This document shows positions 1 to 64,000 of a stretch of 64,000 nt of DNA, in pieces. The notes under the pieces are model-generated. The model did no database searches. It saw only the letters and a list, made by a program, of their open reading frames with translations, and was not told the DNA's origin. Every line of letters begins with the position of its first letter. Position 1 is the stretch's first letter. This DNA comes from Dehalococcoidia bacterium (lineage in GTDB: Bacteria > Chloroflexota > Dehalococcoidia > Lucifugimonadales > Lucifugimonadaceae): the NCBI GenBank assembly GCA_002728715.1, contig PBVQ01000001.1:12191-76190 (forward strand), read 5' to 3'. Both the position numbers and the translations under genes were made by a program.

Positions 1-555
1 GGTGGATTAGGTATTAATGCAACTGCAATTGCTAATGAATTAGGTGCATCAAAAATAATAGTTATAGACGGCCAAAAACCTAGGTTAGACCTAGCCGTTC
101 AGTGCGGAGCAACTGACATTATTGATATGAACGAATATGATACACCACAGTCAAGAATAGATAGAGTAATGGAACTTACAAATGGTATTGGTGCTGATAA
201 AGTAGTGGAAGTAGTAGGTTTCCCTCAGGTAGTTGAAGAAGGCGTTGATATGGTAAGAATGAGAGGTAAATACCTAGAAATAGGAAATATTATGCCTGGA
301 TCAAAAGCATCTTTAGATATGGCTAAATTTATTACTAACCAGATAAGGTTCTACGGAATACAACACTACGATCCTTGGATAATTCCTAATTCTATTGATT
401 TCTTACTTAGAACAAAAGATAAATATCCTTTGATGGATGTAATATCTCATGAGTTTTCTCTTAAAGATATTGATAAAGCTTTCAAAACAGCTGAATGGCT
501 TGGCACGCAAGATGGTAGCAAAGTAACAAGAGCAATCGTCACACCTAATGCATAA
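1..555 (+). CDS. Zn-dependent alcohol dehydrogenase / medium-chain dehydrogenase, C-terminal part (5' truncated by window)
   Basis: Frame 1 is open from base 1 (GGLGINATAIANELGASKIIVIDGQ, Rossmann GxGxxA type) and continues into the listed ORF 127..555 (IGADKVVEVVGFPQVVEEGVDMVRMRGKYLEIG). Confidence 0.85.
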   Translation, partial: GGLGINATAIANELGASKIIVIDGQKPRLDLAVQCGATDIIDMNEYDTPQSRIDRVMELTNGIGADKVVEVVGFPQVVEEGVDMVRMRGKYLEIGNIMPGSKASLDMAKFITNQIRFYGIQHYDPWIIPNSIDFLLRTKDKYPLMDVISHEFSLKDIDKAFKTAEWLGTQDGSKVTRAIVTPNA

Positions 556-1609
556 AAATAAAGTCACGAAAAAAATAAGATTAGGTATTGTGGGGGCAGG
601 TAGATTTGCTGATACTCACATGCAACATTTTTCTAGGATTCAGGATGTTGAAATAGTTGCTGCATCTCGAACAAATGAAAAGAGACTATCTGAGTTTCAA
701 AAAAAATGGAAAATAAATAGTATTTACACCGATTATGAAGAAATGATGACAAAATCTAATATAGATGGTGTAGTAATTATTACTCCGACTAATTCTCATA
801 AAGACATAACACTTTCCGCAATTGATAAGGGACTCCATGTTTTGTGTGAAAAACCATTAGCATTAAGTGCTAAAGATTGTAAAATCATGTTAGATTCAGC
901 AGAAAAAAAAGGAGTAATTCATTCAACTAATTTTAATCAAAGAGGAAATACATCACTTGGTAAGATTATGCGATATATAGATAAAGATTTCGTTGGAAGA
1001 ATATTTCATGCAAATATATGGTGGGGAATGTCTCATCAGTATGATGCAAGACCAGATACATTAGCTTGGAGGTTTAAGTCTGAATATGGAGGAGGTTCAG
1101 TCTACGAGCTTATTCATGTTTTTGATATGCTTAGGTTCATAAATGGAGAAATTTCAAGAATAGTATCAACTCTAGATACAACAACTAAAAAAAGACCAAC
1201 GGCAGACTACCCTGAAGGAATAAACGTAGATGTTCCTGATGCATCAGGTTTTTTATGCGAATGGGTAAATGGTGGCTTTGCAGTGGTTCATACTTCATTC
1301 GCATCTCGAGGGACAGATCCGGACGGAAGCACCTCAGCTAGGATTGAGATTTCAGGTGAAAAAGGTAAAATTGCTACCAATGGGAAATATCTAATTGAAG
1401 GTATTACAGGTAATAATGGACCAATCCATCAATTGGATCCAGGCCCTGAATATGCTCAACCTTATTCTCTATTTGTCGAAGCTATAAAAAGAAATGACCA
1501 AAAAATTATTGATACATCATTTTATGATGGCTTAAAAGCAGCAGAAATTGTTGATGCTGCCTACGAATCATTCAATAAATCGAAATGGATTGAAATTTCT
1601 CATACATAA
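548..1609 (+). CDS. Gfo/Idh/MocA family oxidoreductase
   Basis: N-terminal GIVGAGRFADTHM Rossmann motif and the EKPLAL motif (LCEKPLALSAKD). Confidence 0.9.
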   Translation: MHKNKVTKKIRLGIVGAGRFADTHMQHFSRIQDVEIVAASRTNEKRLSEFQKKWKINSIYTDYEEMMTKSNIDGVVIITPTNSHKDITLSAIDKGLHVLCEKPLALSAKDCKIMLDSAEKKGVIHSTNFNQRGNTSLGKIMRYIDKDFVGRIFHANIWWGMSHQYDARPDTLAWRFKSEYGGGSVYELIHVFDMLRFINGEISRIVSTLDTTTKKRPTADYPEGINVDVPDASGFLCEWVNGGFAVVHTSFASRGTDPDGSTSARIEISGEKGKIATNGKYLIEGITGNNGPIHQLDPGPEYAQPYSLFVEAIKRNDQKIIDTSFYDGLKAAEIVDAAYESFNKSKWIEISHT

Positions 1610-1685
1610 GTTATAACTCGTTGAAAACTATTTTATAAATTACTATAATTGTCAACAAATAATTTATTTTTTTGGGTATCATTAT

Positions 1686-2834
1686 ATGAAATTAAAACAC
1701 TGCCACAACTTTCACGATTTTAGAAAATTAGCAAAAAAAAAGATACCATCTCCAGTTTTTCACTATATTGATGGAGCTGCGGATGATGAAATGACTCATA
1801 GAAGAAACACCAAGGCGTTTGATGATGTTGATTTAGTTCCGAATGTCCTAAGAGATGTTTCAAAAATTGACTTATCTACTACTGTTTTTGGTAAAAAATT
1901 AGATTTACCTTTTTACTGCTCCCCTACTGCATTACAAAGACTCTTTCATTATGATGGGGAAAAAGCCGTAGGAAGAGCTGCAGCAAAATTTAATACAATG
2001 TTTAGTGTTTCAACTCTTTCTACTACAAGCATGGAAGTATTAGCACCAATTGATGCTCCAAAACTCTTTCAATATTATTATCACAAAGACAAAGGTCTCA
2101 ATGATGCTATGGTAGAAAAAGCAAAAGAGGCTAATTTTGATGTTCTTGCACTAACTGTAGATACAATAACATCAGGTAATCGTGAAAGAGATTTTAGAAC
2201 AGGTTTTACTTCACCTCCGAGAATAACTCTTTCAAGTGCATTTAGTTATGTTACAAAACCTATGTGGGGAATAAATTATCTAACTAAAGGAAAATTCGAA
2301 TTGCCATTACTAAAAGATCATGTATCTGAACTTAGTAATGTAGCCACATCTATAGGAGATTATTTCGGTAAGATGTTAGATCAATCTATGAACTGGAAAG
2401 ATGCAGAGGAACTAAAGTCAAAATGGGGAGGACAGTTCGCATTAAAAGGGGTTATGAGTGTTGAAGATGCAAAAAAAGCTGTAGATATTGGTTGTAATGG
2501 AATTATAGTATCAAATCACGGGGGAAGACAATTAGATGGCTCACGTTCACCATTTGATCATATTGCTGAAATTGTAGATGCTGTAGGAGATAAAATAGAT
2601 GTAATTATGGAGGGAGGGATTCAGAGGGGAACACATATATTAAAAGCTCTTTCCATCGGAGCTAAAGCATGTGCCGGTGGGAGAATGTATCTTTATGCAC
2701 TTGCTGCAGCTGGTCAATATGGTGTGGAAAAAGCATTGGGAATATATAGAGATGAACTAGAAAGGGACATGAAGTTAATGGGATGTACAAAAATTAGTGA
2801 CTTATCACGAAAAAATTTACGCTTTAGAAATTAA
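1686..2834 (+). CDS. FMN-dependent alpha-hydroxy acid dehydrogenase (L-lactate dehydrogenase / glycolate oxidase family)
   Basis: Family motifs YIDGAADDE, LFQYYYHKD and SNHGGRQLDGS, followed by the C-terminal IMEGGIQRGTHILKALSIGA. Confidence 0.9.
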   Translation: MKLKHCHNFHDFRKLAKKKIPSPVFHYIDGAADDEMTHRRNTKAFDDVDLVPNVLRDVSKIDLSTTVFGKKLDLPFYCSPTALQRLFHYDGEKAVGRAAAKFNTMFSVSTLSTTSMEVLAPIDAPKLFQYYYHKDKGLNDAMVEKAKEANFDVLALTVDTITSGNRERDFRTGFTSPPRITLSSAFSYVTKPMWGINYLTKGKFELPLLKDHVSELSNVATSIGDYFGKMLDQSMNWKDAEELKSKWGGQFALKGVMSVEDAKKAVDIGCNGIIVSNHGGRQLDGSRSPFDHIAEIVDAVGDKIDVIMEGGIQRGTHILKALSIGAKACAGGRMYLYALAAAGQYGVEKALGIYRDELERDMKLMGCTKISDLSRKNLRFRN

Positions 2835-2840
2835 TTTATA

Positions 2841-4049
2841 TTATTCATAGAATTTTTTTATCCCATTTTTGGAGTATTCATCACTAGCAGCATTCACAGC
2901 ATTTCCCTCAGAAATTTCAATCCCAAATTGAGGTATTATATTTTCCAAGGCTTGTAAAATATATAAGACGTTTGGAGGATAACAAGATTCACCCATCAAG
3001 CCAATTCTAATTACTTTCCCTGCAAAATCCCCTAATCCTCTACCAACTTCAATAGAATATTGTTCTAATATTTTTGATCTTAATTTAACGTCATCAATAT
3101 CTTTTGGTAAATTAATAACGGTAAGTTGGTCTAATCTATCACTCTTACTTATTGGTAAATCTAAATTTAATGCCTTCAGGCCTGCCCTAAGTGCAGAAGC
3201 ATTTACTTTATGCCTTTCCCATCTTTCAAACAATCCCTCATTTAATGTTAGTGCAGCAGCTTCTCTTAGACCATATATCATACTTACAGGAGCTGTATGA
3301 TGGGCTATATGATTTTCAGACCAATAATCCCAAATTAGTGAAAGATCAAGATACCATGATGATGGCAATGTCTTTCTATTTCTTATATATTCTAGAGCTT
3401 TAGTTGACATTGCAACAGGAGATATACCTGGAGGAGCAGCTAAACATTTTTGTGATCCAGAATAGGCATAATCAATTTCCCATTCGTCAAACTGCAACTC
3501 ACTTCCAGCCAATGATGTAACAACATCAGTCATAAACAATGATCCAAAATCATGGGAAATTTTCGCCATTTCTTTAATTGGATTTATGGTTCCAGTGGAC
3601 GTTTCTGCATGAATACCTAAAACCAATTTAGTATCAGTATGACTTTTTAAGGTATCTAATAAAACTTGCGGATCAAATGATTTACCCCATTCTGTTCTAA
3701 TTGGAATTACATTCAAACCTAATCTTTTAGCCATAATAATTTGACGTTCACAAAAGTAACCGTATGAACAAATTATGACTTTATCTCCTGGTTCGGCTAA
3801 ACTAACAAGACCAGCCTCCATCCCAGCAGAACCTGAACCAGCAACAGCAAAAGACATTTGATTTGTTAAGAAAATCTCATTGAGCATTCCTGATACTTTC
3901 TCTAATAAATCAAAAAATGCTGGATCTAGATAACCTACAATAGGCAATGACATAGCTCTAAGGACTCTCGGGTTCGCAGAACTTGGCCCTGGACCCAAAA
4001 TGACTCTCCTTGGCATATCTAATGGTTCATATATATTTTTTTTACTCAA
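2841..4049 (-). CDS. Class V PLP-dependent aminotransferase (alanine/serine-glyoxylate aminotransferase family)
   Basis: GPGPSSANPRVLRAM start; SGSQKCLAAPPG PLP-lysine motif; GLMGESCYPPNV near the C-terminus. Confidence 0.88.
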   Translation of the reverse strand: MSKKNIYEPLDMPRRVILGPGPSSANPRVLRAMSLPIVGYLDPAFFDLLEKVSGMLNEIFLTNQMSFAVAGSGSAGMEAGLVSLAEPGDKVIICSYGYFCERQIIMAKRLGLNVIPIRTEWGKSFDPQVLLDTLKSHTDTKLVLGIHAETSTGTINPIKEMAKISHDFGSLFMTDVVTSLAGSELQFDEWEIDYAYSGSQKCLAAPPGISPVAMSTKALEYIRNRKTLPSSWYLDLSLIWDYWSENHIAHHTAPVSMIYGLREAAALTLNEGLFERWERHKVNASALRAGLKALNLDLPISKSDRLDQLTVINLPKDIDDVKLRSKILEQYSIEVGRGLGDFAGKVIRIGLMGESCYPPNVLYILQALENIIPQFGIEISEGNAVNAASDEYSKNGIKKFYE

Positions 4050-4159
4050 AAAGACCTTTTCCTAATTTGACGTATTTATTAAGAATACTTAGAATTGATT
4101 CTAATATCATCGATTATTCATATCGTATTTAATAATTTTTTTATTTTTAGGAGAAAACA

Positions 4160-4924
4160 TTGACTATAAAGGGAAATAACGGAAAAGTTGCAGTTATCAC
4201 TGGTGCTGGTACTGGAATAGGTAAAAGTGCTGTATTGCATCTTATTCAAGATGGATACCAAGTTGTTTTGGCTGGTAGAAGAGATCAACCCCTTATTGAC
4301 ACTGCCAAAGAATCAGGTGCTGGCGATGATAGATTTTTAATCCAAACAACGGATGTAAGCAAAGAGGAAGATGTAAAAAAATTATTCAATGTTACTATGA
4401 AAAAATTTCAGAGAGTTGATGTTTTGTTTAATAATGCAGGTATTGGTGTAAAATCTACTACAGAAGATCTTAGCCTTAGCGACTGGCAAAGAGTACTAGA
4501 TATTAACTTAACTGGTAGTTTTTTGTGCGCTAAAGAAGCAATCCAAATAATGAAAAATCAAAATCCAATGGGCGGAAGAATTATAAACAATGGTTCGATA
4601 TCAGCGTATGTACCAAGACCTGATTCTGTAGCATATACATCAACAAAACACGCAATTTCTGGACTAACTAAACAAATTTCCTTAGATGGAAGAAAATACA
4701 ATATTGCTTGTAGCCAAATTGATGTTGGTAATGCAGCAACTCCAATGACAGCTACATCTGATTCTGGACAACCCCAAGCAAATGGTGATGTAGTTCCAGA
4801 ACCAAGATTCAATGTATCTCACGTTGGTGAAAGTGTTTTACAAATATCGAATCTACCATTAGACACAAATATTCAATTTATGACTATAATGGCTACAAAA
4901 ATGCCATATGTTGGTAGAGGTTAG
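4160..4924 (+). CDS. SDR family oxidoreductase
   Basis: TGAGTGIG and NNAG motifs; YTSTK active site. TTG start preceded by AGGAG. Confidence 0.88.
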   Translation: MTIKGNNGKVAVITGAGTGIGKSAVLHLIQDGYQVVLAGRRDQPLIDTAKESGAGDDRFLIQTTDVSKEEDVKKLFNVTMKKFQRVDVLFNNAGIGVKSTTEDLSLSDWQRVLDINLTGSFLCAKEAIQIMKNQNPMGGRIINNGSISAYVPRPDSVAYTSTKHAISGLTKQISLDGRKYNIACSQIDVGNAATPMTATSDSGQPQANGDVVPEPRFNVSHVGESVLQISNLPLDTNIQFMTIMATKMPYVGRG

Positions 4925-4951
4925 CTTTCTAAATTAAATAAGGAGATAAAA

Positions 4952-5746
4952 ATGGACTTAGGATTAAAAAACAAAATAGGCATAATTACTGGAGGAAGTG
5001 ACGGAATAGGAAAAGCAGCAGCAATTTCTCTTTCTAATGAAGGAGCTAAAGTGGCCATTATTGGCAGGAATAAAAAAAAATTAAACGATGCAGTTAATGA
5101 AATTATTTCTATTACATCAGGAGAAGTTATTGGTATATCAGCAGATGTATCAAATGAAAATAATGTTAAAGAAATGGTTAATAGTGTGGTGAATAAATGG
5201 GGTGGAATCGATATTTTGATAAATAATGCTGGAACATCTTCTGCCACATCATTAGAAAATATTACTGACGACCAGATTAAAATCGATTTTGGTATCAAAG
5301 TATATGGAGCAATATATTGTGCCAGAAACTCACTGGAATACTTAAAAAAATCAGGTTCAGGAGTAATTATAAATACAACTACTCCAGGAGGCAAAGCGTC
5401 AGGTCCATCCGGTCAGCCGACATCCCTGTCTCGTGCTGCTGGAATATCCTTAACAAAATCTTGGGCTGGAGAATTAGCAAAATATAATATAAGAGTTAAT
5501 ACAATTTGTGTAGGATTACTAAAATCTGGGCAACATAGAACTAGATGGGAAAAAGCAAACAGAGAAAACCCCGAATATACAATAGAAAATCATTGGGAAA
5601 AATTAGGTCAAAACGTACCTTTAGGTAACAGGGTAGGTGAAGCACACGAAGCTGGAGATGTAATTTGTTTTCTTGCGTCAAATAAAGCAAGTTACGTTAC
5701 AGGGACAGCGATAAATGTAGATGGTGGCACCTCACCTGTTATTTGA
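4952..5746 (+). CDS. SDR family protein with atypical active site
   Basis: TGGSDGIGKA and NNAG motifs, C-terminal GTAINVDGG. The YxxxK position reads TSLSR. Confidence 0.85.
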   Translation: MDLGLKNKIGIITGGSDGIGKAAAISLSNEGAKVAIIGRNKKKLNDAVNEIISITSGEVIGISADVSNENNVKEMVNSVVNKWGGIDILINNAGTSSATSLENITDDQIKIDFGIKVYGAIYCARNSLEYLKKSGSGVIINTTTPGGKASGPSGQPTSLSRAAGISLTKSWAGELAKYNIRVNTICVGLLKSGQHRTRWEKANRENPEYTIENHWEKLGQNVPLGNRVGEAHEAGDVICFLASNKASYVTGTAINVDGGTSPVI

Positions 5747-5751
5747 TCTCA

Positions 5752-6930
5752 CTAAGATAAATAATCAAGCGCACTTCTTACAAATATCTCAGTTCCTATC
5801 GGGAGACAATTTTCGTCATAGTCAAATTTAGAGTTATGATGAGATTCGATACCCCTTGATTCGGCATCTTTAAACCCTGCACCTAAAATAAAATATGTAC
5901 CTGGAACACGATTCAAAAATTCTGCCATATCATCTCCAACACTTATTGGTTCAATACTAGTTGCATTTTCTTCACCAACAATTAAACTAGATACTCTTGC
6001 TACAGAGTTAGCAACTCTAGGATTATTTATAACGGGAGGAGCCCCATGTATTCTTTCAAAATTTATAATTGCTCTAGTAGCATCAGCGACATTTTTTGAT
6101 ATCCTTTTTAAGGAATCCATTATGTTTTTTTGCACATCATTCCTATATGACCTAATTGTTCCCTCAACAATAACAGAATCTGCTATTACGTTGGGAGCAC
6201 TACCACCATGCACTTGACCAAAAGTTAAAACTGACATCTCATTAGGAGCAATTTCTCGACTAACAATAGTTTGAGACATATTAATTATTTGAGACAAAGT
6301 AATTATTGGATCTACTGCAATATGAGGCATTGCGCCATGACCACCTTTACCTTGTACGGTTATTCTAAACTGGTCAGCTCCAGCAAAAACAGTTGAATCA
6401 TTGATTCCAACCTTACCGCATGGAACCTGATTCCATAAATGAGTACCAATGACTCTGTCAGCTGGATATTTTTCAAACAATCCATCTTTAATCATAGCTA
6501 AAGCACCCTGAACAATTTCTTCTGCTGGTTGGAAAACAAAAACAATATTTCCATGTAAATTTGATTTTAATTTACTTAGTATTTCAGCTGCACCTAATGC
6601 CATTGTTATATGACCATCATGGCCACAAGCATGCATATTCCCATTATTTGAACTGAAATCTAGATCAGTATTTTCATCAATAGGAAGACCGTCAATGTCT
6701 GCACGAATCATTAATGTTGGACCATCGTACTTTCCTACTAATTTTCCTACCACGCCTGTCTTACCGATCCCATACTCAACTTCTAAACCGAATTTTTCCA
6801 ATCTACTCATTATCTCCTTGGATGTCTTAAATTCCTTAAAACCTAGTTCTGGAATATTATGAAAAAACCTTCTTGTTTCTTTTAGTTTAGTTATTTTACT
6901 ATTTATGATTTCTGATATTTCATCTTTCAT
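5752..6930 (-). CDS. M20 family amidohydrolase / peptidase
   Basis: HNIPELGFKE, HACGHDGH, GHGAMPH and SVGDDMAEF motifs. The listed ORF to 7056 overlaps the aldolase; MKDEISEI at 6930 starts directly after the aldolase stop. Confidence 0.9.
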   Translation of the reverse strand: MKDEISEIINSKITKLKETRRFFHNIPELGFKEFKTSKEIMSRLEKFGLEVEYGIGKTGVVGKLVGKYDGPTLMIRADIDGLPIDENTDLDFSSNNGNMHACGHDGHITMALGAAEILSKLKSNLHGNIVFVFQPAEEIVQGALAMIKDGLFEKYPADRVIGTHLWNQVPCGKVGINDSTVFAGADQFRITVQGKGGHGAMPHIAVDPIITLSQIINMSQTIVSREIAPNEMSVLTFGQVHGGSAPNVIADSVIVEGTIRSYRNDVQKNIMDSLKRISKNVADATRAIINFERIHGAPPVINNPRVANSVARVSSLIVGEENATSIEPISVGDDMAEFLNRVPGTYFILGAGFKDAESRGIESHHNSKFDYDENCLPIGTEIFVRSALDYLS

Positions 6931-6931
6931 T

Positions 6932-7924
6932 CTAAAGCCCCTGTCTTGCCATACTAGCCTGCTTACATCTTTCGATAAAAATTTTTTGAGCTGGTATAAT
7001 ATTTTCTTTATTTCCTCGCCATTCATGCATTGCAGCTGATTGTAAACCTCTTCCATATGAAAAAGTTATTTCCCATGGAGTTTCTTTTTCTTTAGCGTAT
7101 TGATTTATATTTCTTAGGATACTAATAGAATCATCATCACTCATACCTCCAGATAAATATGCGATACCAGGAACTTGGAATGGTACATTACTTAATAAAA
7201 ATTCTACATTTATTTCTGCAATTTTTTCAGCCGACAATATATCGGAATTTTTATCCCCTTGAATTATCATGCTCGGCTTAAGAATAATACTTTCTAAATC
7301 AACATTTTGCTCTATCAATTCTGTGAAAACTTTTTTAAAAACTTTTTCATTCACTTCTTTTGACTTATATATTGAATGTTTACCTTCAATATAAACTTCA
7401 GGCTCAACGATTGGAACAATACCTTGTTCTTGACATATTGCAGCATAACGAGCTAAGGCATGGGCATTTACTGATATACAATAATCAGAGGGTAATTCGT
7501 GTGTGATTACAATCAGAGCCCGCCATTTAGCAAAAGATAATCCCATATCTTTGTAAATAATTAATCTTTCTGATAATCCATCTAGACCTTCGGTTATATT
7601 TTCTTGATTAGATCCTGCAAGTTTATGAAGAGACTTGTCAACTTTTATTCCTGATAAAATATTTTTTGAGGATAAAAGATTAATGAAAGATTGATTGTTA
7701 TCACTGTTTTGATGGGTAGTTTCATCGTAAAAAATTACTCCGCTTATAAATTCTTCTATCCCTTGAGAAGTTAGAAGAAGATTTCTCCAAGAACGCCTAT
7801 TTTCTTCATTTAAGTTTATTGATAATTCCTTAAATCTTTTAGAAATAGTTGTGTTGCTTTCGTCAGCCGCTAAAATACCTCTTTGCTTACTAACAAGTTT
7901 TTTTGCAATTTTTTTCATACTCAT
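6932..7924 (-). CDS. Class I fructose-bisphosphate aldolase
   Basis: GILAADESNTTISKRF, FYDETTHQ, IVPIVEPEV, LKPSM and FSYGRGLQ motifs of class I FBA. Confidence 0.92.
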   Translation of the reverse strand: MSMKKIAKKLVSKQRGILAADESNTTISKRFKELSINLNEENRRSWRNLLLTSQGIEEFISGVIFYDETTHQNSDNNQSFINLLSSKNILSGIKVDKSLHKLAGSNQENITEGLDGLSERLIIYKDMGLSFAKWRALIVITHELPSDYCISVNAHALARYAAICQEQGIVPIVEPEVYIEGKHSIYKSKEVNEKVFKKVFTELIEQNVDLESIILKPSMIIQGDKNSDILSAEKIAEINVEFLLSNVPFQVPGIAYLSGGMSDDDSISILRNINQYAKEKETPWEITFSYGRGLQSAAMHEWRGNKENIIPAQKIFIERCKQASMARQGL

Positions 7925-9138
7925 TAGTTAACTACTCGATATTTCTTAAATAAATCTGCTAAAAGTTTAATCCCTTCTCTATTTTTCTCGGGAGATTCAA
8001 AAGCAAAGCACAATCTAGCATAATTATGCCCTATTCTACCACTCGCATCAGCCTCAAAATTTGTACCAGCTATATATCCGACTCCATCACTAAATACTTT
8101 ATCTCTAACTGAACTTATATCGCAACCTTCAGGCATCTTTAACCATATATAACATCCACCTTCTGGATTAGACCATTCAGCTCCAAATTTAGAAAAATTA
8201 TCAACTAGTGACTTATTCATAGATTGATATTTTTCCTTGAGTAGTGGGTTAAAATTATTTTTATGAGATTCTTGATTATTTCTTAAGTAGCCATCTATTG
8301 CAAGCGCGGCAAATTGATTAGGTCCACTTCCAACTCTAAAATCTAAAGACCTCCTAATTAACTCATCAGGACCAGTAAAATAACCTAATCTTAATCCTGG
8401 GGCAAGAAGTTTAGAAAAAGATGCAACGTAAATCACTATACCAGAGTCATCAAGAGCTCTAAATGCTGGTTCTGGGACTGATTCGTATCGTAAATCAACA
8501 TAACAATCGTCTTCTAATATGGGTAAATTATATTTATGAGCAATCTTAAGGATTTCTTCCCTTCTTGATTTAGGGAGTGAAGAACCTGTTGGATTTTGAT
8601 GTTCTGGAATGGTGTATATATATTTTGGTTTTCTGCCCGAAGTGATCATATCTGAGATCTGCTTATCCAATAAATTAGGAATTATACCTTTATCATCAAT
8701 CTTAATTCCAACTACCTCAGCTCCAAATTTTCTGAATTGATTTAATGTACCCATATAAACAAATTCTTCAGCTAATACTATATCTCCGGGATTGGTTAAT
8801 GCCTGTATAACCAAGCCAATTGCTTCGCCAGAACCATTTGTCAAAACAATTTGATCTTTGTCTACTATAAAACCTCTTTCATCTCTCAATTTTTGACTGG
8901 TAAATTCTCTTAATTCCACTGAACCAAGTATGTGAGGATAATATGCCATCTCGTTACTTACCTTTTCACTATTTGTATCCATAGCTGTAGTAAGTGACTG
9001 TATTAGACCATCCATAGGTAAAGTTTCAGGAGCTGGATAAGCAACAGCAAAGTCATACTTAGCGTGAGAAACTATATTTATTGGGTTATCAGATGATTTT
9101 TTTGAAAAAATTGCATCATAATTAAATTTATTAGACAT
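7924..9138 (-). CDS. PLP-dependent aminotransferase, MocR/2-aminoadipate aminotransferase-like
   Basis: TNGSGEAIGLV, IPEHQNPTGSSLPKSRREE and SFSKLLAPGLRLGY motifs. Confidence 0.88.
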   Translation of the reverse strand: MSNKFNYDAIFSKKSSDNPINIVSHAKYDFAVAYPAPETLPMDGLIQSLTTAMDTNSEKVSNEMAYYPHILGSVELREFTSQKLRDERGFIVDKDQIVLTNGSGEAIGLVIQALTNPGDIVLAEEFVYMGTLNQFRKFGAEVVGIKIDDKGIIPNLLDKQISDMITSGRKPKYIYTIPEHQNPTGSSLPKSRREEILKIAHKYNLPILEDDCYVDLRYESVPEPAFRALDDSGIVIYVASFSKLLAPGLRLGYFTGPDELIRRSLDFRVGSGPNQFAALAIDGYLRNNQESHKNNFNPLLKEKYQSMNKSLVDNFSKFGAEWSNPEGGCYIWLKMPEGCDISSVRDKVFSDGVGYIAGTNFEADASGRIGHNYARLCFAFESPEKNREGIKLLADLFKKYRVVN

Positions 9139-9305
9139 ATATAACTAATCCTTTTTATATTTAGTATTAGGATAGCAAAAAATAAAATATACTCAATATA
9201 TATTAGTTATCTTCTTTCAATTATGTAAGAAAAAGGGGTTTTAGAATATTGTTATTTTGGAGTAAAATGTTAATATAAGAAAAAATTTAAGCAAGGAAAA
9301 ATTAC

Positions 9306-10844
9306 TTGGCAGACAAAAAAGTACGTAAAGACTCTATCGAAGAAAATTTCAACGATATTTCAGCTGCACTGGATGGTGAAGTTGAAAAAGTAGATTCATT
9401 CACTAGATTAGAATCAACAAATATAGAAGATGATGAAGTAACTACCGAGAGTGACGCTACAGCTATAACTAGCTCCGAACTAGATATGTGGGAAGCATCA
9501 AGGGCAACAGATGACGCATCTCTAGCTGCTCAAAATGTTATGAAGGAACTTCAAGAGTCTGAACTAACTGAAGATACAGTTAGAATGTATCTTAGAGAGA
9601 TAGGAAGAGTTGCATTACTAACTGCAGATGATGAAGTTGTACTAGCTAGAGCTGTTGAACTTGCAAAAAAACTAGAATCTATTGAAAATTTTCTCACTCA
9701 CGATAGCAATACCGAACAAATCGAAAATATTGAAATTTTAAAAACTATATTTATTGAAATTAATAATACCTACGAAACCGCAAACGCTATATGTAAGTAT
9801 TTAGGAATAAAACCACCAATTAATCTAGATATGGTTATTAAAGATGACAGAATAAGAAATGTTATAGATAACCAAAAAGATGAAGAACTGATCAATTATC
9901 TTTCAGATGCATTAGGTGTCAGCCCTGATGAAGCTCATCTTTTAGTTGTAAACTTTTCAGTTGCCACTAGATTATTATCTGCAGATACAGTAGAAATGTT
10001 AGAACTAAATCCAGAAATAAAAAAACTTAATGATGAGCTAGAAAAACCAGAGTTCATTGAAAATCTAAAACCAATTACTAGTGTTTTAAATGCTCATATA
10101 ATAAGAGTTAGAGAAGAAGGTGAAAAAGCACGCGAACACCTTGGTGAAGCAAATCTTAGATTGGTCGTAAGTGTTGCTAAGAAACATCTAAGTAGGGGCT
10201 TATCAATGCTAGATTTGATTCAAGAGGGTAATATTGGGTTGATGAGGGCCATTGAAAAATTTGACTTTAGAAAAGGATTTAAGTTTAGTACGTATGCAAC
10301 TTGGTGGATAAGGCAAGGTATAACTAGGGCTATAGCTGACCAAGCAAGAACAATTAGAATTCCCGTTCACGTAGTAGAAACTTTGAATAAAATCATGAGG
10401 GCTAGAAGAGAGTTAAGTCAGCAATTAAATAGAGAACCTTCTATTGAAGAACTTTCTGAAAAAGTTGAGCTCCCTATTGATAGAGTATCTGAAATTTTAC
10501 AAATGTCTCAAGATCCTGTTTCTCTTGAGACACCTATTGGTGAAGATGCAGAAAATGAACTTGGGGACATTATTCAAGACAATAATGCACCAGCTCCTGC
10601 AGATATAGCTGCACAATCATCTATGAGACAACAGGTAGATGAAGTATTAGGAAATTTGCAAGACAGAGAAAGAAAAGTACTAGAGCTAAGATTCGGCTTA
10701 TTTGATGGAAGACCAAGAACTTTGGAAGAAATAGGTGGAGAACTTAATCTAACTCGTGAGAGAATAAGACAGATTGAAAGAAAAGCTCTTGGAAGACTTA
10801 GACAGGATACAAATGTTGGCGAACTTAGAGAGTTGCTAGCTTAG
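9306..10844 (+). CDS. rpoD: RNA polymerase primary sigma factor (sigma-70 family)
   Basis: Region 2 (ANLRLVVSVAKKHLSRGLSMLDLIQEGNIGLMRAIEKFDFRKGFKFSTYATWWIRQ) and region 4 (RTLEEIGGELNLTRERIRQIERKALGRLR). TTG start. Confidence 0.95.
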   Translation: MADKKVRKDSIEENFNDISAALDGEVEKVDSFTRLESTNIEDDEVTTESDATAITSSELDMWEASRATDDASLAAQNVMKELQESELTEDTVRMYLREIGRVALLTADDEVVLARAVELAKKLESIENFLTHDSNTEQIENIEILKTIFIEINNTYETANAICKYLGIKPPINLDMVIKDDRIRNVIDNQKDEELINYLSDALGVSPDEAHLLVVNFSVATRLLSADTVEMLELNPEIKKLNDELEKPEFIENLKPITSVLNAHIIRVREEGEKAREHLGEANLRLVVSVAKKHLSRGLSMLDLIQEGNIGLMRAIEKFDFRKGFKFSTYATWWIRQGITRAIADQARTIRIPVHVVETLNKIMRARRELSQQLNREPSIEELSEKVELPIDRVSEILQMSQDPVSLETPIGEDAENELGDIIQDNNAPAPADIAAQSSMRQQVDEVLGNLQDRERKVLELRFGLFDGRPRTLEEIGGELNLTRERIRQIERKALGRLRQDTNVGELRELLA

Positions 10845-11749
10845 ATTTTCAAAAACTTTGTAAGTCTCTGACCAGCACCTTTATCACCAATTTCAGCTAC
10901 ATATATATTTTCGTCATCGTCTACCCACATACCGTGAGCACTTTGACAAGCTGAGTCAACTCCACGCCAACGTGTAATTATATCCCCACCAGAGTTTAAG
11001 ATTGATATACCGTTTTTATTTTCTCCACCGCCTTGCTCTAAAACATAAACTACATCTTCATTTTTTGAGAAGAATATGTCACCCGGGCCAGCAAAACCAT
11101 GCCATGAATTTATATATTCACCATCTGGGCTAAATATTTGAATTCTATTATTCTCCCTATCGCAGACATACACTAAATCGTTTTTATCAACTCCAACCTT
11201 ATGAAGAATAGCAAATTGGCCTTCATTTGTACCAGGACTTCCCCAAGAAAGCTCTAGTTTTCCTTCGTTTGAGAACCTATGCATCCTACGATTTGCATAT
11301 CCATCAGAAACAAATATTTTCTTTTTACTATTTATAGCAATTCCTGTTGGCATATTGAAAGGCGAGCCTTGAGCACCATTAGTAGTAATCGTTATATTGG
11401 CATAGCCAAATGTTCCTAAACTAATTAAAATATCACCGCTTTCATTATGCTTTGTAACTAAGTGAGTCTGATGATCGGCAAGCCATATATTATCATCCAA
11501 ATCTATGTACATCCCATGAGGGACCCTAAACTCATCTTTATCAAGCCCCAAATTACCCCATGAACCTATAAATTTTCCATCTTTTTCCCAACAAGTAATT
11601 GGGTGTTTAGATCTAGAGAATAACCAAACTCTATCTTTAGAGTCTAAAGCAACATCAGCTATTTGACCTAGTTCCCAAAATTTTGGTTTGTGTCTTAGCC
11701 AATTCTGATCAACCTCATACTTAAATTTTCCTTCTCGAACTTGCGTCAT
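10841..11749 (-). CDS. NHL-repeat beta-propeller protein (peptidyl-alpha-hydroxyglycine alpha-amidating lyase-like)
   Basis: Repeated NHL-type segments (FVSDGYANRRMHRFSNEGKLELSWGSPGTNEGQF, VYVCDRENNRIQIFSPDGEYI). Confidence 0.85.
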   Translation of the reverse strand: MTQVREGKFKYEVDQNWLRHKPKFWELGQIADVALDSKDRVWLFSRSKHPITCWEKDGKFIGSWGNLGLDKDEFRVPHGMYIDLDDNIWLADHQTHLVTKHNESGDILISLGTFGYANITITTNGAQGSPFNMPTGIAINSKKKIFVSDGYANRRMHRFSNEGKLELSWGSPGTNEGQFAILHKVGVDKNDLVYVCDRENNRIQIFSPDGEYINSWHGFAGPGDIFFSKNEDVVYVLEQGGGENKNGISILNSGGDIITRWRGVDSACQSAHGMWVDDDENIYVAEIGDKGAGQRLTKFLKI

Positions 11750-11759
11750 ACATTCTCCT

Positions 11760-12710
11760 TTACAGACTCTTTATCATATTCCATTTCCTAAAACTTATTG
11801 GTTCCCGGCCATTACTTAAATCAATATCTTTTCTCTTTGACCAATTTGTGTATGAAACCTCTGCAATATATATTGATCCATTACTATCTACAGTTATACC
11901 ATGTGGAGAGATAAATTGATCTGCACCCTCGCCCTCTTGCTCATCTCCAAATGATGTTACATAGTTAAATTCATAATCTAGTACCTTAACAGATAAACCT
12001 AAATTAGGTACTCCAACTTGTGTATCAGCACCAGTTCCTGCTTCTGCGACCAATAGATAATTATCCTTAAAAGAGGTTATAGCTTGAGGTCTATGCATAT
12101 GATGTTGAGAAACAAACTCACCCTCTAGTGTAAATACCTGAAGTCTAAAGTTTTCACGATCACACATAACAACTCTGTCATTACCCAACATAGTAATATT
12201 ATGCGGTAGAGAAAACTGACCTTCGTCAGCACCTGGTTGTCCCCAAGATAAAATATGTTTACCATTTTTATCGAATTTATGAATCCTTGAATTACCGTAT
12301 CCATCAGTTACAAATAGATCTCCATTACTGGGATTAATTGCTATATCGGTAGGCCTATTAAAGTAACCTCCAGATTGCCATTCACAAGGTTTTTCTTTTT
12401 GACCGATTGTGAAAATTATTTCACCATTTTTTGTACGTTTTTGAACAAAATGACCAAGATCATCCACTAAATATAGATTATCTTCAGAATCTATCTCTAT
12501 TCCATGAGGTCTAACAAATTCTCCCTCACCAATAGTTTTTATAAAGTTTCCATTTTTATCAAAAATTATTAATGGGTGTTCTCCCCTATTAAATACATAA
12601 ACATTGTCTTTTGAATCAACTGATACAGATGTGGCTTCTTTGAAAAATATGGGATGAGGTAATTTAGCCCAAAATGGTTCTGGTGAAAAAAATGATTCTT
12701 TATTTTTCAT
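11760..12710 (-). CDS. NHL-repeat beta-propeller protein, paralogue of the downstream gene
   Basis: LFVTDGYGNSRIHKFDKNGKHILSWGQPGADEGQF and VVMCDRENFRLQVFTLEGEFV. Confidence 0.85.
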   Translation of the reverse strand: MKNKESFFSPEPFWAKLPHPIFFKEATSVSVDSKDNVYVFNRGEHPLIIFDKNGNFIKTIGEGEFVRPHGIEIDSEDNLYLVDDLGHFVQKRTKNGEIIFTIGQKEKPCEWQSGGYFNRPTDIAINPSNGDLFVTDGYGNSRIHKFDKNGKHILSWGQPGADEGQFSLPHNITMLGNDRVVMCDRENFRLQVFTLEGEFVSQHHMHRPQAITSFKDNYLLVAEAGTGADTQVGVPNLGLSVKVLDYEFNYVTSFGDEQEGEGADQFISPHGITVDSNGSIYIAEVSYTNWSKRKDIDLSNGREPISFRKWNMIKSL

Positions 12711-12744
12711 AATACTCCTTATAATTTATTTAATTGCTTCACAA

Positions 12745-13683
12745 TCAATTACCTATTGATTCTAATTCATTCCAAATTTTCTTAGCATAATTCAAGGACT
12801 TAAGATCATTATGCCACTGATCACCTGCCCACGCTCCTTCTATGGTCATATACCCTGAATAATTTGCATTATGTAGAGATGAAATTGCATATCTATAGTC
12901 TATCTCACCATCAGGTAATGGAACTCTTAGGAATACTGAACGATTATTCTCAGGATGGTAAACCGTTTGAAGATTTTTGCAATGCCAATATTTTGAAATA
13001 GATGCCATGGAATCTATTGCATTTTCAAACGTTTCTTCAGGAACATCATAGTTCCACAATATGTTACCCAAATCAGGATTTATTCCAAAGTTTTCTTTAT
13101 CGATTTTATTGTGTAGTAAAACTGCTGACCATGAATTATCAACAGGAGAATTCTGGTGTACCTCTGCGGTGATTACAATATTTTTATCTTTGGCTATATC
13201 GCATGCATGTTTATAGACCTTTGCTATTTCATCATATGTATATAACATTGAGTCCTTTGAAGAATCTTGTGAAATATTCCAACCTTTTTCACTTCCAGGA
13301 AGAGATCCGGGAGGATAACCAGGCAATCTAGCAGGAGCACTTAATGCACCATTTACGATTTCTGCTCCAACAATTTCAGCTATATTTATAGACTTGTGTA
13401 AACGTTCAATATTTTTTGGACCATTTTTAGCATCATGTAGTGTGCCACCTGATCTCAAGCAGCCAATCGTCAAACCGAAGTCACTTATCCTTTTTGAAAA
13501 ATCTAATAATTCATTTCTTTGACCAATGTATTCAAATGTCTCTAAACCAATTTCTAAAGCATCAAAGCCTATTTCTTTTGTTTTTGATAAAAATGCATCA
13601 GTATAATTATCTGGTTTCAGATCAGTATACTCATATGAGATTGGAAAAATAGTATGTCTACGGTTTGCATAACAAAATCTCAT
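12745..13683 (-). CDS. Sugar phosphate isomerase/epimerase (xylose isomerase-like TIM barrel)
   Basis: GFDALEIGLETFEY, VITAEVHQNSPVDNS, NFGINPDLGN and YSGYMTIEGAWAGDQW are typical of AP endonuclease 2/xylose isomerase-like proteins. Confidence 0.78.
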   Translation of the reverse strand: MRFCYANRRHTIFPISYEYTDLKPDNYTDAFLSKTKEIGFDALEIGLETFEYIGQRNELLDFSKRISDFGLTIGCLRSGGTLHDAKNGPKNIERLHKSINIAEIVGAEIVNGALSAPARLPGYPPGSLPGSEKGWNISQDSSKDSMLYTYDEIAKVYKHACDIAKDKNIVITAEVHQNSPVDNSWSAVLLHNKIDKENFGINPDLGNILWNYDVPEETFENAIDSMASISKYWHCKNLQTVYHPENNRSVFLRVPLPDGEIDYRYAISSLHNANYSGYMTIEGAWAGDQWHNDLKSLNYAKKIWNELESIGN

Positions 13684-13777
13684 TTGTAATTCCCCTTATA
13701 ATATTGGATTTACATAGGATATTACTTTAATTTTTTATGTAAGTAAAATAAAATTCTCATTAATAATCAATTTTATT

Positions 13778-14929
13778 ATGAACAATAACACTAAGAATCT
13801 TATATATGTATCAATTGGGACATGCTGTTTTTGGCTTTCTTTATATTTGTATGTTCCAATTCTGCCTATACACTCAACAGAACTAGGCGCGAATTTAGAA
13901 GTTACGGGATTTATTATTGCATCTTATGCATTAGGACAATTACTATTTAGAATTCCTATAGGAATTTTATCTGATATTTTTAGCAGAAAAATATTTACAA
14001 TAATTGCTTTTAGTTTATCAAGTATAGGAGCTTTAACTTTAGGCCTGTCAGAAAACCCAAATCAGTTATTAATTGGCAGATCTATAACGGGAATATCTGC
14101 TGCAGGATGGGTATCTCTTACTGTACTTTTTTCAACATTTTTCCCAGAAGATAAAACACAAAAAAGTGTAACAATTTTAATGATTATTAATACTTTTTGC
14201 GTAGTCATAGCAACATTTTTTGGAGGTATTATAGCTGAAAATTACAGTAATTCAATAACTTTTTATATTAGTTTTATTATAGGTATTATTGGGATATTAT
14301 TCTTGGTGATTTCAAAAGAGCCGATATTTGAAAAAAGTTCAAAAAATTACTTATTATCTGTAAAGAATGTAATAAAAAATAAAACAATTATTAGAATTTC
14401 AATAATTGCAATAACTCTTCAATTTGTCGTTTTTGGAATAAATTTTGGATTCTTGCCCATATATGCTGAAAGTCTAGGAGCTTCAAAGTCAGAAGTAGGA
14501 TTCCTTACATCTATGGGTATGTTATCCACTGTTTTTGGCACACTTATTTCTTTTTATCTCCAAAAAAAAATGAACCCTTCAGTTTGTTTATTTATATCAT
14601 CTTTGATGATTGCTGGATCATTAATTATTTTTTCATTAAGCGAAAATTTATTACTAATTTTTATTGTTCAAATATTTAATGGATTTGGTAGAGGGCTTAT
14701 GAACACCATTCTGATAAGTTTAACTCTCATACATGCGAATAGAAATCTTAAAGCTACTACTCAAGGAGTATATCAAGCGCTATACTCTATAGGTATGTTG
14801 CTAGGTCCTGCTATATCAGGAGTTCTTGCACAAAAATATTCCCTAGACTACGTCTTCATATTCTCTACCATTATAATTGGTTTTGGAGGTGTATTATCAA
14901 TTATTAAACCATTTAATGAAAAAAAATGA
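13778..14929 (+). CDS. MFS transporter
   Basis: About 12 hydrophobic segments; motif A-like RIPIGILSDIFSRK; GRSITGISAAGW. Confidence 0.88.
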   Translation: MNNNTKNLIYVSIGTCCFWLSLYLYVPILPIHSTELGANLEVTGFIIASYALGQLLFRIPIGILSDIFSRKIFTIIAFSLSSIGALTLGLSENPNQLLIGRSITGISAAGWVSLTVLFSTFFPEDKTQKSVTILMIINTFCVVIATFFGGIIAENYSNSITFYISFIIGIIGILFLVISKEPIFEKSSKNYLLSVKNVIKNKTIIRISIIAITLQFVVFGINFGFLPIYAESLGASKSEVGFLTSMGMLSTVFGTLISFYLQKKMNPSVCLFISSLMIAGSLIIFSLSENLLLIFIVQIFNGFGRGLMNTILISLTLIHANRNLKATTQGVYQALYSIGMLLGPAISGVLAQKYSLDYVFIFSTIIIGFGGVLSIIKPFNEKK

Positions 14930-14974
14930 TTTATAATCATAAAAAATAATTTAATATTTTTTTGGAGTAAAAAA

Positions 14975-16369
14975 TTGGTTGATAACATGCGATTTGAAAA
15001 GGATTCAATGGGAGAATTAGAAGTACCTTCCAAGGCCTACTATGGCGGAAATACTAGAAGGGCTGAATTAAATTTTCCTATCAGTAAGCTTAGATTAGGA
15101 AGGTCATTTATAAAAGCAATTGCACAAGTAAAATTGTCAGCAGCAATAACAAATAAAGAACTTGGTACTCTAGAAAATAATATAGCAAATGCAATAATAG
15201 ATGCTGCAAAAAAAGTTATTGATGGTTATTATGACGATCAGTTTGTTGTTGATGTATTTCAAACAGGCTCGGGTACATCAACTAATATGAATGCTAATGA
15301 GGTTATTTCTAATATAGCTATTGAATCTTTAGGAGGTTTACTAGGTTCTAGAGACCCAGTTCATCCTAATGACCATGTTAATAAAGGCCAATCATCTAAT
15401 GATGTAATCCCTACAACTATTCACGTTGCTGCTGCTGTATCTATAAACGAAAAACTTATCCCTAGTCTAGAAATTTTAGAAAAGTCATTAGAGACCAAAT
15501 CTAAAGAATTTTGGAACATAGTAAAAACTGGAAGAACTCATCTTCAAGATGCTACACCAATCAGATTAGGTCAAGAATTTTTAGGTTATGCTGGCCAAAT
15601 TAAATTAGCTATATCAAGAGCAAAAAAAGCTCTAGATGAGTTGAAAATCCTAGCCTTAGGTGGAACTGCAGTTGGTACAGGAATAGGTATGCATCCAAAA
15701 TTTAGCCAAGGGGTAATAAAAGAACTCAGCAAGATGACAAATATCGATTTCAGTGAGACTGATAATCATTTTCAAGCACAAAGCACCATAGATGCAGTCG
15801 TTACAGCATCGGGAGAAATAAAGTCTATAGCAGTAAGTATGATGAAGATTGCCAATGATATAAGATGGCTTGGATCAGGACCTAGAGCTGGTATTGGGGA
15901 AATCTCTTTACCAGAAGTTCAACCAGGCTCTTCAATAATGCCAGGAAAAGTCAATCCTGTTATTGCTGAATCAGTAACTATGGTTTGCGCACAAGTTATA
16001 GGTAATGATGCAACAGTAACAATTGCAGGTCAATCAGGAAATTTTGAACTGAACGTAATGATGCCTGTTGCTGCACATAATTTACTAGAAAGTATAGATC
16101 TCTTATCATCCTCCTCATCTAACTTTGCTCAGCAATGTATAGACGGGCTAGAGGCAACAGACAAAGGCCCAAATATGGTTATGCAAGGATTAGCAATTTG
16201 TACTGCATTGGCTCCAATAGTAGGATATGATTCAGCTGCAAAAATCGCACATATAGCATCAGAAACTGGCAAGACCATAAAAGAAGTAACAATTTTAGAA
16301 ACAGATCTTGATGAAAAGCAAATAGATAGTATATTAGAGCCTCTTTCTATGACAGAGCCTAAGGAATAA
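14975..16369 (+). CDS. fumC: Class II fumarate hydratase
   Basis: GSGTSTNMNANEV, KTGRTHLQDATPIRLGQEF and the signature GSSIMPGKVNPV. Start TTG 14975, or ATG at 14987. Confidence 0.94.
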   Translation: MVDNMRFEKDSMGELEVPSKAYYGGNTRRAELNFPISKLRLGRSFIKAIAQVKLSAAITNKELGTLENNIANAIIDAAKKVIDGYYDDQFVVDVFQTGSGTSTNMNANEVISNIAIESLGGLLGSRDPVHPNDHVNKGQSSNDVIPTTIHVAAAVSINEKLIPSLEILEKSLETKSKEFWNIVKTGRTHLQDATPIRLGQEFLGYAGQIKLAISRAKKALDELKILALGGTAVGTGIGMHPKFSQGVIKELSKMTNIDFSETDNHFQAQSTIDAVVTASGEIKSIAVSMMKIANDIRWLGSGPRAGIGEISLPEVQPGSSIMPGKVNPVIAESVTMVCAQVIGNDATVTIAGQSGNFELNVMMPVAAHNLLESIDLLSSSSSNFAQQCIDGLEATDKGPNMVMQGLAICTALAPIVGYDSAAKIAHIASETGKTIKEVTILETDLDEKQIDSILEPLSMTEPKE

Positions 16370-16373
16370 AAGT

Positions 16374-16835
16374 ATGCAAAACTTTGAAGAAAAAATTAAA
16401 AAGCTTGGTATAGATTTGGGTAAAGGATCACCTCCAGTAGCTAATTTTGTTACTGCCGTAACATCAGGGAATTTAGTCTTTTTGTCCGGACAAGGGCCAA
16501 TGAAAGAAGATGGATCTTTTATGAAGGGGAAATTAGGAGGTGAAATTAGTGTTGATCAAGGATATGAAGCTGCAAGATTAGTTTGTATTCAGCTATTGAC
16601 TGCTTTGAAAAATCATATTGGTGACTTAAACAAAGTTGAAAAAATTGTTAAGGTTCTAGGAATGGTAAATGCTGAGAGTAATTTTGATAATCATCCTAAA
16701 GTAATAAATGGATGTTCTGATCTGCTTGTAGAAGTATTTGGTAATAAAGGAAAACATGCTCGCTCCGCTGTGGGTATGGGTAGTTTACCTTTTCAAATTC
16801 CAGTTGAGATTGAGATGATTGTACAGATCAAGTGA
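16374..16835 (+). CDS. RidA/YjgF-YER057c-UK114 family protein
   Basis: LVFLSGQGP, KIVKVLGMVNAE and GKHARSAVGMGSLPFQIPVEIEMI. Confidence 0.88.
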   Translation: MQNFEEKIKKLGIDLGKGSPPVANFVTAVTSGNLVFLSGQGPMKEDGSFMKGKLGGEISVDQGYEAARLVCIQLLTALKNHIGDLNKVEKIVKVLGMVNAESNFDNHPKVINGCSDLLVEVFGNKGKHARSAVGMGSLPFQIPVEIEMIVQIK

Positions 16836-16857
16836 TCTTATATAACTGGAAAATTAA

Positions 16858-18081
16858 TTGAATAAAAATCAAACATTAAAATCTACCTTAATTACCTTAG
16901 CTTGGTCAGTTTACATCCCATCTTTTTTATTATCTGTAGCACAAGGTATGATAATACCAATACTACCTGGTTTTGCATCAGAAGAGATGGCCGCGACCAC
17001 ATTTATGATTGGACTAATTGTCTCAGCTAAAGCAATTGGTATGCTTATATTTGATATTCCTTCAGGCATTATTTTATCTAGATTCGGTATGAACAAAACT
17101 ATGATGCTAGGTGTAATTTTATTTGCATTATCTTCTCTTCTAGCCGCTACAGCTCAGAATACAACTTTTCTATTCTTTGCTCGAATAATTTCTGGAATAA
17201 GTTTTTCTTTATGGATGATATCAAGACATTCATTTATAGCCATAGCTGTTCCTATAGAAATTAGAGGAAGAGCTATTTCAATATTTGGTGGATTTGGAAG
17301 ATTTGCTACAATATTGGGCCCTTTTATAGGTGGAATTGTTGCTGAATTCATAGGTATTAGAGTACCTTTTGTCATACAAATATTTTTAGCAACAGTTACG
17401 TTTATCATTTTAATGATTAATTACCATAAATCTGAAAAATATAATAATGATATAAATAAACATCTTATATCGCAAAATAAAAATTTCTTATCTGGTTTTT
17501 CTACAGTATTTAAAAATAATTATAAAATTTTTGCAACTGCCGGATTTGTTGCATCTGTCCTTTCTTTTTTGAGAGCAGCAAGAGAGTTTATGATTCCTTT
17601 TTGGGGAGAGGAATTAAAATTATCAAAAGATATTATTGGATACATAGTTACTGCATCATTTGCTATTGACTCTTTATTATTTCCTTTAGTTGGATATGTA
17701 ATGGATAGGTGGGGAAGAAAGTTTACTGGTGTTCCGGCACTCATAATTTTATCGATAGCAATATTTCTAATTCCATTTACTTCAGATTTATATAGTCTAT
17801 TTTTGATAGGTATTTTAGCAGGAGCAGGTAACGGTCTATCAACTGCTTTTATACTAACTTTGGGAGCAGATTTATCCCCTGAAAAGAATAGGGGGGAATT
17901 TTTAGGTACATGGAGAATGTTTGCAGACACAGGGGCTTCTTCAGCTCCATTAGCTATTGGATATATGGGTCAAATTATTTCTCTATCTTTTGCATCAACA
18001 TTTACAGCTATATTTGGTTTTATCGGAACAATTATATTAATTTTTCTAGTCCGAGATACTAAAAATATCAACAAATACTAA
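16858..18081 (+). CDS. MFS transporter
   Basis: Multiple TM segments; DIPSGIILSRFGMNK and GYVMDRWGRKFTG motif A-like loops. Confidence 0.88.
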   Translation: MNKNQTLKSTLITLAWSVYIPSFLLSVAQGMIIPILPGFASEEMAATTFMIGLIVSAKAIGMLIFDIPSGIILSRFGMNKTMMLGVILFALSSLLAATAQNTTFLFFARIISGISFSLWMISRHSFIAIAVPIEIRGRAISIFGGFGRFATILGPFIGGIVAEFIGIRVPFVIQIFLATVTFIILMINYHKSEKYNNDINKHLISQNKNFLSGFSTVFKNNYKIFATAGFVASVLSFLRAAREFMIPFWGEELKLSKDIIGYIVTASFAIDSLLFPLVGYVMDRWGRKFTGVPALIILSIAIFLIPFTSDLYSLFLIGILAGAGNGLSTAFILTLGADLSPEKNRGEFLGTWRMFADTGASSAPLAIGYMGQIISLSFASTFTAIFGFIGTIILIFLVRDTKNINKY

Positions 18082-18920
18082 ATTATACTTAATAATTTTT
18101 TCAAGCATTTAGAGTCATCATTGAAAGATCTACCATCAATCCACTTTTTTGATTCTCCACTCATTCCATCCACTGCACCTGCTAAAACTATTTTACTTAA
18201 CCAATTATTAGTTTGATTTATACTTGGAAGTAATTTTTGATTTTTCATTATTGATAAAGATGTTATCAGGCCATAGGCTCCCCAATTAGATACGCTAGAT
18301 ATAATTAATTCTGTAGTTTTAGTAACTGCAGGTTTGTCGGGTAATCCATCAATATTTTTTATTTTTTCAAAAAAATTTCCCATACCAATTTCATTTCCTC
18401 CATCTCCAATGCCTATAGTTTTTTTATGGAAATTAAATAAGTAGTCAATTTTTGAGTTATATTTCGAAAAATCTAAACCTTTCCAGTTTCTATAAGTTCC
18501 ATCTTCTAAAATACCTGCTCTTTCTATAGATATCAAAAGGGATGGATTGTGCTGACTTAATAATTTTTTTGCAAAATTTGATGACTCTTGATGACCAAGA
18601 TTAGGAAACACTATAATCTCGTTTTCTGTGAACAATGGAATTAGGATATCATAACTATATTCATCAGTTATTATATATACCTCATTACCTAACTTCTTCA
18701 ATGCATCACTTAGTGCTTTTGCACCTAATGGACCATCAGTTTCACCTTTTTTTGATTTTAAGATATAAAATCCTGTAGTTATGAAAACCACCCCTTGGTT
18801 TTTCAAAACTAAATCTGATGAACTCCTAATCCAGTCTTTCTTCATGTAGCAACTTAATTTCGAAATAGAACGAGTATCTTCTGAAAGTATAATGTCTTGT
18901 ATGAGATTAAATTTATTCAA
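18078..18920 (-). CDS. DUF4392-type protein, C-terminal-half homologue of D-glutamate cyclase
   Basis: TGFYI, GTYRNWKGLDFSKYNSKIDYLF and TIGIGDGGNEIGMGNF are characteristic of the DUF4392/glutamate cyclase C-terminal domain. TTG start overlaps the upstream stop (TTGA). Confidence 0.78.
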   Translation of the reverse strand: MNKFNLIQDIILSEDTRSISKLSCYMKKDWIRSSSDLVLKNQGVVFITTGFYILKSKKGETDGPLGAKALSDALKKLGNEVYIITDEYSYDILIPLFTENEIIVFPNLGHQESSNFAKKLLSQHNPSLLISIERAGILEDGTYRNWKGLDFSKYNSKIDYLFNFHKKTIGIGDGGNEIGMGNFFEKIKNIDGLPDKPAVTKTTELIISSVSNWGAYGLITSLSIMKNQKLLPSINQTNNWLSKIVLAGAVDGMSGESKKWIDGRSFNDDSKCLKKLLSII

Positions 18921-19687
18921 TTTTTGTTTCTTGTACTCAAGTCAGTTATAAACATATGGCCGGGAGAATGAGTTATCATAAAATCGATATTTGATGTGAG
19001 GGCAATATTTTGTGGAGTCACCCCACATGCCCAAAATACAGGAACATAGCTTTTGTCATCATTTATCCATTGGTTACCATAATCTGGATTTTTAATATCT
19101 TTGATCCCAATTTTTTCTGGGTCACCTATATGAACTGGGGAACCATGAGAATTAGTATATTTAGATGAAATCTCTACAACCTCATCGATTCGACTTTCAT
19201 GAATCCATCGCAAAGTAACTACCATATTTCCAGCAAAATCCCCAGATGGAATTGTAGGAATATTTGTGTTGTACATAGGAACAGTTTTTGATGAATTATA
19301 ATATGGAAGATAAAAATTTGATTCAACTAATTCATGCTCAAAAGAAAAACTACAACCGAGCAAAAAAGTTACCAAGTTTTTATCCCAATAGGAATTAATT
19401 TGATTTATTTCTTCTCTTAATTTTCCATTTATATATACTCGATATTTAGGGACATCGAACCTAATATCAGAGTTAGGAGTAGTTATTTTAGCTTCAAAAT
19501 CTCCTGGATCTAAAACTTCAATTATTGGGCAGGGTTTACTGTTTCTTTGACAAAAGACTAAAAAATCATAGGCGTGTTTTTTATTTAAGATCACTACATT
19601 GGTTTGTACAAAATTTTTACACTCACCGGAGGTTTGACCGGTAAAAATGCCATTTCTTATGTTTTTTCTAAATAAAATTGAATCCAT
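18917..19687 (-). CDS. DUF1445 family protein (putative hydro-lyase / D-glutamate cyclase N-terminal-half homologue)
   Basis: RNGIFTGQTSGECKNFVQTNVVILNKKHAYDFLVFCQRNSKPCPIIEV and LLGCSFSFEHELVE match my memory of the DUF1445 family. Confidence 0.82.
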   Translation of the reverse strand: MDSILFRKNIRNGIFTGQTSGECKNFVQTNVVILNKKHAYDFLVFCQRNSKPCPIIEVLDPGDFEAKITTPNSDIRFDVPKYRVYINGKLREEINQINSYWDKNLVTFLLGCSFSFEHELVESNFYLPYYNSSKTVPMYNTNIPTIPSGDFAGNMVVTLRWIHESRIDEVVEISSKYTNSHGSPVHIGDPEKIGIKDIKNPDYGNQWINDDKSYVPVFWACGVTPQNIALTSNIDFMITHSPGHMFITDLSTRNKN

Positions 19688-19765
19688 AAGGTAACTTTCT
19701 ATTTTGAATTCTGTAATTATAAATTATACTATCAAAAAAGTAATTTTATTAATAGCGAGAAAAAA

Positions 19766-20920
19766 ATGAAGATAATTAAAGTAGAACAATTTGCTCCCAG
19801 GCAAAGAACTAGACTAATAAGAATCACGACTGACACCGGAATAGAAGGTTGGGCAGAAAGTACTTTGGAAGGTAAACCTCACTCAGTCCCGGCTGCTATT
19901 GATGAATTTGCTGAATATTTGATTGGTAAGGATCCTTTACGTATTGAGCATCACTGGCAACAAATGTATAGATCTTCTTTCTTTAGAGGAGGGGCTCACA
20001 ATATGTCAGCAATAGCAGGAATTAATGCCGCATTATGGGACATTGCTGGGAAGCATTATGGAGTTCCAAGTTATATGCTTATGGGAGGAAATGTCAGAGA
20101 TAAAATAAGAGTGTATGCACATTGGGGGATTAGAGACCTTACAGATGAGGGACTTAATGCTTCAAGAGAAAGATTAAATATGTTGCAAAAATCTGGATAC
20201 ACAGGATATAAGGCAGGACCTGCCGGAACCTGGAGAGCTCATGAACCACCTTCTAGAATTGATGAATTTGTAAAAGCAGCATATATGATGAGAGAATGGG
20301 TAGGGGATGATGTAGAATTATGCTTTGATTTTCATGGTAAAATGACCCCAGGTTTAGCAGTTGAAGTTTGTAATGAAATTAAGGGAATGAGACCAATGTT
20401 CGTTGAAGAACCCATCCCACAAGAAAACCCTGATGCACTAAAACGTATTCAAGAGCAAGTTAGTTTCCCTCTTGCGACAGGTGAAAGACTCTTAAGTCGG
20501 TGGGAATTCAGAGAAGTTATAGAAAAACAGGCAGTATCTCTGCTACAGCCTGATGTTGCCCATTGTGGAGGTCCTTCAGAATTAAAAAAAATCGCAAATT
20601 ATGCTGAAGTATATTATCAACACATTATGCCTCATTGCGCAATCGGACCACTAGCTCTTGCTGCATGTATGTTAGTAGACGCAGTTGTTCCTAACTTCCT
20701 AATACAAGAACAAGTTGATGAAGGGCTTGGAAATGAACTACTTAATTCACCGTGGATCGTAAAAGATGGGCACATTGACCTATGGACCACACCCGGACTA
20801 GGTGTTGATATAAATGAAGCAGAAGCAACAAAAACTTATGGCGGTGATGCTTATGGGTACCACAAAGAATTAGGTGGAGAATATTACTATGAAAATGATG
20901 GTTCGGTAGCTGATTGGTAG
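19766..20920 (+). CDS. Mandelate racemase/muconate lactonizing enzyme family (galactonate dehydratase-like)
   Basis: IAGINAALWDIAGKHYGVPSYMLMGG, LCFDFHGKMTP, MFVEEPIP, ATGERL and LQPDVAHCGG. Confidence 0.9.
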   Translation: MKIIKVEQFAPRQRTRLIRITTDTGIEGWAESTLEGKPHSVPAAIDEFAEYLIGKDPLRIEHHWQQMYRSSFFRGGAHNMSAIAGINAALWDIAGKHYGVPSYMLMGGNVRDKIRVYAHWGIRDLTDEGLNASRERLNMLQKSGYTGYKAGPAGTWRAHEPPSRIDEFVKAAYMMREWVGDDVELCFDFHGKMTPGLAVEVCNEIKGMRPMFVEEPIPQENPDALKRIQEQVSFPLATGERLLSRWEFREVIEKQAVSLLQPDVAHCGGPSELKKIANYAEVYYQHIMPHCAIGPLALAACMLVDAVVPNFLIQEQVDEGLGNELLNSPWIVKDGHIDLWTTPGLGVDINEAEATKTYGGDAYGYHKELGGEYYYENDGSVADW

Positions 20921-20930
20921 CCATTATTCA

Positions 20931-21800
20931 CTAATTCATTGAAGCTCCGCCGTTAACATTCAAAGCTTGTCCTGTAATTTCTGAGGCATCTGGTGAGACT
21001 AGAAAACTAACTGCGTTACCAATATCTTCAGGTGTTTGAGGTCTACCAAGAGGCATTACTTGCTTAATTTGTTCAATAAAAATTTCATAATTTGACATTT
21101 CTTTATATTCAGGGTTTACTTCTTTATTATTAACTGCTATTGCTTCCCATATAGGTGTCCATATTCTACCTGGGCAAACTGCATTAACATTTATGTTGTG
21201 AGGTCCTAATTCTTGAGCTAAAAGGTGCATATATTGAATCACAGCTGCTTTAGAAACTAAATATGGATGCTGAACATTTCCTCTACCTTTATCTCCTGTA
21301 CCTCTAGGTTTTCTTCCACCATGTGATGAAATAATTACTATCTTTCCTTCTTTGGAAGAAATAAATTTATCTTTAACGGAGTCGACTGTATTTTTCACTC
21401 CTAAAAGATTTACATCAATTGTCATTTCCCAGTCTGAGTCATTGTAATCTTTTCTATAAGAAAAATCTTTTGATCCAACAACTCCTGCATTAGGAATACA
21501 AATACTCAGATTTCCAAACTCAGAATTTATATAAGATACAAATTCATCTAAACTTTTTTTATCAACTACATCTACGTAGCCAGATATAGCATTTCCTCCA
21601 GCACTATTTATTTTTTCAGCCAAATTTTTAGCTGCATTTTCATCAATGTCACATATTGCAACTGCTGCACCCTTTTCTGATAATACATTTGTAATACCCT
21701 CACCTATTCCACTAGCTCCTCCAGTAATCATAGCAACTTTATTTTCGAATAATTTGGTCATAGTTTTCATCCCAACTAAATATATTAAATCGTTTATCAT
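20931..21800 (-). CDS. SDR family oxidoreductase
   Basis: TGGASGIGEG, IPNAGVVG, YLVSK and GQALNVNGG. The true start may be internal (MKTMTKLFENK or MTKLFENK). Confidence 0.88.
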   Translation of the reverse strand: MINDLIYLVGMKTMTKLFENKVAMITGGASGIGEGITNVLSEKGAAVAICDIDENAAKNLAEKINSAGGNAISGYVDVVDKKSLDEFVSYINSEFGNLSICIPNAGVVGSKDFSYRKDYNDSDWEMTIDVNLLGVKNTVDSVKDKFISSKEGKIVIISSHGGRKPRGTGDKGRGNVQHPYLVSKAAVIQYMHLLAQELGPHNINVNAVCPGRIWTPIWEAIAVNNKEVNPEYKEMSNYEIFIEQIKQVMPLGRPQTPEDIGNAVSFLVSPDASEITGQALNVNGGASMN

Positions 21801-21883
21801 TAATTTATATTAGTAAAATATTATTTTCAATCAAATAGGTATTTCTTTATATAAACTTTAAAAAAATTTTAGGAGAAAAAATT

Positions 21884-23353
21884 TTGACAGATAGAAACTT
21901 AACTGGAACTTCACTAGAAACATTGGTTTCATTATGCAAAAGAAGAGGATTTATTTTCCAAAGTTCAGAAATATACGGCGGACTTTCTAGTGTATGGGAC
22001 TATGGGCCTGTAGGATCAGAATTGAAAAGAAATGTTAAGAATGCTTGGTGGAAAAATATGGTATCAGACCAAGAAAATATTGTTGGGATAGATGCTTCAA
22101 TTTTGATGCACCCAAATGTTTGGAAAGCATCGGGACACTTAGAGAATTTCTCAGATCCATTAGTAGAATGCTCTGTAACAGGAAAAAGATATCGAGAGGA
22201 TCATATTTTCATCTTAGAACTGAAATCAAATAATAAAAATAAAATAGTATCTATTGAAGCCGGAGATATAGATGAAGCAAAAAAAATAACTAAAGAAAAA
22301 ATCATATCAATCACTCCTCTTTCTCAAAGTAATCTAGAAGAAAATCCTTCTCCAAATGGTGGGATTTTGTCTGAGCCAAGACAATTTAATCTCATGTTCA
22401 AGACATTTTTAGGAGCAATGGAAGATTCATCATCTGAAGTATACCTAAGGCCAGAAACTGCTCAAGCTATGTTTGTAAATTTTGAAAATGTTATTAATAG
22501 TTCTAGAAAAAAAATACCCTTTGGGATAGCTCAGATAGGAAAATCTTTTCGAAATGAAATTACTCCGGGAAATTTCACTTATCGAACAAGAGAGTTCGAG
22601 CAAATGGAAATGGAATTCTTTTGTGAACCAGGTACAGATGAAAAATGGCATGAACATTGGATAAAATTTTCCTTTGATTGGTTCAATAAGTATGGAATCC
22701 GAAAAGAAAATCTTAAGGTGAGATATCATGATAAAGATGAACTTCCTCATTACTCTAAGGCATCTGCAGACATAGAATATTTATTTCCTTGGGGATGGGG
22801 AGAGTTAGAAACTATATCTAATAGAACTGATTATGACCTAATTGCTCACTCAAAATTAAGTGGGAAAAATTTGAGTTACTTTGATGAAAACTTAAAAAAA
22901 CGTTATACACCATTCGTTGTTGAGCCTGCAATGGGCGCTGATAGATCTGCACTAGCATTCTTATCTGATGCCTATGATGAAGAAGGCAAAGATAAAGATA
23001 AGAGAGTTGTTTTGAGATTTCATCCTGATATTGCACCTAATAAGGTTGCAGTGCTACCTCTTTCAAGAAACGAAAAATTGACTCCAACTGCAAGAAAAAT
23101 ATATGAAAATATAAGTAAAAAGTATAATGCTGAATATGATGATACTCAGAGTATAGGAAAAAGATACCGAAGACAAGACGAGATAGGAACACCAGTATGC
23201 ATAACCGTAGATTTTGATACTGTTGAAAATGATAATTGTGTAACAATAAGAAATAGAGACACAATGGAGCAAATAAGAGTAAATATAGATAGCATTGATA
23301 AAAATGTAAATATTGCTTTAGAGCAAATTTCTAAAAATTCAAGTAATTCTTAA
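21884..23353 (+). CDS. glyS: Glycyl-tRNA synthetase, single-chain class II type
   Basis: [79 protein letters not shown] and [19 protein letters not shown] start with AGGAG. Confidence 0.94.
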
Positions 23354-23363
23354 GGACTTTAAT

Positions 23364-23825
23364 TTGGAAATAGACTTTATAGATTTAATTACAATCTTTA
23401 TAAAATGGCTACATTCAATCGCAGCTATGTCATGGGTTGGAGGGAGTATATTCTTTGCATTGATTATCAGACCTGTACAAAGTAGTATGAATCGAAAATA
23501 TTCTGTTGTGTTTAAGAATATTTCTATAATTTATCGTGATTTAGTTGATATTTCTGTTATTGGAATAATATTATCTGGTATTTTTCTAATGTTTACTAAA
23601 CTTTCAGAAAATATTACTAACGAATGGATGATAGTTTTTATTATCAAACTATTTATTTCAGTCATAATGTTTTACCTAGTTTGGAGATTTAGGCAGAAAG
23701 ATTTTTCTTATACATCAAATTCAAAAGGTTTGTATGGCAGGCTATCTTTTTTATTGGGTTATAACGCAATAATTTTTTTTGGAGTCATAATTTTCTTACT
23801 CACTTCTACGATGAGCCAGTTATAA
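23364..23825 (+). CDS. CopD-like integral membrane protein
   Basis: Four hydrophobic helices; KWLHSIAAMSWVGGSIFFALIIRP is typical of the CopD/YphA-type family. TTG start. Confidence 0.7.
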   Translation: MEIDFIDLITIFIKWLHSIAAMSWVGGSIFFALIIRPVQSSMNRKYSVVFKNISIIYRDLVDISVIGIILSGIFLMFTKLSENITNEWMIVFIIKLFISVIMFYLVWRFRQKDFSYTSNSKGLYGRLSFLLGYNAIIFFGVIIFLLTSTMSQL

Positions 23826-24299
23826 CTTTGTTATACCAGATTCACCTAATTTTAATGCAATATCCATAAATGACACTCTCGTAGCTGGATGAAATAATTT
23901 TTCATCAATATCTAATAAAGGAAAAATAACAAATGCTCTTTCATGCATTCTTGGGTGAGGTATAACAAGTTTTTTACTCTCAATAATTTCATCTCCATAC
24001 AATAAGAGATCTAAATCAATAATCCTTGATTCATTTGTTCTTACCCTAACTCTACCTAATTCTTTTTCAAATAACATTAATTTGTCTAAAAATTCATAAG
24101 GATTATAGTTACCAGAATCAACTTTTATAACTTGGTTAAGATAATTAGGTTGAAACTCATTCACTTGAAATGGTTTTGTTTCATAAATAAAACTTTTCTT
24201 AATTACGCTAAATGTATTTTCAATTTTTGAAATAGCTAATCTTAAGTTTTCTTTCCTATTTCCTAAGTTACTACCCAATCCTATAAATACATAACTCAT
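23820..24299 (-). CDS. folK: 2-amino-4-hydroxy-6-hydroxymethyldihydropteridine pyrophosphokinase
   Basis: FIGLGSNLGNRKENL, LGRVRVRTNESRIIDLDLLLYG and IPHPRMHERAFVIFPL. Confidence 0.93.
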   Translation of the reverse strand: MSYVFIGLGSNLGNRKENLRLAISKIENTFSVIKKSFIYETKPFQVNEFQPNYLNQVIKVDSGNYNPYEFLDKLMLFEKELGRVRVRTNESRIIDLDLLLYGDEIIESKKLVIPHPRMHERAFVIFPLLDIDEKLFHPATRVSFMDIALKLGESGITKL

Positions 24300-25138
24300 A
24301 TTTTCTGAATTTGTTTATAAAAATCAACTATTTTTTTCGTATTCTTAACATCATGAACTCTAACTATATCAGAACCATTTAAGAGGGAAAAGAAGTTTGA
24401 AATATAGGTCCCAATATCTCTATTTTCTAATGTCTCTCCAGTAATGTTTTCCAAGAAAGATTTTTTGGATGTTCCTATCATTAAAGGTATATTAAATCGA
24501 CTTATTATTTTTTTTAAGTTCTTTATTATATAAAATGATTGCTCTGAACTTTTACCAAATCCTATTCCAGGATCTATAATAATATTCTCTAAGGGAAAAT
24601 TTTTCGATAACAAAAATTGTATCTTTTCATATAGATCGAGATAAATGTCATTAATTATATCCATTGAGTGCTTTGTTTTTCTATAATGAGACAATATATA
24701 TATAGGTTTATATTTGATTAGTGTTTCGGCCATTCGATCATCGTTCATCATAGAAACATCATTTATTATTTTAGCTCCAGACTGTAATCCATATTCTGCA
24801 ACGATACCTTTTTGAGTATCTATTGATATTGGAATTGCTAAATTATTTTTGAGTTTTTCTAAAAGAGGTAGAACTCTATCCAGTTCTTCATCAACTGAAA
24901 TTGACTTCGTTCCCTGATAAATATTTTTTGGACGAGTAGATTCACCGCCGATATCTATAATATCAGCTCCATCTTTTTTCATATTTAATGCTTTTTCAAC
25001 ACCAAGGTTTACAAAGTCCTCATTATTTTTCATTATTCCATCTCCAGAAAATGAGTCAGGGGTAACATTGACTACTCCCATAATATAAGGCTTCGAATTC
25101 CATACTAGTTTATTTTTTTGAATAATCATATTTAGCAA
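24296..25138 (-). CDS. folP: Dihydropteroate synthase
   Basis: IMGVVNVTPDSFSGDG, GADIIDIGGESTRP, IIDPGIGFGKS and VRVHDVK. Confidence 0.93.
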   Translation of the reverse strand: MLNMIIQKNKLVWNSKPYIMGVVNVTPDSFSGDGIMKNNEDFVNLGVEKALNMKKDGADIIDIGGESTRPKNIYQGTKSISVDEELDRVLPLLEKLKNNLAIPISIDTQKGIVAEYGLQSGAKIINDVSMMNDDRMAETLIKYKPIYILSHYRKTKHSMDIINDIYLDLYEKIQFLLSKNFPLENIIIDPGIGFGKSSEQSFYIIKNLKKIISRFNIPLMIGTSKKSFLENITGETLENRDIGTYISNFFSLLNGSDIVRVHDVKNTKKIVDFYKQIQKI

Positions 25139-25258
25139 ATTAACTTTTTTAGACCTAATATATTATTATAAAAGTAATATATTTTTATTGATACATATAT
25201 AATGTATGAATAAAAATATATATTTTTTAACTCTCAAAATAAAGGTCTAAATTTTATT

Positions 25259-26809
25259 ATGTCAAATGAAGATAAATTACAATCGTTAATTAATCGAAGA
25301 AAAAAAGCTGAGTTAGGTGGTGGTGAAAAAAGAATAGAAAGTCAGCATAAAAAAGGTAAACTTACAGCAAGAGAAAGATTATTAGAATTTTTTGATGAAA
25401 ATAGTTTTAGTGAAATAGATCCATTTATCAATCATCGTTCTAGAGATTTAGGCCTCGAAAAGAATATTATTGATGGAGATTCAGTAATAACTGGTTATGG
25501 AAAAGTTAATGGTAGGAAAGTCTTCGCATATTCTCAAGATTTCACAGTCTTAGGCGGTTCTCTCTCATTGGTTGCAGGAAAAAAAATAGCTAAAATAATG
25601 GATTTAGCATTGAAAACTGGATGCCCTATAATTGGTATTAATGACTCTGGAGGAGCTCGAATACAAGAGGGAATAGATTCATTAGCTGGTTATGGTGAAA
25701 TTTTTGAAAAAAACACTCTATCATCAGGAGTAATACCACAAATTTCTATAATTTCTGGCCCAGCAGCCGGAGGAGCAACTTACTCTCCCGCATTAACTGA
25801 TTTTATATTTATGGTTGACGGAATTGGTCAAATGTACATTACTGGACCAGATGTAGTTAAGTCTGTTACAGGTGAAGAAATTTCTCATGAAGATTTAGGC
25901 GGAGCTGTTACCCATGCTTCAAAAAGTGGAGTTTCTCACTTTATTTCTACTAATGAAAAAGATTGCTTTGAACAGGTAAAAACGTTACTTTCATTTCTCC
26001 CCTCAAATAATTCCGAAAAACCGCCAAGTTTAGATTACGATTATAAAAATAATGAAATAAATGAGCAACTTAACAATATAATTCCTGATGAAGCAAATAA
26101 ACCTTATGATGTAATAGAAATAATTGAAAAAATTGTTGATGATAATTTTTTCTTTGAAATTCAAGAATTATTTGCTCAAAATATTGTAGTAGGTCTAGCT
26201 AGAATATCTGGTGCGGTAGTAGGTATTGTTGCAAATCAGGCAAATAAATTAGCAGGTATGCTAGATATTGATGCATCTGCCAAAGCATCAAGATTTGTTA
26301 GATTCTGTGACTCATTTAATATACCTATAATTACTCTTGTAGATGTTCCTGGATTTATGCCGGGTACTCATCAAGAATACAATGGAATCATTAGACATGG
26401 AGCAAAATTACTCTATGCTTATGTAGAGGCAACTGTTCCTAAAATAAGCATCATTCTAAGAAAAGCCTACGGAGGTGCCTATATAGTGATGGGCTCAAAG
26501 CACCTAAGAGGTGATATTAATTATGCTTGGCCATCAGCTGAAATAGCCGTTATGGGACCTGAAGGGGCAGTTAATATAATCAATAGAAAAGAAATTGCTG
26601 ACAGTGAAAATCCTGAAACTCAGAGAGAAGAGTTGGTTGAAAATTATAAAAATCAGTTTGCAAATCCATATATTGCCGCAAACAGAGGATATATTGATGA
26701 TGTGATAAACCCATCAGAAACTAGAGAAAAAATAATATCATCATTAGAAATGCTAGAAAATAAAATTGATTCCATTCCGCCTAAAAAGCATGGAAATATC
26801 CCATTGTAA
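25259..26809 (+). CDS. Acyl-CoA carboxylase carboxyltransferase (beta) subunit, propionyl/methylmalonyl-CoA type
   Basis: KGKLTARERLLEFFDENSFSEIDPF, NDSGGARIQEGIDSLAGYGEIF, GPAAGGATYSPALTDF and DVPGFMPGTHQEYNGIIRHGAKLLYAY. Confidence 0.92.
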   Translation: MSNEDKLQSLINRRKKAELGGGEKRIESQHKKGKLTARERLLEFFDENSFSEIDPFINHRSRDLGLEKNIIDGDSVITGYGKVNGRKVFAYSQDFTVLGGSLSLVAGKKIAKIMDLALKTGCPIIGINDSGGARIQEGIDSLAGYGEIFEKNTLSSGVIPQISIISGPAAGGATYSPALTDFIFMVDGIGQMYITGPDVVKSVTGEEISHEDLGGAVTHASKSGVSHFISTNEKDCFEQVKTLLSFLPSNNSEKPPSLDYDYKNNEINEQLNNIIPDEANKPYDVIEIIEKIVDDNFFFEIQELFAQNIVVGLARISGAVVGIVANQANKLAGMLDIDASAKASRFVRFCDSFNIPIITLVDVPGFMPGTHQEYNGIIRHGAKLLYAYVEATVPKISIILRKAYGGAYIVMGSKHLRGDINYAWPSAEIAVMGPEGAVNIINRKEIADSENPETQREELVENYKNQFANPYIAANRGYIDDVINPSETREKIISSLEMLENKIDSIPPKKHGNIPL

Positions 26810-26810
26810 A

Positions 26811-27224
26811 ATGAATAATAAATATCAACCGAACAATATTTCGAAAAAAGAATTTACAAATGCTATAAAAAAAATGGCTGATGAGGTATGGGAATTTCAT
26901 AATAGATTTAAGGTTGGTTCTGGCCGTTTTAAAAATGAATCTCCCAATGAAATTATTAAGATGAGAAAAAAAATACTAGACGAAGAGTTTTTGGAACTTA
27001 ATCAAGCTTTAGATAACAATGAAGATGAAGTATCAATAGCAGATGAAGTATCAGATATTCTATTTGTTGCAATGGGTCATATAGAATCTATGGGTGATTT
27101 TGGAATAAGTTCGATAAAGAATGTAACAAAAAAAAATTCTCTAAAAACAATTGAAACTCACAAACTAAGAGAAGATACTGGTAAAATATTGCCAATCAAA
27201 GGAAAACCGCATAAATGGAAGTAG
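26811..27224 (+). CDS. MazG/PRA-PH-like nucleotide pyrophosphohydrolase superfamily protein
   Basis: EFHNRF, RKKILDEEFLELNQALDNNEDEVSIADEVSDILFVAMG shows the ExxE...ExxD-type metal-binding pattern. The listed ORF start (26766) overlaps the upstream CDS; MNNKYQ at 26811 follows its stop. Confidence 0.72.
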   Translation: MNNKYQPNNISKKEFTNAIKKMADEVWEFHNRFKVGSGRFKNESPNEIIKMRKKILDEEFLELNQALDNNEDEVSIADEVSDILFVAMGHIESMGDFGISSIKNVTKKNSLKTIETHKLREDTGKILPIKGKPHKWK

Positions 27225-27243
27225 AAATCCTTAAGGAGAAAAA

Positions 27244-28611
27244 ATGATCGACTTACTCAACATAGCTAAAATAGAATCAGATGGAGGAAATTTAACCGAA
27301 ATTTTATCTAAACTATTCACTAATTCTGAAATAAAGCCTAATGGATATCCTAATGCTATAGTATGGAAAGGAGGCTATCACAATAGTGAAATCAACCCAA
27401 TAGCTCACGCTTTGACCGATGCCTATGCACTTCTTGGAACATTAGCCGCTATAGATATCCTAAACTTGCCATTTTATGCTGTACCAATGTGGAGTCAATT
27501 TAGACATGATTCCAACCTAGAAGCTTTATCATGGTTTGGTAATATGCCATGTACGTCTGTAAAGTGGTCTACAGCAGGAGACGCATATGTTTACGATAAA
27601 AACGGGGAAAAAGTAGTTGTCATGGGTAAATCCGGAAATGCTTCTCTTAGAACTCAGGCAGGGGTATATTGTAATGTAAGACCTTACGGACCTATAACCG
27701 TCGTCAGAAGCATGCCCTGCCTACCCTATTCTCAAGATAAGTCTAAGTTTAAAGTTGATGATTATGGGATTGTTCATTCTGAAATGAACACACCAGGGGT
27801 ACAAATGGCATACGCTAATCGTCTTTTCCTTAAATTAGTAAATGACAAAAATGCGATTGGAAGAATTGCCACTAAGCCAACTCAAGCTATGGAAGATGGA
27901 ATAAATGCTGGCCTGCACTCATGGCTTTTGAAAGATACAAAATTTGAAGTGGGAAGAAAATACGCTGTTGATCCTTATATTGAGCATAAAGATAGAATCG
28001 ACAAGATTATAAAACTACTTCCTAATGATTTTAAAGATGGAATGGAAAATTGGTCAGGGAGAATTGAACAAAATATATCTTATACAAATTATGGTTTATT
28101 ACTGTGGGATCTAATTAATAATCAAGAGACTATAGTCTATGCCACAGATCTTGATGGAGATAGACTTACAGATTTACTCGCAGATGTTTCAGATCCATTG
28201 AGAGAATTTGCAGGAAGAGTAGCTAGTCACATGGGTAAAAAAATAGATATTGATCATTTATGGCAAGAAATGGGATACACAACGGGTAATGGTAGGGATA
28301 TGACATCAATAATGTATAGAATGGATGGGCCTCCTATTCATGAACAAACTCTTGGTTCAGCGGATGCTATGTTATTGAGATTGCTTAATGGTGATGAATG
28401 GGTAAATGGAACAAAGCAACCTTATGATCCTAGAATCCATTTTGTCTTAATTAGAGATGCATATATTGATGCAAATCCCGGGAATAGCAAACTAAAAGAT
28501 TGGTTAGATGACCAACTTGATATTTTTGATAAAGTATATAGTGGAAATAGACCAGGATTTATTGAAGGATACAAAAAACTAAAACAGGAAATTAAACCCT
28601 GGGGAAAATAA
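27244..28611 (+). CDS. Conserved-looking 455-aa protein of unknown function
   Basis: Long ORF with good RBS (AAGGAGAAAA) and cytosolic enzyme-like composition; no family recognised. Confidence 0.85.
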
Positions 28612-28628
28612 AAAAAGGAAAAATTATT

Positions 28629-29561
28629 ATGAAATTTAAAGTATCAGTTGTTGGAGCAGGAAATGTTGGAGCAACAACAGCTCAAAGAATTTATGAAAAA
28701 GGACATTCAGACGTTGTTTTAGTAGATATAGTAGAAGATATGCCACAAGGTAAGGCCTTAGATCTACTTGAATCTGGTCCTGTGATCGGTACAGATGCAA
28801 AAATAATCGGTTCAAATTCTTATGATGAAACTTCAAATTCCGATGTAGTCGTAATAACTGCTGCAATTGCACGTAAACCCGGTATGAGCAGAGATGACTT
28901 ACTTCTAACTAACATGAAAATAGTTGGATCTGTTACAGAGGAAATAGCTAAGAGATCACCAAACGCTATTTTAGTTATAGTTTCAAATCCATTAGATGCG
29001 ATGGTTCAACATGCTTATAAAATTAGTGGGTTCCCAAAAGAAAGAGTTGTAGGTATGGCAGGAATTTTAGATACTGCTAGATTTAGATCATTCTTAGCAG
29101 CTGAGTTAAACGTATCAGTTACAAATGTTTCAGCTTATGTATTAGGAGGTCATGGAGACTCAATGGTGCCATTAATAGGATCTACTTCCGTAGGTGGAGT
29201 GCCTGTATCATCGTTAATTAAACCTGATCGATTAGAAGAAATAGTTCAAAGAACTAGAGATGGAGGAGCGGAAATAGTAAGTCTTCTTAAGACTGGATCT
29301 GCTTATTATGCTCCGTCAGCTGCTTCAGCACAAATGGTTGAATCTATATTATTAGATAAAAAAGAAATTTTACCATGTGCTGCATTTCTACAAGGTGAGT
29401 ATGGAATTAACAACTTATATGCAGGTGTTCCAATAAAACTAGGATCCTCAGGTGTTGAAGAAATCATTGAAGTTGATTTAACAGAAGAAGAATCTATAGC
29501 TCTTAAGAATTCTGCAGATTCTGTACAAGAACTCATTGAAATCATGGAAAAAAATGCATAG
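28629..29561 (+). CDS. mdh: Malate dehydrogenase
   Basis: [62 protein letters not shown] and [12 protein letters not shown]. Confidence 0.93.
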
Positions 29562-30291
29562 ATTAGATGGGAAAAAAGCCGTAATCACAGCAGCAGCACA
29601 GGGGATCGGAAGAGCTATAGCTGAAGCATTTGCAAATGAAGGAGCAACTGTTTATGCGTCTGATATAAATAAAAACAAAATACATGAAATTAGTTCAAAA
29701 AATAAAATTCTAACAACTGTATGCGATGTTACAGATAATAATTCAATAGAAAAATTTCTTAATTTTTCTGGAACTCCAGATATTCTATTTAATTGCGCAG
29801 GATTTGTAGCCGAAGGGACAATACTTGATGCCACTGAAGAAGAATGGGATAAATCATTTAATATAAATGTAAAGTCAATGTTTAGAATGATAAAAACATT
29901 TCTTCCTTCAATGATTGATAATGGTGGAGGGTCGATAATTAATATGGCATCATTAGCATCAAATTTATCCGGAATTCCTAATCGAGCAATATATACAGCT
30001 TCTAAAGCTGCAGTAGTAGGACTTACAAAGTCTGTCGCAAGAGACTACCTTGAAAAAAAAATTAGAGTCAACGCAATTGCACCTGCAACAGTTGAAACGC
30101 CCTCTCTACAAGATCGAATAAATAATACTGATAATCCTATTGAAACTCGTAAAAGTTATATCGCTAGACAGCCAATGGGTAGAATAGGTACACCTGAAGA
30201 AGTTGCTTCATTGGCTGTATATCTCGCCTCAGATGAATCATCTTATATGACGGGACAAACAATTGTTATTGACGGTGCAATGAGTTTATGA
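29554..30291 (+). CDS. SDR family oxidoreductase
   Basis: [25 protein letters not shown] and [12 protein letters not shown] at 29554 overlaps the end of mdh. Confidence 0.9.
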
Positions 30292-31766
30292 AAAAAATTC
30301 TTATTGCGGAAATTGCTCAAGAAGTTTCAACCTTTAACCCTGTTCAGACAAATTATGATGCATTTCAAATACATCATAATGAAAATTTATTCGATTATCA
30401 TAATCGTAAACCCACTCAAATGGGAGGAGCAATAAAAGTTCTAAAAAAATATTTTCATATTGTGCCAACCATAGGGGCAAGAGCTACTAGTGCTGGTCCA
30501 ATGAGTGAAGATTGCTGGGAAAAAATTTCAACTGAATATCTTCAGAACATAAAAATTCACAAAGAAAATATTGATGGAATTTATTTATCTCTTCATGGTG
30601 CCATGCAAGGAGTATCAGAAAATGACCCTGAAGGATGGATTTTGAAAAAAACCAGAGAAATTTTTGGTAAATCCATACCAATAGTTTTTTCTATGGATTT
30701 GCATGGAATTCTAACTAAAAAAATGATTACATACGGTGATGCTTTTACTAGTTTCCATACTTATCCTCATATTGATTTTTTTGATACTGGTAAAAGAGCA
30801 GCAGAGTTACTTAGGTATATGATTAGCGGAGCCAAATTAACTATATCCAGGATAAGAATACCTGCTCTTGTTAGAGGAAATGAACTCATAACCGAAACTG
30901 GTTGTTTTGGTGATCAAATTAATAAAATAAAAAAATTAGAAGAAACTAAACAAATCATTTCAGGTGGTTTTCATATAGGAAATCCATTCACTGATGTACC
31001 TGAATTATGTTCGCAAATATATTTTATATACGATAAATACCATAAAAAAAATAATGAGGAAATAAAAACTATAGCAGAAGAATTTTGGAATAATCGAGCA
31101 AGAATGCAATCTAATTTAATTGACATTGGTGAAGCATATAAAAATTCAAAAGTAACTGAAGGAACTATAATTTATACAGATGCTGCTGATGCTCCTTCCT
31201 CAGGTGCTGCAGGAGATTCAAACTATATTATTAAATTTTTACACCAAAAAAAATATAATAAAAAAGTCCTTGCACCAATCACCGATCCTGCCTTAGTTCA
31301 AAAAGCTATTGATTTTGGTTTTGACAATGAATTTATTGGACAACTGGGTGGATATTTTGACAAAAGATTTAAACCTTATGAAATGAAATTCAAAGTTAGA
31401 TTTATTTCTGATGGTGATCATATAGAAGAAAGTAGAAACGTAAAAAGAAATTCAGGAAAAACTGCAGTCTTAATTTCTGAAAATTTTACAATAGTTTGTA
31501 CTTCAAAGCCGATAAGTTTATTTGATAGATCAGTATTTTTAGGTGCAGGTATTGATCCAAAAAAATATGACTTAATAGTTGTTAAGTCACCTCATTGCAG
31601 ACCTGAGTTTTTTGACGAATGGAGTCAAATAAACTTAAACATTGACGCTCCCGGATCTACGAGCGCGAACTTACATTCGTTGGGGCACAAAATATGTGAA
31701 AGACCTATTTATCCATTAGAAGAAAACACTAAATTTGATCTACTCATTGAAGAAAAGACTATATAG
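30288..31766 (+). CDS. M81 family metallopeptidase (MlrC/microcystinase C-like)
   Basis: IAEIAQEVSTFNP, GIYLSLHGAMQ, SMDLHGILTKKMI, TYPHIDFFDTGKRAAELL and TDAADAPSSGAAGDSN. Confidence 0.88.
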   Translation: MKKILIAEIAQEVSTFNPVQTNYDAFQIHHNENLFDYHNRKPTQMGGAIKVLKKYFHIVPTIGARATSAGPMSEDCWEKISTEYLQNIKIHKENIDGIYLSLHGAMQGVSENDPEGWILKKTREIFGKSIPIVFSMDLHGILTKKMITYGDAFTSFHTYPHIDFFDTGKRAAELLRYMISGAKLTISRIRIPALVRGNELITETGCFGDQINKIKKLEETKQIISGGFHIGNPFTDVPELCSQIYFIYDKYHKKNNEEIKTIAEEFWNNRARMQSNLIDIGEAYKNSKVTEGTIIYTDAADAPSSGAAGDSNYIIKFLHQKKYNKKVLAPITDPALVQKAIDFGFDNEFIGQLGGYFDKRFKPYEMKFKVRFISDGDHIEESRNVKRNSGKTAVLISENFTIVCTSKPISLFDRSVFLGAGIDPKKYDLIVVKSPHCRPEFFDEWSQINLNIDAPGSTSANLHSLGHKICERPIYPLEENTKFDLLIEEKTI

Positions 31767-32649
31767 AAATTTGTTCTACTTTTTTGACAATATCTTTTGT
31801 TGATACTATATGTTTTTGCAAACCTAATTCTTTTTCTTTCATACCCATAGCCAAACCTATCAATTGAGGAACATGTATAATTGGCAAATCAGCTTTGTCA
31901 TTTCTTACCTGTCTTCTTGCTTTAGCTTGATAACCATCCAAGTTTAAGTGACATAAAGGACACGGAGTAACCATTGCATCAGCTCCTTTATCCTTTGCTG
32001 TACCCGTATGATTAGCAACCATTTTCATAGAATTCGCTTGATTAATGAATAATATCGGGAATCCACAACAGGCTGTTTTACCAGAAAAATCAGTAACATT
32101 TCCTCCAACAGCTTCTATAAGCTCCTCTACAGAAGTTTCTCTTATGGGATTTTCCTTAAATCCTAATGCATCTGAAGGTCTAACCATATAACATCCGTAG
32201 AATGGGGCCATATTCATTCCAGTTAATTCTTTAGTGAAGGTTGATTTTAATTTTTCTAAACCTATATCTTCTATAATTACCCACAAAAGATGCTTTATAT
32301 CCGTAGTGCCCTTATATTCTAAATTTTCTTCTGCTAAAATTTCATTGATTTCTTTAAGATAATTTGGGTCTTTTTTTACTCTATAATTAGCTTGACTCAT
32401 TACTCCTTGACAAGTGGAACAAAGTACTAATATAGTAAGCCCCATATTTTCTGCCATAGCAAAAGTTCTTACATTTAGTACATCCCCCATTTTAAGATTT
32501 TTTTCTTGAAGTACTCCTGCCCCAGTGCACGCAGCTTTTGTTAATTCTTCTAATTCAATATCTAATTTTTTCATTACCGCCATAGCCGAATCATAAAGTT
32601 CTGGAGCTCCTCCTCTAGCAACACATCCTGGATAAAAAGCATATTTCAT
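31759..32649 (-). CDS. sdhE: CCG-domain protein, HdrB/SdhE-like subunit of succinate dehydrogenase/fumarate reductase
   Basis: FYPGCVARG, TACCGFP and TPCPLCHLNLDGYQ. Located directly downstream of sdhA-sdhB with overlapping reading frames. Confidence 0.82.
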   Translation of the reverse strand: MKYAFYPGCVARGGAPELYDSAMAVMKKLDIELEELTKAACTGAGVLQEKNLKMGDVLNVRTFAMAENMGLTILVLCSTCQGVMSQANYRVKKDPNYLKEINEILAEENLEYKGTTDIKHLLWVIIEDIGLEKLKSTFTKELTGMNMAPFYGCYMVRPSDALGFKENPIRETSVEELIEAVGGNVTDFSGKTACCGFPILFINQANSMKMVANHTGTAKDKGADAMVTPCPLCHLNLDGYQAKARRQVRNDKADLPIIHVPQLIGLAMGMKEKELGLQKHIVSTKDIVKKVEQISI

Positions 32650-33605
32650 TTTTCTTCTCCTTCAACTTTGTTATACAGTTTCTTTACATTTTTATGATCT
32701 TCGGATTTATGTGGCAAGATTGGAGGTAATTTACCTTTAATCATAGCTTTCATTCCTACAGGAGCTAAATCTAACAATCTTGTAACATTAGTTATGCCTG
32801 CAGAATCTACAGCTAATCGTGTTTCATCTAATCTCCCATGTTTCTTCACAGAATTATAAAATGATTCAGTATGGTGGTAACCAGGAGTATTTTTATTACC
32901 TGATTCGATAGCAGATTCTCTAAGTTCCATAATTCTATCCATAGGAGAAACTCCTTTTGGACAAACTTCAACACATTTCATACATCTAGTACAATCCCAT
33001 ATTCCCCCATCTTCATTGTTTAATTCTGACAGCCTACTTTCCTTTTTTGAATCTCTTGGATCTTCAACAAATCTCCATGCTTTAGCAAGAGCTGCAGGAC
33101 CAATAAAATTACTATCTACTTCTAGAACCGTACAATCTGAAACACAGACCCCACACATTATACAATTCATAGATGTGAGTAAGTTTTCCATGGATTCGTT
33201 AGAAGCAATATATTCACCACTTTCAGGACTTTCGTCAGGTTGAACGTAGGGTTTTATTCGTTTAATTTGATCAAAAAAAGTATCTAATGAAATTACTAAA
33301 TCTTTAACAACATGCTGATTTCCCATGGGCTCAACTATTATTTGTTCACCATCAGGAGCAACTTCAACTACTCTTGTCTTACAAACTAGTTTTGCATTTC
33401 CATTCACTCTCATTCCACATGAACCGCATATAGAAGCTCTGCAAGCACATCTAAGTGCAAGAGAGGTATCTTCGTACTCTCTTACTTGTATTAAGGCATC
33501 TAGTACAGTTGAATCCTTATGTATATCTACGCTGTACTCCTGCCACCATGTTTTACCTCCAGAATCTGAAGGATCAAATCTTTTTATTTTTAAGTCAACT
33601 ATCAT
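32646..33605 (-). CDS. sdhB: Succinate dehydrogenase/fumarate reductase iron-sulfur subunit
   Basis: CACRASICGSCGMRVNG (2Fe-2S); CIMCGVCVSDC and CTRCMKCVEVCPKGVSP (3Fe-4S/4Fe-4S). Confidence 0.93.
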   Translation of the reverse strand: MIVDLKIKRFDPSDSGGKTWWQEYSVDIHKDSTVLDALIQVREYEDTSLALRCACRASICGSCGMRVNGNAKLVCKTRVVEVAPDGEQIIVEPMGNQHVVKDLVISLDTFFDQIKRIKPYVQPDESPESGEYIASNESMENLLTSMNCIMCGVCVSDCTVLEVDSNFIGPAALAKAWRFVEDPRDSKKESRLSELNNEDGGIWDCTRCMKCVEVCPKGVSPMDRIMELRESAIESGNKNTPGYHHTESFYNSVKKHGRLDETRLAVDSAGITNVTRLLDLAPVGMKAMIKGKLPPILPHKSEDHKNVKKLYNKVEGEEK

Positions 33606-35288
33606 TTAATAAACCCTTTTTACTGGTTCCCATTGGGTAATTTTAACTGGCGAAGTTTCTGTTCTTACACCGGTGTTACTATTATCATCTTTATAAACAA
33701 GAGTATGTTTGAGCCAATTTTCATCGTCTCTTTCAGGCATATCTGTTCTGAAATGAGCCCCCCTACTCTCTTTTCTCATTAATGCACCGTGAACTATGGC
33801 TTCAGCATTATCTACCATAAACTCTAACTCCAGAGCGGATAGCAAATTCGTATTAAAAACTTTCCCTTTGTCTTCTACTGACACATTTGGAACTCGAGTT
33901 TTAACATTATTAAGATTTTCAAGAGCACCTTCCATAGAACTTTGATCTCGCCATACCCCAATTCCCTTAGTCATACCTACTGCCATATCTTCTCGAACTT
34001 TAGCAATACTTTCGCCTTTAGGTCTATCTAATATAGATTGAAGTCTGACTTGCTCAGATTTCAGATCAACTTCTGATTTAGAAGCTGATTCAACACTTTT
34101 GATATATTCTAGAGCATGAATAGCAGACCTTCTACCAAAAACAACTGTATCAAGTAATGAATTTGCTCCAAGCCTATTTGCCCCATGTACACTAACATTT
34201 GCACATTCTCCTGCAGCATACAAACCTGGGACAATAGTAGCACCATTATAATCAGTTTTTATTCCACCCATTATATAATGCATTCCAGGTCTAACTGGAA
34301 CAGGTTCTTCTGCCATGCTTATTCCCAAAAATTCTTGAGAAACTTCCTCAAGATATCCCAGTCTTTGTTCAATATAATCTCTACCTAAATGCCTGAGATC
34401 TAAGTGAACATTACCATCTATTCCTCTACCCTCGTCAATTTCTATTTGCTCAGATCTGGAAACTACATCTCTTGATGCAAGTTCCATATAATCAGGTGCG
34501 TATTTTTCCATAAATCTTTCACCTTTTGAATTTAACAAATATGCACCTTCTCCTCTAGCAGCTTCCGAAAGAAGTATGCCTGTACGAGCTAAAGTTGTTG
34601 GGTGATACTGAATCATCTCCATATCCATTAATGGTGCACCAGCTCGATACGCCAAAGCTAAACCATCTCCAGTACAAATTAACGCATTAGTTGATGGCTC
34701 AAAAACTCTACCTGAACCACCACTAGCCATTATTACAGCTTTAGCCTTTATTGTGTGTAGTTTTCCAGATTTAATATCGTATGCAACAACTCCTCTACAT
34801 ACTCCATCTTCCATAATTAATTTAGTTACAAACCATTCTTCATATACACCAAGCCCTAATTTTATGGATTGTTCGTACAAAACATGCAGTAAAGCTGATC
34901 CAGTAATAGCTCCAACAAAAAAAGTTCTTGCTACTTTTTGCCCACCAAAAGCTCTGGTTCCCAATCTTCCATCTTCTCCTCTAGAAAAAATCACTCCCAT
35001 TCTTTCTAATTCAATAACGGCATCTCCTGCCTCCGATGACATAATTTCTACTGCATCTTGATCAGCTAAAAAATCACTTCCTTTGATGGTGTCATATGCG
35101 TGACCCTCCCATTCATCTCCCCTATCTGTCAATGGAGCATTAATTCCACCTTGCGCGGCATTTGAATGGCTTCTAACAGGGTGAACTTTGGATATTACAG
35201 CAACGTCAACTCCGTGGCGAGTAACTTCAATACCTGCTCGTAGTCCTGCAAGTCCACCACCAATAATTAAGACATCATGTTCATACAT
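33606..35288 (-). CDS. sdhA: Succinate dehydrogenase/fumarate reductase flavoprotein subunit
   Basis: VLIIGGGLAGLRAGIE, RSHSNAAQGGINAPL and HGANRLGANSLLDTVVFGRRS. Confidence 0.95.
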   Translation of the reverse strand: MYEHDVLIIGGGLAGLRAGIEVTRHGVDVAVISKVHPVRSHSNAAQGGINAPLTDRGDEWEGHAYDTIKGSDFLADQDAVEIMSSEAGDAVIELERMGVIFSRGEDGRLGTRAFGGQKVARTFFVGAITGSALLHVLYEQSIKLGLGVYEEWFVTKLIMEDGVCRGVVAYDIKSGKLHTIKAKAVIMASGGSGRVFEPSTNALICTGDGLALAYRAGAPLMDMEMIQYHPTTLARTGILLSEAARGEGAYLLNSKGERFMEKYAPDYMELASRDVVSRSEQIEIDEGRGIDGNVHLDLRHLGRDYIEQRLGYLEEVSQEFLGISMAEEPVPVRPGMHYIMGGIKTDYNGATIVPGLYAAGECANVSVHGANRLGANSLLDTVVFGRRSAIHALEYIKSVESASKSEVDLKSEQVRLQSILDRPKGESIAKVREDMAVGMTKGIGVWRDQSSMEGALENLNNVKTRVPNVSVEDKGKVFNTNLLSALELEFMVDNAEAIVHGALMRKESRGAHFRTDMPERDDENWLKHTLVYKDDNSNTGVRTETSPVKITQWEPVKRVY

Positions 35289-35315
35289 TCAGTTTTTCCT
35301 ATATCAATTTCAATT

Positions 35316-35852
35316 CTAATCATTTCTTGAGAAAAAAAATAATAAAGATGCTAAAGTCATTTGATCTTCGATTTCTCCCGAAACAATCATTTTTTTTACA
35401 TCATTTACATTTTTTCTTATTACTATTATATCCTCTCCCAGATCCGATGGTAATGGATCTGGAACTAAATTTTCAGCCAAATATAAATAACAACATTCCG
35501 AGGAGTATCCTGGAGCAACCCACATTTTATGAATCAATTTAATATTTTTGGCTCTATATCCAGTTTCTTCTCTAAGTTCTCTATTAGCTCCTTCGTAGTG
35601 ATCTTCATTTTTTCCCAATGTTCCAGCTGGCAATTCAATTATTGTTTTATTTATGGCAATTCTATGCTGCTCTATCAAAATGATGTCCTGATTTTTATCT
35701 ATTGGTAAGATAACAACCGAACCGGGATGTTGAATGATTTCTTTATTATATAATTGATTATTTTGATTTTTAGCATTCACAATTTTAAGAGAAAATTTCT
35801 CTCCAATATAAATATTTTTTGAACCAATTACACTATGCGGATATTGTTTCAA
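35316..35852 (-). CDS. NUDIX hydrolase (ADP-ribose pyrophosphatase-like)
   Basis: Complete Nudix box GTLGKNEDHYEGANRELREETGY. Confidence 0.9.
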   Translation of the reverse strand: MKQYPHSVIGSKNIYIGEKFSLKIVNAKNQNNQLYNKEIIQHPGSVVILPIDKNQDIILIEQHRIAINKTIIELPAGTLGKNEDHYEGANRELREETGYRAKNIKLIHKMWVAPGYSSECCYLYLAENLVPDPLPSDLGEDIIVIRKNVNDVKKMIVSGEIEDQMTLASLLFFFSRND

Positions 35853-36689
35853 CTAAATGCCTTTTCTTATACCAAGTTTTCTTGTTATATCACCCCAAAA
35901 TTCTGAGGATTGTTTTTTTCTCAAAAAGCTTATATATTTCTTACTTTGGTAGATCTCGATTTGATCTGATTTTTTTAATTGTTTATCAATAAAACCATCT
36001 GAAGAGAAATTGATTTGTTGATCACTAATTATTTCAATCTTAATCCTTGAACTACTACTTAATACAACTCCACCAAATTGGCTCATGTGACTAGCTATAG
36101 GCTTAAGTATAAAATCTTTAGATAAAGGATCTAAAACTGGACCACCTAACGCAAGATTATAACCTGTAGAACCTGTTGCTGTTGAGACAATTATTCCATC
36201 ACATCTATAAGTAGCTAAATGGACCCCATCAATGTATGTTGCTAGCTCAGCAACTCTTATCAAATTTCCTCTTGCTACAGCAATATCATTTAATGAAATT
36301 GCCAAAACATCATTAGTTTTCGGAGAAACGGCCTCAAGCATGTACCTTTTTTCAATTCTAGCGTTTCCTTCAAAGTACCAAGGCAAAACTTCTATAGCAT
36401 CTGGTTCTTCTATTTCACTCATAAATCCGACGCGACCCATATTAATGCCTAAAATAGGAATATTGTGGTCTGCTACTAAATGAGCCACCCTCAAAATTGT
36501 CCCATCTCCACCTACTGCAATTATTAATTCTGATTGATTTATCTCACCCTTCTGATTCAATATATCAATCTCATTTGCAGACCAAAAAGTTTTATCTTTA
36601 GAAAAATTATCAATAATTTTCTTAGACAGTTTTGACGCTGGCTCAGATAAACTGTTATAAATTATGCCTATATTATTGTAAGATGTCAT
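35853..36689 (-). CDS. nadK: NAD kinase
   Basis: IAVGGDGTILRVAH, GINMGRVGFMSE and DGIIVSTATGSTGYNLALGGPVLDP. Confidence 0.94.
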   Translation of the reverse strand: MTSYNNIGIIYNSLSEPASKLSKKIIDNFSKDKTFWSANEIDILNQKGEINQSELIIAVGGDGTILRVAHLVADHNIPILGINMGRVGFMSEIEEPDAIEVLPWYFEGNARIEKRYMLEAVSPKTNDVLAISLNDIAVARGNLIRVAELATYIDGVHLATYRCDGIIVSTATGSTGYNLALGGPVLDPLSKDFILKPIASHMSQFGGVVLSSSSRIKIEIISDQQINFSSDGFIDKQLKKSDQIEIYQSKKYISFLRKKQSSEFWGDITRKLGIRKGI

Positions 36690-36720
36690 ATTTTTTTCTA
36701 TATATATACATATATATCAA

Positions 36721-38220
36721 TTATATAAAATTAATAGCCTTTTTTGACATATCTAATAATATGAAAGGAATTATTCCTAGTAAAAGGACCAGTATAGAGC
36801 ATATTACTCCTACTAAAATAGCTCTGTTATCTCGAAGTAAATTAGATTGCACTAGTTTATTCTTAGACGGTTCCTCAAAAACAATAAATCTAATTATCCT
36901 CAAATAGTAAAATGCTGCGAGAACAGAATTTATAACTCCTATAAGAGCTAGCCAAGGATATCCTGAATTTATTGAAAATCCAAAAATGATTACTTTTGAC
37001 ATAAATCCAACTGTAGGAGGCATCCCTATCAAAGATAATAAACCAACTACCAAAATAATAGAATATACGGGAGAAACTTTTATAAAGCCACTTAAGCCTT
37101 CTATAGTTTGATCCTTAGTTCTTAAAATAATAATAGTAATAACTATAAATATTGATATATTTGTAAATAAATAACCTGCCAAATAATACATGCTACCCTG
37201 TATTCCGCTAAAGTTGATAGAATTTCCGTCAGGTATAGCAGCTAAACCAATAAGAATATAACCCGCTTGAGCTATCGTTGAGTATCCTAATAATCTTTTT
37301 ATATTTTTTTGGTTCAGTGCAAATAAATTTCCAATTGTCATCGTTATAGCGGCAAGAACAGCAAATATTAAAGACCAGTCAAGCATTAGGTCCTCATTAG
37401 AAAAAGATGTGTAAAACAACCTAATTATTACTGCAAAAGCTGAAGATTTAGAGGCAACTGATAAAAATGCAGCAATTGGAGTAGGAGCACCTTGATATAC
37501 ATCGGGTATCCACATCTGCCAAGGAACTATCGCCATCTTAAAACTAAAGCCTGCAATAATCAAAACAATAGAAATAATTAGTCCATGCGCAATGAAAGTG
37601 GACCCTTCAGTTAGACTCATTTTAGATATAGATTCTTGAATTAATAATAAGTTTGTAGATCCAGTTAATCCATATAAATATATGAATCCATACAACAATA
37701 TAGCACTAGAAAACGCAGACAATATAAAGAATTTTATACCTGACTCAATTCCTAACTTTGATCTATGAATAGAAAGAAGAACTATTATAGGCAATGCAGA
37801 TAATTCTAGCGACACATAAATTGTTATAAGCTCTGTTGATGAAACTAGTAACATCATTCCTACGATTGATAAAAATATTAATGAAATAAATTCTCCAAAA
37901 TAATTTCTGGTTTTTTCTGATACAAAATATTGAAAGCTGCCAAAAATAGTTATTAGCGAAGCAAGCAAAATTATGAATTTGAAAAATAATGAAAAGTTGT
38001 CAGACGTAAAGGAGCCTAACAAACTATTTTTTGAAGAAGGCTCGAACAACCAGCCAAACCATAGATTGCAAACTAATAAAATGCTAATTATGAGTGAAAT
38101 TATAGATAAATTTATAATTTTTTTCAGATCTACTTTTGATAAAGATAGTACTAGTAGAATAATGCTGGAGACGGATAAAAATATCTCTGGGGATAATAAT
38201 TTCAAATCGTTTAAATTCAT
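36721..38220 (-). CDS. nuoN: NADH-quinone oxidoreductase subunit N
   Basis: Multi-TM antiporter-like subunit; FKMAIVPWQMWIPDVYQGAPTPIAAFLSVASK. Confidence 0.93.
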   Translation of the reverse strand: MNLNDLKLLSPEIFLSVSSIILLVLSLSKVDLKKIINLSIISLIISILLVCNLWFGWLFEPSSKNSLLGSFTSDNFSLFFKFIILLASLITIFGSFQYFVSEKTRNYFGEFISLIFLSIVGMMLLVSSTELITIYVSLELSALPIIVLLSIHRSKLGIESGIKFFILSAFSSAILLYGFIYLYGLTGSTNLLLIQESISKMSLTEGSTFIAHGLIISIVLIIAGFSFKMAIVPWQMWIPDVYQGAPTPIAAFLSVASKSSAFAVIIRLFYTSFSNEDLMLDWSLIFAVLAAITMTIGNLFALNQKNIKRLLGYSTIAQAGYILIGLAAIPDGNSINFSGIQGSMYYLAGYLFTNISIFIVITIIILRTKDQTIEGLSGFIKVSPVYSIILVVGLLSLIGMPPTVGFMSKVIIFGFSINSGYPWLALIGVINSVLAAFYYLRIIRFIVFEEPSKNKLVQSNLLRDNRAILVGVICSILVLLLGIIPFILLDMSKKAINFI

Positions 38221-39761
38221 CTTAATATCCCTTCCACTCCAAGGTTTATAATCTCAGTTAAGAACGATGGCCATATCCCAACTAAAAATACTGGGATAGT
38301 TAATAATAAAATTGGTAACAAATCTATCTTCTTTACATCTTCAATTTGATTATAAATTTCGTCTGAAAAAATTTCATCTGGGGGCTTAACTCCAAAAAAT
38401 ATTCTTTGGATCATCCACAAAATATACCCTGCTGCTAATACAACTCCAAATGCGGAAATTATTGTAGCTATTGGCCAAATCGTAAATGTTGAAAGAAAGA
38501 TCATTATTTCTGATACAAAACCAGATAACATTGGCAATCCAAGGGATGCAAATCCTGAAATAAAAAAGAATACAGCGATTAATGGTATTTTATGCCATAA
38601 TCCTCCTAAGTGAGGAATATGCCTAGTATGGGTTCTTTCATATGTATATCCGACCATTAAGAAAGCTAATCCTGTGATAGTACCATGGGTAAACATTTGT
38701 AATGCAGCACCATTAATTCCTGCAATAGAGGTATTTGAGCTTGAAGTGCCAATTGCTGAAACTCCTAGCATAACAAACCCCATATGACTAATTGAACTAA
38801 ATGCTATTAATCTTTTCATATCTGTTTGCCTAACAGTAATAATGCCACCATAAACTACAGAAATTGCAGCTATAATTGAAATAAATATAGAAACATCATA
38901 TACTGTAAATCCTTTGGTATTTTGAAAAAAGCCTATATTTATTCTTATTAGGCCGTAGCCAGCCATTTTTAGTAATACTCCTGCTAACATTACAGAAACT
39001 GCTGTTGGTGCATCAGTATGAGCATCTGGTAGCCAACTATGTAGAGGCCATGATGGTAACTTAATTGCAAAAGCAATAAAAAATAGAAGAAATATGAATG
39101 ATGCAGGAACAAGTAAATCAGAATATTGAATTAAATCAGGAATTCCTACTATGTTTAATTCCGGAATTGATACCATAATTAATGTTCCAACATCTGCAGA
39201 CATGTATATTGATAAAATAGCAACTAACATCAAAGCACCACCAAATAAAGTAAATAAAACAAACTTCATAGCAGAATAATTAGGTCTACCTGATCCCCAA
39301 ATAGAAATTAGCATATACATAGGAATTAGTTCAAATTCGAAGAATATAAAAAACAAAAGTAGATCTAAAGAAACAAAAACACCAAAAACAGATGAAATTA
39401 AAACAAGCAACCATATATGATATTCTTTTACTCTTTTCTCTACTCTAAATGATGCAAGAGTTGATACAAATCCAAGAATCCCAGTCAAAAGAACAAGTGG
39501 AGCACTAAGTCCATCTATTCCCACGATATATGAAGACCTAAGATAATCAAATGGAATCCATGCTTCGAAGAAGTCTATCATTTGGAAACCCGAACTTTCA
39601 GTATCATAATTTAGAAACATCAATAAAGATAAAATAAAAACGATTCCAGTTGTAAAGTTAGCAAAATAACGGATTGAATTATTATTTTTCAAGAAAAATA
39701 AAATAATTACAGCAGAAATTACTGGGAGAAAAATAGTAATTGAAAGAATTCCATCAAACAC
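38217..39761 (-). CDS. nuoM: NADH-quinone oxidoreductase subunit M
   Basis: FFEFELIPMYMLISIWG, KLPSWPLHSWLPDAHTDAPTAVSVMLAGVLLKMAGYG and FSSISHMGFV. Confidence 0.94.
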   Translation of the reverse strand: MFDGILSITIFLPVISAVIILFFLKNNNSIRYFANFTTGIVFILSLLMFLNYDTESSGFQMIDFFEAWIPFDYLRSSYIVGIDGLSAPLVLLTGILGFVSTLASFRVEKRVKEYHIWLLVLISSVFGVFVSLDLLLFFIFFEFELIPMYMLISIWGSGRPNYSAMKFVLFTLFGGALMLVAILSIYMSADVGTLIMVSIPELNIVGIPDLIQYSDLLVPASFIFLLFFIAFAIKLPSWPLHSWLPDAHTDAPTAVSVMLAGVLLKMAGYGLIRINIGFFQNTKGFTVYDVSIFISIIAAISVVYGGIITVRQTDMKRLIAFSSISHMGFVMLGVSAIGTSSSNTSIAGINGAALQMFTHGTITGLAFLMVGYTYERTHTRHIPHLGGLWHKIPLIAVFFFISGFASLGLPMLSGFVSEIMIFLSTFTIWPIATIISAFGVVLAAGYILWMIQRIFFGVKPPDEIFSDEIYNQIEDVKKIDLLPILLLTIPVFLVGIWPSFLTEIINLGVEGILR

Positions 39762-41768
39762 TTAAATTAGCCCTCCTCTCAAATAAAATAATAAAAATAG
39801 AACTAAAATTCCTATAAACATGCCGTACACGTAAACTTGAGTTTGACCGTTTTGTAAAAATAAAATGCTTCTACTAAATCTAGTAACCATAGTAGATATT
39901 TGAACATTAATATTATCAGTATTTTCATCAAACCATCTCAAAACACCTGAAAGTTTTTTATAAAATAATTTTCTAATAATGACATCTTCATATAAATAGT
40001 CTAAGTAGTATTTATTATTCAAAATTTTATAAATTATTCCCCTACTTATATTTTTATGAATAGATATTCTATTCGGCTTTATATATATTGCGTATGCTAA
40101 TAAAATTCCTGATATGGCTATTATTGAAGAAATCAAGGCAATAAGCAAATCAAACTTTGGTGATCCTCCAGCTTTATAGATTTTGGTTTTATCACCATAA
40201 AAAACTTCATAATTATCTGTTATAAAATGTGCAAAAGCATGTTTTTCAATAAAGAATAAATCTATCAAAGGATTAACAATAAACCCGATCATAATAGCCA
40301 ATCCAGCAAGTATTAACATTGGATAAATCATAAATTTTGGAGACTCTTCTAAATGGGGTTTAACTACAGTAGGGTGTACTGATTGTTGATTTTTTATTAA
40401 ATCTTTTTTTTCAGATTCTCCTCCCCCTTTCCAGTCTCCATGAAAAACTAAAAATATGGCTCTAAACATGTAAAAAGCAGTCATAAAAGCTGCAATTAAT
40501 CCTAAAATCAAAACAACATAACCAAGTATATTTTCTTGATGCGCAGCATGAGCCAATATTTCATCCTTTGACCAGAAACCTGACAGAGGAAAAAGTCCTG
40601 CTAAACTAAGGCTTGATACCATCATAGTTATGTATGTTATTGGCATAACTTTTCTCATACCACCCATATATTTCATATTGAATGTCCCCGACGCATGATG
40701 TATAGATCCAGCTCCCAAAAATAGACAAGCTTTAAAAAAAGCGTGAGTAAAAAGATGAAATATCGCAGGTGCATATGCCCCAATACCCAAAGCAAACATC
40801 ATGTAGCCAAGCTGGCTAACAGTAGAATATGCTAGCACTTTTTTAATATCATCTGCAACTAATCCCATAGAAGCTGCAAAAACGGATGTAACAGCCCCAA
40901 TTAAAGCTACGTAAATCATTATGTTAGATACATCAAATAATGGGAAAAATCTTGCAATTAGAAATATTCCAGCTGTTACCATAGTTGCAGAATGTATCAA
41001 AGCTGAAACTGAGGTAGGCCCTTCCATTGCGTCTGGTAGCCAGGTGTGTAATGGAAATTGAGCCGATTTACCTATAGCTCCAATAAGAAAGCCAGCTGAA
41101 ATTATAGATGCGGAATAGCTAGATATTTCTCCATTGTTTACAGCATTATATAGGATATTAATATCAAGATAGGCAGGATTGAGTGAGAATAAATATAAAA
41201 TTCCAAACAAAAAACCAAAATCACCGAAACGAGTCATAATAAAAGCTTTTTTAGCCGCATTAGCTGCTGATGGCCTATTCATCCAAAATCCAATTAACAT
41301 ATAAGAAGACACACCTACCAATTCCCAAAAAACAAATAACTGTACAATATTTTTTGAAAGAACTAAACCAAGCATTGATGCTGTAAATAAAGACATATAG
41401 GTGTAATAGCGATTTAAACTTTTATCGCCATGCATATACGACAATCCATATATTTGAACTAGTAAACTTACAGATGTTATTACAACCATCATGACTATTG
41501 TTAGATTATCCAAAATTATTCCAAAAGATATATATAGGTGAGAAATACTGATCCAACTTATTGGATCAAATATAAATTGTTCGGAGTTAACTATTATCTG
41601 AATTAGCAAAATTAAAGATATTATGAACGAGAAAAATATAGAACAAATTGTGATATATCCTGCGTAAATTGCGGCGGACCCAAAAAATTTCCTTATGAAC
41701 AAGCCATTAATAATGAAACTAGATAACGGCAATAATATTACTAAATATGATAAAAATTCAAAATTCAT
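39762..41768 (-). CDS. nuoL: NADH-quinone oxidoreductase subunit L
   Basis: FWELVGVSSYMLIGFW, AQFPLHTWLPDAMEGPTSVSALIHSATMVTAGI and AYSTVSQLGYM. Confidence 0.95.
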   Translation of the reverse strand: MNFEFLSYLVILLPLSSFIINGLFIRKFFGSAAIYAGYITICSIFFSFIISLILLIQIIVNSEQFIFDPISWISISHLYISFGIILDNLTIVMMVVITSVSLLVQIYGLSYMHGDKSLNRYYTYMSLFTASMLGLVLSKNIVQLFVFWELVGVSSYMLIGFWMNRPSAANAAKKAFIMTRFGDFGFLFGILYLFSLNPAYLDINILYNAVNNGEISSYSASIISAGFLIGAIGKSAQFPLHTWLPDAMEGPTSVSALIHSATMVTAGIFLIARFFPLFDVSNIMIYVALIGAVTSVFAASMGLVADDIKKVLAYSTVSQLGYMMFALGIGAYAPAIFHLFTHAFFKACLFLGAGSIHHASGTFNMKYMGGMRKVMPITYITMMVSSLSLAGLFPLSGFWSKDEILAHAAHQENILGYVVLILGLIAAFMTAFYMFRAIFLVFHGDWKGGGESEKKDLIKNQQSVHPTVVKPHLEESPKFMIYPMLILAGLAIMIGFIVNPLIDLFFIEKHAFAHFITDNYEVFYGDKTKIYKAGGSPKFDLLIALISSIIAISGILLAYAIYIKPNRISIHKNISRGIIYKILNNKYYLDYLYEDVIIRKLFYKKLSGVLRWFDENTDNINVQISTMVTRFSRSILFLQNGQTQVYVYGMFIGILVLFLLFYLRGGLI

Positions 41769-41769
41769 T

Positions 41770-41964
41770 TCATAATTTCCTCAGAATTTCATCGGCAACA
41801 TGTTCTCTACCTTTAGGAACTAATATTCTAAAACTAACATTTTCAGACCAATCTAAAATGTTTTTATCCGGTATGATTTTCGAAGGTAATCCTTCCCCTT
41901 CAAATAAATCTTTCCACATTTCGGCAGATATTAAATTAGATGCTTTTTTATAATCGATCCACAA
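41770..41964 (-). CDS. Small protein (64 aa) encoded between nuoK and nuoL; possibly DUF2007-like
   Basis: Co-directional, 1-2 nt spacing to both nuoK and nuoL. Soluble composition: AEMWKDLFEGEGLPSKIIPD...FRILVPKGREHVADEILRKL. Confidence 0.7.
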   Translation of the reverse strand: MWIDYKKASNLISAEMWKDLFEGEGLPSKIIPDKNILDWSENVSFRILVPKGREHVADEILRKL

Positions 41965-41966
41965 AA

Positions 41967-42317
41967 TTATTCCCTCATCTCAGATACGTTTTCAATGTTA
42001 AGGTTTTTGTTAACTCTTGAAAGAGCAAAAACTAATGCTAATGCTAGCGCAGCTTCAGTTGCTGCAACTGCGATTATAAAAATGCCAAACATATGACCAG
42101 AGAGAGCATTTCTTAGTGTCGAAGAATGAATATCTCCATCATCTAAGATACCAAATGGCAATATAAATCTGCTAAATGCCACACCAGCTATCACTAATGA
42201 GTTAAATATTAGTTCCAATGACATAATTATGCTAATAAAATTTCGATTAGATAAAACCCCATATGTCCCTATGGAAAATAATGCAGCAGAGAGTATAAGT
42301 AAATTCTCTAAAGTCAT
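41967..42317 (-). CDS. nuoK: NADH-quinone oxidoreductase subunit K
   Basis: Three TM helices; GVLSNRNFISIIMSLELIFNSLVIA and AATEAALALALVFALSR. Confidence 0.94.
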   Translation of the reverse strand: MTLENLLILSAALFSIGTYGVLSNRNFISIIMSLELIFNSLVIAGVAFSRFILPFGILDDGDIHSSTLRNALSGHMFGIFIIAVAATEAALALALVFALSRVNKNLNIENVSEMRE

Positions 42318-42961
42318 AAAGTTTTATCCTCGTCTGGTTCCTTCATTATCAATAGGCCTCCAACGACTCCCACAACTAGTATTAGGCCAATTATTTGAAA
42401 TGCTAATAAGTATTCTTGAACTAAAAATGTTCCTATAACGGATGTAGAATCTATGTATATGCCTTCGTTTTCTACAGATAAAAGACCTGAATCTGAATTT
42501 TGATTATTTGAGATATAAACCTGTTCTCCATATCCTAATTCATAATATTTACCCGAAAGGGCTTCAACGATATTTTTATCATTTGAATCATCTAAAATAT
42601 CTATAGTTTTCCATTCAATATTATAGATTCCTATTACAAAACTTATAAAAACTAAAACTGAAATAATAAAACTAAATGGTCGATAAGATGACGGAGTTGC
42701 AGATTTAGATAAAGTTCTCAAGAACATTACAGCAAATGCCATCAAAACTGAAATTGCACCAACATATACTAAAATTTGAACTGCGCCTATAAATTCAGCA
42801 TTAAGCATAAAGTAAATCACAGCAATTCCTAAAAATGTACCAGCTAGGGCTATAGCTGCCCTAAAAATATCATTTATGAAAATTACTATTATTGCTAAAG
42901 AAATTATCATAGCAGACACTATATAAAATATTAAATCAGTAAATAAAGAATTTTCAATCAT
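42314..42961 (-). CDS. nuoJ: NADH-quinone oxidoreductase subunit J
   Basis: AAIALAGTFLGIAVIYFMLNAEFIGAVQILVYVGAISVLMAFAVMFL. Confidence 0.93.
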   Translation of the reverse strand: MIENSLFTDLIFYIVSAMIISLAIIVIFINDIFRAAIALAGTFLGIAVIYFMLNAEFIGAVQILVYVGAISVLMAFAVMFLRTLSKSATPSSYRPFSFIISVLVFISFVIGIYNIEWKTIDILDDSNDKNIVEALSGKYYELGYGEQVYISNNQNSDSGLLSVENEGIYIDSTSVIGTFLVQEYLLAFQIIGLILVVGVVGGLLIMKEPDEDKTL

Positions 42962-43623
42962 CTATCGTCTACCCATTTTTTCTTAAGGTCTTTATATTCT
43001 GGTTTTTCGTGTCGTCCAGCCTTGTAATGATCTTTTATATTATCCTTAAATGGATCAAATTTCTCTTTTTCAAATTGTGGTCGATAAAAGGAACTTGGAG
43101 ATTTTTCTGATTTTGCTAATTCTTCCTTAGTAATAATCAAGTTATCACGAACATAAGTCGATTTTTCAAACTTTGTACCCATATGCAGTGCGTCATAAGG
43201 ACACGCTTCAACACACAAGCCACAAAACATACATCTTCCAATATCAATATCAAAAACATCAAGTTTGTAACTTTCTCCCTCCTGAGCGTCAAAACCACCC
43301 GGGACACTCACAATTTCAATTATTCCTAGAGGACAATATTTAGCACAACTTGCACATGCCGTGCATCTTTCCTCAAAGAATGTAAACTCATTACCTCTAA
43401 ACCTCTGAGATTGTTCAACTGAACTTGGAACTGAAATTAATCCTAAAGAAATTTTTAAAGATAACATTGGCTGGGAAAAGAAAAGTTTAAAAATATTCTT
43501 CTTTTTAATTTTTGCATACTCAAAAATACTTACTTTTCTATCTGGATACTGAACTGTAACGGGTGTTCTAAAAAAGTTTTTTAAGGTTATTATAAATCCT
43601 CTTGGAATTCCTTTTCCAATCAT
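42958..43623 (-). CDS. nuoI: NADH-quinone oxidoreductase subunit I (with an internal insertion)
   Basis: FFRTPVTVQYPDRK, RFRGNEF, CTACASCAKYCP and CMFCGLCVEACPYDAL. Confidence 0.93.
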   Translation of the reverse strand: MIGKGIPRGFIITLKNFFRTPVTVQYPDRKVSIFEYAKIKKKNIFKLFFSQPMLSLKISLGLISVPSSVEQSQRFRGNEFTFFEERCTACASCAKYCPLGIIEIVSVPGGFDAQEGESYKLDVFDIDIGRCMFCGLCVEACPYDALHMGTKFEKSTYVRDNLIITKEELAKSEKSPSSFYRPQFEKEKFDPFKDNIKDHYKAGRHEKPEYKDLKKKWVDDR

Positions 43624-44900
43624 TTAATTTTTCCCTCCTCAACTTTTTCATGATAAAACTCTGAGGGTAGAGTTTTGAATGAATAAGGATATGCATTTTC
43701 ATTTTTTAATGACTCTAAGTTTTCATATTGTTTTGTACCTAAAATTTTTGATACACCCCAAATTGAAATTATTGCTACAGGCCAATTAATTGCAGCTAAT
43801 ATTAATAACTCTTTTACCCCAGGTTCAGGCCAAATATACATAAAAATCGCGGTAGTTATAATATTTATCATTGTAAGTTCAAATAAACCTTTCCAGGCAA
43901 ATTGCAATACCTGATCCACTCTTAATCTTGGGAGTGTCATTCTAAACCAAACAATTAAAAATAATACAAATACTAATTTTACGCCAAACCAAAATTCACT
44001 AGGAATAAAATCAGGTCCTTTCCAACCACCTAAAAATAGGGTTGTAACAATCGCAGCAGTAGCTAATTCAGCCATAAATTCACCTAAAAAAAACAAGGCA
44101 AATTTCATACTTGAATAATCATTAAGGTGCCCTGCTGCTAATTCAGATTCGGCTTCTGTAAGGTCAAAAGGGGCCCTGGCCATCTCAGCCATTGCTGCAA
44201 GAAAAAAAACAAAAAATCCAAGTGGCTGAACCAATATATAGGGAATTTGTTGAGATTCAACAATGGATCCAAGTGATAATGAGCCTGACAGCATTATTAC
44301 ACCAATTACAGCTAATCCCATTGGAATTTCATAACTAATTAGTAAAGCCACAGATCTCAATGCAGATAAAATTGCAATTCGATTACCTGAGGACCAACCA
44401 GCTGTCAAAACGGATAATGAAGAAATTGAAGTAATGGCTAAAACGAACAAAATACCAACATTTAAGTCTACAACAAACGATCCTAATCCAAACGGAATCA
44501 CTGAAAAAACGATCAGAACAGGGACAACAACCATAATCGGCGCAAGATTATAAAGAAGTCTGTCAGCATCTTTTGGTAAAATATCCTCTTTAAACATAGT
44601 TTTGATTGCATCGGCTACTGGAGTCAAAATACCATAAGGCCCCCAACGGTTTGGACCAGTCCGATTTTGAAATCTACCAAATAATCTTCTTTCACCCCAG
44701 ATTAGAACAATTACTCCTCCCAATACCCCATTAATCACCAAACCAATTAAACTAATTGCAGACAAAATAAACGCTAACCACTCAAAGCCGCTAGGAATTA
44801 TTCCAAAACTATATCCCATATCCATGCAGTCACTGCTGGACTTTGAAACATTGCAATAAATATTTCTCCATAACATATTTTCAGTTAGTAAGCTTGACAC
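43620..44900 (-). CDS. nuoH: NADH-quinone oxidoreductase subunit H
   Basis: WGERRLFGRFQNRTGPNRWGPYGILTPVADAIKTMFKEDILP and AEMARAPFDLTEAESELAAGHLNDYSSMKFALFFLGEF. Confidence 0.95.
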   Translation of the reverse strand: MSSLLTENMLWRNIYCNVSKSSSDCMDMGYSFGIIPSGFEWLAFILSAISLIGLVINGVLGGVIVLIWGERRLFGRFQNRTGPNRWGPYGILTPVADAIKTMFKEDILPKDADRLLYNLAPIMVVVPVLIVFSVIPFGLGSFVVDLNVGILFVLAITSISSLSVLTAGWSSGNRIAILSALRSVALLISYEIPMGLAVIGVIMLSGSLSLGSIVESQQIPYILVQPLGFFVFFLAAMAEMARAPFDLTEAESELAAGHLNDYSSMKFALFFLGEFMAELATAAIVTTLFLGGWKGPDFIPSEFWFGVKLVFVLFLIVWFRMTLPRLRVDQVLQFAWKGLFELTMINIITTAIFMYIWPEPGVKELLILAAINWPVAIISIWGVSKILGTKQYENLESLKNENAYPYSFKTLPSEFYHEKVEEGKIK

Positions 44901-46012
44901 TATCTATCTACTTCTCCCATATTCAAATCCACGCTCCCAAATATTACGAAAAGATCACCAAAAAGTTCACCTACGAGCATTTCTCTAAGAAGGGTTAAAT
45001 TGATTAATGAAGGTGCTCTGACATGCATTCTATAAGGAGAAATACCGCCATCACTAACTAGGTAGAAACCTAACTCACCTTTTGATCCTTCTATAGCAGC
45101 ATATGAATCTCCTGGTTCTGGCCTAACAAGTCTTGGCACATCATCAAATGATGGTCTAACGGGACCAGGCTCAATATTTTTTATACATTGAGAAATAATT
45201 TTTAAGCTTTCTCTCATTTCTTGAACACGAACCCAATATCTTGCGTAGTTGTCTGATGCAGTATGAAGAATCCGCTTGAAAGTTATTTCAGAGTAATAGT
45301 CATAGGGATTTCTGTGCCTTAGATCCCAATCAACTCCGCTAGCCCTAAGCATTGGACCTGTTATTGATGCGTTCACAAGAGATTCAGAAGATAAAACCGC
45401 AGTACCTTTTGTTCGAGAAAAAATAATTTCATTCCCAGATAAATAATCCTCAATTTCATCAATACTTTTTTCAATGTCACCTAATGAACGACTTAATGCA
45501 GGCCAGAATACATCAGGTGCATCCATAAATACTCCGCCAGGCCTAAGATATGAGTTTGTAATCCGAGCTCCGCATAACATTTCAAATAAATCTAGAATAT
45601 TTTCCCGTTCTCTCATGCAGTATATCAACGGAGTACCTAACGCACCAAGATCCTGTAACAAAAAACCTGTTGCAACAAAATGACTGGCAATTCTTTGTAA
45701 TTCTGAGGCAATCATTCTTAACCACACACCTCTAGGAGACGGAACAATATTACAAAGTTTTTCAACGGCCAATATATATGCTTGATTGTTGAGCATAGAT
45801 GAAACATAATCCATTCTGTCTGTAAGAGTTACAATTTGTGAATAAGTTCTCTCTTCGGCTAATTTTTCTGAACCTCTATGTAAATATCCAAATATTGGCT
45901 CTACATCGATAATTTCCTCACCATCAAAAGTTACCCTCATCCTAAAGACACCATGGGTTGAAGGATGCTGGGGACCAAGATTTACTGTAACTGGCCTAGT
46001 TTCAAGAGACAT
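44900..46012 (-). CDS. nuoD: NADH-quinone oxidoreductase subunit D
   Basis: VNLGPQHPSTHGVFR, GYLHRGSEKLAEERTYSQIVTLTDRMDYVSSM and C-terminal GEVDR. Confidence 0.95.
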   Translation of the reverse strand: MSLETRPVTVNLGPQHPSTHGVFRMRVTFDGEEIIDVEPIFGYLHRGSEKLAEERTYSQIVTLTDRMDYVSSMLNNQAYILAVEKLCNIVPSPRGVWLRMIASELQRIASHFVATGFLLQDLGALGTPLIYCMRERENILDLFEMLCGARITNSYLRPGGVFMDAPDVFWPALSRSLGDIEKSIDEIEDYLSGNEIIFSRTKGTAVLSSESLVNASITGPMLRASGVDWDLRHRNPYDYYSEITFKRILHTASDNYARYWVRVQEMRESLKIISQCIKNIEPGPVRPSFDDVPRLVRPEPGDSYAAIEGSKGELGFYLVSDGGISPYRMHVRAPSLINLTLLREMLVGELFGDLFVIFGSVDLNMGEVDR

Positions 46013-46494
46013 TATTCACCTCCCCTACTAGTTACAATAGACTGGTCATAAGTAACAAAATCTTTTCTCAATGGATGGCCAGGAAAGCCATCCCAAAGCA
46101 TTATTCTTTTAAGGTTTGGGTGACCAATAAATTTTATGCCCATCAAGTCCCAAATTTCCCTTTCTTGGTAATCCGCACCTCTCCATAAATCAATAACACT
46201 GTCAATTTGAGGATTTTTTCTAGAGTAACCCACCTTACATTTGATGATACATGATGAACTATATGAGATAGATGTAAAATGATATATGACTTCAAAATGA
46301 TCAATATAATCAACAGATGTCAAACTATTTAATAAATCAAACTCAAATAGTGAATCTTCTTTTAGCATCTTACATACTTCATGTAATTTTTGGGGATTTA
46401 TCCAAACATTTTTTTCATCAAATTTTTCTACAGAATTTTTTATTTTTAACTCTATTTTTTTTGCTAAAAAATTGCCACGCCATTCTTTAATCAT
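46012..46494 (-). CDS. nuoC: NADH-quinone oxidoreductase subunit C
   Basis: VIDLWRGADYQEREIWDLMGIKFIGHPNLKRIMLWDGFPGHPLRKDF. Confidence 0.94.
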   Translation of the reverse strand: MIKEWRGNFLAKKIELKIKNSVEKFDEKNVWINPQKLHEVCKMLKEDSLFEFDLLNSLTSVDYIDHFEVIYHFTSISYSSSCIIKCKVGYSRKNPQIDSVIDLWRGADYQEREIWDLMGIKFIGHPNLKRIMLWDGFPGHPLRKDFVTYDQSIVTSRGGE

Positions 46495-47147
46495 TATTGA
46501 CCAGCTACTTTTCCAACTAGGCTGTATTTTCTAATTTTGTCGTGAAGTTGCATTATGCCAAATAATAATGCATCAGGCCTTGGGGGGCATCCTGGTACGT
46601 ATACGTCTACAGGCATTATGTGGTTTACTCCAGGGACTACTGAGTAACTTTGATAGTACGGTCCACCAGAGGTGGCACAAACGCCCATAGATATCACCCA
46701 TTTAGGAGATGACATCTGATCATACAGTCTGCGTAATGGAACAGCCATTTTCCATGTAAGAGTTCCGGCAACTATTAATAAGTCTGCTTGCCTAGGAGAG
46801 GCTCTAAAAGCTTCCATACCAAACCTGGATATGTCAAATCTAGCCATAGCAGTACCTATCATCTCAAAAGAGCAACAAGCAAGGCCGGATTGAAGAGGAA
46901 AAACTGAAGACTTTCTTGCCCAATTGAGCAGAGAATCTATAGAACTAACGATAATATTTCTTTTCAAATCATCAGGGACTTCTAAAACAGGATCAGGGAA
47001 AGGCTCCAAATGGGTTGATTTCATTGAGTTTACTGCATCTCCCTCATTTAGATCCATATCAGTAGTCATTGATTCTAATATTCCTCTATCTGAAGAGCCT
47101 AAGATAGGCAAACCATATGCATTATTTTTCCCAATTTCACTTTTCAT
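46494..47147 (-). CDS. nuoB: NADH-quinone oxidoreductase subunit B
   Basis: [53 protein letters not shown] and [16 protein letters not shown]. Confidence 0.95.
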
Positions 47148-47544
47148 TGTATATCCAATCTAAGTTTTTCTTTTTCCAGGCATAAAAGTAGCCAACAGTA
47201 GCAACTAACAAAAATATGAGTGTTCCCAGCAGAGCAACTAATCCAAATTGTTTCGTCAAAATGCCATACCTTACTGCCCATGGAAAAAGGAAGACAGCTT
47301 CAACATCAAAAACGACAAATAAAATAGCATAGTAATAGTACTTAAAATTGAATTTCTCTGGCCTTTCTTCGAAAGGTTGCATACCACCTTCATAAGCTGT
47401 AAGTTTCACTTCAGATGGTCTTGAAGGCCTAACTTTAATAAATTGAGCTATAAAGCTAATAGCCAACATTCCAATAGGTACTGAAGTAGCAACTATAGAA
47501 AATATTATAAGAATTGCATATTGTCTAAAATATTCTTCAAACAT
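47137..47544 (-). CDS. nuoA: NADH-quinone oxidoreductase subunit A
   Basis: [45 protein letters not shown]. Confidence 0.94.
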
Positions 47545-47679
47545 TTATAGATAAATTTATTTATTTTCCTAATCTGTAAAAAGGTTATCATTACACAAAG
47601 GAAGGTTCAACCCAAATTTTGATTAAATTATAGAATTACTGTGTAGCTTTTTTATTCTTGAATGTAATACTCAAAAAAA

Positions 47680-48771
47680 CTAAAAAATTATTACACCTCT
47701 GGCATCTAAACCTTTAGATAAATCAGAATAAGCTTCATTAATTTCGTCCAAAGAATATCTTCTTTTAACCAAACTATCAATCTCTATTTTTTTTGTGCTG
47801 TAAAGTTCTAATAATTTGCTAAAAGTTTCATGAGGAGCTATAGATCCATAATAACTTCCCACCAAAGTTTTTTGATTTCGAACGATGTCAATCATAGGAA
47901 TTGATGCTTCCATACCTGCAGGAGCTAAACCGATGACAACTGTCGTTCCACCCTTTCTAGTAGAGTTGTAAGCTTGACCAGTTGTAATACTATGACCAAA
48001 TGTGTCAAAAGCAAAATCAACACCCCCTGGTATAATTTCGTTTATTTTTTCGAACGGATCTTCTTTTTTCGAGTTTACTACATGTGTTGCACCAAAATTA
48101 TATGCAAATTCTAATTTGTGATCATGTATATCAACAGCAATAACCTTAGATGCATTCAATAATCTAGCCCCTTGTAATGCGTTAAGACCTACTCCACCAA
48201 CCCCAAAAACTGCAATAGACATACCTGTTTTGATATTTGGCTGATTTATCACTCCCCCAATACCAGTAGTAACAGAACAACCAATCAAAGCGGCCACATC
48301 CATGGGAAAATCATCTGGAACCTTAAAGCAGGATTGTTGTGGGATAACAATTTTCTCAGCAAAAACACCGAGCTTTGCCATCTGGTGCACTTCGACTCCC
48401 TCATCTGTATGAAGTCTAAAAGTGTCATCATATTGTTTAGTACCTGTAATACGATTTGTGTCACACATATTTGAAAACCCTTGCCTGCATGCTTGGCAAA
48501 ACCCACAGCTTGGAGCAAAAGTTAATATACATTTATCTCCTGGTTTTAGACTTGTTACACCAGGACCTATCTCCTCTACTATACCTGAACCTTCATGACC
48601 CAGTACGATTGGCATTGGCATTGGTGCCTCTCCAGTCATCACATGATGATCAGATGCACAAACACCTGCTGCGGACATTTTAACTAAAACTTCACCAGTT
48701 TTTGGCTTAGATTGTTGAAGTTCCATTATCGGCATTGGTTTATTAGCTTCAAGAAGGACTGCAGCTCTCAT
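47680..48771 (-). CDS. Zn-dependent alcohol dehydrogenase (class III-like)
   Basis: GVCASDHHVMTGEAPMPMPIVLGHEGSGIVEEIGPGV, SCGFCQACRQGFSNMC and VFGVGGVGLNALQGARL. Confidence 0.92.
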   Translation of the reverse strand: MRAAVLLEANKPMPIMELQQSKPKTGEVLVKMSAAGVCASDHHVMTGEAPMPMPIVLGHEGSGIVEEIGPGVTSLKPGDKCILTFAPSCGFCQACRQGFSNMCDTNRITGTKQYDDTFRLHTDEGVEVHQMAKLGVFAEKIVIPQQSCFKVPDDFPMDVAALIGCSVTTGIGGVINQPNIKTGMSIAVFGVGGVGLNALQGARLLNASKVIAVDIHDHKLEFAYNFGATHVVNSKKEDPFEKINEIIPGGVDFAFDTFGHSITTGQAYNSTRKGGTTVVIGLAPAGMEASIPMIDIVRNQKTLVGSYYGSIAPHETFSKLLELYSTKKIEIDSLVKRRYSLDEINEAYSDLSKGLDARGVIIF

Positions 48772-48800
48772 AAAAAATCTCCTTTTTATAGGCTATATTA

Positions 48801-49085
48801 CTAGCTCTTCTGTATTACTGCGTCAGAATTAACCATATTAGCAACTTTTGCTTTTATATCTTTAACTTCCATTATGTGAGGAGATCTACCCTGCTCTTTT
48901 TTATCCCAAAGTACTTCTCCAGCAACAGTAATTTTTAGAGCTCCACTGTGACCTGGAATTAATGATATAGCTAATGAAGGTCCTGCTGCTTGAAATAATT
49001 CACTTACTAAGCTTGCTGCTAAATTAGCATACCCACATGGGACACAATATTCGATTTGAGCATCCATTTTCCAATGATCAGACAT
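48801..49085 (-). CDS. Rdx family (SelT/SelW/SelH-like) thioredoxin-fold protein
   Basis: IEYCVPCGYANLAASLVSEL with CxxC near the N-terminus and GALKITVAGEVLWDKKEQGRSP. Start MSDHWKM preferred over 49136. Confidence 0.75.
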   Translation of the reverse strand: MSDHWKMDAQIEYCVPCGYANLAASLVSELFQAAGPSLAISLIPGHSGALKITVAGEVLWDKKEQGRSPHIMEVKDIKAKVANMVNSDAVIQKS

Positions 49086-49182
49086 AATTATTTTTCCTTT
49101 ATATAGTAATTTTAATTGTTTATAATGATTATACATTTTAATTTTAAAAAATTTACTATAAAAAATTAAGCAATATACACAA

Positions 49183-49797
49183 ATGAGACAATTAGTAGAA
49201 TTAAAGCCCGTTACTAAAGAAGATGTAACCAGAATAAAAACATGGCTAGAGGACAGCGATGTATCTGGTGCATGGTTTGGTAGATATACCTATGGTGACC
49301 CAGCACACTTAGGTTATGAACCAGAAAAAATGATTAATGCTAGCCAATCTGAGTGGAATGAAGTTTTCAATGACCCTCACCATGAACCACATAGGGATAT
49401 TTTTTCTATTTACAGAATCGAGGATAATAAACATATAGGAGAGGGACAGCTATCGATAGATGAAGCACTAGGAGATGCTCAAATATCCATACTTATAGGT
49501 GACAAAAAAGAATGGTATAAAGGTTATGGGACAGCTGCTTCACTAGCAATGTTAGAGCATATTTTCATAAACTTAGAAATGTATAGAGCATGGGTAGATA
49601 TTCCTGAGTATAATTCTACTGCAAAAAATATGTTCGAACATCTAGGCTTTATACATGAGGGAACATTAAGAAAAAGTAGACCTCATGGTGGTGCTAGACA
49701 TAATTCATACGTTTTAGGAATGCTAATAGATGAATTTAAGAAAAAATATCCTGAAGGCATTGATAATCACGTGATTGAATGGAAAAAAAATATTTAA
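49183..49797 (+). CDS. GNAT family N-acetyltransferase (RimJ/RimL type)
   Basis: ISILIGDKKEWYKGYGTAASLAMLEHIFINLEMYRAWVDIPEYNSTAKNMFEHLGFIHEGTLRKS. Confidence 0.88.
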   Translation: MRQLVELKPVTKEDVTRIKTWLEDSDVSGAWFGRYTYGDPAHLGYEPEKMINASQSEWNEVFNDPHHEPHRDIFSIYRIEDNKHIGEGQLSIDEALGDAQISILIGDKKEWYKGYGTAASLAMLEHIFINLEMYRAWVDIPEYNSTAKNMFEHLGFIHEGTLRKSRPHGGARHNSYVLGMLIDEFKKKYPEGIDNHVIEWKKNI

Positions 49798-51017
49798 TTT
49801 AAATATTCAGCGATAGAATCCAAGTATTTATAGCCTGAACCTGTATTTAACAAAACAACTCTTTCATCCAAGTCTATAATTTTTTTTTGTATGAGTTTTT
49901 TCATAGCGGAAAGTGTTGCACCGCCCTCTGGTGCAGGAAAAATACCTTCATGTTTTGAAATTATCTTAACTGATTCAATCATTTCTTCATCACTAACTGT
50001 TATTGCTTCACCTCCACTTTCTATGATAGATCTTATAACAAGAAAATCTCCTACAGCAAGAGGAACTCGCATACCAGCAGCTAAAGTTTTTGGTTTGATA
50101 ATTTCCTCAGCATATTTTTTATTTTCTTTATACGCATTTACAATTGGTGAGCAACCTTCAGCTTGAACACATATCATTCTGGGCCTTTTAGATCCAATCA
50201 GGTTCAGTTTTTCCATCTCATCTAAAGCCTTCCATATCCCAACTATACCTGTTCCACCTCCAGTTGGATAAATTATTACATCAGGAACAGTAAAACTTAA
50301 CTGCTCAATAATTTCATAACCCATAGTTTTTTTCCCTTCTACTCTGTATGGTTCTTTTAGTGTAGACAAGTCAAAAAAACCTTCGTCTTCCGATGCTTTG
50401 ATAGATAACTTTCCTGCATCATTGATATAACCATCTACAAGATGCACGTCAGCGCCAAATGCTATGCATTCAACCTTGTTAGGAAGTGGAGCGTCTTTTG
50501 GCATAAATACTTTAAATTTCAAACCAGCTGCGGCTGCATATGCTGACAAAGCTCCAGCTGCATTACCAGCAGAAGGTAGAGTTAGTTTTCTTTGGCCTAA
50601 TTCAATAGCTTTTGAAACTGCGGAAGAAAGACCTCTCGCCTTAAATGAACCAGTTGGATTATTACTCTCATCTTTTATAAATAGATTTTTCATTCCTAGA
50701 GATTTACCTAAATTTTTTGAATGAACTAATGGAGTAAAACCTTCACCAAGCGATATTATATTTTCCCTGTTTATTACTGGCATAACCTCTATGTATCGCC
50801 ACATAGAATTTACCCTTGATTTCAAGGATTGTTTTGTTAATGTTTTTGAGGCTTTTTCTAGGTCATATTTAGCAAATAAAGGTTTTTTGGATACCGGGCT
50901 GAGATTATGTAAAAGATTATGATCGAACTTTTCGGAAGTTAACGAACATTCTAAATGAGTTATTGTGCTATTAGTTAATACCATACTTAAGTCCTTACCT
51001 ATATATGTGCTTCTCAA
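49794..51017 (-). CDS. thrC: Threonine synthase
   Basis: LGEGFTPLVHSKNLGKSLGMKNLFIKDESNNPTGSFKARGLSSAVSKA and PTGGGTGIVGIWKA. Confidence 0.88.
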   Translation of the reverse strand: MRSTYIGKDLSMVLTNSTITHLECSLTSEKFDHNLLHNLSPVSKKPLFAKYDLEKASKTLTKQSLKSRVNSMWRYIEVMPVINRENIISLGEGFTPLVHSKNLGKSLGMKNLFIKDESNNPTGSFKARGLSSAVSKAIELGQRKLTLPSAGNAAGALSAYAAAAGLKFKVFMPKDAPLPNKVECIAFGADVHLVDGYINDAGKLSIKASEDEGFFDLSTLKEPYRVEGKKTMGYEIIEQLSFTVPDVIIYPTGGGTGIVGIWKALDEMEKLNLIGSKRPRMICVQAEGCSPIVNAYKENKKYAEEIIKPKTLAAGMRVPLAVGDFLVIRSIIESGGEAITVSDEEMIESVKIISKHEGIFPAPEGGATLSAMKKLIQKKIIDLDERVVLLNTGSGYKYLDSIAEYLN

Positions 51018-51675
51018 TCAGATTCAAGATTTTTTCAATAACTTCATTCATATCTATATCTGTTTTTTTTTCCTTGGACAAAGATGTAGATTTCATATTC
51101 TCAATCCCACATGGAATGATCAAATCATAATAACTTAAATCGGGACAGATATTTAATGATAATCCATGCATACTAACCCCACTTGAAACTTTTAAGCCTA
51201 TTGCACCAATTTTTCTCAAGTTATTACTAAGCCTTTGTCCCTCATTACCACCTAACCATACCCCTATTTCTTTTTTCACCCTGTGAGACTTAATTCCATA
51301 CTCTGCAAGAAGACAAATCATTACATCTTCTATTTTTCTTACAAAGTCTACAGGACCGTAATTTAATTTTTTTATATTTACAATAAAATAAATAACTAAC
51401 TGCCCAGGACCATGGTAAGTAACTTGTCCACCTCTATCAGTTTGATGTATTTCAACTTCTAAATCTCTTAATTTACTTTGATCTGCAAGAATTCCACTAT
51501 TATTAGCATTTTTACCTAAGGTAAGTATATTAGGATGCTGTAAAACCAATATTGTATCTTGTATTATTTCATCACATCGTTTTTTATGTAATTTTTTTTG
51601 TAAAATCATTACTTCTTCATACCCAACTATATCTAGATCTAAATAATCAAAATATTTTTTTTTATATAAGTTCAT
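50995..51675 (-). CDS. lipB: Lipoyl(octanoyl) transferase
   Basis: QTDRGGQVTYHGPGQLVIYFIVNI, RKIGAIGLKVSSGVSMHGLSLNI and DLIIPCGI (catalytic Cys). Confidence 0.92.
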   Translation of the reverse strand: MNLYKKKYFDYLDLDIVGYEEVMILQKKLHKKRCDEIIQDTILVLQHPNILTLGKNANNSGILADQSKLRDLEVEIHQTDRGGQVTYHGPGQLVIYFIVNIKKLNYGPVDFVRKIEDVMICLLAEYGIKSHRVKKEIGVWLGGNEGQRLSNNLRKIGAIGLKVSSGVSMHGLSLNICPDLSYYDLIIPCGIENMKSTSLSKEKKTDIDMNEVIEKILNLIEKHIYR

Positions 51676-51812
51676 GAAATTTACTAATTTTATTTATTTT
51701 TATAAATTTATTTTTATTATTCTTTACTTGCGCATTATAATATATTTTTTCATGCTAGAATCATGATAAGAACTAAAATTTATTAAATCATTAAAAATTT
51801 GAAAGTAGAAAA

Positions 51813-52436
51813 ATGAAAAAATATACTTACTCAAAAAAGTTTCTACCTAATATTACTATAATTCTAATTTTTATGTTTTTTGTATCTTGTGCGGAAAATT
51901 CTAAAAATAATGCAGATTTAGTAGAAAATAAAAATAACCTTATTGCTCCTCAAGGAAATTTGGACATTTCAAAAACTTATTACGCTGAATTCAATACTGA
52001 TTCAGGAAAATTCACTGTACAACTTTATGATGATTTAGCTCCATATACAGTTGAGAATTTTATAAATCTGAGTGAAAACAATTTTTATAATGGAACAACT
52101 TTTCACAGAGTTATTCCAGGATTTATGGCACAAGGAGGAGACCCAACTGGAACCGGTTCTGGAGGGCCTGGATACAAATTTGATGATGAAATTAATGATA
52201 ATTTATCTCATGATAAAGCTGGAATATTATCAATGGCAAATGCAGGACCAGGTACAAATGGAAGTCAATTTTTTATTACATTCTCTCCTACACCTCATTT
52301 AGATGGTATGCATACGATATTTGGTCATGTTGTCTCAGGGCTAGAAAACGTAATGAAAATTACTCCTAGAGATCCATTTAGTGCCTCAGAGCCTGGTGAT
52401 CGGATTATTAAAATTATCATAAAAAATCAACCCTAA
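51813..52436 (+). CDS. Peptidyl-prolyl isomerase, cyclophilin type, putative lipoprotein
   Basis: Signal with lipobox-like [34 protein letters not shown] and [23 protein letters not shown]. Confidence 0.92.
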
Positions 52437-52509
52437 AGAAATAATAATATATAATTATTTATATTTTATAATCGTGAAAATATAATGTATTCTATAGAGG
52501 AGATCTTCA

Positions 52510-53013
52510 ATGAACAATTTAACGCCACCTGAGGGAAATCTGGATAAAAAATTACAATATTTTGCAAAATTTAAAACTGAAAAGGGCGATTTTACAGCCA
52601 TACTATACCCAAATGAAGCCCCTTTAACTGTGGAAAATTTTATTAATTTATCTGAAAAAAACTTTTATAACGGCACAACTTTTCATAGAGTTATTCCAGG
52701 ATTTATGGCACAAGGAGGAGACCCAACTGGAACCGGTTCTGGAGGGCCTGGATACAAATTTAATGATGAGTTTTCTTCAAGTTTGCGTCATGATGGGGAA
52801 GGTATTTTATCTATGGCTAACGCAGGACCCAACACGAATGGTAGCCAATTTTTCATAACATATACTGCTACTCCACATCTTGATGGGATGCATACAGTTT
52901 TTGGAAAGATAATAGAAGGAATGGATGTAGTTAATTCTATTAGGGAAAGAGATCCTATGTCTGATGCTGAAGAAGGGGATAAAATACATAAAATAACTAT
53001 AGAAAAAAAGTAA
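52510..53013 (+). CDS. Peptidyl-prolyl isomerase, cyclophilin type, cytosolic
   Basis: [30 protein letters not shown] and [23 protein letters not shown]; no signal peptide. Confidence 0.92.
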
Positions 53014-53015
53014 CT

Positions 53016-55067
53016 TTATTTGTTGGGCAATCTTTTATAAAAACTAAATAATTTACCTCCCACACCTATTTGATTACGGCTACTTAATTTTATATTTGAT
53101 GGAGCAGGTTTTCCATTAACTCTAACTGATATATCTTCTCTATTTTCCTTAAGTCTTAATTCCACAAAATTATGTAAGAACTTAAATCCTCCAGAATTCA
53201 ATGCAATTGTTTTTAATTCCGAGGTATAAACAAAATCCTTTGAGATTATTTTATTTAATTGTGATCTATCCAAATTATAAAAATTTACTAATACTTTACC
53301 TTGATCATCGATTAAGTAGCCATACGGAGAAATTTTTCTTCGTATTATCACAACCGATAATGTAATTAAACATAGTATTAATATTAGTATAAATAAATAT
53401 ATAATCCTTATTCCAAATAAAGTGATTGGATAGGTAATTATATTTGCACTTATTTCAGTATCGGGTGCAGAAATCTCAAAGTCTCTACCCAAATAATTAT
53501 CTTCTAGTTTTAAGTTGAGTTTGTAATTCCCAGTTTGAGAAATTTTTGCAAAAACGTCAAATTTCCATGATTTATCTGGTTCTGGTTCAGATAGCATGAT
53601 GAAACTTGTATCATATTCATTAGAGCCATTTGATAGAGTACCTAAAATATTCTTAGAATTAGTTAGAAATGGATAATCAGAAACAGTTATTGTTATACTT
53701 GCGACATTCAGGTTTTCATTCTTAGAACCTTCGACATTTGATGTTCTAGTAATATTAATTTTTGGGAAAATTTCAGTTTGAAAAGATGCATTAGTAATAA
53801 TCTTAGATGTATATTCAGGCCAGGAAAGCTCTAATTCAATATTATTAGCTCCGGGATCAAAATTATCAATAATTTCAAATGAGTAGATACCATCATCAGG
53901 GTTTTTATCGCCTGAAAGCCCAGAATCATTTAGATTATACGACTTTATATCTATACCATTTGAGACTGTAGCTTGAATAATTGCATCAGTTATTATTTGT
54001 GGATTATCATCTATATAAATTGAAGCTTCAATTAGAATCGGCTCGCTTTTTGGAAATGGCGGAGCTTCAATTATCCTTAATTCTAGAGGGTTTAGAATTT
54101 CAGAGTATAAATTTATTTCTCCACCAGTTTCACTAACTGATCTAACACTCCAAGTACCAGGTGAAGGATTATTTATCGTAATCAAATCTAAGTTCAAAGT
54201 TCTTAACAAATCAACATTAGACATTTCAGATAATGCTTTTGTTCCATTAGGAGAAAATAAAGAAATTTCCGTATCAAAGTTTTCTTTGACTAGCAATATA
54301 GATAAAGATTGAGTAAATGGAGAAATATCAATGGGGATAAGCTTTGGATTATTCTTCCCTAGTTCGGATCTCATAATTTCAGTATAGTTTTGTTCATTTA
54401 TATAATTTACAAAGCTACCAAATCCACCCAGAGTACCGAGATCAAAAAAATTACCTGATGAAGAGGAGGATATTTCTCCCATTAATTCTCTTGAAACAAT
54501 ATCTGAAGATGGCAAGGTAACTACATCGATTGTCCACCCTTCTAAGGCAAACAACTCCCCTATATTTTTAAATCTTTCTCTTGTTTTCTCTGATTCTCCT
54601 GTTATTCTTCCAGGAGTAATTATCAATACATTTGATCCAGAAACAGCATCCAATTTATTAAATTCAGAGTAGATATCCGTAAGAGCACCAAGTTGATCTG
54701 ATCTTAAATTAGAGGAGTTTTTTGAAGTATTTTCTAAGGAAATTAGCAAATTATCAATCCATTTTCCATCATTATCTGTTTCAGAATAAAAATCAATCAT
54801 AGTACTATTAGAATCAAAGGTTCCAACAAAAATATTTTCAATTTTTGTGTTCTTTCCTATAATACCCAGAGCAGTATTTAGTGCTATTTCATCAATATTT
54901 GACTTAATTATCTGCTCATCAATAATGATTGAATTGTACTTTTTTTGTTCCTGAATTTCTTGGGCAAAAATCTTTTGGAAATTTAGATTAGTTGATAAAA
55001 GTATAATCATTATGAAAATACTTAAATATATAAATCGAGATATGAATTTACTATAGTTCCAAATCAT
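53016..55067 (-). CDS. Membrane-anchored VWA-like protein with C-terminal TM and cytoplasmic tail
   Basis: N-terminal hydrophobic signal, VWA-like central segment (GSNVLIITPGRI, ...GWTIDVVTLPSSD), TM near the C-terminus (IRIIYLFILILILCLITLSVVII), then about 100 soluble residues. Confidence 0.65.
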   Translation of the reverse strand: MIWNYSKFISRFIYLSIFIMIILLSTNLNFQKIFAQEIQEQKKYNSIIIDEQIIKSNIDEIALNTALGIIGKNTKIENIFVGTFDSNSTMIDFYSETDNDGKWIDNLLISLENTSKNSSNLRSDQLGALTDIYSEFNKLDAVSGSNVLIITPGRITGESEKTRERFKNIGELFALEGWTIDVVTLPSSDIVSRELMGEISSSSSGNFFDLGTLGGFGSFVNYINEQNYTEIMRSELGKNNPKLIPIDISPFTQSLSILLVKENFDTEISLFSPNGTKALSEMSNVDLLRTLNLDLITINNPSPGTWSVRSVSETGGEINLYSEILNPLELRIIEAPPFPKSEPILIEASIYIDDNPQIITDAIIQATVSNGIDIKSYNLNDSGLSGDKNPDDGIYSFEIIDNFDPGANNIELELSWPEYTSKIITNASFQTEIFPKINITRTSNVEGSKNENLNVASITITVSDYPFLTNSKNILGTLSNGSNEYDTSFIMLSEPEPDKSWKFDVFAKISQTGNYKLNLKLEDNYLGRDFEISAPDTEISANIITYPITLFGIRIIYLFILILILCLITLSVVIIRRKISPYGYLIDDQGKVLVNFYNLDRSQLNKIISKDFVYTSELKTIALNSGGFKFLHNFVELRLKENREDISVRVNGKPAPSNIKLSSRNQIGVGGKLFSFYKRLPNK

Positions 55068-55135
55068 AATTCAATATTACTGAAAAACGTATCATAGCAG
55101 TAGTATAAATATCAAACAAGATTTTGTGATTTTAA

Positions 55136-55175
55136 ACAAATGAAGCGTGATGAACTTTTATCACGCTTCATTTGT
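55136..55175. terminator. Perfect 16-bp inverted repeat with 8-nt loop, probable transcription terminator downstream of the 55199..55894 gene
   Basis: ACAAATGAAGCGTGAT-GAACTTTT-ATCACGCTTCATTTGT. The arms are exact reverse complements and lie between two minus-strand genes. Confidence 0.75.
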
Positions 55176-55198
55176 AAATTTATTTGTAAATTAGATAT

Positions 55199-55894
55199 CT
55201 ATTTATTTTGATTTCTGTAAATAGTTACCCCTGAAGAAATAATTAATAGTGCCCAAATAAGATACAAGTATCCTACAATAGTAACTCCTTCTTCAGTATT
55301 AATATTCCAAATTGATGTAACTACAATGCCTACTAGTCCAACCAGTGCTATAGCTTGAGATAACCTTACATTAATTATTTTAGCCTCAATAGAAGCTAGC
55401 CCCAGTACAAGTACAGATAAAGATGCAACATAAACAAATGCCTGATTTACTCCAAATGCAGCAGCATGTAATGTTCCAGCATAACCCATATAAGTTGCAG
55501 ACCCTGCTGCATTTCCAGCTGCTGCAGCGGCGGCTCCTTTTTCAGCCAAATCAGTTTCTCCAAGAGTTAATCCAATAAAAACAGCTGAGAGTGCTAAGCT
55601 TGCAACAGTCAAAATTAACGCCGCGTTCATACGAATTTTAGCTTCTCCATCTGGTGTTATTGATGAAAGTCGTAAAATTCCACCTGTGTAAATAATAAAA
55701 CCAAATAAAATTAATATAGAATAAATTCTAATAGAATCTCCATTTGCCGCTAATTTACCCAAGTAAGCTTCCGCATTTTGCGGATCAGTGGGTTGAATAC
55801 CTACGTGCGGTTGTAATAAATTGAATAGAACTATTAAGACTGGACCAAGAATCAACCAGACAATCCCAATATTCTCCATTTTTTTTGCTGCCAT
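55199..55894 (-). CDS. Integral membrane protein of unknown function
   Basis: Approximately six hydrophobic helices; Ala-rich loop AEKGAAAAAAGNAAGSATYMG. Confidence 0.75.
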   Translation of the reverse strand: MAAKKMENIGIVWLILGPVLIVLFNLLQPHVGIQPTDPQNAEAYLGKLAANGDSIRIYSILILFGFIIYTGGILRLSSITPDGEAKIRMNAALILTVASLALSAVFIGLTLGETDLAEKGAAAAAAGNAAGSATYMGYAGTLHAAAFGVNQAFVYVASLSVLVLGLASIEAKIINVRLSQAIALVGLVGIVVTSIWNINTEEGVTIVGYLYLIWALLIISSGVTIYRNQNK

Positions 55895-55918
55895 AAAATT
55901 CTCCTTTCGGCAAACTAT

Positions 55919-55940
55919 ATTGTTACAAAATTGTTACAAA
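55919..55940. promoter_or_regulatory. Tandem 11-bp direct repeat ATTGTTACAAA x2 upstream of the 55199..55894 gene
   Basis: Two exact adjacent copies, 55919-55929 and 55930-55940, starting 25 nt upstream of the minus-strand start codon. Operator or promoter role is a guess. Confidence 0.4.
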
Positions 55941-56055
55941 TTTGTAAATATACAAAAAAGATAGCACAAAATTATAAAAAAGTATAATTTTTGTAGGTAA
56001 TTAATCTAACTTTAGGATATATTATTATCAAGAATTTCAAAGGAATTTACTAAAT

Positions 56056-57216
56056 ATGAAAATAAAAAAAATTGAATCATTTAATGTTAGAGGTGAAAGT
56101 GGGAGAATATATTTTATAGTAAAAGTAAGTACAAATACTGAGTATTATGGATTAGGAGAAGTTGGTATAAAAGGTTGGGGATCTGCAATAATGAGTGCAG
56201 TTGACCACTTGTCAGAAATACTTATTGATGAAGATCCTTGGGAATCTGAAAAACTATGGCAAAAAATGTTTAGGGGTGGATTTTTCCCAGCAGATACAGT
56301 TTACTCTTGTGCGATCTCAGCTATAGACATTGCTCTTTGGGATATAAAAGGAAAATCTATAGATAAGCCTGTATATAAGTTATTAGGAGGCCCAGTTAGA
56401 GATAAAGTTATTTCTTATCCTCATGTACAAGGAATAAATATCCCAGATTTGTTAGAAAGTGCAAAAAAACACATTGATGCCGGCTGGAAATTTCTTAGAT
56501 GGCATCAATTAGAAACTGAACCTTTTGATAAAAATAATAATGCAACGTTTGATCCACTAAAATCAATTCAGATATCTATAAATTCTTTTGAAGAAGTGAG
56601 AAAAAACTTTGGAAATGATATTCAATTATGCTTTGATGTTCATACAAGATTAAATCCAACATTGACAATTGAAATGTGTAAAGAATTAGAAAAATATAAA
56701 CCGTTTTTTATTGAAGATCCAACCAGATCTGAAAATCCCGATGTGTACAAACTCTTAAGAAAAAAAATAAACTTACCGTTAGCCGCAGGAGAACAATGGG
56801 GTTCAAAGTGGCCATTTAGACAGGTAATAGAAGAAGATCTAATAGATTATGCAAGAATAGATCTATGTATCGTTGGAGGAATTACTGAAGCCTTAAAAAT
56901 TACACATTGGGCAGAAACTCATTACATTGATATAGTTCCTCACAATCCTCTAGGGCCAGTTAGTGCAGCAGCCTGCGTTTCTTTGTGCATGGCATCAACC
57001 AATGTAGGGGTTCAAGAAATGCCTACAAAACCTGGTTCACTAGACAACAAATTATTTCCTAAGCAAATAGAGTGGGATGAAGGGTATTCATGGTGTCCTG
57101 ATGTGCCTGGATTGGGAGTAGATTTCAGTATTGAAGAAGCAGAAAGATGTGCAGTAGAACCATCAAGGTCAGGTGGTAATTTATATAGACCAGATGGGTC
57201 ATTTACAAATTGGTAA
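56056..57216 (+). CDS. Mandelate racemase/muconate lactonizing enzyme family protein
   Basis: CAISAIDIALWDIKGKSIDKPVYKLLGGPVRDKV, LCFDVHTRLNP, FIEDPTRSEN and LAAGEQWGSKWPFR. Confidence 0.9.
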   Translation: MKIKKIESFNVRGESGRIYFIVKVSTNTEYYGLGEVGIKGWGSAIMSAVDHLSEILIDEDPWESEKLWQKMFRGGFFPADTVYSCAISAIDIALWDIKGKSIDKPVYKLLGGPVRDKVISYPHVQGINIPDLLESAKKHIDAGWKFLRWHQLETEPFDKNNNATFDPLKSIQISINSFEEVRKNFGNDIQLCFDVHTRLNPTLTIEMCKELEKYKPFFIEDPTRSENPDVYKLLRKKINLPLAAGEQWGSKWPFRQVIEEDLIDYARIDLCIVGGITEALKITHWAETHYIDIVPHNPLGPVSAAACVSLCMASTNVGVQEMPTKPGSLDNKLFPKQIEWDEGYSWCPDVPGLGVDFSIEEAERCAVEPSRSGGNLYRPDGSFTNW

Positions 57217-57232
57217 AAGAAAGGAAAATGTA

Positions 57233-58417
57233 ATGAAAGTTACACAAATTAGAAGTTTCCCGGTAACAGACAAAGAAGGAAGATCTTATTTTATAGTAAG
57301 AGTAGATACAGACGCAGGACATCACGGTCTTGGTGAAGTGGGAATTAGAAATTGGGGTAAGGCTGTAAAAAATGCTATAGATCATCTGAGTGAATTGGTG
57401 ATTGGATCTGATCCATGGGAAACAGAAAAATTATGGCAAATGATGTTTAGGGGAGGTTTTTTTCCTGCAGACAAAGTTTACTCATGTGCGATATCTGCAA
57501 TTGACATAGCACTTTGGGATATAAAGGGTAAATCAGTTAATATGCCAGTTTATAAGCTCTTAGGAGGCCCTGTAAGAAATAAAGTTATTTCATACCCACA
57601 TACTCAAGGAAAAACAATAGATGAGTTGATTGAAAACTGTAAAAAAGCAGTAGATGACGGATGGAAATTTGTACGTTGGGGTCAACCAGAAACTGAGGGT
57701 AAATTAGAAGTACCATCAAGTGCAGCTCCATGGAATCAACCTACAAAATTAGAACCTTTAGAATCTATGAAAATTGCGGTAGAAATGATGAGTAAAGTAA
57801 GAGATGCTGTAGGACCTGATATACAAATGACATTTGATGTTCACACAAGACTAGACACCGCACATGTCATATCAATGTGTAAGGAACTTGAGCAATTTAA
57901 GCCATTTTTTATAGAAGATCCAATAAGATCAGAAAATCAAAATACTTATAGAATAATAAGAGACAAAATTAATCTACCATTAGCTGCTGGCGAGCAATGG
58001 GCTTCAAAATGGCCTTTTAGACAAGTCATAGAAGAAGATCTAATAGATTATGCAAGAATAGATCTATGTATAGTAGGAGGACTTACTGAAGCTCTAAAAA
58101 TTACTCATTGGGCTGAAACCCATTATATTGATATAGTGCCTCATAATCCACTTGGACCAGTTAGTGCAGCAGCATGCGTATCTTTATGTATGGCTTCAAC
58201 AAATGTAGGAGTTCAAGAAATGCCCAAAAAACCAGGTTCTTTTTCAAATGACCTATTTCCTAAACAAATTGAGTGGGAGGATGGATATTCGTGGTGTCCG
58301 GATAAACCAGGTTTAGGTGTAGAATTTGATATTGAAGTTGCAGAAAATTCCTATTCTGAGCCTCATGGCTGGCCTGCATTTTATGAAAGAAATGATGGGG
58401 CATTTACTAATTGGTAA
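57233..58417 (+). CDS. Mandelate racemase/muconate lactonizing enzyme family protein, tandem paralogue
   Basis: CAISAIDIALWDIKGKSVNMPVYKLLGGPVRNKV, MTFDVHTRLDT and LAAGEQWASKWPFR. ATG at 57233 preferred over 57173. Confidence 0.9.
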   Translation: MKVTQIRSFPVTDKEGRSYFIVRVDTDAGHHGLGEVGIRNWGKAVKNAIDHLSELVIGSDPWETEKLWQMMFRGGFFPADKVYSCAISAIDIALWDIKGKSVNMPVYKLLGGPVRNKVISYPHTQGKTIDELIENCKKAVDDGWKFVRWGQPETEGKLEVPSSAAPWNQPTKLEPLESMKIAVEMMSKVRDAVGPDIQMTFDVHTRLDTAHVISMCKELEQFKPFFIEDPIRSENQNTYRIIRDKINLPLAAGEQWASKWPFRQVIEEDLIDYARIDLCIVGGLTEALKITHWAETHYIDIVPHNPLGPVSAAACVSLCMASTNVGVQEMPKKPGSFSNDLFPKQIEWEDGYSWCPDKPGLGVEFDIEVAENSYSEPHGWPAFYERNDGAFTNW

Positions 58418-58428
58418 ACTAAAGTATA

Positions 58429-58698
58429 ATGTTTTTTTTGTATACACCATCAATATATGGATTTGCTAGCGCTTTTATTTTCCTAATTTTGGCAATATCT
58501 TCAATTAATGAAGACTCTTTGCTAAAAGCAACAGGATGGATAACTTTAACTACTTCATACATAATTAAGCATTTACCTAAGTTTTTTGTATTAAGATTTG
58601 TTAATTTATTCGCATTAATACTATTATTAATCGGCTTTACTATCATTTTTTATGTCTATAGTGATGAGATAAAATTCTTAAAAGACTTAATAAATTAA
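58429..58698 (+). CDS. Small membrane protein of unknown function (89 aa)
   Basis: Two to three hydrophobic segments; fills the space between the enolase-family gene and the convergent SDR. Confidence 0.5.
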   Translation: MFFLYTPSIYGFASAFIFLILAISSINEDSLLKATGWITLTTSYIIKHLPKFFVLRFVNLFALILLLIGFTIIFYVYSDEIKFLKDLIN

Positions 58699-59471
58699 TC
58701 TATCATTAAACCACCGTCAATTACTAACTGTGTTCCAGTTACATATGAAGATTCTTTTGATGCTAAAAATAATGCACCATAAGCAATCTCTTTAGGATCT
58801 CCCATTCTCTTTAAGAGAGCATCTTGCCCAAACTCTTTATATGCTTCATCTGGATTCAATCCCAGTGATTTAATATGCTTGTCAGTTGCTCTTGTCCTAA
58901 TTGAACCAGGGCATATTGAGTTTACTCTTATGTTATACTCTGCAAGATCCATGGCTAAACACCTAGTTAATTGAATAACGGCCCCCTTTGATGTGTTATA
59001 TGGAACAAATTCAGGCTGAGCAATAAATGATGATACTGATGCTATATTAATTATGGAGCTATCATTATTCTTCTTTAATGAATCTAGTGAATGCTTAACA
59101 CAGTTAGCATAACCTATCACATTAACCCCAAGTACCTTTTCCCAATCTTTTATTTCTATGTTTTCAATTTTTCCAAATACAAAAGCAGCAGCGTTATTCA
59201 CTAAAATATTTACCTCAGCAATTTTACTTAAGGCATTTTTCATCATATTTTTTACTGATTCTTCATTCGATGTATCCACGGGAATGTAAAAACTATTTCC
59301 ATTATTAGAATTAATTAAATCAACTGTTTCCTTACCTGCATCCTGTTCAATATCAGCGACTATTACATTTGCACCTTCCTCTGCAAATAGACATGCTATT
59401 GCCCTTCCAATACCATTACCTCCACCTGTTACTATTGCGTTTCTATTTCTTAATCTCATAATTTGCTCCAA
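58695..59471 (-). CDS. SDR family oxidoreductase
   Basis: VTGGGNGIGRAIA, NNAAAF, YNTSKGAV and GTQLVIDGGLMID. Confidence 0.9.
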   Translation of the reverse strand: MEQIMRLRNRNAIVTGGGNGIGRAIACLFAEEGANVIVADIEQDAGKETVDLINSNNGNSFYIPVDTSNEESVKNMMKNALSKIAEVNILVNNAAAFVFGKIENIEIKDWEKVLGVNVIGYANCVKHSLDSLKKNNDSSIINIASVSSFIAQPEFVPYNTSKGAVIQLTRCLAMDLAEYNIRVNSICPGSIRTRATDKHIKSLGLNPDEAYKEFGQDALLKRMGDPKEIAYGALFLASKESSYVTGTQLVIDGGLMID

Positions 59472-59549
59472 AAAATATATTAACTGTTGATAATTTTATA
59501 GTATAAAATTATATTTATAACATAGAAAATGTTTACTTAAGAGGTGCTT

Positions 59550-60146
59550 ATGATCAATGAAGGTTTTGGTCAAAACAAAAGTAAAAACGAAAAAATCCCC
59601 CCCGGACAATATCTAGAAAAATCTTTTCCCATACTGTCTGCTGGCCCAACTGTTCATATTAATAAGGAATCATGGGATTTTACTATACATGAAAATGATA
59701 CAATAATTTCAAAAATTTCATGGGAAGACTTAAATAATTTTCCCAAAAAAGAAATAAATACTGACATTCATTGTGTTACAAAATGGTCTAAACTAGAAAC
59801 TAATTGGGAAGGAGTATCTTTCAAAGATATATTCGAAACTGTTCCAATTAAGAAAAAATATAGATATATCATGGCTTATTCAGAGGGTGGATACACTACT
59901 AATGTACCCTTAATTGATATCCTTGATGACAAAGGTTTTCTAGCTTACAAGTATGATAAAAAAGATATTACTCCTGAGCATGGAGGTCCAGTGAGATTAT
60001 TCATACCTCATTTATATTTTTGGAAATCAGCAAAGTGGATTCGAGGAATAAAATTGCTAGAAAATGACCAGCCTGGGTTTTGGGAAAAATATGGCTACCA
60101 TATGTATGGTGACCCCTGGAAAGAACAAAGATACCAGGGTGACTGA
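59550..60146 (+). CDS. Sulfite oxidase-like molybdopterin-dependent oxidoreductase
   Basis: DIHCVTKWSKLETNWEGVSFKDIF (Moco-ligand Cys context), GGYTTNVPL, HGGPVRLFIPHLYFWKSAKWIRGIKL. GTG at 59544 is an alternative start. Confidence 0.88.
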   Translation: MINEGFGQNKSKNEKIPPGQYLEKSFPILSAGPTVHINKESWDFTIHENDTIISKISWEDLNNFPKKEINTDIHCVTKWSKLETNWEGVSFKDIFETVPIKKKYRYIMAYSEGGYTTNVPLIDILDDKGFLAYKYDKKDITPEHGGPVRLFIPHLYFWKSAKWIRGIKLLENDQPGFWEKYGYHMYGDPWKEQRYQGD

Positions 60147-60867
60147 GAGCAGAAAATTACTTTGGGAATTGGGAAAAGTAATCGATATTAAATCAATTTC
60201 CCCAAAAGTTAAGTTATTTACTATTGAAACAAAAAAACCACATCGTATAGAACCAGGTCAACATTTTGATATAAAACTCACATCAGATTCAGGTTACGTA
60301 GCCCAAAGAAGTTATTCTGTAATATCTGATTCAAATTACACAAATCAATTTGAATTTGGTATATCTAAAATTACTGATGGTGAGGTTTCAAAATATTTAC
60401 ATGAAAAATTATCAATATCTCAAAATTTATTAATTAGAGGCCCAATAGGAAAATATTTTAATCTAAATAAAACTACTGAATCAGTAATTCTTATAGCAGG
60501 AGGCATAGGAATTACGCCTTTTATTTTTTATCTTAGACAAAAAAATTACAAGAATAAAATATCACTAATATATAGTGCTAAAAATCAAGAAGAATTTCTT
60601 TTTAAAAAAGAGTTAGAAAATAAAAATAAATTATATAAAAACTTTAGTCTTATAGTTACATTAACTAAAGAAAATAAAGAAACATGGAAAGGCTTAGATT
60701 CAAGAATAAATAGCAAAATTTTAAAAAAAACAATAAAAAATCATTTAGGCATCAAGACAACTTATTTTGTTTGTGGAGGTAGTAATTTTGTAGAAAATAT
60801 AAGTAGCAAGTTGATCAGAGTTGGAATTGAGTACCAAGATATAAAAATTGAAAGATTTGGACCTTAA
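60139..60867 (+). CDS. FAD-binding ferredoxin-NADP reductase-like oxidoreductase
   Basis: RSYSVISDS (FAD motif), GPIGKYF and AGGIGITPFIFYLR (NAD(P) motif). GTG at 60139 overlaps the upstream gene end; the listed start at 60064 is less likely. Confidence 0.85.
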   Translation: MTESRKLLWELGKVIDIKSISPKVKLFTIETKKPHRIEPGQHFDIKLTSDSGYVAQRSYSVISDSNYTNQFEFGISKITDGEVSKYLHEKLSISQNLLIRGPIGKYFNLNKTTESVILIAGGIGITPFIFYLRQKNYKNKISLIYSAKNQEEFLFKKELENKNKLYKNFSLIVTLTKENKETWKGLDSRINSKILKKTIKNHLGIKTTYFVCGGSNFVENISSKLIRVGIEYQDIKIERFGP

Positions 60868-62390
60868 TTTAATTTAGAAGGTTTATATGAAATCAATGTA
60901 TCAGTAATAGCCTTACGATAAGGTATTGTTGTAGATAAATTCCAGATACTATTAGGGCAATACATAGTTACTCGCCATAATCTGTCATTTTTATAGAATA
61001 AATGAGTAATATCATTCCATAGAACTCCATCTGTGTAAAACTGATGAATTATTTCCAAACCTTTCAACATATTTGATTGTTCAAAGGTTTCTTCGTCTTC
61101 TGCATAATTTCGATAAATTTCTGACTGACCTATGTATTCCATAAATAATTGCCAGGATTCACCTGAGTATTCCCACCTAGTAGACCAATCACTAATGTCA
61201 AAAAATCCAGGAGTATCATCATTGGGTTGAATTCGCATCCAACAACTTGTAGCTTGATGTAACAAACTAACTGACGCTGGATTAGTTGTATCTAATATCC
61301 AATCTATGGGTGCGTTAACCTTATAACCAAAAGCTTCTGATATATAAATACCATTTTCTGTGTCCGGATGTGGCTCAGGACTCAAAGATTCATTTTGGGA
61401 ATTAGAGTTTGAATTAGTTATACCTAAAAGTGTTGATACAGAAATAGCAAATCCAATTCCTTCAGTGGGAACTCCTGATTCAGAATTTATAACTTTGTAA
61501 GTGTTTATTCCTGCTAATTTTCCAGACATTAGTAAAAGAGGGCCACCACTATTCCCAGGATTTATTGCTGCATCTGTTTGAATTACGTTACGGTCGCTAT
61601 CTGATTCATACTCAACTCCAGAAACTATTCCCTTAGATACTCGGATTGAAGAAGCACCTAGGGGATAACCTAAAGCAGCCACAGTTTCTCCAAGCTTTAT
61701 TTCTTGTTCATTTGCAAAATCTATAGAAGAAAATTCGGATGAACAACAAATTTTTACAATAGCAATATCTTTTTGAACATCTATAGTCATCACTTCCCCT
61801 GAAAAATTTTGTACATCTGATAAAAGAACATCTACATTTGATGAGTATCCGACAACATGTTGATTCGTAAGAATAAATGCATTCTCTCCTGATAATTCAT
61901 AAATTACTCCTGAGCCAACTCCGTTTGCTGATGAAATCTTAACGACTGATTTTGAGGCTTTGGATACTAACTCTGCTAAACTCAATTCATCCGATTGAGA
62001 AATAGGAGCTGGGATTGGTGTAGGTGTAGAAATTGGGACCATAGTTGGGGTTGGAGTAGCTAAGGGTGTGGGAGTTAATATAACCTCCTTTACTATTACC
62101 GGCATTGGAGTTGCAGTTGGCATAAGAGTTGCAGTTGGTAGCGGAGTTGGCTCTGGTAAAGATGTTATAGTTCCTACAACAGAATTAATTAAATCTTTTT
62201 CTGATTTTTCAATTGATTCAACCGTTACTTCTACTAAAAATTCTACAGTTGCCTCAATATTAGTTTCATCCTCGAATATTTTTTCAGATGTTTTTTGTAC
62301 TATTTCAGAATTATCACATGAAAACAATATTGATAATATTATCGACGTGATTATAATTACTGTAAATTTATTTTTAAATTTTCTTAACAT
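60864..62390 (-). CDS. S1C (HtrA/DegP-like) serine protease, putative lipoprotein with Pro/Thr-rich linker
   Basis: Lipobox-like LFSC; TNQHVVG (His), DIAIVKI (Asp) and NPGNSGGPLL (Ser). Confidence 0.88.
   Translation of the reverse strand: MLRKFKNKFTVIIITSIILSILFSCDNSEIVQKTSEKIFEDETNIEATVEFLVEVTVESIEKSEKDLINSVVGTITSLPEPTPLPTATLMPTATPMPVIVKEVILTPTPLATPTPTMVPISTPTPIPAPISQSDELSLAELVSKASKSVVKISSANGVGSGVIYELSGENAFILTNQHVVGYSSNVDVLLSDVQNFSGEVMTIDVQKDIAIVKICCSSEFSSIDFANEQEIKLGETVAALGYPLGASSIRVSKGIVSGVEYESDSDRNVIQTDAAINPGNSGGPLLLMSGKLAGINTYKVINSESGVPTEGIGFAISVSTLLGITNSNSNSQNESLSPEPHPDTENGIYISEAFGYKVNAPIDWILDTTNPASVSLLHQATSCWMRIQPNDDTPGFFDISDWSTRWEYSGESWQLFMEYIGQSEIYRNYAEDEETFEQSNMLKGLEIIHQFYTDGVLWNDITHLFYKNDRLWRVTMYCPNSIWNLSTTIPYRKAITDTLISYKPSKLN
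61999..62157. repeat. Low-complexity Pro/Thr-rich coding repeat inside the S1C protease gene
   Basis: Encodes LPEPTPLPTATLMPTATPMP...LTPTPLATPTPTMVPISTPTPIPAPIS. Confidence 0.8.
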
Positions 62391-62444
62391 AACAACTTTA
62401 ATAATAATTCTACTTTATAAAGAAATTATCGGGGTGTACAAATT

Positions 62445-64000
62445 ATGAACCAAAAACCAAACATTATCTTAATTTTAGCTGATGATATGGGTTTTTCTGA
62501 TCTTGGTTGCTTTGGATCAGAAATAAAAACACCAAACTTAGACAAATTAGCAAAAAATGGACTAAAATTTTCCCAAATGTATAATACCGCAAGATGTTGC
62601 CCTTCAAGAGCATCACTTTTAACAGGTGTATACCCTCATCAAGCAGGTATTGGTCATATGGTAGGAAATTATGGAATAAGCGAGTATCAAGGTTACCTTA
62701 GTAACAATACAGCTACAATAGCAGAAGTATTACGAACAGGTGGATATAGAACACAAATGTCTGGTAAATGGCATGTTGGGGGTACTGCTCCATTAAATGA
62801 CGATGAAAATTGGAATCCAGGAGACAAGGAACATCCAACTCCAAATCAAAGAGGATTTGATCATTTCTGGGGAACAATGGCTGGTGGAGGAAATTATTTT
62901 TCACCAAAAACCTTAATGGATAATGATGAAAAAATTGAAGTAGATACGCATGATTTTTACTATACAGAAAAAATTACCGATCACGCAGTAGAAATGATAA
63001 ATGAATCTGTAAATGATTCTAAACCTTTTTTTTCATACATAGCGTACACTGCACCTCATTGGCCATTACATGCAAAAAAAGATGATATTGAAAAATACCA
63101 AAATGTCTATGACAATGGTTGGGATAAATTACGCCAAGAAAGGTATAAAAACTTAAGGAATCTTGGAATAATTAAAGAATCTTGGAATATAAGTGAAAGA
63201 GATAAAGATGCAGAAAAGTGGGAAAATGTAGAGCACAAAGAATGGGAAGCCTCAAGAATGCAAGTTTATGCTGCTCAGATAGACAACCTAGATCAAGGAG
63301 TTGGAAGAATCGTAGAATCTTTAGAAAAAAATAATATAAGAAATAATACTATAATTATGTTTCTTTCAGATAATGGAGGTTGCGCTGAATTTTTAGCAGA
63401 AGACACAAATACCCCTGATAATTTAATGTTTGATGTGCCACTATGGGATGGCACTAAACTCAAAATGGGTAATAACCCAAATATCAAGCCTGGAGATAGA
63501 GATACATTTCAAAGTTACGACATTGGTTGGTCAAACGCATCCAATACTCCATTCAGACTCCATAAAAGATGGGTGCATGAAGGAGGAATATCTACACCAT
63601 TTATAATTAATTGGCCAGAAAAAATTAGAATGAACAACATAATTGAACGCACATCACATATCATGGATATTTCTGCGACTATATATGATATCGCGGAAAT
63701 AAGTTATCCGAGTTCTATAAAATCAAACTCTATAATTAAGCTTGAAGGTGAAAGTTTCTATGAAAATTTATTCGAAAATGAAAAACAAAATAGAAGTAAA
63801 ACTATTTTTTGGGAACACGAAGGTAATAAAGCTGTTAGAAAAGGAAAATGGAAACTAGTATGTGAAGAAAATACTCGATGGGAACTCTACGATATGATTG
63901 ATGATAGAACAGAACTCAATGATCTATCCGACAAATTTCCTGAAATAGTTAATGAACTAAATAATGAGTATATTGATTGGTCAAAAAGAATTAGGGTACT
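62445..64000 (+). CDS. Sulfatase (arylsulfatase family), 3' truncated by window end
   Basis: MNQKPNIILILADDMGFSDLGCFG and CCPSRASLLTG (C-x-P-S-R formylglycine signature); open to the window end. Confidence 0.92.
   Translation, partial: MNQKPNIILILADDMGFSDLGCFGSEIKTPNLDKLAKNGLKFSQMYNTARCCPSRASLLTGVYPHQAGIGHMVGNYGISEYQGYLSNNTATIAEVLRTGGYRTQMSGKWHVGGTAPLNDDENWNPGDKEHPTPNQRGFDHFWGTMAGGGNYFSPKTLMDNDEKIEVDTHDFYYTEKITDHAVEMINESVNDSKPFFSYIAYTAPHWPLHAKKDDIEKYQNVYDNGWDKLRQERYKNLRNLGIIKESWNISERDKDAEKWENVEHKEWEASRMQVYAAQIDNLDQGVGRIVESLEKNNIRNNTIIMFLSDNGGCAEFLAEDTNTPDNLMFDVPLWDGTKLKMGNNPNIKPGDRDTFQSYDIGWSNASNTPFRLHKRWVHEGGISTPFIINWPEKIRMNNIIERTSHIMDISATIYDIAEISYPSSIKSNSIIKLEGESFYENLFENEKQNRSKTIFWEHEGNKAVRKGKWKLVCEENTRWELYDMIDDRTELNDLSDKFPEIVNELNNEYIDWSKRIRV

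Follow-up and report, generated by a model that had tools for sequence, protein, structure and literature searches.

A predicted two-gene operon of D-glutamate and 5-oxoproline metabolism in SAR202-like Chloroflexota

Here, we describe two neighboring genes of a marine Dehalococcoidia bacterium, found in a 64,000-nucleotide stretch of DNA (the whole stretch that was analysed, hereafter the window), which probably form an operon of D-glutamate/5-oxoproline metabolism and encode separate, intact enzymes of one pathway, a reading to which we assign a probability of roughly 70% on the basis of sequence comparison. The upstream gene encodes a DUF1445 protein of 256 residues (PF07286, ‘D-Glu_cyclase’; 18917..19687, minus strand, ATG start) and the downstream gene a DUF4392 protein of 280 residues (PF14336, ‘GLUCM-like_C’; 18078..18920, minus strand, TTG start). 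Directly established are the family membership of both proteins, an intact metal site, kept linkage, a pxpABC cluster in the same genome, and pxp/hyu operon links in relatives.

Profile searches against Pfam confirmed that the upstream gene belongs to DUF1445 and the downstream gene to DUF4392, as an initial annotation of the region had proposed. The upstream protein matches PF07286 over model positions 1–143 of 143 (E = 6.1e-56, 188.7 bits against a cut-off of 25) and the NCBIfam equivalog NF003969, ‘putative hydro-lyase’ (344 bits, cut-off 324), and the closest solved structures in a PDB sequence search are UPF0317 Atu3911 (3DB9, E = 9e-71) and 2PIF (E = 6e-65). The DUF1445 family is that of UPF0317 and Bacillus subtilis YcsI, and ycsI sits in the B. 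subtilis pxp operon. The downstream protein matches PF14336 (formerly DUF4392) over positions 14–290 of 291 (E = 1.8e-64, 218.4 bits against 27.9), and its closest solved structure is TON_0340 (4DWZ, E = 4e-25).

Conserved residues suggest that neither protein is degenerate. The DUF4392 metal ligands E60, D62, E133, D173, E177 and D262, which correspond to E59, D61, E115, D157, E161 and D246 of TON_0340, are invariant in 54 of 54 aligned sequences. Across 43–51 relatives, the DUF1445 residues T19, N30, N49, C53, D74, R76, D78, Y82, C112, H181, W219, C221, Q226 and H240 are invariant or nearly so; T19, N30, C53, D74, D78, C112, H181, C221, Q226 and H240 are conserved at 0.98–1.00 and all are present here. 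Because the six metal ligands of the one protein and a Cys/His/Asp/Thr set of the other are invariant, both look like active enzymes as opposed to an enzyme and a scaffold. AlphaFold monomer models of the two proteins, built from 3–4 close sequences, were of poor quality, with pLDDT values of 31 and 46.

The two reading frames overlap by the four nucleotides TTGA (AAAAATTGAATAAA; 18917..18920, minus strand), in which the upstream gene ends with TGA and the downstream gene begins with TTG, so both the overlap and the gene order of the animal fusion are as the initial annotation described them. The TTG start is credible because a relative (L033) has ATG at the equivalent place (AAAAAATGAAAAAA) and conserved residues already begin 5’ of the first internal methionine; no alternative standard start codon lies close by ahead of the conserved stretch. 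A TTGA or ATGA overlap was also found in loci L031–L035, and the arrangement is consistent with translational coupling of the two genes. A frameshift or sequencing artefact breaking a true fusion was considered and rejected, as several independent metagenome-assembled genomes (MAGs) from this genus keep the overlap and, between genera, the boundary of the two genes varies from a 4-nt overlap to hundreds of bases. In one relative (G052; L055, 8437–8470), the two genes, taken as longest open reading frames, lie in frame with a stop codon as their sole separator (GGACTAATTGCAG), and loss of that stop would fuse them.

Upstream of the pair, a consensus scan yielded a weak candidate promoter (TTAATA, 18-nt spacer, TATAAT; 19723..19752, minus strand), and the number of sites in this AT-rich region equals chance expectation. 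A divergently transcribed enolase-superfamily gene (19766–20920) lies 78 bp from the pair and exceeds the NCBIfam cut-off for galactonate dehydratase (381 bits, with 311 required). We rejected it as a functional partner: among the loci examined, only about a dozen have it close to the pair, which persists in its absence.

The host genome is a 1.35-Mb MAG, 84% complete, which appears SAR202-like judging from its nearest named relatives (‘Chloroflexi bacterium’ MAGs) and gene content. A contig search with a single protein matched three close Chloroflexi MAG loci, and a wider comparison found each family in 52 of 60 related genomes, the same 52 in both cases. The genes are same-strand neighbors with DUF1445 first in 49 of these, the exceptions being G047 and G057, in which they are unlinked, and G058, in which 2 kb separates them. 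Clustering of neighboring open reading frames showed the pair to be the sole unit common to nearly all loci, with every other neighbor family present in at most 14; the persistence of the pair amid changing flanks indicates that adjacency is not due to chance. Pairwise divergence of the two proteins is correlated (r = 0.72, a value reached in 0 of 2000 permutations), and shared ancestry adds to both this correlation and the linkage tally. G047 has four genes of the DUF1445 family and two of the DUF4392 family, with no neighboring pair among them, and G043 and G047 each show a striking paralogue expansion of Hydantoinase_B, with at least 20 matches per genome.

Beyond this order the association loosens. 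Among 251 evenly drawn genomes of the phylum, 30 carry PF14336, 27 of them together with PF07286, and 45 have PF07286 above its cut-off, 18 of these lacking PF14336. Gene order is reversed in another Chloroflexota class (L072–L076, with a 4-nt overlap in L074) and the pair is unlinked not only in G057 but also in G096, G122 and G144. Linkage in the fusion order was therefore not constant: outside the order-level sample it was found reversed, interrupted or broken. The DUF4392 copies in genomes without DUF1445 (G074, G132, G203) fall into a divergent group that scores poorly against the window protein, and from this one phylum it appears that a DUF4392 protein of the DGLUCY kind (the mitochondrial fusion of mammals) needs DUF1445, while DUF1445 does not depend on DUF4392. 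A divergent DUF4392 subfamily, likewise low in score, often in tandem and without linked DUF1445, was also seen at L077, L078, L082, L080, L089, L093 and L095. At L077 Pfam identifies an enolase-superfamily protein in its neighborhood, and permeases resembling those of ABC transporters are also found nearby; on annotated plasmids it is accompanied by an Asp/Glu racemase together with UbiD (L093) or by amino-acid ABC transporters (L095). This subfamily probably acts on a different substrate.

Operon context in several relatives places the pair beside 5-oxoprolinase. One gene run in G297 (L102) reads DUF1445-PxpA-PxpB-PxpC-DUF4392, a Pseudoalteromonas megaplasmid (L092) carries DUF1445-PxpA-DUF4392-D-amino acid aminotransferase-MFS-GntR regulator-dipeptidase, and G056 (L100) has DUF1445-DUF4392-HyuA-HyuB; a Levilactobacillus plasmid contains a pxp operon without DUF4392, ordered PxpB-PxpC-like-...-DUF1445-PxpA. 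Within the window no pxp gene lies near the pair, and the window genome encodes intact, consecutive pxpA, pxpB and pxpC genes (PF03746, PF02682 and PF02626) on contig C14 (L096, 8034–10546). Their NCBIfam matches exceed the cut-off for the PxpA subfamily and for PxpB; PxpC falls under its equivalog cut-off (202 against 500) and over that of the family-level model TIGR00724. PxpA was detected in 44 of the 52 genomes with the pair (47 total matches minus G025, G028 and G034, which lack it), and seven of the remaining eight have Hydantoinase_B; the eighth, G015, is 69% complete. As 5-oxoprolinase is common in any case and Hydantoinase_B is a broad family, this co-occurrence is moderate evidence.

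Two further observations concern the surroundings of the pxp genes. An NRAMP divalent-metal transporter gene (L094, 5076–6275) adjoins DUF1445-PxpA in Levilactobacillus and the B. subtilis pxp operon likewise contains ycsG, a Mn importer (PMC10448178), which suggests a link between Mn and the 5-oxoproline pathway. Directly 3’ of pxpABC in the window genome (L096, 10622–12639) are a small open reading frame, a gene for a biotin/lipoyl-domain protein and a large open reading frame that by eye resembles the beta subunit of a Na+-pumping decarboxylase; Pfam confirmed only the biotin/lipoyl domain.

To our knowledge, D-glutamate cyclase (EC 4.2.1.48) activity has been demonstrated only for the mouse full-length fusion. 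That protein converts D-glutamate to 5-oxo-D-proline, and its knockout accumulates D-glutamate (PMC5339696). Homology to the mouse enzyme together with the linkage to 5-oxoprolinase supports a role around D-glutamate and 5-oxoproline, and this element of the initial annotation fares well.

The source of the D-glutamate may lie outside the cell. In the 84% complete window genome (G000) we detected neither a glutamate racemase (PF01177, MurI) nor a penicillin-binding (PBP) transpeptidase, and PF01177 exceeded its cut-off in 0 of 37 genomes of the same family, G000 included. Given these two results, synthesis of D-glutamate for the cell wall is unlikely here, a judgement tempered by the incompleteness of the MAG, and the presence of the pair in nearly all genomes of a lineage where no glutamate racemase could be detected suggests that external D-glutamate is salvaged.

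The route that we propose would begin with exogenous D-glutamate, for example from peptidoglycan-derived organic matter. The DUF1445/DUF4392 pair would cyclise it to 5-oxoproline, which an ATP-dependent 5-oxoprolinase (here PxpABC, encoded away from the pair, and in some relatives an OPLAH-like HyuAB) would open to L-glutamate. Since DUF1445 travels alone with pxp genes, our guess is that it performs the core D-glutamate/5-oxoproline step and that the Mn-dependent DUF4392 protein performs an accessory or second step. We infer the substrate, the direction, the division of labour and the manner of D to L inversion, the last because descriptions of 5-oxoprolinase concern the L form. More tentatively, the pair and PxpABC may constitute a dedicated route from environmental D-glutamate to L-glutamate in SAR202-like Chloroflexota without detectable racemase, one half cyclising D-glutamate and the other inverting or processing 5-oxo-D-proline.

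Three other readings bear on how the two proteins work. In the initial annotation they were the subunits of one enzyme, and an obligate D-glutamate cyclase heteromer whose subunits share an active site or must be in contact, like the animal fusion, would account for the fusion-like order and near-contiguity across most of this order, the identical presence pattern among 60 relatives, the DUF1445 gene in 27 of 30 DUF4392 genomes of the phylum sample and the correlated divergence. We nonetheless consider it doubtful and favor pathway partners around D-glutamate, 5-oxoproline and 5-oxoprolinase: reversed order (L072–L076), pxpABC (L102) or pxpA (Pseudoalteromonas) inserted between the genes, and independent occurrence, with unlinked genes in four genomes and DUF1445 alone in 18 of 45, argue against an obligate heteromer. 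TON_0340, moreover, behaves as a homodimer, and DUF1445 is reported absent from archaea (PMC5132392).

That same protein motivates the reading of DUF4392 as a Mn-dependent small-molecule phosphatase merely co-regulated with the DUF1445 enzyme. TON_0340 has weak Mn-dependent phosphatase activity (kcat/KM of 190 per M per s on AMP) that is abolished in D157L and E59Q (PMC5132392); these ligands do not vary in the window DUF4392 family, and the phosphatase activity counts against the D-glutamate/5-oxoproline operon. However, the activity is very low and has no known physiological substrate, the mouse fusion produces 5-oxo-D-proline (PMC5339696), and the gene context is one of amino-acid and 5-oxoproline metabolism, leaving this the least probable of the three and very unlikely. 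Also unlikely, to a lesser degree, is that the pair runs mainly in reverse or in damage control, disposing of spontaneous 5-oxo-D-proline or repairing 5-oxoproline rather than scavenging D-glutamate. DUF1445 does lie within pxp operons, and glutamine or glutamate spontaneously yields 5-oxoproline (PMC10448178), but in the Pseudoalteromonas operon the presence of an MFS transporter, a dipeptidase and a D-amino acid aminotransferase looks like import and catabolism, and the mouse enzyme was shown to work from D-glutamate towards 5-oxo-D-proline (PMC5339696).

If the favored pathway reading is correct, it would provide a concrete enzymatic route for D-glutamate use by abundant deep-ocean bacteria, one in keeping with the reported increase in uptake of D-amino acids at greater depth (discussed in PMC6946804). 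The separate bacterial genes also make the role of each half of the animal D-glutamate cyclase directly testable, and should one half cyclise and the other invert or process the product, the animal fusion would catalyse two steps instead of acting as a single cyclase.

Mammalian mitochondrial DGLUCY (C14orf159; mouse 9030617O03Rik) combines the same two families, with DUF1445 likewise preceding DUF4392 (PMC5339696, PMC5132392), whereas in the window two separate genes would encode the predicted activity, with neither a linker nor mitochondrial targeting. The fusion was described by Sohn 2016 and occurs in animals, from fish onward (PMC5132392). Every linked pair in the prokaryotic genomes that we examined consists of two genes; the ‘split’ of the initial annotation probably has the polarity backwards, and free-standing genes are likely ancestral. 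TON_0340 (Thermococcus onnurineus; PDB 4DWZ/4FC5/5GL4) is a homologue of the downstream protein that shares its six acidic metal ligands but, going by the published taxon list (PMC5132392), lacks the DUF1445 partner that the window protein has. UPF0317/YcsI ‘putative hydro-lyase’ proteins (3DB9, 2PIF) are full-length homologues of the upstream protein and are often found without DUF4392 beside pxp genes, whereas the window copy accompanies DUF4392, with pxpABC at another site of the genome. For human D-glutamate cyclase (GLUCM_HUMAN), Rendina, Turnbaugh and Bradley 2024 list 0 full-length and 6 split gut-genome homologues (PMC11580864), so that the arrangement in the window is already on record; their entries for this enzyme cover gut taxa only and seem to come without functional or operon analysis of it. 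Both the fusion and the separate genes were known already; what the present analysis adds is the near-universality of the pair in SAR202-like genomes where MurI is not detectable, and its links to Pxp and Hyu operons.
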